The notes under the pieces are model-generated. The model searched no databases. It was not told where the DNA came from and worked only from the letters and a program-made list of their open reading frames with translations. Below, piece by piece: positions 1 through 39,142 of a stretch of 39,142 bases of DNA (positions are counted from its first letter, which is position 1; each line of letters begins with the position of its first letter). Both the position numbers and the translations under genes were made by a program. The stretch is from the NCBI GenBank assembly GCA_013361335.1, contig JABFYH010000100.1, forward strand, positions 1-39,142, read 5' to 3'. The DNA is from Gemmatimonadaceae bacterium (GTDB lineage Bacteria; Gemmatimonadota; Gemmatimonadetes; Gemmatimonadales; Gemmatimonadaceae).

Positions 1-218
1 GCCGCCACGACGGCCCCGAGCGCCGCGGCCGTGGTCAACGCTGCCCACGGATGCTCCTGAATCATCCGCCCGACGTCGAGCCGCTGCTGCACCGCCCGCA
101 CCGGCGCGGTGACCCTCGCCTCGATCTCGGCGATCGTGTCGGAGATCCGGCTGCGCGCGCGCTGCACGTCGTCGCGAGCCGCGGAGATGTCCGGAGAAGT
201 GTCGGCGTGGTCGGGCAC
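1..218 (-). CDS. Membrane-anchor protein, DUF883/DUF3618-like (3' end cut by window)
   Basis: This gene starts at a GTG (218..216) and runs off the left edge, leaving 72 codons. A GGAGG lies 7 bases upstream of the GTG, which fixes the start. The visible part is a charged, probably helical stretch rich in Arg/Asp/Glu (residues about 5-50) followed by an EHPWAAL motif and an Ala/Val-rich segment that looks like the start of a membrane helix. That layout matches the ElaB/YqjD/DUF883 and DUF3618 families of small inner-membrane-anchored proteins. The family assignment is by pattern only, because the C-terminal anchor lies outside the window. It is divergent from the aldo/keto reductase gene. Confidence 0.6.
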   Translation of the reverse strand, partial: MPDHADTSPDISAARDDVQRARSRISDTIAEIEARVTAPVRAVQQRLDVGRMIQEHPWAALTTAAALGAVVA

Positions 219-225
219 GGGAGAG

Positions 226-230
226 CCTCC
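226..230 (-). promoter_or_regulatory. Ribosome binding site of the edge gene
   Basis: Perfect GGAGG on the minus strand with a 7-base spacer to the GTG at 218. It decides the start of the partial gene at the left edge. Confidence 0.6.
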
Positions 231-332
231 TGGGTTGAGGGCCGGTGGGCGATACGCGGCGCTGCTGCAGGATTCGGGCTCTCGCCGCGATCGAGGCTCG
301 CGCTCCGCCCGTCGGCGCGCGACGTTTGAGAG

Positions 333-1253
333 ATGAACCAATCTTCCCGCGCATCCGTCCCCATGGTCGGGCTCACGGCCGACGGCCCTTCGCTGTCCGC
401 CATCGTCGCCGGCGTGTGGCGGATCGGCAGCTGGCAGCTCGACCGCCCGGCCCGCGCCCGCTGGATCGAGGACCGCGTCGCCCTCGGCGTGACGAGCTTC
501 GACCTGGCCGACATCTACGGCGATTACGGCGCCGAGGCACTGTTCGGCGAGGCGCTGGCGACGCTGTCGGGGCTCCGTGAGCGGATCCAGCTCGTCTCCA
601 AGTGCGGGATCAAGCTCGTGTCGGAGCGGCGGCCGGCGCACGCGATCAACTCGTACGACACCTCGCGCGCGCACGTCCTCGCATCGGTCGACGCATCCCT
701 CCGCGCGCTGCGGACGGACCGGCTCGATCTGCTGCTCGTTCACCGGCCCGACTACCTGATGGATCCGGACGCCCTCGCCGCGACGTTCGACGAGCTGCGC
801 GCGGCGGGCAAGGTGCTGCACTTCGGCGTGTCGAATCACTCGGCGTCGCAGCTCGCGCTTCTAGGTCGGCGGGTGCCGCTGGCGACGAACCAGATCGAGC
901 TGTCGCCGTTGCACCTCGAGCCGCTCGACGACGGCACGTTGGACCAGTGTGTCGATCTCGGGATGCGCCCGATGATCTGGTCGCCGCTGGGCGGCGGGCG
1001 CCTGTTCACCGGCACCGACGACCGGTCGCGGCGCGTGCAGTCCGTGCTGGCGGCGATCGCGGGGACGCATGGCGTGTCGGCGGCGACGATCGCGTATGCG
1101 TGGCTGCTGCGGCATCCCTCGCGCGCCGTGCCGATCGTCGGCTCGCGGCGCCTCGTGGCGCTTCAGGAGGCGATCGGGGCGCTGGAGGTGGCGCTCACCA
1201 GCGAGGAGTGGTACCGCGTGTGGGAGGCGGGGGCGGGGCACCCGGTGCCCTGA
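333..1253 (+). CDS. Aldo/keto reductase (YdhF-like)
   Basis: A 306-residue NADPH-dependent oxidoreductase of the aldo/keto reductase superfamily, expected to be a soluble TIM barrel. The catalytic tetrad is readable: Asp57 and Tyr62 in FDLADIYGDY, Lys90 in LVSKCG and His137 in LLVHRPD. The C-terminal part carries the family's cofactor-binding pattern (VPIVGSRR followed by an acidic helix). The WSPLGGGRLF motif and overall length resemble E. coli YdhF. The start is ATG at 333; the Shine-Dalgarno sequence is weak. The gene stands alone, divergent from the edge gene and convergent with the PepSY gene. The substrate cannot be told from sequence. A second, different aldo/keto reductase is at 34760-35863. 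Confidence 0.88.
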   Translation: MNQSSRASVPMVGLTADGPSLSAIVAGVWRIGSWQLDRPARARWIEDRVALGVTSFDLADIYGDYGAEALFGEALATLSGLRERIQLVSKCGIKLVSERRPAHAINSYDTSRAHVLASVDASLRALRTDRLDLLLVHRPDYLMDPDALAATFDELRAAGKVLHFGVSNHSASQLALLGRRVPLATNQIELSPLHLEPLDDGTLDQCVDLGMRPMIWSPLGGGRLFTGTDDRSRRVQSVLAAIAGTHGVSAATIAYAWLLRHPSRAVPIVGSRRLVALQEAIGALEVALTSEEWYRVWEAGAGHPVP

Positions 1254-1286
1254 CGTCGGCACCGGGCGACCACGCGAGGCGCCGCG

Positions 1287-1826
1287 TTACGGCGTCTTGT
1301 TGTTCTTGCGCTCCGCGCTCTCGCGCAGGAACGCGGCCAGGCCGCGAAGCCCGCCGTACTGCTTGGCGTTGATCACTTCGCCGGTGGCGGCGTCGATCTC
1401 GACCTTGGTGGCGGTCTTCTTGTCGGTCGGCAGCACGTCGATCTCGTAGACGTTGCGGCCGTTGGCGTTCTCGATGCTGCCCGACGAGAGCTGTCCCGGC
1501 ACCGCGCACAGCGCGACGGCCTTCGCCTGCTCGGGGCTGATCATCGTCGTGCTGTTGTAGTTGTCCGTCTTGATCTGGACCCGTGCCACCTCGGCCGCGT
1601 CGTTCGCGCCGCAGTAGACTGCACTGCGGCCCGGCCGGAGCCTGTAGCCGAGCGGTCCGGTGAAGTCGATGTCGCTCATCGAGCTGACCGTGCCGTTGCT
1701 GGTGGTGGTCGTGCCGGCATCCTTCGAGATCGGGATCCGTCTATCGGACGTCGACTGCGCAACCGCCGTGTTCACCGCGCCGCCCAGGGCGAGCGAGGCG
1801 ACGGTGATGAGAGCGAGCTTGTTCAT
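1287..1826 (-). CDS. Secreted PepSY-domain protein
   Basis: A 179-residue exported protein. The chosen ATG (1826) is preceded by GGAGG at 1831-1835 with a 4-base spacer, and gives a classic Sec signal peptide (MNKLALITVASLALGGAV, cleavage after AVAQ or nearby). A longer frame to 1904 has no ribosome site. The C-terminal half (residues about 95-165) reads as a PepSY domain: ISPEQAKAVAL, then a strand with YEIDVLP and a KVEIDAATGEVI strand, which is the family hallmark. PepSY domains occur in peptidase propeptides and in periplasmic regulatory proteins; here it stands alone with no peptidase. One Cys (in VYCGAND) and another in ALCAVPG could form a disulfide. Function is unknown beyond the domain. 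Confidence 0.75.
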   Translation of the reverse strand: MNKLALITVASLALGGAVNTAVAQSTSDRRIPISKDAGTTTTSNGTVSSMSDIDFTGPLGYRLRPGRSAVYCGANDAAEVARVQIKTDNYNSTTMISPEQAKAVALCAVPGQLSSGSIENANGRNVYEIDVLPTDKKTATKVEIDAATGEVINAKQYGGLRGLAAFLRESAERKNNKTP

Positions 1827-2048
1827 GGTACCTCCGGGCTTTCGGGGATGGATCGGTGGATGGCGGCGCGACTGCCGCCGCCTCAGTACTGACAGGCAAG
1901 CCACATGCTCATCGACCCGCGCACGGCGAGATTTTTGGACGCGGCGTGGGATTGGCCAGGATCGCAGCCGACGTCGTGGCGCCGGTCACATCGTACGGGT
2001 GACGAACCTGCGTGCATTGCCGAGCTCGGCCGACGTGGAAGACCAGCG

Positions 2049-3473
2049 CTAAGTCGGCGAACCGGGCTCGAGCACTTCCGTGCCGAAGAACTGGACGAGC
2101 TGCAGCAGCGTGTCCGATTGCGCCGCGAGCTCCTCGGCCGTCGCGGCGAGATCCTCGGCCGCGGCGGCGTTTTCATGCGTCGCCCGCTTCACCTCGTCCA
2201 TCCCGTCGCTCACCACGGCGAGCCCCTCGGCCTGCGCGCCCGCGGACTCCACCACCTGCCCGATGAGCGTCGTCGTCTGGCGGATCGAGGGCACGAGCTC
2301 GCCCAGCACCTTCCCCGACGCCAGCGCGATCTGCTCGCTCGATTTCGTGAGCGCGCGGATCTCTCGGGCGGCGGCCTCGCATCGCCCCGCGAGGGCGCGG
2401 ATCTCCTCGGCGACGACGCCGAATCCGCGCCCCGCCTCGCCAGCACGCGCCGCTTCGATCGAGGCGTTGAGGGCGAGCAGGTTGGTCTGCCGCGCGATCT
2501 CGCCCACCACCGAGACCTTGTCGGTGATGGATTGCATCACGCGCACCGCGTCGTCGATCGTCTTGCCGCTCGACTCCGCGTTGGCGACGCCGTGCTGCGA
2601 CAACCGCTCCATCTCCCGGTTGCGCGTGACGCTCTCGGAGACGGCGCGGCTGATCTCGCCGAGGTGCGCCGTGGTCGTCGCCACCGCCGCCACCTCGACG
2701 TTCGTGCTGGCCGACAGCCGCTGCGCGGACTCGGCGATCGTGCCCGCGGCCTGCGAGGTGGCGGTGGCGCCGGCCCTGATGTCGTGGATCACCCGCGACA
2801 GCGTGTCGGTCATCGACACGAACGCCCGCCCGAAGTCGTCGCGCTCGGAGCGGGGCTGGATCCGCACCGCCAGGTTGCCGCCGGAGATCTCCCGCGCCAC
2901 GCCTCCCATCTCGCTGAGATATTCGCTCATGCGCACGAACGCGGTGCCGAGGGCGTCGTCGGTCGACCTCGGCATCACCCGTCCCGCGAGATCGCCGGCG
3001 GCGATCGCCGTCGCCGCCTCCGACATCTGCTGGAGGTAGGCGACGAGGTGCTCCATCGCCCGGAGCAGCTGACCCACTTCGTCGTCGCCCGCCGGCGGGA
3101 TCTCGACCCGGACGTCGCCCTGCGCGAGCCGGTCCGCCGCGACCACCGCGGCCTCGAGCGGTGCGGTGATCGCCCGCGTCACGAAGACGGACAGTGCCCC
3201 CAGCACGGCGATCCCGCCAAGGGTGGCGAGGGCCACGAGGAGCCACGCGGCGCGCTGCAGCGCGCGCGCGTGCGCGAACGCCGCCGCCACCTGCGCCGGG
3301 TTCGCGTTCAGCCCGGGCGACTGCAGCCGCGTGAGCTGACTCTCGTTGACGAAGCCGAAGACGACCGTCAGGAACAGGATGACCAGCAGCGCAGCGGCGC
3401 CGACGAGCGGGAGAAGGCGAACCTTCTCGTGCACGCCGGCGCCGCTGGACAGCCGGCGGAGAAGCGCCGGCAT
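2049..3473 (-). CDS. Methyl-accepting chemotaxis protein with tandem HAMP domains
   Basis: A 474-residue chemoreceptor-like protein. Two membrane helices (about 22-42 and 76-98) enclose a very short periplasmic loop of about 33 residues, too small for a normal ligand-binding domain. Three HAMP-like units follow, marked by GDV (119), GDL (160) and GNL (199) spaced about 40 residues apart. The signalling domain has the conserved hairpin tip at about 325-362, with [19 protein letters not shown] and [13 protein letters not shown]. No C-terminal CheR pentapeptide is present. The start ATG at 3473 has AGGAG at 3482-3486. The gene is co-directional with the DUF4383 gene 11 bases upstream. No other che genes are present, so the output pathway is unknown; it may sense an internal or membrane state. 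Confidence 0.9.
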
Positions 3474-3481
3474 TCAGTGCT

Positions 3482-3486
3482 CTCCT
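3482..3486 (-). promoter_or_regulatory. Ribosome binding site overlapping the upstream stop codon
   Basis: AGGAG, 8 bases before the chemoreceptor ATG. Its first two bases are part of the TAG stop (3487..3485) of the DUF4383 gene, implying translational coupling of the two membrane proteins. Confidence 0.55.
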
Positions 3487-3892
3487 ACGCGCTGACGGGG
3501 CGCCGCTGGGGAACGAACCACATGCTCCAGAAGCCGCAGCCGGCCAGGGCGATCGCCAGCACCAGGTGGAGCACCACGTCGTAGCCGCCGATCGGCACCA
3601 TGCCGAGCAGCGAGTCCGTGAACAGGCCGAGGATGCCGAGCAGCAGGTAGACGGCGCCGCTGCCGAGCGTGTAGACGAGGGACGCCTTGGCGCTGCGGGC
3701 CGCGACGAGCCCCCATACGCCGAACAGGCCGTGCACGAGGTTGTGGAGGGCGTTCACCGGGAAGAAGCCGAGCAGCATGACGGAGGACCCCCCCATCTGC
3801 ATGCCGCCCATTCCCATGGTGAAGAAGCCGAGCACACTGACGAGAACGAAGACGAACCCGGATATCGCTGCAACTCGCTGGATCGAAAGCAT
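3485..3892 (-). CDS. DUF4383-like integral membrane protein
   Basis: A 135-residue protein with four predicted membrane helices, starting MLSIQRVAAISG. The second helix region contains NALHNLVHGLFGVWGL, the pattern typical of DUF4383 proteins, and a later helix has YDVVLHLVLA. The first extramembrane loop is Met/Gly-rich (MGMGGMQMGG), perhaps a metal-touching loop; that is speculation. The start at 3892 is chosen because it begins directly before the first helix; the frame stays open further upstream but that part is hydrophilic and unlike the family. The stop overlaps the ribosome site of the downstream chemoreceptor gene. No biochemical role is known to me for the family. Confidence 0.75.
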   Translation of the reverse strand: MLSIQRVAAISGFVFVLVSVLGFFTMGMGGMQMGGSSVMLLGFFPVNALHNLVHGLFGVWGLVAARSAKASLVYTLGSGAVYLLLGILGLFTDSLLGMVPIGGYDVVLHLVLAIALAGCGFWSMWFVPQRRPVSA

Positions 3893-4159
3893 CTCAGGCC
3901 TCTGCACGCGTCGGCGCGTGCTGGTGAGGGTGATGGACGGTAGCGCGTCCTGGGCTCTCCAATGACTGAGCTCGGCACCCCGAGGCAACATGGCCCCGTG
4001 CCTCTCGGGGGGGCATTGCTCCCGCCTTGCGCCACGCACGAATCCATCGCAGACTCGCCTGCCCGGCCGGACGCCCGTCAGGGCGGCGTCCACGTTCCCG
4101 CGACGACGTGCGTCCGTGCCGTCCACATCCTCCCACCCGTACGTCCGGAGACACCGCGT

Positions 4160-5860
4160 ATGAAGAAGCTCGGACTACTAGGCCTCCTGTCGCTCGGAGT
4201 TGCCGCCTGCAGCGACCAGCCGCTGCCCAACGCCCCGCTCGCACCTCGGGGCGCAGCCGCCTCGGTGAGCCCGGGCGCTGGCCCTCGAATCCCCGGACGC
4301 TACATCGTCGTGTTCCGCCCGGGGACCGACGTGAGCGCGGAGGCGGGGCGCATCACCGCGAAGTTCGGGGGACGCCTGCGGCACACGTACGGCGCTGCCC
4401 TCCGGGGCATGGCGCTCGACATCCCTGACGCGCTGGTCGGCGCGCTGGCGGCGGAGCCGACCGTCGCCCTCGTCGAGCAGGACCAGGTGATGTCCATCAG
4501 CACGACCCAGACGGGCGCCACCTGGGGCATCGACCGCATCGACCAGCGCGCCCTGCCGCTGAGCACGACGTACGACTACAACGCGGACGGCACCGGCGTC
4601 ACGGCGTACATCATCGACACCGGCATCCTGTTCTCGCACACCGACCTTGGCGGACGGGCGGTCGCCGGCATCGACGAGGTCACGGCGGGCGGGACGGCCC
4701 AGGACTGCAATGGCCACGGCACCCATGTCTCGGGCACCGTCGGCGGGAGCACTTACGGGGTCGCAAAGAACGTCAGCCTGGTCGCCGTGCGCGTGCTCGA
4801 CTGCAACGGCTCCGGCACCACCTCCGGCGTCATTGCCGGCGTGGACTGGGTCACGGCGAATCACCGCTCCCCGGCCGTCGCCAACATGTCGCTCGGCGGG
4901 GGCCTCTCGGCGTCGCTGGATCAGGCGGTCACGAACTCCATCGCCTCCGGCGTCACCTACGGCATCGCCGCGGGCAACGGCAACGCCTTCGGGATCGCGC
5001 AGGACGCCTGCACGACGTCTCCCGCCGACGTGCCGACCGCGATCACCGTCAGCGCGACCGACAACACGGACACGAAGGCGAGCTGGGCGAACTACGGTAC
5101 CTGCGTCGACATCTTCGCGCCGGGCGTGAACATCACGTCGGCATGGTACACCAGCACGACGGCGACGAACACCATCTCCGGCACCTCGATGGCGACGCCG
5201 CACGTCGTCGGCGCGGCCGCGCTGTACCTCCAGGTGCACCCGACCGCGACGCCGGCCGACGTGGCCGCCGCGCTCACCGGGAACGGGACGGCAGGAGTCG
5301 TGAAGAACGGCGGCACCGGCTCGCCGAACATCCTGCTCTACACCGGCTTCATCAGCACCGCGCCGTCGACGACCCCGCCGGTCGCGCGCTTCAGCTCGAG
5401 CTGCACCGCACTGACCTGCAACTTCGACGCGAGCGCGAGCACGGCGCTGGCGTCGGCCACGTATACGTGGACCTTCGGCGACGGCAGCTCGGGCTCCGGC
5501 AAGACCACCACGCACGCCTACACCGCCCCGGGCTCGTACCAGGTCGCGCTCACCGTCACCGACGCCAACGGCACGAGCACGACGACGCAGACGGTCACCG
5601 CCACGGCGCCCCTGCCGGCTCCGGTGGCCAGCTTCACCTATACCTGCTCGGGCCGCACCTGCCGCTTCGACGCGAGCACGTCGGTCAACGCCACGTCGTA
5701 CTCGTGGAACTACGGCGACGGCACGACCGGCAGCGGCGTGAGCACGTCGCACACGTTCGCCCCGAACCGCTCCTACACGGTGACGCTGACCGCCACCGGC
5801 AGCGGCGGCTCGAGCTCGACGTCGAAGCCGATCTCCTGCGCCAAGAAGACCTGCTCCTGA
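4160..5860 (+). CDS. Secreted subtilisin-like (S8) lipoprotein protease with two PKD domains
   Basis: A 566-residue preproprotease. The signal peptide ends in a lipobox (VAAC, Cys17), so the protein is probably lipid-anchored in the envelope. An inhibitor I9 propeptide (about 47-113) is followed by a proteinase-K-type catalytic domain: Asp153 in YIIDTG, His186 in NGHGTHVSG, Asn273 region in AAGNGN and Ser343 in GTSMATPH. Two PKD domains follow (about 408-482 and 488-558, WTFGDG and WNYGDG motifs). Each PKD begins with a C-x4-C pair (415/420 and 496/501), and the tail ends with another (560/565). The start ATG at 4160 has CCGGAGA upstream; the longer open frame from 3962 is not supported by any signal. 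Expected role is extracellular protein degradation. Confidence 0.93.
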
Positions 5861-5881
5861 ACGGCATCAACGGGAAAGATG

Positions 5882-5910
5882 AACGGCCCCGGGAATCTCC
5901 CGGGGCCGTT
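5882..5910. terminator. Hairpin terminator between convergent genes
   Basis: A perfect 13-bp stem, AACGGCCCCGGGA paired with TCCCGGGGCCGTT around an ATC loop. It sits 21 bases past the protease stop and 45 bases past the pilC stop on the other strand, so it may serve both. There is no run of T, which is common in GC-rich genomes. Confidence 0.75.
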
Positions 5911-5954
5911 CGTCGCATCTGAACCAACGCTTGGAGGCTGACCGCTGGCGGCGG

Positions 5955-7160
5955 TTACTGCACCGCGTTGATCATGTCGAAGATCGGGAGGTACATGGCC
6001 ACGACCATGCCGCCGACCACGACGCCGAGGAACACGATCATCAGCGGCTCCATCATGCTGAGCAGGCCCGACACCGCGGCGTCGACCTCCTCGTCGTAGA
6101 AGTCGGCGATCTTGGAGAGCATCTCGTCGAGACCACCGGTCTGCTCGCCGACGGCGATCATGCTGATCACCATGGGCGGGAAGACCTGGCTCTTCTGGAG
6201 CGGCGCGGCGATCGTCTCACCGCCGGCGATCGAGGCGCGGGACTCCATGATCGCGTCCGAGATGACGCGGTTGCCCGCCGTCTTCGCCGTGATCTCGAGC
6301 CCCTCGAGGATGCTCACGCCGGAGCCGATCAGGGTGCCCAGGGTGCGCGTGAAGCGCGACACCGACGACTTGCGGAGCACGTCGCCGAGCACGGGCGCCT
6401 TCAGCATCAGCCGGTCGATCACCAGCTTGCCGTCGTTGGTGGCGTAGTACTTCTTGAAGGCGAAGAACGCGCCGTAGATGGCGCCGATGCAGATGTACCA
6501 GTAGCCCTGCAGAAACTTCGACATCCCGATCACGATGCGGGTCGGGAGCGGGAGGGCCAGGCCGACCGACGCGAACATCTTCTCGAAGGTCGGAATGACG
6601 AAGATGAGCAGCACGACGATGGCGATCGCCGCGACGCTCATGATCACACCAGGGTAGATCATGGCGCCCTTCACCTTGCGGACGAGGGCGTCGTTCTTTT
6701 CCATGAACGTCGCCAGGCGCATGAGGATCGTGTCGAGAATACCGCCCGCCTCGCCCGCCGCGACCATGTTGACGTACAGATCGCTGAACGCCTTGGGGTG
6801 CTTGCGGAGCGCGTCGGCCACGGTGTGACCGGACTCGACGTCGAAGACGACCGAGAGGGTGACGTCCTTGAGGGCCTTGTTCTCGCTCTGCTTGGCCAGG
6901 ATGTCCAGCGCCTGCACGAGTGGGAGACCGGCGTTGATCATCGTCGAGAATTGACGGGTGAAGATCACGATGTCGCGCATCGAGATCTTGCCCGCCTTCT
7001 TCTGCTTGGCCTTCTCGGCCTCCTTCTTCTCGTCGATCTTGACGACGTTCAGCCGCTGCTTGCGCAGCTGCGCGATGACCTCGTCGCGATTCGGCGCCTC
7101 GATGGTCGCCGTCTTGAGATCGCCGTTCAGCGCTCTCGCCGTATACGTGAATGCTGGCAT
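5955..7160 (-). CDS. pilC: Type IV pilus inner-membrane platform protein PilC
   Basis: A 401-residue type II secretion F-family protein, the platform in the inner membrane on which PilB and PilT act. It starts MPAFTYTARALNG, typical of the family. Two homologous T2SSF domains are visible: the first around FTRQFSTMINAGLPLVQAL (about 67-190) and the second around RFTRTLGTLIGSGVSILEGL (about 268-395). Membrane helices lie at about 170-195, 220-240 and 370-395. The GEAGG and GEQTGGLDEML repeats match between the domains. GAGG at 7166-7169 is 5 bases before the ATG. It is the last gene of pilB-pilT-pilC, 24 bases after pilT. Confidence 0.95.
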   Translation of the reverse strand: MPAFTYTARALNGDLKTATIEAPNRDEVIAQLRKQRLNVVKIDEKKEAEKAKQKKAGKISMRDIVIFTRQFSTMINAGLPLVQALDILAKQSENKALKDVTLSVVFDVESGHTVADALRKHPKAFSDLYVNMVAAGEAGGILDTILMRLATFMEKNDALVRKVKGAMIYPGVIMSVAAIAIVVLLIFVIPTFEKMFASVGLALPLPTRIVIGMSKFLQGYWYICIGAIYGAFFAFKKYYATNDGKLVIDRLMLKAPVLGDVLRKSSVSRFTRTLGTLIGSGVSILEGLEITAKTAGNRVISDAIMESRASIAGGETIAAPLQKSQVFPPMVISMIAVGEQTGGLDEMLSKIADFYDEEVDAAVSGLLSMMEPLMIVFLGVVVGGMVVAMYLPIFDMINAVQ

Positions 7161-7184
7161 GCTGGCCTCGTATAAATCGGTGAC

Positions 7185-8330
7185 CTACCGCTTTCCGGCC
7201 GGCGCGGTCCCGTTCGGGCTCGGGGACTTGCCGTCGGCCTCCGCCGCCTTGCCGATCATCCGGAGGAACTCGTTGGGATCGTGCGAGGCGCGCAGGCACT
7301 CTTCCTCCGCGACGTCGCGGCTCATGTACAGGGCGTACAGGGCGTCGTTCATCGTCTGCATGCCGAACTTCTTGCCCGACTGCATCGTGCTGTAGATCTG
7401 ATGGATCTTGTCGTCGCGGATGAGCGCCCGCACGGCCGGCGTGCACACGAGAATCTCGGCCGCCATCGCCCGGCCGCGCCCCTTCATCTTGGGCAGCAGG
7501 GTCTGGGTGATGACGCCCTCGAGCACGAAGGCGAGCTGTGCGCGCACCTGGCTCTGCTGGTGGCTGGGAAAGACGTCGATGATGCGGTTGATCGCCTCGG
7601 CGGCGCTGTTGGTGTGCAGCGTGGCGAACGCGAGGTGACCGGTCTCCGAGATCGTCAGCGCGGCCTGGATCGTGTCCAGGTCGCGCATCTCACCGATGAG
7701 GATGACGTCCGGGTCCTGCCGGAGGGCGTACTTGAGCGAGGCCTGGAAGCTCTTGGTGTCCGAGCCCACCTCGCGCTGGTTGACGATGCAGCCCTGATGA
7801 CGATGGATGAACTCGATCGGGTCTTCCACCGTGATGATGTGTCCCTTCCGCTCCTTGTTGATCTTGTCGATCATCGCGGCCAGGGTGGTGGACTTCCCCG
7901 AGCCCGTCGGCCCGGTCACGAGCACGAGCCCGCGCGGCCGCTCGGCCATCTTCCGGATCACGTCGGGGAGCTTCAGATCGTCGAAGGTCTTGATCGAGAA
8001 GGGGATCTGCCGGATGACCATCGAGACGCAGCCGCGCTGCTTGAAGCAGTTGCCGCGGAAGCGCGCGAGGTTCTGGATGCCGAACGAGAAGTCCAGCTCG
8101 TCCTCCATCTCGAAGCGCTTCTTCTGGTTCTCCGTGAGCACCGAGTAGGCGAGCTGCATCGTGTCCTTCGGCGTCATCACGAAGTCGAGCTTCGAGCTCT
8201 GGATCTCGCCGTCGATCCGCATCTTCGGCTTCTCGCCGGCGGTGACGTGCAGATCGGACGCGTCCCGCTCGATCATCTCCTCGAGAAGGACGCGAAGGTT
8301 GACGCTGGAGGCAACGACAGGGGCAGTCAT
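7185..8330 (-). CDS. pilT: Type IV pilus retraction ATPase PilT
   Basis: A 381-residue hexameric retraction motor. It has the N-terminal MERDASDLH-type motif (ERDASDLHVTAG, about 21-32), Walker A GPTGSGKST (140-148), an Asp box, Walker B DVILIGEMRD (208-217), the His box TGHLAFATLHTNSA (230-243) and the C-terminal retraction-linked AIRNLIRE-like segment (here AVRALIRDDKIHQI). The C-terminus is Pro/Gly/Lys-rich. The family is about 345-370 residues, so the length fits. It lies between pilB and pilC. The 138-base gap to pilB holds a large heptamer-repeat hairpin, which could separate expression of pilB from pilT-pilC. Confidence 0.95.
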   Translation of the reverse strand: MTAPVVASSVNLRVLLEEMIERDASDLHVTAGEKPKMRIDGEIQSSKLDFVMTPKDTMQLAYSVLTENQKKRFEMEDELDFSFGIQNLARFRGNCFKQRGCVSMVIRQIPFSIKTFDDLKLPDVIRKMAERPRGLVLVTGPTGSGKSTTLAAMIDKINKERKGHIITVEDPIEFIHRHQGCIVNQREVGSDTKSFQASLKYALRQDPDVILIGEMRDLDTIQAALTISETGHLAFATLHTNSAAEAINRIIDVFPSHQQSQVRAQLAFVLEGVITQTLLPKMKGRGRAMAAEILVCTPAVRALIRDDKIHQIYSTMQSGKKFGMQTMNDALYALYMSRDVAEEECLRASHDPNEFLRMIGKAAEADGKSPSPNGTAPAGKR

Positions 8331-8356
8331 TTCAGATTGAGTCCTGGGTAACGAAT

Positions 8357-8430
8357 CGTGATCCGTGAACCGTGATCCGTAACGAGCCGTTACGGTTCAC
8401 CCTTCACCGTTCACGGTTCACCGTTCACGG
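8357..8430. repeat. Heptamer-repeat inverted element, copy 1
   Basis: Four heptamers related to CGTGAAC on the plus strand (8357-8384) face about six inverted heptamers, GTTCACC or GTTCACG (8388-8430). The centre is a perfect CGTAACG / CGTTACG stem around AGC. The transcript could fold into an imperfect stem of about 27 bp. It lies in the gap between pilB and pilT. Related copies lie at 16753-16873 and 23113-23134. Confidence 0.8.
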
Positions 8431-8468
8431 GGTAAGACGACCGAGCTCGACCGGCGGTACAGCGCCCG

Positions 8469-10295
<1,827 letters not shown>

Positions 10296-10350
10296 GAGGC
10301 AGACTGAGGTCGGCGGGAAGGCGAGGTGGTCCGCGCCGATTCGGCGCATC

Positions 10351-10947
10351 CTAACGACGCGCCTGACCCGAAAAGGTGACGAGTCCGGTAAGTCGCTCCA
10401 GGGTGGCCGGCCCGACCCCTTTTACCCGCCGCAACGCCGCCAACGACCCGAAAGGCCCCAAGGAGTCCCGGTTGGCCACGATCCGGCGCGCCACCGCCCG
10501 ACTGACGCCAGGGAGCCGAGCGATCTGGCCACTATCGGCGAGGTCGAGGTCGACCGGGCCCGGCGGCCCGAACCCTCCCGCTAGAGACTTGCCAGGTTGG
10601 GCGCCGATGTCGATCCGTGGGCCTGGAGGCGGGAACCCCTTCGGCGAGAGGGAGGCGCTGGTGACACCAGTCCCCTCGATCAACAAGCCAGTGGAATCGA
10701 ATTTCGCGCCAGTATAGCGACGTTTCTGCGCCTTTTGGGAAGACTTACGGCTGCCCGATGTGCGTTGGCGCGCGCCCGGAGCGGCGACGCTGCTCGCCGC
10801 GAAGGCCTGCCGAGCGAGCGCCTGCTGCTCCGATGGCGTCGGCGGCGCGCCGGTGGGTGCGCCACCCCGGACGACCCGGACGGCGCCGCCGAGCAGGACG
10901 ACGAGGGCCAGGAAGGTGAGGGCTTTCTGTTCGGCGGGGGTCGGCAT
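10351..10947 (-). CDS. ComEA-like helix-hairpin-helix protein with membrane anchor
   Basis: A 198-residue protein. Residues about 9-27 form one hydrophobic helix (FLALVVLLGGAVRVV), followed by a long low-complexity linker and a C-terminal helix-hairpin-helix domain (about 135-195) with two hairpins, RLPGVSRAVARRI and RVKGVGPATLERL. This is the architecture of ComEA, the membrane-bound DNA receptor of natural competence, and partly of GspK. Position directly upstream of pilB on the same strand (56 bases) fits a role in DNA uptake through the pilus machinery, but that is inference. The linker contains a basic patch (KSSQKAQKRRY) that could touch DNA. Confidence 0.72.
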   Translation of the reverse strand: MPTPAEQKALTFLALVVLLGGAVRVVRGGAPTGAPPTPSEQQALARQAFAASSVAAPGARQRTSGSRKSSQKAQKRRYTGAKFDSTGLLIEGTGVTSASLSPKGFPPPGPRIDIGAQPGKSLAGGFGPPGPVDLDLADSGQIARLPGVSRAVARRIVANRDSLGPFGSLAALRRVKGVGPATLERLTGLVTFSGQARR

Positions 10948-11026
10948 GCCGGCAAGATGCGGCCGGCGCCGAGGGACCTGTCACCGCCCCGGCCCGGGTC
11001 GGCGCGAATCGCCGCGCGTCGCCCCG

Positions 11027-11971
11027 CTAGTCGGTGATCAGGGAGAGCGCCACGTCCCCGACCACCTGGAGGCTCCTGACCGAGATCTTGTCGATCGTAT
11101 CCTGAAGCGTGTGGTGATAGCTCGGGTTGGCCCCGCCACCGGGGGCCGGCGGCCCGTAGTCGTAGTCGATCACGTCGATCACCCGCAGCCCCTTGGCAAG
11201 CAGGGGAACATGATCGTCGGTCACGCCGCCGCCCGCCTCCGGGATGAAGTACTTGTCGTACCCCAGCTCCTTGGCCTTCTGCCAGACGCGGCTCACCACT
11301 TCGGGCGCCTGACGGACGGACTGCTCCTCCTGATAGATGTTCAGGTCCTTGTCGGCGATCATGTCCCACAGGACGCCGTACATCGGCCGGTAATCGGCCG
11401 ACGGGAGATGTGCGGCGAAGTACTGGGAGCCGAGGAGGACGTCGGCGTATGGGGGATCGAAGCTGGTGCCGTAGTCCTCGCCGTCGGTGAAGAGGAGGTC
11501 GACGCCGACGTTGGGATGGGCCTTCTTGAGCGCGTCACCCAGGGCGACGAACAGCCCCACCCCCGCGGCGCCGTCGTTCGCGCCGAGGATCGGCGTGCCG
11601 CGGTTGCCGAGGACACGATCCTCGTCGGCGGTCGGACGGGTGTCCCAGTGCGTGACGTAGAGGATCCGTTGGGTCGCCGCCGGATTGAAGCGGGCGAGGA
11701 TGTTCCGCAGCGGGAGGCTCTTGCCGTCCAGGGTGCGATGGACGAAGCGCTGCTCGATGACGGTGTCGGCGCGCTGCTTCATCATGGCGACGATCCAGTC
11801 GCCGGCCTTGACGTGACCCGGGGTCCCGGGCACGCGCGGACCGAACGCCACCTGGGCCTTCGTGTACGTCATCGCCGCCGCGGCGTCGAAGGCGGTCTTC
11901 GGGCCCCCTCGGCCGGGGAGCGTGTCGCAGGCGCCGACCGCGGCGAGCAGCAGAACGAGTAGCATGCGCAC
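11027..11971 (-). CDS. M28-family zinc peptidase / glutaminyl-cyclase-like lipoprotein
   Basis: About 314 residues from a GTG at 11971; an ATG two codons later is equally possible. The short N-terminus (MRMLLVLLLAAVGAC) ends in a lipobox with Cys15. The catalytic fold has all expected metal-site residues: His108 in THWDTRP, Asp133 in GANDGAAG, the Glu165 pair in TDGEDYG, Asp203 in LWDMIADKD and His287 in YHHTLQDT. The VTDDHVPLLAKG segment resembles glutaminyl-peptide cyclotransferases more than aminopeptidases. It therefore could form N-terminal pyroglutamate or act as an aminopeptidase; sequence alone does not decide. No clear ribosome site is visible, so the start is uncertain; the frame is open to 12100. 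Confidence 0.8.
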   Translation of the reverse strand: MRMLLVLLLAAVGACDTLPGRGGPKTAFDAAAAMTYTKAQVAFGPRVPGTPGHVKAGDWIVAMMKQRADTVIEQRFVHRTLDGKSLPLRNILARFNPAATQRILYVTHWDTRPTADEDRVLGNRGTPILGANDGAAGVGLFVALGDALKKAHPNVGVDLLFTDGEDYGTSFDPPYADVLLGSQYFAAHLPSADYRPMYGVLWDMIADKDLNIYQEEQSVRQAPEVVSRVWQKAKELGYDKYFIPEAGGGVTDDHVPLLAKGLRVIDVIDYDYGPPAPGGGANPSYHHTLQDTIDKISVRSLQVVGDVALSLITD

Positions 11972-12233
11972 GAGGTCGGGGGTCGCGGTGGCTTGGGGGT
12001 GACGATGCAGTTTCAACGGCGTCGGTGCAGTGTAGGAGGAGCGGCGGGTAGAGCGGCGTGCGTCGCCCGGTAAAGGTACACCGCCGGTGGGAAAGGGCAC
12101 GCGACTCGATGCCGGCCCGGCCCCGCGCCCTTGAATCTCGGTCGTCCCGGGTCGAAGTTATTGTCTGCAACGCACGCGACAACTCCGTGCGATTCTTGAA
12201 CTTCCGCGCGTGCCACGCAGGTCGGGTCCCGAC

Positions 12234-13904
12234 GTGACCATCATCAGCAAATACGTACTCAGGGAGCACGTCGGACCGCTGACGTTCGCGCTCACCGCGC
12301 TGACGTCGCTGATGCTGCTGCAGTTCATCTCCCGGCAGTTCGGCGAGCTCGTGGGAAAAGGGCTGCCGTGGTCGGTCATCGGTGAGTTCTTTCTGCTGTC
12401 GATCCCCTTCACCGTCGCGCTCACGGTGCCGATGTCGGTGCTGGTGGCGGTGCTCTACGCGTTCAGCCGGTTGGCGGGCGAGAACGAGGTCACCGCCATG
12501 AAGGCGAGCGGCGTCAGCCCGTGGCGGCTCGTGTCGCCCGCGGTCGGGGGCGGATTGTTCTGCGCGCTGGTGCTTCTCGCCTTCAGCGATCAGGTGCTCC
12601 CGCGCGCGAACCACCGGCTCAAGACGCTGCAGGACGACATCTCGCAGACGAAGCCGACCTTCCTGCTCAAGGAGCAGGTGATCAACTCGGTCGTCGAGGG
12701 GAAGTATTACCTCAAGGCGGGCAAGATCGACCGCGCCAGCGACAAGAACCTGCTGAGGGAGGTCGTGATCTACGACCTCGCCGATCCGACGCGCCGCCGG
12801 ACGATCTACGCCGACGACGGGGCGGTCCAGCTGTCGACGAACGGCAGGGATCTGGTGCTGGACCTGTATCACGGGCAGATGCAGGAGCTGGCCTCGGACA
12901 AGCCGGGCCAGCTCAACCGGCTCTTCTTCCAGCACGATCTCATCCGGTTCAAGGACGTCGCGAGCGGCGACTTCAAGCAGACGGAAGCCGGCGCCTCCTC
13001 CAAGAGCGACCGCGAGATGAGCGTGTGCGAGATGCAGCGCCGCCTGTGGCAGGCCAGTGGAAGCTACGAGGCGGCACAGCGCGAGTACGACGCCGTCCGC
13101 CATCCGGATACCTCGGCGACCGCCGACTCGCGCGCCGCGGCGAGCGCGCTCGGCCTCGCGCCGGTGCGCGTGCCGGAGCCGCGTGGGATCGGCTGGGCGT
13201 ATTGTCGACTCGTCGACTTCCTGCACGTGAAGGACGTGGAGGCGGCGACCCTGCCGCCGAGCGGGCAGGTGGTGCGGCAGGCGGCGCGACAGAACGTGGC
13301 TCGCCGCGATACGGTACGGCGCGACTCCGTGCGGCGCGACACGACGCGGCGGGTCGTGCCCCGCACGGCCGACCGCTTCGTGCCGGCGCGGAAGGTCGTC
13401 ACGCCGGCACCGGCGCCGGGCGGGATCGGGCAGGGGCCGCAGTCCATGCGGAGCCCCGACGACCAGGTCCGCCGCGCGCAGCTCGCCGAGGCGAAGCTGC
13501 GTCTGGACATCGCGCAGCGGGCCAGGAATCGGTATGAGATCGAGATCCACAAGAAGTTCTCGCTCTCGGCGGCGTGCGTCATCTTCGTCATCATCGGCGC
13601 GCCGATCGCCGTACGCTTCCCGCGTGGCGGAGTGGGGCTGGTGATCGGGGTCAGCCTGCTCGTGTTCGCGCTGTACTACGTGGGGCTCATCGGCGGCGAG
13701 TCGCTCGCCAACGAGGGGATCATTCCGCCCTTCTGGGCGATGTGGGGGACGAACGTGATCCTGACCATTGTCGGTGTCGTCCTCTTCCTCCGCATGGGGC
13801 GGGATTCGACGTCGAACCGCGGCGGCGACTGGAGCGACAAGCTCGATGCCCTGCTGGCGAAGTTCGGGCGCGGGCCGCAGGCGCGGCTGGAGAGCCTGTC
13901 ATGA
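12234..13904 (+). CDS. lptF: LPS export permease LptF with a large extra periplasmic insert
   Basis: A 556-residue LptF/LptG-family permease, about 190 residues longer than E. coli LptF. The GTG at 12234 begins the conserved TIISKYVLREHVGPL helix; the frame is open to a GTG at 12210 but without support. Three N-terminal helices (about 15-125) include ENEVTAMKASGVSPWRL, the coupling motif that meets the ATPase LptB. A beta-jellyroll domain (about 140-250) is followed by an unusual insert of about 170 residues, rich in Ala/Arg/Pro and holding an RRDT-VRRDS-VRRDT repeat at about 357-373. Three C-terminal helices close the protein. With LptG and LptB it should move LPS from the inner membrane. 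The stop overlaps lptG (ATGA). lptB is not in the window. Confidence 0.9.
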   Translation: MTIISKYVLREHVGPLTFALTALTSLMLLQFISRQFGELVGKGLPWSVIGEFFLLSIPFTVALTVPMSVLVAVLYAFSRLAGENEVTAMKASGVSPWRLVSPAVGGGLFCALVLLAFSDQVLPRANHRLKTLQDDISQTKPTFLLKEQVINSVVEGKYYLKAGKIDRASDKNLLREVVIYDLADPTRRRTIYADDGAVQLSTNGRDLVLDLYHGQMQELASDKPGQLNRLFFQHDLIRFKDVASGDFKQTEAGASSKSDREMSVCEMQRRLWQASGSYEAAQREYDAVRHPDTSATADSRAAASALGLAPVRVPEPRGIGWAYCRLVDFLHVKDVEAATLPPSGQVVRQAARQNVARRDTVRRDSVRRDTTRRVVPRTADRFVPARKVVTPAPAPGGIGQGPQSMRSPDDQVRRAQLAEAKLRLDIAQRARNRYEIEIHKKFSLSAACVIFVIIGAPIAVRFPRGGVGLVIGVSLLVFALYYVGLIGGESLANEGIIPPFWAMWGTNVILTIVGVVLFLRMGRDSTSNRGGDWSDKLDALLAKFGRGPQARLESLS

Positions 13905-14986
13905 GCGTCGTGCGCCCTCTCGACCGGTACGTCTTCGTGGAGTGGATGAAGATCTTCGTCGCCACGGCGATCGGGCTGCCGGTCCTGCTCGTGATCATCG
14001 ATCTCACCGATCATCTGCAGCAGTACCTGACGCGCAACATCCCGGCGCCGGACATCGCGTTGAGCTACGTGTACTGGATGCCACAGTCGATGTTCATGGC
14101 GATGCCGGCGGCGGTCCTGTTCGCGACGGTGTTCTCCGTCGGCACCTTCACGCGGCATTCCGAGATCACCGCGGCCAAGGCGTCGGGGATCAGCTTCTAC
14201 CGGCTGGTGGCGCCGATCCTGCTCGGCGCGACGCTCGCGGCGGGGCTGGATCTGGTGGTGGGCGAGCTCGTGCCGATCACCGACGCGCGGCGCAACGACC
14301 TGCTGCGCGAGAGCAAGGTGCAGTCGGGAACGCAGCGGTTCAACTTCGCCTATGCGGCAGAGTATGGGCGGGTGTACAAGGCCCAGACGCTGGACGTGCC
14401 GGGCGGGCGGATGGACCGGCTCCAGATCGAACGAAAGGGGAGCGGGAAGGATTATCCGACGGTCGTGATCTCGTCGTCGGAGGCGAAGTACGATCCGGCG
14501 ACCGGGCGGTGGACCCTCGGCGCGGGCGACATGCACATCATCCGTGACAGCACTCCCAGCATGGTGATCAGCTTCAGCGAGCTGCGGGATCGGAACATGC
14601 GCGAGCGGCCGGCGGACCTGATGGCCAAGCCGCGCGACCCGCAGGAGATGCGCTACGGGGAGCTGACGCGATTCATCCACGCGCTCGAGCGCTCGGGGGG
14701 CGACGGCAACCTGCTCCGCGTGGAGCGGGCGCTCAAGATCGCCATCCCGATCACCTGCCTGGTCATCGCGATGTTCGGCGCGCCGCTGGCGACGAGCACC
14801 CAGCGCGGCGGCACCGCCTACGGCATCGGCCTGAGCCTGGCGATCACCGTCACCTTCCTCATGCTCATCCAGCTCACGAAGCCACTGGGCGGCAAGAACA
14901 TCATCTGGCCCGACGTGGCGGCGTGGCTGCCGAACGCGCTGTTCGCCCTCGGCGGGTTCGTCCTGCTCGCCCGCGTGCGCACGTGA
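13901..14986 (+). CDS. lptG: LPS export permease LptG
   Basis: A 361-residue LptF/LptG-family permease of normal length, starting at an ATG that overlaps the lptF stop (ATGA), so the pair is translationally coupled. Helices lie at about 17-36, 60-85, 100-125, 280-300, 305-330 and 335-358. HSEITAAKASGISFYRLV is the LptB-coupling motif, and the periplasmic jellyroll is at about 140-255. It forms the heterodimer with LptF. Its end overlaps mlaE as GTGA. Partner ATPase LptB and the LptC-A-D bridge must be encoded elsewhere. Confidence 0.9.
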   Translation: MSVVRPLDRYVFVEWMKIFVATAIGLPVLLVIIDLTDHLQQYLTRNIPAPDIALSYVYWMPQSMFMAMPAAVLFATVFSVGTFTRHSEITAAKASGISFYRLVAPILLGATLAAGLDLVVGELVPITDARRNDLLRESKVQSGTQRFNFAYAAEYGRVYKAQTLDVPGGRMDRLQIERKGSGKDYPTVVISSSEAKYDPATGRWTLGAGDMHIIRDSTPSMVISFSELRDRNMRERPADLMAKPRDPQEMRYGELTRFIHALERSGGDGNLLRVERALKIAIPITCLVIAMFGAPLATSTQRGGTAYGIGLSLAITVTFLMLIQLTKPLGGKNIIWPDVAAWLPNALFALGGFVLLARVRT

Positions 14987-15834
14987 GCGTCCCGACGCGG
15001 CTGGACGAGCCGCGCGGCACCGAGACCTTTCCGATCGTTCAGCGCGGCGGGATCAAGTTCTTCCGCCGCGTGACGCGTGGGTTCATCTCGTTCTTCGGAC
15101 AGATCGGCGCGCGCGGCTACTTCCTCCGCGACATCGCGCGTGCGCTCGGCGACCCGGCCACCTTCGTGCCGGAGACGATCCGGCAGATGCGCGGGATCGG
15201 CGTGGACTCGATCCCGCTGACGGTGATCGTGGCGGCGTTCATCGGCGGGGTCATCGCCATCCAGGTCCGGTATCAGCTTTTCCCCGGGGTGCAGCTCTCG
15301 ATCATCGGGCTGTCCGTGCGGCTCATGCAGGTGCTCGAGCTGGGGCCCCTCCTCACGGGGCTCGTGCTCACGGGTCGCGTCGGGGCGCGGATGACGGCGG
15401 AGATCGGGACGATGCGGGTGACCGAGCAGATCGATGCGCTCGAGACGCTCTCGTACGATCCGGTCGCCTTCCTGATCGTGCCGCGGCTGCTCGCGTCGCT
15501 CATCATGCTGCCGGCGCTGGTGGTGCTCGCCGACGCGACGGGGCTGTTCAGCGGGTATCTGGTCTCGGTGTACGTGACCGAGGTGACGAAGCAGGACTTC
15601 GTCTCCGGCGTGCGGCTTGGCTTCGGCACCTTCCAGGTGGTCTATTCCCTGCTCAAGGCGACGCTGTTCGGCGCCGCGATCGCCTTCATCTGCTCCTACG
15701 AGGGCTTCGTGACCGAAGCGGGGGCAGAAGGGGTGGGTCGTTCCACGGCGAAGGCGGTGGTCATCACCTCCGTGGCGATCCTCATTCTCGATACGTTGAC
15801 GGCAGCGCTCCTGGCCCCTTACCTACAGACATGA
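14983..15834 (+). CDS. mlaE: MlaE-family lipid ABC transporter permease
   Basis: A 283-residue MlaE/Ttg2B-type permease. The GTG at 14983 overlaps the lptG stop (GTGA); the frame is open further upstream inside lptG but that part is not MlaE-like. After a hydrophilic leader of about 45 residues, the conserved helices follow: VIVAAFIGGVIAIQ, then the ELGPLLTGLVLTGRVGARM and AEIGTMRVTEQIDALE segments that are diagnostic for the family, and a C-terminal VVITSVAILILDTL helix. It should move phospholipid between the membranes with an MlaF ATPase and the MCE protein encoded next. No mlaF lies in the operon, unlike the usual F-E-D order. Confidence 0.92.
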   Translation: MSVPTRLDEPRGTETFPIVQRGGIKFFRRVTRGFISFFGQIGARGYFLRDIARALGDPATFVPETIRQMRGIGVDSIPLTVIVAAFIGGVIAIQVRYQLFPGVQLSIIGLSVRLMQVLELGPLLTGLVLTGRVGARMTAEIGTMRVTEQIDALETLSYDPVAFLIVPRLLASLIMLPALVVLADATGLFSGYLVSVYVTEVTKQDFVSGVRLGFGTFQVVYSLLKATLFGAAIAFICSYEGFVTEAGAEGVGRSTAKAVVITSVAILILDTLTAALLAPYLQT

Positions 15835-16733
15835 AACGGCGCGACGAAGTCCTGGTCGGAGTCTTCCTCAGCGCGGCGCTCGCGATCCTGCTCCTCGGCA
15901 CGCTGTGGCTGGTGCGCGGCGGGCTGTCGTCGGGGTATCCGTTGTACAGCAAGTTCGCCTGGGGGCAGAACCTCAAGCCGGGACAGCCGCTGCTGCTCGC
16001 GGGGGTGAACGTCGGCGCCGTGGCGGACGTGCAGCTCCGCGACGACGGCTTCCTCGACGTCTTTCTTCGCGTGAACAACGACGTGAAGGTGCCGAAGAAC
16101 TCCGTGGCGAGCGTGAAGCCGATCGGCATCTTCGGCGACGCGGCGATCGCGCTCACGCCGAAGGGGCCGAGCAAGATCTACTTCCAGCCCGGCGACACGG
16201 TGCCGGTGGGCGCAGGCGAAACGGACATCCAGGCGATCGAGAACAAGGTGGATTCGATCGCCGGCACGGTGAACGTCATGGTCCGCACGCTGAACGCGGA
16301 GCTGGTGGCGAGCGGCGGGCTGCGCGACATCCGCCGCTCGATGGCAAATGCGGCGGCGCTGTCCGCCAACGCGGCGCAGCTCTCGGCGCAGCTCAACGCG
16401 ATCGCCGCGGAGCAGAACCGCAATCTCACGGCGACGATGGCGTCGTTCCGTCGGGCCGCGAGCGCGGTCGACTCGGCCAAGATCGACTCGACGATGAAGA
16501 ACTTCCAGACGTCGAGCGCGAGCCTGACCCGCATCGCCGAGAATCTCGATCAGACGAGCAAGCGCGCCGACAACCTGGTGGCGGGGATCGAGCGGGGCGA
16601 CGGCAACGCGGGCAAGCTCCTCAAGGATACCCTGCTCTATCGCGATCTCCGCGGGCTGGTGACGCAGGCGGACTCGGTGCTGGCGGATCTCAAGAAGAAT
16701 CCGAGGAAGTACATCAATCTCAAGATCTTCTGA
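15831..16733 (+). CDS. mlaD: MlaD-like MCE-domain lipid-binding protein
   Basis: A 300-residue protein with one N-terminal membrane anchor (about 9-30), a single MCE domain (about 38-118, with LKPGQPLLLAGVNVGAV and VKPIGIFGDAAIAL) and a long helical C-terminal region (about 130-290). The latter is Ala/Asn/Asp-rich and probably coiled, ending KYINLKIF, an ending I associate with MCE proteins of Bacteroidota and related phyla. The ATG overlaps the mlaE stop. It should form a hexameric ring that passes lipid from MlaE into the periplasm. Last gene of lptF-lptG-mlaE-mlaD, followed by a terminator hairpin at 16803-16837. Confidence 0.9.
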   Translation: MKRRDEVLVGVFLSAALAILLLGTLWLVRGGLSSGYPLYSKFAWGQNLKPGQPLLLAGVNVGAVADVQLRDDGFLDVFLRVNNDVKVPKNSVASVKPIGIFGDAAIALTPKGPSKIYFQPGDTVPVGAGETDIQAIENKVDSIAGTVNVMVRTLNAELVASGGLRDIRRSMANAAALSANAAQLSAQLNAIAAEQNRNLTATMASFRRAASAVDSAKIDSTMKNFQTSSASLTRIAENLDQTSKRADNLVAGIERGDGNAGKLLKDTLLYRDLRGLVTQADSVLADLKKNPRKYINLKIF

Positions 16734-16752
16734 TGCGATCCGAACGCTAAGT

Positions 16753-16873
16753 CATGAAGGGTCAACCGTGAACGGTGAACCGTGAACCGGGAACCGTAAG
16801 TTCAACGGCACACCAGACCTGGTCCGGTGTGCCGTTGCAGTAGCGGTTCACGCTTCACGGTTCACGGTTCACG
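16753..16873. repeat. Heptamer-repeat inverted element, copy 2, enclosing a terminator
   Basis: The left arm (16753-16800) has about seven degenerate heptamers of the CGTGAAC / GGTGAAC type. The right arm (16845-16873) has four inverted ones (GGTTCAC, GCTTCAC, GGTTCAC, GGTTCAC). Between them sits the 12-bp hairpin at 16803-16837. The right arm also encodes the last codon and the TGA stop (16871..16869) of the minus-strand small gene. The organisation resembles copy 1 at 8357-8430 but with a longer centre. Confidence 0.8.
16803..16837. terminator. Terminator hairpin after mlaD
   Basis: CAACGGCACACC pairs with GGTGTGCCGTTG (12 bp), and the loop adds a GACC/GGTC pairing. It lies between the convergent mlaD and the small minus-strand gene, nested in the heptamer element. 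Confidence 0.7.
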
Positions 16874-17159
16874 TGGTATCAGGGGCGCGTTTGTCGATCA
16901 CCGAGCCGCCCGACGGCTCGCTGCCCCAGCCCGCGCTGCCGCCGCGGTCGGTGCCCTTCGAGAAGTCCGGGGTCGGAGTCGCCGGGTCGACCCGCTCCTC
17001 TCGCTCGCCGTGCTTTCCATGCGCGCCATGACCGCGCTGGCCGGCGCTGTCGACACCGGGCTCGGCGCGGTCGAGGTTGCCGTGCGCCTCGCTCTCTTCG
17101 CTCCGGCCGCCGGGCACGTGATCGCCGCGCGGGACGTTCTCCTTCGATCGATCGCTCAT
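16869..17159 (-). CDS. Small hydrophilic protein of unknown function
   Basis: A 96-residue frame starting MSDRSKENVPRG at 17159, with AGGGAT about 8 bases upstream. The protein has no membrane segment and is rich in Gly, Glu, Asp, Arg and His (for example HGAHGKHGEREE), suggesting disorder. I recognise no domain. The stop codon lies inside a heptamer repeat, so the original C-terminus may have been replaced. A longer frame to 17231 lacks a ribosome site. Coding status is plausible but not certain. Confidence 0.5.
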   Translation of the reverse strand: MSDRSKENVPRGDHVPGGRSEESEAHGNLDRAEPGVDSAGQRGHGAHGKHGEREERVDPATPTPDFSKGTDRGGSAGWGSEPSGGSVIDKRAPDTT

Positions 17160-17311
17160 GAGCTGATCCCTGGTGAATGGTCTCGAGTGGTCCACCCCAA
17201 GGGCATCAGCCGTGCCGAGACAGCCCATCACGCTTGGCTAGGCTTCCCGCGCCCGGTTTGGCTTACCGGCCAGGACGTTCGCTCATGCATCGACGCATCC
17301 TTGCATCAATG

Positions 17312-17393
17312 AGAGCAACAGCGCAAACCGCAGAGGGGCGCCGAGGACTGCATCAGCGTAGTCCTTTGCGCCCCTCTGCGTTGCTCTGCGGTC
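17312..17393. repeat. Long hairpin element with CGCAGAGGGGCGC arms
   Basis: A perfect 13-bp inverted repeat (17329-17341 and 17368-17380) encloses an AGGACT / AGTCCT stem (17344-17349 and 17360-17365). An outer pair AGAGCAAC / GTTGCTCT (17312-17319 and 17380-17387) and a repeated TCTGCGG word extend it. It sits just downstream of the APC permease stop on the minus strand and can act as its terminator. The arms, read as CTTTGCGCCCCTCTGCG, look like a dispersed intergenic repeat of the kind seen in other phyla; only one copy is in this window. Confidence 0.75.
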
Positions 17394-17405
17394 AGTTTGG
17401 TCTCC

Positions 17406-18800
17406 TCAGCGCGATCGTCCCACCGTGAAGTAGTAGACAGGCACGCCGAGCACGATCACACCCAGCACCGCGAGCGTCGGCCAGCGGCTCGTCGGATCGA
17501 GGATCGCGTTGCCGAGCAGAAACAGCGTCGCGAGGATGAAGAGTGCGGGGACGACCGGGTAGAGCGGGGTGCGGAAGGGCGGATCGTAATCCATGCGCTT
17601 CCGCAGCACGAAGATCGACGCGACGGCCAGGGCATAGAACGGCACGATCGCCGTGACGAAGGTATCGGCGAGCTGCTCGAAGGTCCGGAGCAGGACGAAC
17701 ACCACGCCCAGCCCCGTGGTCAGCAGGATGGAGACGTACGGCGTGTGATAGCGCGGGTGCACCGCGGCCACCTTGCGGAAGAACAGCCCGTCGTCGGCCA
17801 TGGCGAAGAAGATCCGCGGTGCGGTGAGCAGCGTGCCGTTGAGCGTGCCGAAGGTCGACAGCATCACGGTCGCCGCCACGAAGATCACCCCCGGCGCGCC
17901 GATGAGCCGCTGCGCGACCTCCGCCGCGACGAGCCGCGACCGCCGGATCTCGTCCACCGGCAGCACCGCCATGTAGGCGACGTTCGCGAGGAGGTAGATC
18001 GCGATCACCGCCAACGTACCGATGAGAATGGCGCGCGGGAGCGTCCAGCGCGGCTCACGCACCTCGCCGGCCACGAAGCTCAGATCCGCCCAGCCGTCGA
18101 AGGCCCAGAGCACGCTCACCAGCGCGAGGCCGAACGCGGCGATGTGGAACGAGCCTGCCGGGACCGCCGGGGTATAGTGCCCTCCCGTCCGCGGCAGCCC
18201 GATCGCGAGCGCGAGCACGACGATGAACGTCAGCCCGCCGTACTTCGCCAGCGTCGTGAGGTTCTGTACGAGCGAGCCCCACCGCACTCCGACGTAGTTG
18301 AAGGTCGCGGTGAGCAGGATGGCCACCGCGGCCACGTAATGCACGTAGGTGTTGTACGGCTCGACCGACGGCTCGTAGCCGAGCACCCGCATCAGGTACT
18401 CGGCGAAGGTCGTGCTGATCGCGCCGAGTGAGGCGGCGCGGATGAGCGTCAGCTCGGCCCACCCGAAGAGGAAGGCCGGGAGTCGCCCCCATCCCTCGCG
18501 GATGAAGACGTAGGCCCCGCCCGTCTCCGGCAGGGCGCCGGTCAGCTCGGCGAGCGTGAGTGCGCCACAGAGCGCGAAGAGACCGCCGGCCACCCACACC
18601 GCCATCAGTGGGAGTGGACCGGGCAGCTTGTCGGCGATGCCGGCGGGAGAGCGGAAGATTCCCGAGCCGATCGTGGAGCCGATGAGCACCGCCACGGCGC
18701 TCCACAGCCCGAGCTGTCGCTTGAGAGCAGGCGCGCCACCTGCCTCGCCGTCGGGCCGTCGGCCCGCGACGGGTTCAGGATTGCTGGTGGAGATCGCCAT
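17406..18800 (-). CDS. APC-family amino acid permease
   Basis: A 464-residue transporter with about 12 membrane helices. It begins with a hydrophilic leader and the family signature LWSAVAVLIGSTIGSGIFRS (about 32-51), the broken TM1 motif GSGIF that binds the amino-acid backbone. The TM6 region FAFDGWADL (here LWAFDGWADLSFVAGEVREP, about 233-252) and TM8 region NGTLLTAPRIFFAMADDGLFF match the LAT/cationic subgroup. It should exchange or import amino acids across the inner membrane; the substrate is not predictable. It is divergent from the heme A operon and ends in the hairpin at 17312-17393. Confidence 0.9.
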   Translation of the reverse strand: MAISTSNPEPVAGRRPDGEAGGAPALKRQLGLWSAVAVLIGSTIGSGIFRSPAGIADKLPGPLPLMAVWVAGGLFALCGALTLAELTGALPETGGAYVFIREGWGRLPAFLFGWAELTLIRAASLGAISTTFAEYLMRVLGYEPSVEPYNTYVHYVAAVAILLTATFNYVGVRWGSLVQNLTTLAKYGGLTFIVVLALAIGLPRTGGHYTPAVPAGSFHIAAFGLALVSVLWAFDGWADLSFVAGEVREPRWTLPRAILIGTLAVIAIYLLANVAYMAVLPVDEIRRSRLVAAEVAQRLIGAPGVIFVAATVMLSTFGTLNGTLLTAPRIFFAMADDGLFFRKVAAVHPRYHTPYVSILLTTGLGVVFVLLRTFEQLADTFVTAIVPFYALAVASIFVLRKRMDYDPPFRTPLYPVVPALFILATLFLLGNAILDPTSRWPTLAVLGVIVLGVPVYYFTVGRSR

Positions 18801-18962
18801 GCGCGAATGCTACGGCCCGGATCGAGCCGCGGCGAGTACGCGATGAGGACTTGCATCGCGAACGTGGCACGGCGCGGCGTCGGGGTTTGCCCGGTTGACC
18901 CCCGCTCCACCCCCGACGACCTTTCGATCTCGACCATTCTCCGTACTGCCCCACTGCTACAG

Positions 18963-19229
18963 ATGCGATTCTCCTTCGCCGACGGACTGTTCTGGGCGTC
19001 CGTGGCGTGCTGCGCCGTCGCGCAGTATCTGATCATCCGCTCCGTCGGTGGCCAACGCCATCTGCCGGAGCCCGCGGCGCGCCTGCCGCGGCAGCGGAGC
19101 GCGGTGGAGCTGCTGTGGGCGGTGGTCCCCGCAGTCGCGCTCGCGGCACTGTTCGTCGTCACCTGGCGCACGATGCACCGCGCGCCGGAGCCGCCGACCG
19201 ACCGGTTCGTCCGCCAGGTCGAGCGATGA
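18963..19229 (+). CDS. Mini membrane protein resembling the COX2 transmembrane hairpin
   Basis: An 88-residue protein with two predicted helices: about 5-25 (DGLFWASVACCAVAQYLII) and about 47-68. The second reads AVELLWAVVPAVALAALFV, close to the E-x-x-W-x-x-x-P pattern of the second helix of cytochrome c oxidase subunit II, but there is no copper (CuA) domain. The ATG at 18963 is chosen because the protein begins at the first helix; the frame extends upstream to 18807 without support. It overlaps ctaA by ATGA, so it is co-translated with heme A synthesis. A role in oxidase assembly is inference from context. Confidence 0.65.
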   Translation: MRFSFADGLFWASVACCAVAQYLIIRSVGGQRHLPEPAARLPRQRSAVELLWAVVPAVALAALFVVTWRTMHRAPEPPTDRFVRQVER

Positions 19230-20133
19230 CCGTGCTGCGCCGTCTGGCGTACGGCGCGTTCGGCGTCGCCTGCCTGCACCTGGTGTTCGGCGCCATCGTG
19301 CGCATCTCGGGGTCGGGAATGGGATGCGGCGATCACTGGCCGCGGTGCTACGGCCGGTGGTTCCCCCCCCTCGATCGACCCGACCTCATCATCGAGGTCT
19401 CGCACCGCTACCTGGCGTCGATCCTTCTCCTGTCGCTCGTCGCGCTGCTGATCGCCGCGTGGCGCCGCCGGGGCGAGCCGGGTGTCGCGGGACCGGGCGG
19501 CGTGCTGCGCTCCGCCGCGCTGGCCGTGGCGCTCGGCTTCTCCGCCGCCCTGCTCGGGGCGATGACGGTGAAGCTGGGCAATGCGCCCTTCGCCACGCTC
19601 GCGCACTGGACGGTGGCGATGAGCCTCGTGGCCACCGTGGTGGCGTCGGTGATCCGCACCGGTGGCCTGGGCGGCGCGGCCGCACGGCTGGGCGGTGCGA
19701 GCCCACGCGCGCGTCGCGGCTCCCTCGCCGGCGCGGGGTTGGCGCTCCTCGCCGTGGTGATGGGCGGGCTCACCGCCAAGTATCCGGGGGCCGCCGTCGC
19801 CTGCCGTGACTTTCCGCTCTGCGGGGCGAACCCGGACGTCGTCCGGGCTGCCGTGCACGTCCAGATCACCCATCGGGTGCTCGCCGTGCTCGTGGTGCTC
19901 CACCTGATCGGGCTCGCCGTCGGATTCACGCGGCGTGGCGAGCCGGCGATCGTGCGCCGCGCAGCGATGATCGCGGCGTCGCTCGGCGTGCTGCAGCTCG
20001 TCGTGGCGGGGGCGATGATCGGACTCCGTCTGCCACCGGTGTTGCGGTCGCTCCACGAGGCCACCGGGGTGAGCATCTGGATCGCCGCCTTCGCGCTGGC
20101 GTATCTCGCCCGGCGCGCGAGCGGGGCGGCATC

Positions 20134-20137
<4 letters not shown>
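19226..20137 (+). CDS. ctaA: Heme A synthase CtaA (COX15)
   Basis: A 303-residue membrane enzyme that oxidises the C8 methyl of heme O to give heme A. Eight helices are expected. Four heme-ligand histidines sit where expected: His60 in EVSHR (with catalytic Glu57), His127 in LAHWT, His216 in ITHR and His277 in LHEATG. Two Cys pairs are present, Cys34/Cys41 (GCGDHWPRC) and Cys193/Cys199 (CRDFPLC), as in Bacillus-type CtaA. The ATG overlaps the mini gene stop, and its own stop overlaps the ctaB GTG. The frame extends upstream inside the mini gene but that part is a shadow. Confidence 0.93.
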
Positions 20138-21017
<880 letters not shown>

Positions 21018-21021
<4 letters not shown>

Positions 21022-21323
21022 GCGCCGAGCGTGGGGCAGCAGAGACGAAGGAATCGACCGCGCGGGAGCTGCCGCTGCTCATCGGCCCGGGCCACGCGAT
21101 GCCCGAGACGCTGATGCTGATCGGTGCGCCCGACGGAGCCGGCGTCGTGCACGTGCGCCGGTGGTCGGCGGACGAGTGGAGCGCGCCGCCGCGCTTCAGC
21201 GCCGAACGCGCGGACACCCTGCTCAAGTGGCTCGAGGTGCAGTCGAGCGCGGGGCGGACGATGAATCAGTCGCTCACCACGGTGCGGCTCTGGCTGCGCG
21301 GCGAGGGCGGCACGACACGCTGA
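21018..21323 (+). CDS. Unknown 101-residue protein in the heme A operon
   Basis: Starts at a GTG overlapping the ctaB stop (GTGA) and ends one base before the GTG of the ABC exporter, so it is fully embedded in the operon. The protein is soluble, with no signal peptide. After a charged leader it has LPLLIGPGHAMPETLMLIGAP (positions about 19-39), VVHVRRWSADEW, and a C-terminal amphipathic part ending TTVRLWLRGEGGTTR. I recognise no family. The tight packing and even codon use indicate a real gene. A role tied to heme A or to the exporter is only inference. Confidence 0.65.
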
Positions 21324-21324
21324 C

Positions 21325-23109
21325 GTGACCATACCTGCTCCGCTCTCGCCGGACGCCCCGAAGTCGCGCCGTCCGGTCTCGCTCCGCCCGCTCGCCGCGC
21401 TGCTGCCTCGCCTGCGTCCCTACGCTGGACGCCTGGCGGTCTGCGCGGTCTGCCTGCTCGTCGCCGCCGCGGTGGGGCTCGCCTTTCCGCAGGTCGTGCG
21501 GCACCTCCTCGACGCCGCCTTCCAGCAGCGCGATCGTGCGCTCCTCGACCGGATCGCCATCGGGCTCGTCCTCGCCTTCGCGCTGCAGGGGGCGATGAAC
21601 TTCGTCCAGGTCTTCCTGCTCACCGGCACGTCGGAGCGGGTCGTCGCCAGGCTGCGTGAGGACGTCTTCGCGCACCTGGTGCGACTGTCGCCGAGCTTCT
21701 ACACCGAGCGGCGCACCGGCGAGCTGACGAGCCGCCTCTCGGCCGACCTCGCGGTGCTGCAGACGCTGCTGGGGAGCTGGGTGTCCGAGCTCTCGCGGCA
21801 GTCGCTCTTCCTCGTTGGCGGGATCATCCTGTTGACGCTGACGCATCCCCGGCTCACCACGACGACGCTCGCCGTCGTGCCGATCGTCGTCGGGTCGGCG
21901 CTGTTCTTCGGCCGGCGTCTGCGCCGAGCGAGCACCGGCGTGCAGGATCGCGTCGCCGAGGCGATGGGGATGGCCGACGAGGCGTTCTCGCAGATCCGCA
22001 CCGTGCAGGGCTTCGTGCGCGAGGGCGAGGAGACGCGCCGCTATCACCGGCTGTTGAGCGGCGTGGTGGCGGCGGCGATCGCGCGGGCGCGCATGCGCGC
22101 CCTCCTGTTCGGCGTCGTCGGCTTCGTGGCCTTCGCTGGCGTGGTGGCGGTGCTGTGGCAGGGCGGACGACTCGTGCTCGAGGGCGCGCTCACACCCGGC
22201 GCGCTCGTGTCGTTCCTGCTCTACGCGATCACCGTGGCGGCGGCGGTGGGATCGCTCGCGTCGCTGTTCGGCAGCTACCAGGAGGCGGTGGGCGCGGCCC
22301 AACGGGTGTTCGAGCTGCTGGCGATGCAGCCCACCGTCGCCGAGCCGCGCACGCCGACGCCGCTCGCCAAGCCGGTGCGTGGCGCGCTCGCCCTGGACCA
22401 CGTGCATTTCCGCTACGCCCCCGAGCTGGTGGACGCGTTGGCGGACGTGACCTTCGCGATCGCGCCCGGCGAGGTGGTCGCGCTGGTCGGGCCGTCCGGC
22501 GCGGGGAAGACGACCGTCGCCTCGCTCATCCCGCGCTTCTGGGACGTCACCGACGGGCGGATCACCCTGGACGGCGTCGACATCCGTGAGCTGTCGTTCG
22601 CCGATCTTCGCGGGGCGATCGGGCTCGTGCCCCAGGAACCGGCGCTGTTCAGCGGGACGGTGCGCGACAACATCGCGTACGCTCGCCCCGACGCGGCGGA
22701 GCGCGACGTGCTCGCGGCCGCACGCGCGGCCCACGCGATGGAGTTCATCGAGCGTCTTCCCGACGGTCTCGACACCCTCGTCGGCGAACGCGGCGTGAAG
22801 CTCTCCGGCGGTCAGCGGCAGCGCATTGCGCTCGCGCGGGTCTTCCTCAAGAATCCCGCGCTCGTCGTGCTGGACGAGGCGACGAGCAGTCTCGACAACG
22901 AGAGCGAGCGGCTCGTGGAGATCGCGATGGAAGAGCTGCTCCGCGGCCGCAGCACGCTGATCATCGCGCACCGTCTGCGGACGGTTCGCCGCGCCGACCG
23001 GGTGCTCGTGCTCGACCACGGTCGCGTCGTGGAGTCAGGGACGCACGAGGAGCTCGTCGCCGCGGGCGGCGTCTATGGTCGACTCTATCGGGCGGAGCTG
23101 AGAGACTGA
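21325..23109 (+). CDS. ABC exporter, fused membrane and ATPase domains (MsbA/BmrA-like)
   Basis: A 594-residue half-transporter that works as a homodimer. Six helices span about 35-330, including the coupling region FYTERRTGELTSRL (125-138). The ATPase domain has Walker A GPSGAGKTT (389-397), Q-loop VPQEPALFSG (435-444), signature LSGGQRQR (493-500), Walker B LVVLDEATSSLD (513-524) and His549 in IIAHRLRT. Start is GTG at 21325, one base after the preceding stop. The substrate could be lipid, peptide or drug; MsbA-like lipid export is possible but not shown. Last gene of the chain from 18963. The heptamer element at 23113-23134 follows immediately. Confidence 0.93.
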   Translation: MTIPAPLSPDAPKSRRPVSLRPLAALLPRLRPYAGRLAVCAVCLLVAAAVGLAFPQVVRHLLDAAFQQRDRALLDRIAIGLVLAFALQGAMNFVQVFLLTGTSERVVARLREDVFAHLVRLSPSFYTERRTGELTSRLSADLAVLQTLLGSWVSELSRQSLFLVGGIILLTLTHPRLTTTTLAVVPIVVGSALFFGRRLRRASTGVQDRVAEAMGMADEAFSQIRTVQGFVREGEETRRYHRLLSGVVAAAIARARMRALLFGVVGFVAFAGVVAVLWQGGRLVLEGALTPGALVSFLLYAITVAAAVGSLASLFGSYQEAVGAAQRVFELLAMQPTVAEPRTPTPLAKPVRGALALDHVHFRYAPELVDALADVTFAIAPGEVVALVGPSGAGKTTVASLIPRFWDVTDGRITLDGVDIRELSFADLRGAIGLVPQEPALFSGTVRDNIAYARPDAAERDVLAAARAAHAMEFIERLPDGLDTLVGERGVKLSGGQRQRIALARVFLKNPALVVLDEATSSLDNESERLVEIAMEELLRGRSTLIIAHRLRTVRRADRVLVLDHGRVVESGTHEELVAAGGVYGRLYRAELRD

Positions 23110-23112
23110 GAC

Positions 23113-23134
23113 GGTGAACCGTTCACGGTTCACC
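23113..23134. repeat. Heptamer-repeat hairpin, copy 3 (minimal)
   Basis: GGTGAACCG and CGGTTCACC form a perfect 9-bp stem around TTCA, 3 bases after the ABC exporter stop. The TGA stop of the convergent lipoprotein gene (23132..23130) lies inside the right arm. It is the shortest copy of the repeat and probably also terminates both transcripts. Confidence 0.75.
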
Positions 23135-23981
23135 TTCCTTTGAGCGTCAGCTCTACCTTCTGCGTCCCGTTGGCCGTCACGGTCACCGGCTGCTCGGTGC
23201 GGCCGGTGCGCTCGTGCCACGCCATGAGGGTGTAGCTGCCCGGCGGCACGCCGTCGATCGTGAAGGAGCCGTCCGGCTTCGTCACCGCGTAGTACGGATG
23301 ATCGAACACCGCGACGTAGGCGCGCGGCCACGAATGATCGGCGTCGCGAACGATCACCAGCCCGGGCGTTTTCGCCGGGAGCTCGGTCGGGATCACCTGC
23401 TCGTCCTTCCCCAGCAGGACCGCCGCGCGCGCCCCCGTATCGCCGGCGGCGAGGAAGCGGAGGTGCTGGCGGAAGTCGTCGTGACCGAGGACGTTCACGG
23501 CGCTTCCGGTCACGGTGGCCTGGACGCGCGGCGTGAGCACGCACGAATTGCTCTCGACCTCGATCCGCTTTTCTTCGGGCAGCGCTTTGCCGGCACGCAC
23601 CCCGTCGAGCCACACGACGACGTTGCCTAGTCCGGTCCCCTTCTGCTGCACGGAGCTGTCGGCGACGGTCCGCCCGCAGACCGCGCTGTCGGGCCCGGTG
23701 GGCGCCGGATCAGCCGGCGCGATTGGCGAGGCCAGTGTGACGGTGCCCGCCACCCGCCCCGCCGCCCCGACGGCTTCCACCTTGTACGGCGATTTCGGCG
23801 CGCCGACGACGACGGGGCCCTTGAGCTCGGGATCGACCGCGCCCGGAGAGCTGTTGCTCTTCTTTCCAAAGGTGAAGCTCCCGCTGTCACCGTTGCCACA
23901 GGCGACGACGAGGGGCAAGGCGAGCGCGAGCAGGCGAGCCCGGCGGCGGCGCGAGGGAGGACGGAGGGGCGGTACGATCAC
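23130..23981 (-). CDS. Lipoprotein with degenerate cupredoxin-like and carboxypeptidase-regulatory-like domains
   Basis: A 283-residue exported lipoprotein: basic leader RRRRAR, hydrophobic core and lipobox VVAC with Cys28. Residues about 115-230 resemble the plastocyanin-like domain of methylamine-utilisation-type proteins, which normally carries C-x-F-x-PH, a HN pair and a C-x-x-HPWM copper loop. Here those are CVLTPRV (147-153), HDDFRQH and RDADHSWPRAYV (212-223), so most copper ligands seem lost. The C-terminal part (about 224-275, YAVTKPDGSFTIDGVPPGSYTLMAWHE split over two strands) is a carboxypeptidase-regulatory-like beta sandwich. The start is a GTG at 23981 with no clear ribosome site. 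The stop lies in the heptamer repeat. Function unknown. Confidence 0.7.
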   Translation of the reverse strand: MIVPPLRPPSRRRRARLLALALPLVVACGNGDSGSFTFGKKSNSSPGAVDPELKGPVVVGAPKSPYKVEAVGAAGRVAGTVTLASPIAPADPAPTGPDSAVCGRTVADSSVQQKGTGLGNVVVWLDGVRAGKALPEEKRIEVESNSCVLTPRVQATVTGSAVNVLGHDDFRQHLRFLAAGDTGARAAVLLGKDEQVIPTELPAKTPGLVIVRDADHSWPRAYVAVFDHPYYAVTKPDGSFTIDGVPPGSYTLMAWHERTGRTEQPVTVTANGTQKVELTLKGR

Positions 23982-24134
23982 GTGAGTGGGACGGGTCGGT
24001 GTGAAGGCGCCTCAAAGGGCAAAGCGCGAGCCACGTTCGCCCATGGAGCGACGTCGGCGTCCGCCGTCTCGCCGCCGACGACGCCCGTGATGTGCACCAC
24101 CCAGCGCGCCGAGGCGATCCGATCGACCGCGGGC

Positions 24135-25337
24135 TTATACGACGATCAGCTCACGCTGGTAGTGATCGGGCGTGATGATGGCCCGGCCGTCCTCGATGAA
24201 CGCGTTCACTTCCGTGCGCATGCCGATCTCGCCCGGCACATAGACGCCGGGCTCGATGGAGAATCCGACGCCGGGCACCAGCAGCCGCTCCTCGCGCGTC
24301 TCGAGGTTGTCGAGGTGCGGACCGGCGCCGTGCAGCGACCGGGGATCGATGGAGTGGCCGGTGCGGTGGGTGAAGTAGCGACCCAACCCGCGCGCATCGA
24401 TCACGGCGCGCGCGGCATCGTCCACGTCACCCCCGCGGAGCGCACGCCCCGCGGCGACGTCATCGGTCACCTTGCGGATCGCTGCGTCGCGCGCGTCGCG
24501 GATCGTCGTCCAGATCTCCTGCGCGCGCGCGGACGGCTCGCCGACGGTCGCCATCCACGTCTGGTCGGCCCACACGCCGACCGTCGCCGGATCGGACGCA
24601 TCCGTCTCGCGCGCCCACAGATCGATCAACAGCACGTCGCCGGGCACGATGGGACGGGGCCGATCCGCCGAGGGCTCGTAGTGCGGATTGGCGGCGTTCG
24701 CGCCTGCAGAGACGTTGGGCCCATGGTCCGTGGCGAGCCCTTCGCGCGCGAACCGATCGAGGATCCACGCCATCACCTCGTGCTCGGCGATGGGCCGCGC
24801 CGTGCGCGCGCGCTCGCCGACCAGCGTGAACGCGTCGAGCGCGATCTGCCGGATGGCGGCGGCCGCGCGGCGGTGCGACGCGAGGTGTGCCGCCGTCCAC
24901 GAGGCCACGAAGCGCGTCACGAGCACCCCTGACGACACGATCTCGCGCGCCCCGGCGGCGCGCACCATCTCCAACACGCCGGCAGGTACGCGGTCGAGAT
25001 AGGGCACCGCGTCGCCCGGGGAGTACTCCATGGCGACGCGCCGGCCGCGGACCATGCTGCCGACCGCACCCTCGAGCTCACGCCACGAGCTGTAGGCCGC
25101 GTGCTGCCATGCGGCGGGCCAGCTGCGCCACGGACCGGGCTCGATCGCGTGGCCCAACGCGCTCGGCACGCCGTCGCGCGGGATCCAGACGAAGATCCGG
25201 CGGGTGACCATGCCCTGCAGGCCCAGCAGCCCACCCGCGATCGGATTGCAGCCCTGGAAGTCGAACAGCAGCCACCCGTCGAGCCCTGCGTCGGCGATGG
25301 CGCGCTGCAGCGCGGGAAGGGCGGCCGGCGTCAGCAC
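24135..25337 (-). CDS. M24-family metallopeptidase (Xaa-Pro dipeptidase-like)
   Basis: A 400-residue pita-bread-fold peptidase. The five metal ligands are readable: Asp239 in LLIDLWARE, Asp258 in WADQTW, His328 in HRTGHSID, Glu362 in SIEPGVY and Glu376 in MRTEVNAF. The N-terminal domain (about 1-150) is of creatinase/prolidase type. It should remove or cleave Xaa-Pro dipeptides in the cytoplasm. The start is a GTG at 25337, 16 bases after the V4R-like gene, so the two probably form an operon. Confidence 0.88.
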   Translation of the reverse strand: MLTPAALPALQRAIADAGLDGWLLFDFQGCNPIAGGLLGLQGMVTRRIFVWIPRDGVPSALGHAIEPGPWRSWPAAWQHAAYSSWRELEGAVGSMVRGRRVAMEYSPGDAVPYLDRVPAGVLEMVRAAGAREIVSSGVLVTRFVASWTAAHLASHRRAAAAIRQIALDAFTLVGERARTARPIAEHEVMAWILDRFAREGLATDHGPNVSAGANAANPHYEPSADRPRPIVPGDVLLIDLWARETDASDPATVGVWADQTWMATVGEPSARAQEIWTTIRDARDAAIRKVTDDVAAGRALRGGDVDDAARAVIDARGLGRYFTHRTGHSIDPRSLHGAGPHLDNLETREERLLVPGVGFSIEPGVYVPGEIGMRTEVNAFIEDGRAIITPDHYQRELIVV

Positions 25338-25353
25338 GAGCGCAGGTGCCCGC

Positions 25354-25977
25354 TCAGACCGACGCGCTGCGCCAGTCGGCGCGCCACTCGCAGGCCCCTT
25401 CGCCGCGCCCCGCGCAGCGCGTGTGCTCCACCGCTCCGGTCGCGCCGACGAGGAGCCGCATCAGCTCCCGCAGCGTCGCCTCGTAGAAGGTGCAGCCGGT
25501 GCTGCCCGGCGCGACGCCGAGCGTCACCGACCGCGGCACCTCGAGCAGCACGTACGTCCCCACGCGACGCACGTTCGCGTTGAGATACCGCTGCGCCAGG
25601 CGGCGGACCCGACGCAGGGCCATCGGGCGCGCGACGAACGACGGCAGCACGCGGACCATCGTGCGCGTCAGTGCGGGCACCGTGTGGTACGCCTCGTGGG
25701 CCAGATAGCGGCCGGCGGCCCGCAGGACCGCCTCGGCGTCCGGCCGGCGGCCGATCAGCCGCGCCAACGCCACCGCTTCGTCCTGCGCCGTGCGCTGGTT
25801 CTTCCGCACCGCCTCGGAGTAGCGCTTGATCTGGGTGTAGACCGTATCACTCAGCCCGAACCGCTTGTTGCGGAGCTCGTCCACGAACTCCGCCTCGAGC
25901 ACCCCCTCGGGGGTATCGACGTCGCGGACGGCTTCGAGGAGGCTGAGCGGGAGGAGGGCGTCGACCGTAGCGAGCAT
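25354..25977 (-). CDS. V4R-like protein of unknown function
   Basis: A 207-residue soluble protein. The C-terminal part (about 140-203) reads like the 4-vinyl-reductase (V4R) or heme-NO-binding-like fold: strand VLLEVP, then GCTFYEATLRELMRLL and the Cys signature CAGRGEGACEWRADW (C-x7-C). The N-terminal part is helical, with an ALARLIGRRPDAEAVLRAAG segment similar to myxobacterial proteins that share this fold. V4R domains bind small hydrophobic molecules or tetrapyrroles and act as sensors or scaffolds. There are no bacteriochlorophyll genes here, so a pigment role is unlikely. It lies upstream of the M24 peptidase and divergent from the DUF92 operon. Confidence 0.5.
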   Translation of the reverse strand: MLATVDALLPLSLLEAVRDVDTPEGVLEAEFVDELRNKRFGLSDTVYTQIKRYSEAVRKNQRTAQDEAVALARLIGRRPDAEAVLRAAGRYLAHEAYHTVPALTRTMVRVLPSFVARPMALRRVRRLAQRYLNANVRRVGTYVLLEVPRSVTLGVAPGSTGCTFYEATLRELMRLLVGATGAVEHTRCAGRGEGACEWRADWRSASV

Positions 25978-26105
25978 TGCGACAACTCAGGGGCAGCGGC
26001 GGCAGGACCAGCACTGGTGGTCGATCAAGCTAGCGCGAACGGGAAGGGCGCTCAATCCCTTGCTGCAGTGGGGTTTTCGCGTTTCGACACCCGCGCCGCG
26101 TTATC

Positions 26106-26945
26106 ATGGCAGTCGTCCCCGCTCCGCCAACCCTCGACGTCCTGATGACCGCCCTCACCGCTCGCGCCGCCGCCGGTCTCCTCGTCGCCATCGCTATCGC
26201 GCTGGCCGCTCGGCGCGCCGGCTCCCTGTCCGGCAGTGGCGCACTGGCCGCCGTCGTGGTCGGCACCGCGGCGGTCGTCGCGGGATGGGGATGGGGCGCG
26301 CTGCTCGTGCTGTACTTCGTCACGGCCTCGGCGGTGTCCCACCTCGGTGCAGCAGACAAGGAGCGGCGGATGTCGGGGATCGTGGCGAAAGGCGGCGCAC
26401 GCGACGTCGTGCAGGTGCTGGCGAACGGCGGCGTCTTCGCCCTGTGCGCGCTCGGGACACGATGCGAATGGGTGGACCAGCACGTCATCGCCGCGGCCGC
26501 GGCCGGCGCACTCGCCGCGGCCGCGGCGGACACCTGGGCCACGGAGCTGGGGGTCCTGTTCGGCGGAACTCCACGCGCGGTGCCGGGTCTGCACCCTGTG
26601 CCGCCGGGCACGTCGGGCGCGGTGAGCATGGTGGGCACGGCGGGGATGATCGCCGGAGCCCTGGGCATCGCCGTCGCGGCCCGCGCCCTCTCGCTCACCG
26701 AGGCCATGGGGGTCGTCGCCATCGCCGGCTGCACCGGCGCGGTGGCGGATACGCTCGTCGGCGCCGTGCTGCAGGAGCGTCGGTGGTGCGACGCGTGCAA
26801 CCTCGCCACCGAGCGCCGCATCCACGATTGCGGCGCGCCGACGAGGCGCGCGGGAGGAGTGACCGTGCTGGACAACGATGCCGTGAACCTGCTGGCCACC
26901 CTTGTGGGCGGCGCGACTGCGCTGCTGTTAGCCTTCGCCTTGTGA
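26106..26945 (+). CDS. DUF92 membrane protein (VTE6/TMEM19 family)
   Basis: A 279-residue protein with about six membrane helices. Family motifs are visible: VSHLGAADKERR, KGGARDVVQVLANGG, AAADTWATELG (about 139-149), GAVADTLVGAVLQERRW and VTVLDNDAVNLLA near the C-terminus. The plant member VTE6 is a phytyl-phosphate kinase for tocopherol synthesis; bacterial members are mostly uncharacterised. Start ATG at 26106; an ATG at 26145 is also possible and neither has a strong ribosome site. The stop overlaps the GTG of the FAD oxidoreductase (GTGA). The neighbour is a geranylgeranyl-reductase-type enzyme, so a prenyl-phosphate substrate is a fair hypothesis. Confidence 0.82.
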   Translation: MAVVPAPPTLDVLMTALTARAAAGLLVAIAIALAARRAGSLSGSGALAAVVVGTAAVVAGWGWGALLVLYFVTASAVSHLGAADKERRMSGIVAKGGARDVVQVLANGGVFALCALGTRCEWVDQHVIAAAAAGALAAAAADTWATELGVLFGGTPRAVPGLHPVPPGTSGAVSMVGTAGMIAGALGIAVAARALSLTEAMGVVAIAGCTGAVADTLVGAVLQERRWCDACNLATERRIHDCGAPTRRAGGVTVLDNDAVNLLATLVGGATALLLAFAL

Positions 26946-28216
26946 CCGTTGTGCCGCTGGATCGGGAGCCGGATGTCATCGTCGTGGGAGGCGGGCCGGC
27001 CGGCGCGTCCGCCGCGTGCGCGCTGGCGCGCGCCGGCGCCCGGGTGCTCGTCCTCGATCGCGCCCGCTTCCCCCGCCCCAAGCCGTGCGCGGAATATCTC
27101 AGCCCGCAGGCCTCGCGCCTGCTGAGCGGCATGGGCGCGCTGGAGCGAGTCGAGCGTGCGGGCGCGGCGCATCTCGCCGGCATGACCGTGCGCGCCCCGA
27201 ACGGCGCGCTGATCCAGGGCGACTTCGTCGCCGCCCACGGCTACCGCGCCTTCCGCGACCGCGGGCTGGCCCTCCGCCGCACCGCGCTCGACCCGATCCT
27301 CCTCGACTGCGCGCGCGATGCCGGTGCCGAGGTCCGCGAGGGGATTCGCGTCACCGACGTGACCCGCGACGCGACCGGCCGCGCCAACGGAGTGCGCGTG
27401 CTCGAGGCGAATGGCGCGGCACGCACGATCCCGGCGCGACTCGTGATCGGCGCGGACGGCCTGCGCTCCGTCGTCGGCCGGCGGCTCGGACTCACTCGCG
27501 CGCGGCGCTGGCCGAAGCGCCTCGCGCTCGTGGCGCATTACGAAAACTTCGGCGACGTCACCGCCTGGGGCGAGATGCACGTCGAGCGCGACGTCGGCTA
27601 CGTCGGCATCGCCGCAGTGGACGCCGGCCTCACCAACGTCGCGATGGTGGTGCCCGCCCGCTTCGCCGCGGTCGTCAGCGCGGACCGCACGGCATTCTTC
27701 GAGCGCTGGTTGCGGGAGCGCCCTCAGCTCGCCCCGCGCGTGCGCGACGCGCGCCGGGTGTCGCCCGTGCTGGCCACCGGACCGTTCGCGTCGCATGCTC
27801 GGCGGGCGTGGGCGCCCGGGGTCGCGCTGGTCGGCGACGCCGCCGACTTCTTCGATCCCTTCACCGGCGAGGGGATCTACGCGGCGCTGCGCGGCGGCGA
27901 GCTGCTCGCACCCTTTGCCATCGCCGCCCTGGGCGCCGACACCCTCCGGGGCGGCGATCGGGCGCTGGCCGACTACGATCGTGCGCGCCGGGCGGAGTTC
28001 GGCGGCAAGTGGATCGTCGAGCGGCTCATCGGCGCCGCCGTCGGCTTCGCCCCCGCCATCAATCACTTCGCGCGCACCCTGGAGGCCCGCAAGGACATGG
28101 CAGACCTGCTCGTCGGAGTGACCGGCGACTTCGTTCCCCCGCGCGAGGTGTTGCGCGCCTCGTATCTCCTCGGCCTCTTTCGTCGACAGGGCCCGACCAT
28201 CACTCCCGGCGCATGA
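26942..28216 (+). CDS. FAD-dependent oxidoreductase of the geranylgeranyl reductase type
   Basis: A 424-residue flavoprotein starting at a GTG that overlaps the DUF92 stop. The Rossmann motif VVGGGPAGAS is at 14-23, the substrate-side KPCAEYLSP motif with Cys49 at 47-54, a VIGADGLRSVVG motif at 168-179 and the second FAD motif GDAADFFDPFTGEGIYAALRGG at about 298-319. The PCAEYLSP motif and GDAA-x-x-x-DPFTGEG are shared by geranylgeranyl reductases and by flavin monooxygenase-like tailoring enzymes of type III PKS clusters. It could reduce isoprenoid double bonds or oxidise an aromatic product. Its stop overlaps the flavin reductase start (ATGA), suggesting the two act together. Confidence 0.85.
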   Translation: MTVVPLDREPDVIVVGGGPAGASAACALARAGARVLVLDRARFPRPKPCAEYLSPQASRLLSGMGALERVERAGAAHLAGMTVRAPNGALIQGDFVAAHGYRAFRDRGLALRRTALDPILLDCARDAGAEVREGIRVTDVTRDATGRANGVRVLEANGAARTIPARLVIGADGLRSVVGRRLGLTRARRWPKRLALVAHYENFGDVTAWGEMHVERDVGYVGIAAVDAGLTNVAMVVPARFAAVVSADRTAFFERWLRERPQLAPRVRDARRVSPVLATGPFASHARRAWAPGVALVGDAADFFDPFTGEGIYAALRGGELLAPFAIAALGADTLRGGDRALADYDRARRAEFGGKWIVERLIGAAVGFAPAINHFARTLEARKDMADLLVGVTGDFVPPREVLRASYLLGLFRRQGPTITPGA

Positions 28217-28692
28217 CGATCGACCCCGATTCATTTCGCAGCGTTCTCGGACGCTTCGCCTCCGGCATCACCGTCGTCACCACGGTGGATGACACCGGCC
28301 GCGACATGGGAATGACGGTGAGCGCCTTCGCGTCGGCGAGCTTGCGCCCCCCACTCGTCTCGATCTGCATCGACCACGCGGCATCGATCCATGGCGCTCT
28401 GTGTGCCGCCGAGCGGTTCGGCGTCAACATCCTCGCGTCCGAGCAGGAGGCGCTGTCACGCCGCTTCTCGACCGTCGAATCGTCGCATCGATTCGACGGC
28501 CTCGGGTACGAGCGCGGCGAGAGTGGTGTCGTGCTGCTCGACGACGCGCTGGCCCACGTGGAGTGCCGGCGCCTGGCGCGGTTCGAGGCGGGGGACCACA
28601 CGCTGTTCCTCGGCGAGGTGGAGCGCGCCGAGGCGCGCGATGCGCGCCCCCTGCTCTACTACCGCGGCGGGTACGCCCAGCTGGAGCGCTGA
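28213..28692 (+). CDS. Flavin reductase-like FMN/FAD-binding protein
   Basis: A 159-residue protein of the HpaC/ActVB flavin-reductase family, which supplies reduced flavin to two-component monooxygenases. Family marks are FRSVLGRFASGITVVTT (8-24), TVSAFASASLRPPLVSI (about 36-52), FGVNILASEQEALSRRF and GDHTLFLGEVE. The ATG overlaps the preceding oxidoreductase stop. Six bases separate it from the methyltransferase gene. Its close coupling to the FAD enzyme argues for a two-component redox step. Confidence 0.9.
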   Translation: MTIDPDSFRSVLGRFASGITVVTTVDDTGRDMGMTVSAFASASLRPPLVSICIDHAASIHGALCAAERFGVNILASEQEALSRRFSTVESSHRFDGLGYERGESGVVLLDDALAHVECRRLARFEAGDHTLFLGEVERAEARDARPLLYYRGGYAQLER

Positions 28693-28698
28693 GCGCCC

Positions 28699-29388
28699 GT
28701 GCTCGTCCCGCGCCGCCGTCGCGGCTTCGAGCACCTCGACGATCCGCGTACCGAGCCTGCGCTGCGCGAGCGCTCGCTGCGCGACGTGCGGCGCGCCAAC
28801 ACCCTCCTCGGCGGGGCCTGGGCGGTGACGCGCGAGCTGTGGCGCGAGCCCCTCGGTCCAGGCGCAGCGCTGTCGCTGCTCGACGTCGGGACCGGCCTCG
28901 CTGACATCCCCGCGCGGGCGCGCCGCGGTGCACGGCGGCGCGGGGTGACGCTGACGACGTTCGGTATCGACGAGGCCGAGGTGCTCGCCGCACGCGGCGC
29001 GGCGCTGCTGGATGGCAGCGTCTGCGCGGACGCCCGGAGGCTGCCCTTCCCGGACGCGAGCGTCGACGTCGTCGTCTGCTCGCAGGTGCTTCACCACTTC
29101 GAGGAGGCGGAGATTCCGGCGGTGCTCGCCGAGCTGTCGCGCGTGGCGCGCCAACGGGTGATCGTGAGCGACCTTCGCCGGAGCTGGCTCGCCGCCGGCG
29201 GATTCTGGTTGGTGAGCTGGCCGCTCGGCTTCCACCCCGTCACCCGACACGATGGGCTCACGTCGGTGCTGCGGGGCTTCACCCCCGATGAGCTGGCTCG
29301 GCACGTGCGCAGCTCCACAGGGTGCACGCCGGTGGTGCGGCGCCACCCCGGCTTTCGCGTCACCGCTACCTGGAGCCCGCGCCCATGA
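28699..29388 (+). CDS. Class I SAM-dependent methyltransferase
   Basis: A 229-residue methyltransferase with motif I LLDVGTGLADIP (about 60-71), a post-I acidic position in FGIDEAE, and motif IV-like VDVVVCSQVLHHFEE (about 122-136). The N-terminus (RRRRGFEHLDDP, then LRDVRRANTLLGG) and the HDGLTSVLRGFTPDEL segment closely recall the methyltransferases found next to type III polyketide synthases and FAD oxidoreductases in many bacteria. That recollection is from family knowledge, not a search. GTG start at 28699; ATGA overlap with the SRPBCC gene. Probably O-, C- or carboxyl-methylates the pathway product. Confidence 0.85.
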   Translation: MLVPRRRRGFEHLDDPRTEPALRERSLRDVRRANTLLGGAWAVTRELWREPLGPGAALSLLDVGTGLADIPARARRGARRRGVTLTTFGIDEAEVLAARGAALLDGSVCADARRLPFPDASVDVVVCSQVLHHFEEAEIPAVLAELSRVARQRVIVSDLRRSWLAAGGFWLVSWPLGFHPVTRHDGLTSVLRGFTPDELARHVRSSTGCTPVVRRHPGFRVTATWSPRP

Positions 29389-29921
29389 GCACCAACCTCC
29401 CCGCGCCGCTCGATCTCGGCCCCATGCCGGCCGGCCGCCGCATGACGACGCTCGACGAGCGCGTCGTGCACGCACCGGTCGCGCGGATCTTCGCCCTGGC
29501 CGCCGACGTGGAACGCTGGCCGGCGCTGCTGCCGCACTACCGCTACGTGCGCTTCCGGGAGCACCGCGCGGATGGCGGGGGGATCGTGGAGATGAGCGCA
29601 TACCGCCCCTTCGGTCTCGTGCAGTGGCCGACGTGGTGGCGCTCGACGATGCGGGTGCGCCGCCCCGGTGGAACGGATGCGCCGTCGATCCGGTTCACCC
29701 ACGTGGGCGGGATCACCCGTGGCATGGAAGTCGAATGGACCTTTCATGAGCTCGACGGCGGGCGGACGCTCGTTCGCATCCTCCACGTCTGGGACGGCCC
29801 GGACGTTCCCGTCCTCGGGCCGGCCGCCGCGACGCTGGTCATCGGCCCGGTGTTCGTGCATGGGATCGCCAGCCGCACCCTCGCCGGACTCGCGAACGCC
29901 GCCGAACGAGGCGCGGGGTGA
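29385..29921 (+). CDS. SRPBCC polyketide cyclase/aromatase-like protein
   Basis: A 178-residue START/SRPBCC-fold protein beginning at an ATG that overlaps the methyltransferase stop. Recognisable are VVHAPVARIFALAADVERWPALLPHY (split: helix-loop then WPALLPHY), a central VEWTFHELDGGRTLVRI strand pair and a C-terminal long helix. The fold holds aromatase/cyclases of type II PKS (TcmN, WhiE types), coenzyme Q-binding proteins and lipid carriers. Position between a methyltransferase and a ketosynthase favours an aromatase or cyclase role. A C-terminal hydrophobic patch (LVIGPVFVHGI) may line the pocket or touch membrane. Confidence 0.75.
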   Translation: MSTNLPAPLDLGPMPAGRRMTTLDERVVHAPVARIFALAADVERWPALLPHYRYVRFREHRADGGGIVEMSAYRPFGLVQWPTWWRSTMRVRRPGGTDAPSIRFTHVGGITRGMEVEWTFHELDGGRTLVRILHVWDGPDVPVLGPAAATLVIGPVFVHGIASRTLAGLANAAERGAG

Positions 29922-29944
29922 CGGGTATCTTTGAAGTCTCTTTC

Positions 29945-29949
29945 GGAGG
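29945..29949 (+). promoter_or_regulatory. Ribosome binding site deciding the ketosynthase start
   Basis: GGAGG followed after 5 bases by GTG at 29955. This supports the GTG over the TTG at 29931, which has no ribosome site. Confidence 0.65.
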
Positions 29950-29954
29950 TCAGG

Positions 29955-31205
29955 GTGGCTGATCGGCGGCGGGTTGCGGTAACCGGGATCGGGGCAATCA
30001 CCCCGATCGGGGTCGGGCGCGAGCGCTTGTGGGAGGGGCTGCGTGCGCAGCGCTCGGCCGTGCGTACCGTCACGCGCTTCGATCCCTCGCGCTGGCGCAG
30101 TCACAACGCCGCCGAGGTCGACGACTTCGACGCCGCCGACTACCTCGAGCGCAAGAAGGTGAAGCGCCTCGAGCGCTTCGGCCATTTCTCGATCGCCTGC
30201 GCGATGCAGGCGATGCAGGACGCGGGGATCGACCTCGCCACCGAAGATCGCGAGCGGATCGGCGCGATGATGGGCACCGCGCTCGGTGGGCTGAGCTTCG
30301 CCGAGGGCCAGCTCGGGATCTTCCTCCAGCAGGGGATCAAGGCGGTCGATCCCACCCTCGCGCTCAACGTCTTCGCCGGCGCGGCGAGCTGCAACATCGC
30401 CATCGAGCTCGGCGTGCAGGGTCCCAACAGCACGAACGGGATGAGCTGCGCGTCGGGGACGATCGCCGTGGGTGAGGCGTTCCGCGCGATCCGCGACGGC
30501 TACGCCGACGTGATGTTCGCCGGCGCAGCCGAGGCGCCGCTCGCGCCACTCTGCTTCGGGGCGTTCGCGATCATCCGCGCCATGTCGACGCGCAACGACC
30601 AGCCCGACGCGGCCTCCCGCCCCTTCGACAAGGATCGCGACGGCTTCGTGATGGGCGAGGGCGCGGCCGTGCTCGTGCTGGAGGAGCTCGAGCGGGCCAG
30701 GGCACGAGGCGCACGGGTGTACGCGGAGGTGGTGGGCTTCGGGATGTCGAACGACGCGCATCACATGACGGCGCCGCGGCCGGACGGCTCCCAGGCGGCG
30801 CGCTCGATGCGGCTCGCGCTGCGCGATGCCGGGATCGGCCCGAGCGAGGTGGCGTACGTCAACGCACACGGAAGCTCGACGCCGCTCAACGACCCCACGG
30901 AGACGGGAGCGATCCGCCAGACCTTCGGCGAGCACGCTGCCGACCTCCAGGTGAGCAGCACCAAGGGGTACTATGGTCACGCGCTCGGCGCGTCGGGGGC
31001 GATCGAGCTGGCCATCACATCGCTCGCGCTCGAGCGTCGGTGGCTCCCGCCGACGATCAACCACGACGCCGCGGCGGAGGGGTGCGATCTCGACTACATC
31101 CCGCGCGAGGGGCGCGACGCCGACGTCGAGTACGCGCTCAGCAACAGCTTCGGCTTCGGCGGGATCAACGCGGCGGTGGTGCTCAAGCGGCACGAGGGCG
31201 TGTAA
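29955..31205 (+). CDS. Beta-ketoacyl synthase (FabF/KAS II-like, divergent)
   Basis: A 416-residue ketosynthase. The thiolase-fold catalytic triad is complete: Cys165 in NGMSCASGT, His305 in NAHGSSTPLND and His342 in STKGYYGHALGASGA, with Lys337. Normal FabF has TACATGTHAIG around the cysteine and STKSMTGHLLGAAGA around the second His, so the pocket-lining residues differ. The Cys is present, so this is a condensing enzyme and not a chain-length factor. It ends the biosynthetic operon, 34 bases after the SRPBCC gene. Neither acyl carrier protein nor a second ketosynthase is adjacent. It could instead be a housekeeping FabF, but location and motif changes argue against that. Confidence 0.9.
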   Translation: MADRRRVAVTGIGAITPIGVGRERLWEGLRAQRSAVRTVTRFDPSRWRSHNAAEVDDFDAADYLERKKVKRLERFGHFSIACAMQAMQDAGIDLATEDRERIGAMMGTALGGLSFAEGQLGIFLQQGIKAVDPTLALNVFAGAASCNIAIELGVQGPNSTNGMSCASGTIAVGEAFRAIRDGYADVMFAGAAEAPLAPLCFGAFAIIRAMSTRNDQPDAASRPFDKDRDGFVMGEGAAVLVLEELERARARGARVYAEVVGFGMSNDAHHMTAPRPDGSQAARSMRLALRDAGIGPSEVAYVNAHGSSTPLNDPTETGAIRQTFGEHAADLQVSSTKGYYGHALGASGAIELAITSLALERRWLPPTINHDAAAEGCDLDYIPREGRDADVEYALSNSFGFGGINAAVVLKRHEGV

Positions 31206-31288
31206 CGCCGCCGCGCGGGGGTGACGCGGCGCAGCCGCGGCGATTAACCTTGTCGCCGCACTCCACCACCACTCCCACCCCCGCTTCC

Positions 31289-31999
31289 ATGCGCGACAGC
31301 TGGCGCCACTTCGCGGCCGAGTTCATCGGCATCTTCGCCCTCGTGTTCGTCGGGGGCGCGTCGATCATGTCCTCGGCGATGTCGCAGAACACCAATGGTC
31401 TGCTCGTCGCGGCGCTCGCGCACGGGACGATCCTCGCGATCATGGTGACGGCGACGATGCGCATCTCGGGGCACCTCAACCCCGCGGTGACGATCGGCTT
31501 CCTGGCCGCGCGGCGCATCGAGCCGGTGATGGCGGTCGTGTACATCATCGCGCAGCTGCTCGGCGCGACGATTGCGGCGTATGCGCTCAAGGCCATCTAT
31601 CCGGCGACGATCGCCGCGGCGACGCGGCTCGGAGGCCAGTCGGTGGCGCTCGACCTTTCCGCGGGCCAGGCGATCCTGTGCGAGTCGCTGGCGACCTTCT
31701 TTCTGACCTTCGTCGTGTTCGGAACCGCGGTCGATCCGGCGGCGCCGAAGGTGGGCGGGTTCGCGATCGGGTTGGCGGTGACGGCGGACATCCTGGCGAT
31801 CGGTCCGCTCACCGGCGCGTCCATGAACCCGGCGCGGTCGTTCGGCCCCGCGGTGGCGAGCGGGATCCTCGAGGGGCAGGCGATCTACTGGATCGGCCCC
31901 ATCGTCGGCTCCGTGGTGGCGGCGGTGCTCTACGATCGGCTCTTCCTGCGCCGCGGGAAGGAGCCGGTGGATCACGGCCCCGTGCGACCCTCGGCCTGA
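31289..31999 (+). CDS. Aquaporin (MIP family), NIP-like filter
   Basis: A 236-residue channel with six helices and two NPA motifs, HLNPAVTIGF (NPA 64-66) and SMNPARSFGP (NPA 180-182). By hand alignment to E. coli AqpZ, the selectivity-filter residues are His45, Ile168, Ala177 and Arg183, against Phe, His, Thr, Arg in AqpZ. Loss of the water-channel His and Thr suggests a wider pore, as in plant NIPs that pass metalloids or small solutes. Loop B is one residue shorter before the first NPA (ISG-HLNPA). The ATG at 31289 precedes the first helix. It follows the ketosynthase by 83 bases and is probably a separate unit. Confidence 0.9.
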   Translation: MRDSWRHFAAEFIGIFALVFVGGASIMSSAMSQNTNGLLVAALAHGTILAIMVTATMRISGHLNPAVTIGFLAARRIEPVMAVVYIIAQLLGATIAAYALKAIYPATIAAATRLGGQSVALDLSAGQAILCESLATFFLTFVVFGTAVDPAAPKVGGFAIGLAVTADILAIGPLTGASMNPARSFGPAVASGILEGQAIYWIGPIVGSVVAAVLYDRLFLRRGKEPVDHGPVRPSA

Positions 32000-32000
32000 A

Positions 32001-32063
32001 CGGCCGCGCGGCCCCGCGGCCGTGAACGCAGACGGCCCGCGCAGGGAAGCGCGGGCCGTCTGC
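32001..32063. terminator. Tandem hairpins between convergent genes
   Basis: The first hairpin is CGGCCGCG / CGCGGCCG (8 bp, 32001-32022). The second is a perfect 15-bp stem, GCAGACGGCCCGCGC (32028-32042) and GCGCGGGCCGTCTGC (32049-32063) around AGGGAA. They separate the aquaporin from the PEP-CTERM gene on the other strand and probably terminate both. Confidence 0.75.
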
Positions 32064-32086
32064 ACTCCTGCACCATGGGCGGAACG

Positions 32087-32818
32087 CTATACCGCGTCGC
32101 CCGACTTCCGGCGGCGGCGCGCCGCACCCGCCACGCCGACGAGGCCCGTCGCCAAGAGTGCGAGCGATGCCGGTTCCGGCGTCGTCGTCACGGCATCCAC
32201 GCCGATCGTGAAGCCGTGGAAGTTCTCGTTGTTCAGGACGCTGAACTCCAGCGACGAGATGCCGGCGGGCGCCTCGAACATCAGCACCCCGTTGCCCTCC
32301 ACGCCGTGCAGCACGGTCGGCGCCGGCTGGGTGAGGCAGGTGTAGCACCCGCCCCAGTTGCCTGGCCCCTGGCTGAGGATCGTGAAGGGGAGGCTGAACG
32401 CATAGTCGACGGGGCGGCCGCCCTGGCCGAGGCTGATGATCGCCATGAACAGGCGATTGACGGGTGTGTCGAAGGTGATGAGGTTGCCCTGGCTTGGGCC
32501 GTAGAGCTGAATCCAGCCGTTGTTCGTCGGGCCGACGGGAGCCGTTGCGCTGACGAAGGTGCCCGGGCCGAACGCTGGATCGAAGTAGGTGCCGGCCGAC
32601 GATCCGGTCGAGATGCTCGACGCCGGCTCGACCTCGCCGTTGTAGGTGACGCCGACGTTGCCGGTACCGAGCGGCAGGTTGCCTTTCGCGGATCCTGGGG
32701 TACCCGGCGCAACCGCCGTCCAGTCGACCCACGTCTGTGCCTTGGCGGGGTGGGCGAACACGAGGAGACCGACCGCCATCGGTATCACCCGCCGCGCTGC
32801 GTTGAGGAGCCTGGTCAT
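32087..32818 (-). CDS. PEP-CTERM sorting-domain protein 1
   Basis: A 243-residue exported protein. It starts MTRLLNAARRVIPMA at 32818 and has a signal peptide ending about AKAQ. The mature part is Gly/Thr/Asn-rich beta-sandwich-like sequence with one Cys pair (GGCYTCL). The C-terminus is a complete PEP-CTERM tag: PEPAS motif, hydrophobic helix LALLATGLVGVAG and RRRR cluster. Exosortase EpsH removes this tag at the membrane and the protein ends up outside, often in extracellular polysaccharide. No exosortase gene is in this window. A pyrimidine-rich leader (CCCTCCCCCC) precedes the ATG, similar to the one before the second PEP-CTERM gene. Confidence 0.85.
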   Translation of the reverse strand: MTRLLNAARRVIPMAVGLLVFAHPAKAQTWVDWTAVAPGTPGSAKGNLPLGTGNVGVTYNGEVEPASSISTGSSAGTYFDPAFGPGTFVSATAPVGPTNNGWIQLYGPSQGNLITFDTPVNRLFMAIISLGQGGRPVDYAFSLPFTILSQGPGNWGGCYTCLTQPAPTVLHGVEGNGVLMFEAPAGISSLEFSVLNNENFHGFTIGVDAVTTTPEPASLALLATGLVGVAGAARRRRKSGDAV

Positions 32819-33123
32819 GTGGGACCTACGGTCAGGGGGGGAGGGACTGCCGCGCCCGCCGTGAGCGAATTCCGTTCCGAGCCCGACCGTAGCGGCGCTC
32901 CCGCACATGGCTACTGGTTGGCCAGACGTAACGTCGTGCTACTACGCGTCTTGCGTCGATACGCCCGATGGCGACGCCCGTGAAGGGTCGATCTGTAGCG
33001 AACGGTACTGTGTGGACGAGTCACCACAGCGGCGTAGCGCCGGCGCCGCGGTGCGCGGTTAGCGGTGGATGGTCCGCAACCTCGCGCTCGCCGCGGTCCA
33101 TCTCGTTTTATCGGGCCGCTACT
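32819..33123. other. Non-coding stretch upstream of PEP-CTERM gene 1
   Basis: About 305 bases without a convincing gene. It should hold the promoter of the PEP-CTERM gene. I see a GCGCCGGCGC palindrome at 33037-33046 and a pyrimidine-rich leader right before the ATG. No clear -35/-10 or -24/-12 promoter could be picked by eye. Confidence 0.4.
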
Positions 33124-33342
33124 TCAGGCAAACAGGAGCCAGTGCACGGCGTTGAAGAGGTAGGCGAGCCAGGCGGCGCCGATCGGGAAGAGGGTGAGGC
33201 CCACGCTGAAGACCAGGCCGTGGCGCCACAGGGTCGGGCCGACTGGCGCGACGTCGTCGCCCCGGATGCTCTGCAGCAGCGCCTCGAGGGCGAAGCCGAA
33301 GGTGTAGCAGGCGTTCGCCCCGACGCCGTACAGGATTATCAT
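33124..33342 (-). CDS. Mini membrane protein of unknown function
   Basis: A 72-residue frame with two predicted helices, MIILYGVGANACYTFGFALE at the start and GLVFSVGLTLFPIGAAWLAY near the end. GAGG is 10 bases before the ATG. The sequence looks like the second half of a larger family of membrane proteins that share a YG-x-x-AN-x-CYT-x-G pattern, so it may be an N-terminally shortened member. It follows the second PEP-CTERM gene by 57 bases on the same strand and precedes the first. No function known. Confidence 0.55.
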   Translation of the reverse strand: MIILYGVGANACYTFGFALEALLQSIRGDDVAPVGPTLWRHGLVFSVGLTLFPIGAAWLAYLFNAVHWLLFA

Positions 33343-33399
33343 GCGCGACGAGCCTCGAGCAGTCTGCCCGAGGCCCGTCATCCGGCAGCCGGTCGGCGC

Positions 33400-34017
33400 T
33401 TACGCCGCCCGCCGCCGCCGCACTGCGACCCCGATGCCCAGCAGCCCGGTCGCCAGCAGGGCGAGGCTCGCCGGCTCGGGCGTCGTCGTCACGGCGACGA
33501 AGTCCACCAGCAGACCGTCGGTGACGCCGTCACCAGCGGTGGCAAACTGCAGGGTGTTCAGCCCCGCATTGATCCCGCTCAGGGTGCCGAGCGCACCGAA
33601 GTGGAACGTGCCGCAGCTCGCGTCGACCGTCACGCCGTTGAGAGTGATCGACCGGACGACGTTGTCCACCGCGCACCGGAAGGTCACGCTGGCCAGATCG
33701 GTGCCGAGGAAGGTGGTCCGGTACGTGTAGGCGAACCGTGCCGCGCCGTCCGGCACGCCGCCTTGCTGGCTGCCGCTCCGCGCCGCGCCGATCCACTGGT
33801 AGTTGCCCGGCGAGTTCGCCTCCCACACGCCGGGCCGCGGGTCGACGAGGAAGGCATTGAAGAACGCACCGGAGTTCACGGACACCTGCCAGGCGAGGTC
33901 GTTGACCCCGTCGGTCACGGTGCCGGTAGAAGCCGGGCCTTGCGCCGCCGCCAGCGCCGGCGCGACGAGCAGCGCCGCGGCGACGGCATGGCGGACGATC
34001 GTGCGGATGGTGCTCAC
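33400..34017 (-). CDS. PEP-CTERM sorting-domain protein 2
   Basis: A 205-residue exported protein. The GTG at 34017 is chosen because GAGG lies 6 bases upstream; the GTG at 34029 is four codons earlier without one. The signal peptide is STIRTIVRHAVAAALLVAP ending near LAAAQ. The mature domain has a Cys pair (FRCAVDN and VDASCGTF) and a jellyroll-like strand pattern. The C-terminal tag is TPEPASLALLATGLLGIGV followed by RRRR. The tag DNA and leader resemble those of the first PEP-CTERM gene, but the mature domains do not. Cleavage by an exosortase encoded elsewhere is expected. Confidence 0.85.
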   Translation of the reverse strand: MSTIRTIVRHAVAAALLVAPALAAAQGPASTGTVTDGVNDLAWQVSVNSGAFFNAFLVDPRPGVWEANSPGNYQWIGAARSGSQQGGVPDGAARFAYTYRTTFLGTDLASVTFRCAVDNVVRSITLNGVTVDASCGTFHFGALGTLSGINAGLNTLQFATAGDGVTDGLLVDFVAVTTTPEPASLALLATGLLGIGVAVRRRRAA

Positions 34018-34151
34018 GGACGACCTCACTGGTGGGGGAGAGGGGCTCGGGCGGCCGACCAGTGGTCGCCTGCCCGACGAGATGGCACCGCCGCCTGCAA
34101 GTGGCGTGCTCTACCGCAGGCGCCCCGCCGCGCCCTGGGCACGCCAATGTT

Positions 34152-34167
34152 GTGGCGCCGGCGCCAC
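34152..34167. promoter_or_regulatory. 16-bp perfect palindrome upstream of PEP-CTERM gene 2
   Basis: GTGGCGCCGGCGCCAC, about 135 bases upstream of the GTG. Its core GCGCCGGCGCC recurs about 220 bases upstream of the first PEP-CTERM gene (33037-33047). It could be an operator, but GC-rich palindromes arise easily by chance here. Confidence 0.3.
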
Positions 34168-34196
34168 GCCGTGCATCACCGTCGCGGCGGTCTGAC

Positions 34197-34760
34197 CTAC
34201 CGCTCCGCGACCGCCTTGCTCCCTCGCTTCGCGCCGTACGTCGCCCGATAGCGCACGATGGACTCGTTGATGATCCGGGCCGCTTCCTCGCTCTTCCCCC
34301 AGCCGACGATCTCGACCCGCTTCCCTTCCAGATCCTTGTAGGTGTGGAAGAAGTGCTCGACCTCCTTGAGCATGTGCTGCGGGATGTCGGCGATGTCGAA
34401 GTACTCCTGGTGATACGGGTCGTGCAGCGGCACACTCAGGATCTTGTCGTCCGGCTCGCCGCGGTCGAGCATCTTGAGCACCCCGATCGGGCGGACGTCG
34501 ATCTGGCAGCCCGGAAAGGTCTGCTCCTTCACGATCACCAGGACGTCGAGCGGATCGTTGTCCTCGTGCAGGGTGCGCGGGATGAAGCCGTAGTCTCCCG
34601 GATAGTGCACGGCGCTGAACAGGACGCGGTCGAGCTTCAGCATGCCGCTCACCTTGTCCAGCTCGTACTTGTTCCGGCTCCCCGACGGGATCTCGATCAC
34701 CGCCGTCACCGCCTCGGGCGGGTTCATCCCCACGGGCAGGTCATGCCACAGGTTGAGCAT
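34197..34760 (-). CDS. ppa: Inorganic pyrophosphatase (family I)
   Basis: A 187-residue soluble enzyme that hydrolyses pyrophosphate to phosphate, pulling biosynthetic reactions forward. The family signature is HEDNDPLDVLV, with metal ligands Asp67, Asp69 and Asp72; other conserved parts are IEIPSGSRNKYELDK (about 22-36), YPGDYGFIP (53-61) and a KDLEGKRVEIVGWG segment near the C-terminus. Length fits bacterial Ppa. Its ATG overlaps the stop of the aldo/keto reductase by one base (TGATG), so the two are coupled. Confidence 0.95.
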   Translation of the reverse strand: MLNLWHDLPVGMNPPEAVTAVIEIPSGSRNKYELDKVSGMLKLDRVLFSAVHYPGDYGFIPRTLHEDNDPLDVLVIVKEQTFPGCQIDVRPIGVLKMLDRGEPDDKILSVPLHDPYHQEYFDIADIPQHMLKEVEHFFHTYKDLEGKRVEIVGWGKSEEAARIINESIVRYRATYGAKRGSKAVAER

Positions 34761-35863
34761 CAGCTGCCTCGCCCCGCCGGCGCGGCCGGACGGGAGATGG
34801 GGTTACGCGCATCCTGCAGGTCGACGTTCGCGCCCTGCTCCCGCGTCATCGCGCCCTTGTACTTCATCGGCTCCTCCTCGACGCCGAAGTTCACGGCGTC
34901 GAGCTCCTCCACGCGGCGCATGACCTCCGCCGACAGCTCGGGCGCATCGCTCGCCGCGGCGAACTCGGCGACCTGGGCGTCGTCGTAGACGTTCGGCAGC
35001 GCCGTGACCACGAGGGGCTCGGCCAGCAGCCACTTGAGCGCCGCCTGCCCCAGCGTCATCTGCCGCGCGAGGAAGTCGAGCGCCTTCACCTTCTCGACCC
35101 CGTTCACCAGCCAGCTCCGCGGCCGGTGGCGCCGGTGATCGCTCTCCGGAAACACGGTGTCGACGGTGTACTTCCCCTCGAGCATGCCGCTCGCATGGGT
35201 GACGCGGACGTTGAAGCAGCAGTTGGGGGCATGGCGGCGCGCCGCCTCGATCATGGCCGACCCGGGATGCTGCTCGAGCACGTTCCAGATCATCTGGATC
35301 GTGTTGATGTCGGGCTCGCGCTCCATGAGCTCCACCGACTCGTACAACCAGCCAATTGCCGGCCCGAACGCCGCCCCCCACGCCCGGATCTTCCCCTCGC
35401 GCTGGAGGTCGCGCAGGGTGGCCCAGATCTCCGGATCGCGCACCTGCTCCATCTTCGCGTTGTGGAGCTGCAGCACGTCGATGTAGTCGGTCTCGAGCCG
35501 CTCCAGGCACCGCTCCACCGCGAGGCGCATGAACGCGGGATCGGTGCGCATCGGCAGCTCCTGCTGCCCACGCCGTTCGCGTTGCGCGGCCTCGTCGTAG
35601 ATGTCGTACCCGATCTTCGTTCCGATCACGATCTCCGAGCGCCGTCCGCGAAAGGCCTCGGCGATCTGCCGCTCGGCGCGCCCGTTCCCGTAGGCGTCGG
35701 CCGCGTCGAAGAATGTGATGCCATGCTGGTCGAGCGCGCGGCGCATCATCGCGACCGCGTCGGCGTCGGTCTTCTCGCCCCACCACCCGGTGGAGATCGT
35801 CCAGGTGCCGAAGCCGATCTCGCTGACGCGGAGGTCGGTGTTGGGAAAGATGCGGTACTTCAT
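34760..35863 (-). CDS. Aldo/keto reductase
   Basis: A 367-residue reductase. The catalytic tetrad is Asp53 and Tyr58 (FFDAADAYGNG), Lys83 (IGTKIGYD) and His134 (LQLHNAKM). The N-terminus MKYRIFPNTDLRVSEIGFGTW is the usual barrel entry. The C-terminal extension (about 335-367, KYKGAMTREQG and a Pro/Ala tail) goes beyond the typical barrel. It sits in the minus-strand row hemB, this gene, ppa: 22 bases after hemB and one-base overlap with ppa. Its substrate is unknown; the link to heme or pyrophosphate is positional only. Confidence 0.88.
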   Translation of the reverse strand: MKYRIFPNTDLRVSEIGFGTWTISTGWWGEKTDADAVAMMRRALDQHGITFFDAADAYGNGRAERQIAEAFRGRRSEIVIGTKIGYDIYDEAAQRERRGQQELPMRTDPAFMRLAVERCLERLETDYIDVLQLHNAKMEQVRDPEIWATLRDLQREGKIRAWGAAFGPAIGWLYESVELMEREPDINTIQMIWNVLEQHPGSAMIEAARRHAPNCCFNVRVTHASGMLEGKYTVDTVFPESDHRRHRPRSWLVNGVEKVKALDFLARQMTLGQAALKWLLAEPLVVTALPNVYDDAQVAEFAAASDAPELSAEVMRRVEELDAVNFGVEEEPMKYKGAMTREQGANVDLQDARNPISRPAAPAGRGS

Positions 35864-35885
35864 GGGCGGCTCGGGCCTCGGGGCG

Positions 35886-36866
35886 TCATCGGCCGTGCAG
35901 CACGCGTGCTGCGTCGACCGCGAAATACGTGATGATCACGTCGGCCCCGGCGCGGCGGATGCCGAGCAGGCTCTCCATCATGGCCCGCTCGCGGTCCATC
36001 CACCCGCGCTCGGCGGCCGCCTGAATCATAGCGAACTCCCCACTCACCTGGTACGCGGCGAGTGGATAGCCGGTCTCCGCCTTCACCCGGGCGACGACGT
36101 CGAGGAAGGGGCCCGCCGGTTTGACCATCACCATGTCGGCGCCCTCCTCGATGTCGAGCCACACCTCGCGCAGCGCCTCCTCGGCGTTGCCGGGGTCCAT
36201 CTGGTAGCCGCGCCGATCGCCGCTCTGCGGCGTGCTCTCCGCGGCGTCACGGAAGGGGCCGTAGTACCCACCGGCGAACTTGGCGGAATAGGCCATGATC
36301 GCCGTCGACTGGAGACCCGCGTCGTCGAGCGCATGGCGGATCGCGCCGACGCGTCCATCCATCATGTCGCTCGGCGCCACGATGTCGGCGCCCGCCCGCG
36401 CGTGGGAGACCGCTTCGCGGGCGAGCAGCGCGAGGGTGGCATCGTTGTCGACGTCGCCGTCGCGCAGCACGCCGCAGTGGCCGTGCGAGGTGTACTCGCA
36501 GAGACAGACGTCGGTGACGACGACGAGCTGCGGCAGCTCGCGCTTGAGCGCGCGCACGGCTTGCTGCACCGGGCCGTCCTCGCGCCAGGCCTCGGTCCCC
36601 TCCGCATCCTTGTGCTCGGGAATGCCGAAGAGGAGCACACCACCGACGCCCGCCTCCGCCGCTGCCTGCGCGTCGCGGAGCATCTCGTCGACAGAGGTCT
36701 GGCTCACCCCGGGCATCGACGCCACCGGCTGTCGGATGCCGGCGCCCGGCCGCACGAACAGCGGCAGCACGAGCTGCGACGGCACGAGCACCGTCTCGCG
36801 CACGAGGTTGCGGAGCGCGGCGGTGCGCCGGAGGCGACGAGGGCGGTAGTCGGGATACGACGGCAT
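35886..36866 (-). CDS. hemB: Delta-aminolevulinic acid dehydratase (porphobilinogen synthase)
   Basis: A 326-residue enzyme that joins two 5-aminolevulinate molecules to porphobilinogen, the second common step of heme synthesis. Both active-site lysines are present, Lys196 in [14 protein letters not shown] and Lys249 in VMVKPAG. The metal site is the zinc type: Cys121, Cys123 and Cys131 in [12 protein letters not shown]. The ATG at 36866 begins the family start [13 protein letters not shown]; the frame is open to 37001 without support. It is 207 bases downstream of hemC on the same strand. Confidence 0.95.
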
Positions 36867-37073
36867 GGTGGTGAATCTACCTAGGAGCCGAAGTCGCGCG
36901 GATTTGGCGCGTGACGGCGTCGTGGCTTCTCTGTGCCAAGAGTTGCCCGTGACGCTTGCCGGCGTTATCCGACGGGTCACGCCCGCACAGAAGACGCGCA
37001 ACCCCGGACGGGAGACGCACGACGCCGTAACGCACCCCGCCGGGGCACATCTCCGCCAGCTTTCGCACCCATC

Positions 37074-38048
37074 TCACTCGGGCTGCGGAGACGGCAGATG
37101 CTCCGCACGCCGCAGGCCCTCCAGGATCTCCGTCGCGCCTTCCCCACGGAGCTGGTTCGCCAGACGAATGCCGCTCAACGCCGGGTCGTCCGGATCGAGC
37201 GCGATGCTGCCGCGCACGATCCGCGTGCCGTCGATGGACGCGATCATGCCGTGCAGCAGGCCGCCTCCCTCGGACGTCGGCACCGCGAGCGCGCCGATCG
37301 GCACCTGGCACCCCCCCTCGAGCGCAGCGAGGAAAGCGCGTTCGGCGACGACGGCGCGCATCGTCGGCGCGTCGTTCATCGCATCGGCCAGGGCGCGAAC
37401 CCGCGCGTCGTCCGTACGCACCTGCACCGCGATCGCCCCCTGCCCCGCCGCCGGCAGCCACGCCGGCGCGTCCAGGTAACAGGTGACGTGCTGGCGGGCG
37501 CCCAAGCGATGCAGGCCGGCAGCGGCGAGGATGGCGGCGTGCACGCGCCCTTCGTCGATCTTCTTGAGTCGCGTCGGCACGTTGCCGCGCAGCTCGGCCA
37601 CCTCGAGGTCGGGGCGTGTCGCGAGCAGCTGCGCACGGCGCCGCAGGCTCGACGTGCCGATGCGCGAGCCGCGCGGCAGATCCGCCAGCGACTGCGCGAG
37701 GATGCGTCCGTTCACCACCAGCGCGTCGCGCGGATCCTCACGCTCCAGAACGGCCGCCACCACCAGCCCTTCGGGCGAATCGGTCGGCAGATCCTTCAGG
37801 GAATGCACCGCCAGATGCGTCTTGCCCTTGAGCAGATCCTGCTCGAGCTCCTTCGTGAACAGCCCCTTGGCGCCGATGGCGCTGAGCGGCTCGTCGAGCC
37901 GCTTGTCGCCGACCGTCCGATACGTGACCAGCTCGGAGGCGAGCCCCTGCGCCTCGAGCGCCGCTTGTACGAGGCGCGCCTGCCGGAGGGCGAGCTCGGA
38001 GGAGCGCGTCCCGATCCTGATGGTGGCGGGATCCGAAGGGCTGGGCAC
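37074..38048 (-). CDS. hemC: Porphobilinogen deaminase (hydroxymethylbilane synthase)
   Basis: A 324-residue enzyme that polymerises four porphobilinogens to hydroxymethylbilane. Motifs: IGTRSSELALRQA (12-24), VHSLKDLPT (81-89, catalytic Asp86), GTSSLRRRAQL (131-141), ELRGNVPTRLKK (152-163) and LEGGCQVPIGA with Cys247 that carries the dipyrromethane cofactor. Product goes to HemD, encoded upstream on the same strand beyond the DUF6174 gene. The start ATG at 38048 fits family length. Confidence 0.96.
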   Translation of the reverse strand: MPSPSDPATIRIGTRSSELALRQARLVQAALEAQGLASELVTYRTVGDKRLDEPLSAIGAKGLFTKELEQDLLKGKTHLAVHSLKDLPTDSPEGLVVAAVLEREDPRDALVVNGRILAQSLADLPRGSRIGTSSLRRRAQLLATRPDLEVAELRGNVPTRLKKIDEGRVHAAILAAAGLHRLGARQHVTCYLDAPAWLPAAGQGAIAVQVRTDDARVRALADAMNDAPTMRAVVAERAFLAALEGGCQVPIGALAVPTSEGGGLLHGMIASIDGTRIVRGSIALDPDDPALSGIRLANQLRGEGATEILEGLRRAEHLPSPQPE

Positions 38049-38098
38049 GCGGGAAAGCTAGCCGCCGAGCACGGCGGCGGCAGGGCGCGCCCGAGCGT

Positions 38099-38572
38099 TC
38101 AGCGCACGACGAAGTCCCGCGTGCCGTAATAGAGCTCGTCGTCGGCGATCATCGGCGAGCCGTCGATCTGGATCGACACGGGAAAGCCGCGCGCTCCGTC
38201 GTACAGTACATCCACGGTCGCGGCGTGCTCCGCGACTGCGTGGTCGATGACGCCGAACAGCCCGTCGACGCTCGGATAGGCCGGCGCGAACTGAGACGGC
38301 ACGTCGGCGCCGGTGTCTTCGTACCGCCGGCTCTCCACCTGGCCATTCCGGACAGTCACGATCACCGGACGCGTCGTCTCGGGCGTGCAGAAGCAGCTCC
38401 GGCCAACGGTGATCTGATACGAGGCCGGCGCGAAACGCGCCCACCGCTGCTTCGCCGAGGCGAGGTCGAGCCGCTGGCGGCTGGAGGTGACCCCGTCTCC
38501 CGAGCATGACGCGACCGCGAGCATGATCATGGCGAATGCAGCGTGCGCGAGCTGTCTGAGGCGTGCCGACAT
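38099..38572 (-). CDS. DUF6174-type lipoprotein
   Basis: A 157-residue exported lipoprotein with signal peptide and lipobox VASC (Cys23). The mature part matches what I know of DUF6174: a helix RWARFAPASYQITV, the SCFC pair (Cys60/Cys62), a VTVRNGQVESRRYEDTG strand pair, a helix SVDGLFGVIDHAV and a final YDGARGFPVSIQIDG strand. No function is known to me. It sits between hemD and hemC on the same strand (50- and 54-base gaps), an unusual guest in a heme operon. Confidence 0.75.
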   Translation of the reverse strand: MSARLRQLAHAAFAMIMLAVASCSGDGVTSSRQRLDLASAKQRWARFAPASYQITVGRSCFCTPETTRPVIVTVRNGQVESRRYEDTGADVPSQFAPAYPSVDGLFGVIDHAVAEHAATVDVLYDGARGFPVSIQIDGSPMIADDELYYGTRDFVVR

Positions 38573-38626
38573 CGTGACCGTCCGGAAGGGAGCCTATGCC
38601 GCCCAACCTGGCGTCATCCTACCGGG

Positions 38627-39142
38627 TCACGATCGCTGGCCGAGCGCGCCGACCACCGCGTCGACCAGCGCCGCGATCGACGCCGACTGGGCCTCGGCGG
38701 CAACCGGGATCCCCGCCGCGCGCACCGCTTCGGTGGTCACCGGTCCGATCGTCACCGCCGGCGCCCGCCGCGCCAGATCGGCGCCTACGGCGTCGACGTA
38801 GCCGCGCACCGCGGAGGCGGACGCGAAGGTGACGAAGTCCACGTCGCCGTGCGCCAGAGCGGCGCGCAGCTGCTCGCTCCCCGCCCCGTCCGACACCGCG
38901 CGGTACGCCGTCACGACGTCCACGGTGCAGCCAAGAGCGCGCATCCCCTCCGGCAGCACCGGTCGCGCGCCCTCGGCGGCCACGTACAGCACGCGGGTGC
39001 CGCGCACGTCGTCGCGCGCCGTCAGCGCCTCCAGCACCGCCTCGGCGACGAAGCGGGCGGGCATCACGTCGGCGTCCAGCCCGCGCGCGAGCAAGGCGTC
39101 CCGCGTCGCCGCGCCGACGCAGGCGATGCGCACACCGGCGAG
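38627..39142 (-). CDS. hemD: Uroporphyrinogen-III synthase (N-terminus cut by window)
   Basis: The 172 codons visible are the C-terminal two thirds of HemD, which closes hydroxymethylbilane to uroporphyrinogen III. Family marks are LAGVRIACVGAATRDAL at the window edge, then FVAEAVLEAL, VLYVAAEGARPVLPEGM, FASASAVRGYVDAVG and TIGPVTTEAVRAAG. The frame runs on past 39142, so the true start lies outside; a GTG at 39133 is internal. Next downstream are the DUF6174 gene and hemC. Confidence 0.9.
   Translation of the reverse strand, partial: LAGVRIACVGAATRDALLARGLDADVMPARFVAEAVLEALTARDDVRGTRVLYVAAEGARPVLPEGMRALGCTVDVVTAYRAVSDGAGSEQLRAALAHGDVDFVTFASASAVRGYVDAVGADLARRAPAVTIGPVTTEAVRAAGIPVAAEAQSASIAALVDAVVGALGQRS

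Follow-up and report, generated by a model that had tools for sequence, protein, structure and literature searches.

We identified in a Gemmatimonadaceae bacterium an operon of six genes in which a FabF-like ketosynthase (KS) and an SRPBCC protein resembling aromatases/cyclases (ARO/CYC) accompany tailoring enzymes similar to those that, in phenolic-lipid operons, accompany a type III polyketide synthase (PKS). The operon lies in a stretch of 39,142 nucleotides (contig JABFYH010000100.1, assembly GCA_013361335.1), hereafter the window. In our preferred reading, to which we give a probability of about 0.57, it encodes a phenolic-lipid pathway of the alkylresorcinol or polyketide-quinone type where the KS and the aromatase/cyclase would condense and cyclise the chain instead of a type III PKS. 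The initial annotation had suggested a minimal pathway whose product is a methylated aromatic lipid or quinone, with a FabF-type KS taking the part of a type III PKS. This idea is supported by a replacement of the synthase within the same gene order, the mutual exclusion of the two systems, the link of the methyltransferase family to type III PKS, and the affinity of the SRPBCC protein to aromatases/cyclases. Its further suggestion, that the product is perhaps prenylated, has nothing in its favour beyond a variable DUF92 gene.

The six open reading frames occupy positions 26106-31205 on the forward strand, and both their places and their family assignments agree with the initial annotation (Table 1). 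The KS gene starts with GTG, preceded by GGAGG at 29945-29949. The gene order, on which the proposed pathway leaned, is conserved in relatives. Of the relatives' loci, 41 extend 5.5 kb or more upstream of the KS. The genes for the FAD enzyme, flavin reductase, methyltransferase (MT), SRPBCC and KS share one order and one strand in 38 of these, and the gene set is therefore not due to chance; the full order including the leading DUF92 gene is found in 32. The three exceptions lack the MT gene (L035), the flavin reductase gene (L038), or both (L058), and the MT gene is also absent at L034. DUF92 is the least constant member of the operon, being missing or displaced in several loci. An M24 peptidase, a V4R-like protein, an aquaporin and others are conserved neighbours of the operon, and seem to reflect a constant position in the chromosome, not a part in the pathway.

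Table 1. Genes of the operon, with positions in the window.
Feature	Position	Strand	Remarks
DUF92 integral membrane protein	26106..26945	+	PF01940, 196 bits; variable first gene
FAD enzyme, GGR / FADH2-dependent halogenase-monooxygenase superfamily	26942..28216	+	GTGA overlap with DUF92; proposed ring hydroxylase, two-component with flavin reductase
Flavin reductase, HsaB/FerA/StyB type	28213..28692	+	ATGA overlap with FAD enzyme; PF01613, 149 bits; proposed FADH2 supplier
SAM methyltransferase (MT), PRK06202-like	28699..29388	+	6-base gap after flavin reductase; Methyltransf_11
SRPBCC aromatase/cyclase-like protein	29385..29921	+	ATGA overlap with MT; Polyketide_cyc; proposed ring-forming enzyme
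FabF-like beta-ketoacyl-ACP synthase (KS)	29955..31205	+	33-base gap after SRPBCC; TIGR03150, 533 bits; proposed iterative condensing enzyme

The MT scores 134.8 bits against PRK06202, under the cut-off of 243, and is thus not a full member of that family. It belongs to a family associated with type III PKS, as the initial annotation had claimed: all 29 plasmid records matching the family, from 8 genera, have a type III PKS within 2.3 kb. Genes for an MT, a FAD enzyme and a type III PKS also occur together in all 9 loci examined of the 12 found whose type III PKS is 50% or more similar to that of genome G054. In Paludisphaera they follow the order MT - FAD enzyme - type III PKS, which PMC10896814 ties experimentally to alkylresorcinols. 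The operon of the window resembles the hid-type operons (hierridins, planctomycete alkylresorcinols) and the srs and pkq operons (phenolic lipids, polyketide quinones) in its MT family, its operon logic, and a FAD enzyme of the same superfamily with similar C49, GYVG and PFTGEG motifs. It differs from them in that an SRPBCC protein and a FabF-like KS occupy the place of the type III PKS, in that the gene order of the window includes a flavin reductase as well, and in a distribution that excludes theirs in the phylum sample.

There is no type III PKS in the operon, as first annotated, and the window's genome, which is 84% complete, has no match to PF00195; in relatives, many weak PF00195 matches look like FabH. 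Across 298 sampled Gemmatimonadota genomes, the SRPBCC marker is present in 171. It is absent from all 17 genomes whose type III PKS is 40% or more similar to that of G054, and present in 167 of the 266 that gave no match to a type III PKS (Fisher p 1.2e-7, kinship ignored). More distant type III PKS coexist with the marker in 4 of 15 genomes (G022, G038, G039, G240). The switch between the two systems happens within genera (g40, g75 and g91). Five more distant relatives (G276, G267, G165, G188, G063) have the order MT - FAD enzyme - SRPBCC - KS, which is that of the phenolic-lipid operons with the synthase exchanged. In G173, G212 and G127, the same sigma-factor locus still has the MT and FAD enzyme genes and no SRPBCC or KS, a type III PKS is encoded elsewhere, and the operon-type KS is absent from the assemblies. 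SRPBCC and KS are exactly missing in G173 and G212 only, since G127 has an unrelated 368-residue membrane-protein ORF between the FAD enzyme and sigma genes. Other states occur: G088 has lost SRPBCC and KS and has no type III PKS match, G075 retains SRPBCC and has neither MT nor FAD enzyme nor operon-type KS, and MT-family genes with neither neighbour are found in G134 (L260), as an additional copy, and in G124 (L279), as a lone MT - FAD enzyme pair. As far as sequence comparison can tell, the exchange of SRPBCC and KS for a type III PKS in evolution is well supported. A profile search of genome contigs confirmed 220 places, and among the 80 matches listed all bear titles of Gemmatimonadota or its genera, apart from two bacterial records, L100 and L126, and L117, a record titled Kuenenia with the operon at 51-66% identity.

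The SRPBCC gene is upstream of the KS gene, by at most 385 bases, in all 50 loci examined, and overlaps it in 24. A profile search of the PDB gave BexL, WhiE and TcmN ARO/CYC as best matches (4e-10 to 2e-5), followed by StfQ (0.003), ZhuI (0.006) and the RatA-like 1t17 (0.01). The AlphaFold model (pLDDT 91.6) has the TcmN and ZhuI ARO/CYC as closest folds in Foldseek, with plant hormone receptors, which share this fold, ranking close behind. By profile and predicted fold, the protein thus resembles TcmN-type aromatases/cyclases, with the motif arginine absent: the Arg of the WVSER/WVSHR motif, catalytic in TcmN, is replaced by an invariant Met (M89), so that cyclisation would need other residues. 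This replacement is in line with a different product of the KS/SRPBCC pair, either a ring that is not benzenoid (alkyl-pyrone, cyclohexanedione, tetronate-like) or a product of shorter condensation, on which the same MT and FAD enzyme would act. Pyrones are also among the products of type III PKS relatives. However, a FAD hydroxylase-type enzyme and an MT would best suit a phenol, and the type III PKS group never seen together with the marker is that of the MT - FAD enzyme operons, the coexisting ones being the distant group; we therefore regard such a product as unlikely. A search of plasmids with the SRPBCC protein returned zero matches.

The KS exceeds the cut-off of the FabF family TIGR03150 (493.75 bits), for which the acpP-linked FabF copy scores 610, and shares its catalytic motifs, with Cys-His-His and Lys intact. 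Its nearest structures are FabF (426 bits), the actinorhodin KS scoring 316. Unlike FabF, operon KS form a clade of their own (100/100) with their own active-site signature, MSCASG, present in all 21 operon KS rows of the alignment and absent from its 21 other rows. The housekeeping FabF coexists elsewhere in the genome, beside the ACP gene acpP. The initial annotation had held that identity with this FabF would speak against its pathway; by location and in the tree, where it does not group with the phylum's other FabF, the KS is separate from it. Aryl-polyene KS are represented in the tree by one row with a long branch, which is uninformative on that group. These FabF traits, and the RatA-like match, would also fit a second FabF supplying a special fatty acyl chain, together with a lipid or quinone carrier of RatA/COQ10/START-like type, in an operon that modifies a lipid or menaquinone and makes no polyketide. 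But the MT family is tied to type III PKS, the exchange with type III PKS is seen in the phylum, KS and SRPBCC are lost jointly in four genomes (G088, G173, G212, G127), and a COQ10/RatA carrier ranks below ARO/CYC among the SRPBCC matches, all of which makes this explanation rather improbable.

The initial annotation was also right that the operon has no chain length factor (CLF, KS-beta) and that no acyl carrier protein (ACP) is close by. A search of the window's genome gave no dedicated ACP near the operon and two PP-binding matches, of which the first is beside the other FabF and the second in an open frame of 1129 aa on contig C200. At one relative's locus (L228), a hidden ACP between SRPBCC and KS was sought in the ORF list and the bases, with no clear gene found. 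Among 35 relatives that are at least 95% complete and have the operon KS, 22 have two matches to the KS family and no more, namely the operon KS and a single copy at 43-50%, and the remaining 13 have extra ones; judging by these gene contents, many relatives are without a CLF. According to PMC12664062, known aromatic type II PKS work with an obligate KS/CLF heterodimer, which counts against the CLF-free proposal. The operon shares with such PKS (TcmN/WhiE/ZhuI-type) a Cys-His-His KS of the FabF superfamily, a helix-grip ARO/CYC and, presumably, a dependence on ACP. It differs from them by lacking a CLF, a dedicated ACP and a ketoreductase, by a KS nearer FabF than KS-alpha, and by the Met in the ARO/CYC motif.

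The FAD enzyme had been annotated as a GGR-type oxidoreductase. The superfamily is correct, but the protein is nearer FADH2-dependent halogenases and monooxygenases than true GGR. Its motifs are GxGxxG, C49, ADG and GDAADFFDPFTGEG. It scores 156.4 bits against TIGR02032, slightly below the cut-off of 158.8, and, like the enzymes of type III PKS operons, reads GYVG(I/L) where the Trp motif of GGR and halogenases is expected; the GGR motif is visible as GYGWIFP in the paralog L239. The near-miss score and the usual presence of DUF92, which we take to be of the VTE6-like family of kinases activating prenyl chains, could point to an isoprenoid pathway, where a GGR-type reductase saturates this chain and the other enzymes decorate a prenylated ring. 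Yet the Trp motif is replaced, the closest structures are halogenases and monooxygenases, DUF92 is inconstant, and the operon has no prenyltransferase, and we find this reading very unlikely. Even less credible is a halogenase with its own flavin reductase and a halogenated phenol as product. The best matches are indeed FADH2-dependent halogenases, including FasV, ChlB4, PltA and CndH, and the flavin reductase adjoins. However, the halogenase signature WxWxIP is absent, its region reading GYVGIAAV in the window (family consensus GYVGLAPV), a similar motif is found in the type III PKS operon enzymes, and the reductase is missing from the more distant MT - FAD enzyme - SRPBCC - KS operons. The flavin reductase itself scores 129 bits against NF045630, under the cut-off of 230. 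A sister grouping of the FAD enzymes of the two operon types was obtained in one tree (83/81) and not recovered with a second row set.

In the phenolic-lipid pathway that we favour, whose chemistry we infer, the KS, probably a homodimer without CLF, would accept an acyl chain, the likely starter, from the housekeeping ACP, and extend it with malonyl-ACP, without reduction, for some number of rounds. The SRPBCC protein would fold and aromatise the poly-beta-ketone to an alkyl phenol or resorcinol, the MT would methylate the ring, and the FAD enzyme, with FADH2 from the flavin reductase, would hydroxylate it, possibly giving a hydroquinone or quinone. The product may serve as a redox-active or protective membrane lipid. 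Such a route would recall the DarA-DarB system of dialkylresorcinols and flexirubins, where a ketosynthase and a cyclase make a resorcinol lipid without type III PKS; DarB is FabH-like and DarA is not known to be an SRPBCC protein. More broadly, it is conceivable, at somewhat less than even odds, that the operon represents a fourth architecture for aromatic polyketides, in which a lone FabF-type KS homodimer with a dedicated aromatase/cyclase uses the fatty-acid ACP without CLF. Most Gemmatimonadota would then use this architecture to produce a phenolic lipid or quinone with redox activity, and it would be interchangeable with type III PKS over evolutionary time.

A literature search by titles and abstract openings, covering mostly journals outside subscription, found no description of this gene set, a weak indication of novelty. 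If the proposal is true, a KS with a ring-folding helper would be a new way of building phenolic or quinone lipids, one that cluster finders searching for type III PKS or KS/CLF would probably miss. It would offer a minimal two-protein system for asking whether a CLF-free KS can build aromatic rings, and nature would have run an experiment in which two unrelated ring-building chemistries replace one another. Over half of the genomes sampled (171/298) from a large phylum of soil and water would then make a phenolic lipid or quinone that has gone unrecognised, and which would be a candidate for an alternative electron carrier in Gemmatimonadota.

The initial annotation had described a compact operon of six genes, and all six open reading frames were found in place, with start and stop codons overlapping as GTGA, ATGA, and ATGA and remaining gaps of 6 and 33 bases. 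The gene order it had flagged for comparison is conserved. Matches to the ketosynthase (KS) occur in all 60 genomes searched (the window's own and 59 relatives from three families), and 54 of them carry an operon-type KS (55-100% identity), in pieces only in G047 and G057. This search found no operon-type KS in G017 (fragments only, 46 and 54%), G021, G031, G034, G043 (SRPBCC and methyltransferase, MT, genes at a contig edge), and G054. We fetched the loci of 50 of the 53 operon-type KS in other genomes, leaving out G035, G047, and G057. An SRPBCC gene lies upstream of the KS in all 50, on the same strand and at most 385 bases away, with an overlap in 24. Where at least 5.5 kb upstream is available (41 loci), the order FAD enzyme, flavin reductase, MT, SRPBCC, KS is kept in 38, and the full order including DUF92 in 32; the exceptions lack the MT (L035), lack the flavin reductase (L038), or hold FAD enzyme, SRPBCC, and KS only (L058). 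The SRPBCC profile matches 171 of 298 genomes of the phylum (146 of 255 of good quality), in several families of the class. The surroundings are also stable, with an M24 peptidase (37 of 46 loci) and a V4R-like gene (32 of 46) upstream on the opposite strand and an aquaporin gene downstream (27 of 46).

In some relatives, a gene for a B12-binding radical SAM protein is inserted after DUF92 and ahead of the FAD enzyme (L018 and L022; perhaps also L020, L043, L046, and L059, judging from gap size only). The L018 copy fits best to TIGR04072, a family of the ladderane-type lipid kind (328 bits, cut-off 360), and the insertion points to lipid chemistry as well.

Features of the window and of related loci (window positions unless a locus or contig is named)
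Feature	Position (strand)	Match or remark
Type IV pilus pilC/pilT/pilB-like genes	5955-10349 (-)	from reading ORFs only
Two LptF/LptG-like permeases	12210-14986 (+)	from reading ORFs only
M24 peptidase	24135-25337 (-)	upstream of operon
V4R-like protein	25354-25977 (-)	weak BchJ and V4R matches
Six-gene operon	26106-31205	
DUF92		PF01940
FAD enzyme		FAD_binding_3 / TIGR02032, 156.4 bits (cut-off 158.8)
Flavin reductase		PF01613; HsaB/FerA/StyB-like
MT		Methyltransf_11; PRK06202, 134.8 bits (cut-off 243)
SRPBCC		Polyketide_cyc
KS		TIGR03150 FabF, 533 bits (cut-off 493.75)
KS start codon	29955	GTG
Motif upstream of KS start	29945-29949	GGAGG
Second FabF of the window's genome	G000:C136:10448	directly after ACP gene; TIGR03150, 610 bits
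B12-binding radical SAM protein	L018:5218-6675	
B12-binding radical SAM protein	L022:13670-15148	
Two tandem multi-pass membrane proteins	L028:6258-8992	between MT and SRPBCC (G004, same-genus relative)
DUF92, FAD enzyme, flavin reductase, MT	L255:9264-12865	G088; without SRPBCC and KS
FabF-like KS and neighbours	L249:1-9218	Streptomyces sp. NBC_00008 plasmid

The MT is tied to type III polyketide synthases (PKS). At an E-value of 1e-5, the window's MT matches 29 of 72,556 plasmid records, and a type III PKS lies 65-2249 bases from the match in all 29; these represent 8 genera, and the 13 records from Sphingobium and the 7 from Deinococcus are not independent. Twelve genomes of the phylum sample, G054 counted, carry a type III PKS that is 50% or more identical to that of G054. 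MT and FAD enzyme are present in all nine loci fetched from these (L209-L217). In the eight for which positions are available, and likewise in Paludisphaera, the MT comes first, followed by the FAD enzyme and then the type III PKS. PMC10896814 reports this hidABC-type order for alkylresorcinols. According to PMC9927152, operons of type III PKS, MT, and oxidoreductase make polyketide quinones, which it describes as alternate carriers of electrons. Neither synthase was found beside the second MT copy of G134 (L260) or beside the MT and FAD enzyme of G124 (L279).

The two synthases appear to replace each other. Seven loci of more distant operons were fetched; five of them (G276, G267, G165, G188, and G063) have MT, FAD enzyme, SRPBCC, and KS without flavin reductase, G233 has the first three before the contig ends, and G075 the SRPBCC gene alone. 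A type III PKS was matched in 32 of the same 298 genomes. The SRPBCC marker occurs in none of the 17 whose type III PKS is 40% or more identical to that of G054, in 4 of the 15 with a more distant one (G022, G038, G039, G240), and in 167 of the 266 without a match. The exclusion in the 17 genomes has a Fisher p of 1.2e-7 with kinship ignored, 15 of the 17 belonging to one family. Separately from this test, the state switches inside genera, with type III PKS and SRPBCC marker found, respectively, in G054 and in G055, G135, G159, and G189 (g40), in G099 and G104 and in G188 (g75), and in G173 and G212 and in G276 (g91). The operon precedes a sigma-factor gene in G276, G267, G165, and G188; in G173 and G212, MT and FAD enzyme directly precede the same gene, with exactly SRPBCC and KS missing. 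Both are also missing in G127, where an unrelated 368-residue membrane-protein ORF separates FAD enzyme and sigma gene. The KS-clade profile found no operon-type KS in these three assemblies, and their type III PKS is at another locus, where the fetched stretch contains neither MT nor FAD enzyme; G143 gives the same picture as far as its contig end. G088 has lost SRPBCC and KS and has no type III PKS match. Its FAD enzyme reads APVIGTG where DPFTGEG is expected, as if the pathway were decaying.

The KS proved to be FabF-type and divergent, as initially annotated. Identity with the housekeeping FabF is ruled out, as the genome's second FabF lies beside an ACP gene and the operon KS falls in a clade of its own. 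A 42-row tree groups the 21 operon KS in one exclusive clade (100/100) and 9 of 10 other Gemmatimonadota FabF-type rows in another (99/96), while the one left over (hk_L047), the FabF of E. coli, S. aureus, and others, and streptomycete KS-alpha and chain length factor (CLF) fall outside both; the tree does not fix the branching order among groups, and the rows for NodE and aryl-polyene KS sit on long branches. Every operon row (21 of 21) but no other row (0 of 21) carries MSCASG at the active cysteine, and the consensus around the two histidines is NAHGSSTPLND and TK.YYGHALGASGAIE, with a few variants. In G188 and G276 the operon KS reaches 655-660 bits with the KS-clade profile; scores for the other KS type, in 12 genomes, do not exceed 479. 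Of the 35 relatives that carry the operon and are at least 95% complete, 22 show no CLF, their KS-family matches being limited to the operon KS and a single copy at 43-50%; the other 13 have extra KS-family matches. The first-listed plasmid match for the KS, L249 (47% identity), neighbours ACP, FabG, a synthase III-like gene, an FAD monooxygenase, and a P450, with no CLF annotated in that stretch.

The SRPBCC protein is aromatase/cyclase (ARO/CYC)-like. Its profile leads in the PDB to BexL (4e-10), WhiE (7e-8), and TcmN ARO/CYC (1e-5), then to StfQ (0.003), ZhuI (0.006), and RatA-like 1t17 (0.01). TcmN and ZhuI are nearest to its AlphaFold model (pLDDT 91.6; Foldseek ranks 1-6; TM to 3tfz_F 0.72/0.79), but the fold alone would not settle this identity, because plant hormone receptors share it and follow from rank 7. 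Against a full match, the arginine of the ARO/CYC motif WVSER/WVSHR is an invariant methionine here. The invariant His51, Tyr52, Arg53, His106, and His134 are candidate residues of a different active site.

The FAD enzyme had been called a GGR-type oxidoreductase, which stands only in part: TIGR02032 falls just short of its cut-off, whereas FADH2-dependent halogenases are the closest solved relatives, ahead of others such as archaeal GGR-like 3oz2 and PqsL (model pLDDT 91.6). In the window's gene order, GYVG(L/I) replaces the GGR and halogenase Trp motifs; type III PKS operon enzymes have GYVGL or near, with xxVG or xxLG in the KS operons that are more distant. Both operon kinds share C49 and GDAxx(F/Y/V)x(D/E)P(F/L)(T/S)G, and their FAD enzymes were sisters (83/81) in one tree, a grouping not recovered in another. 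The adjoining flavin reductase makes a two-component hydroxylase the simplest interpretation, although the reductase is lacking in the more distant operons fetched.

We read these results as KS and SRPBCC jointly doing the job of a type III PKS alone, with MT and FAD enzyme tailoring the product. FabF takes acyl-ACP from fatty acid synthesis. A homodimeric FabF-like KS could likewise accept it and extend the chain without reduction, the SRPBCC protein would close the ring, and MT and FAD enzyme would tailor it; we infer the starter, chain length, ring type, and function of the pathway. Phenolic-lipid pathways as a kind and both enzyme superfamilies are already known. No description of the gene set was found in the literature searched, most subscription journals lying outside its reach, and the combination and the exchange with type III PKS are, as far as we have seen, new. 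PMC12664062 describes KS/CLF as an obligate heterodimer; surprisingly, a KS working without CLF would go against this rule.
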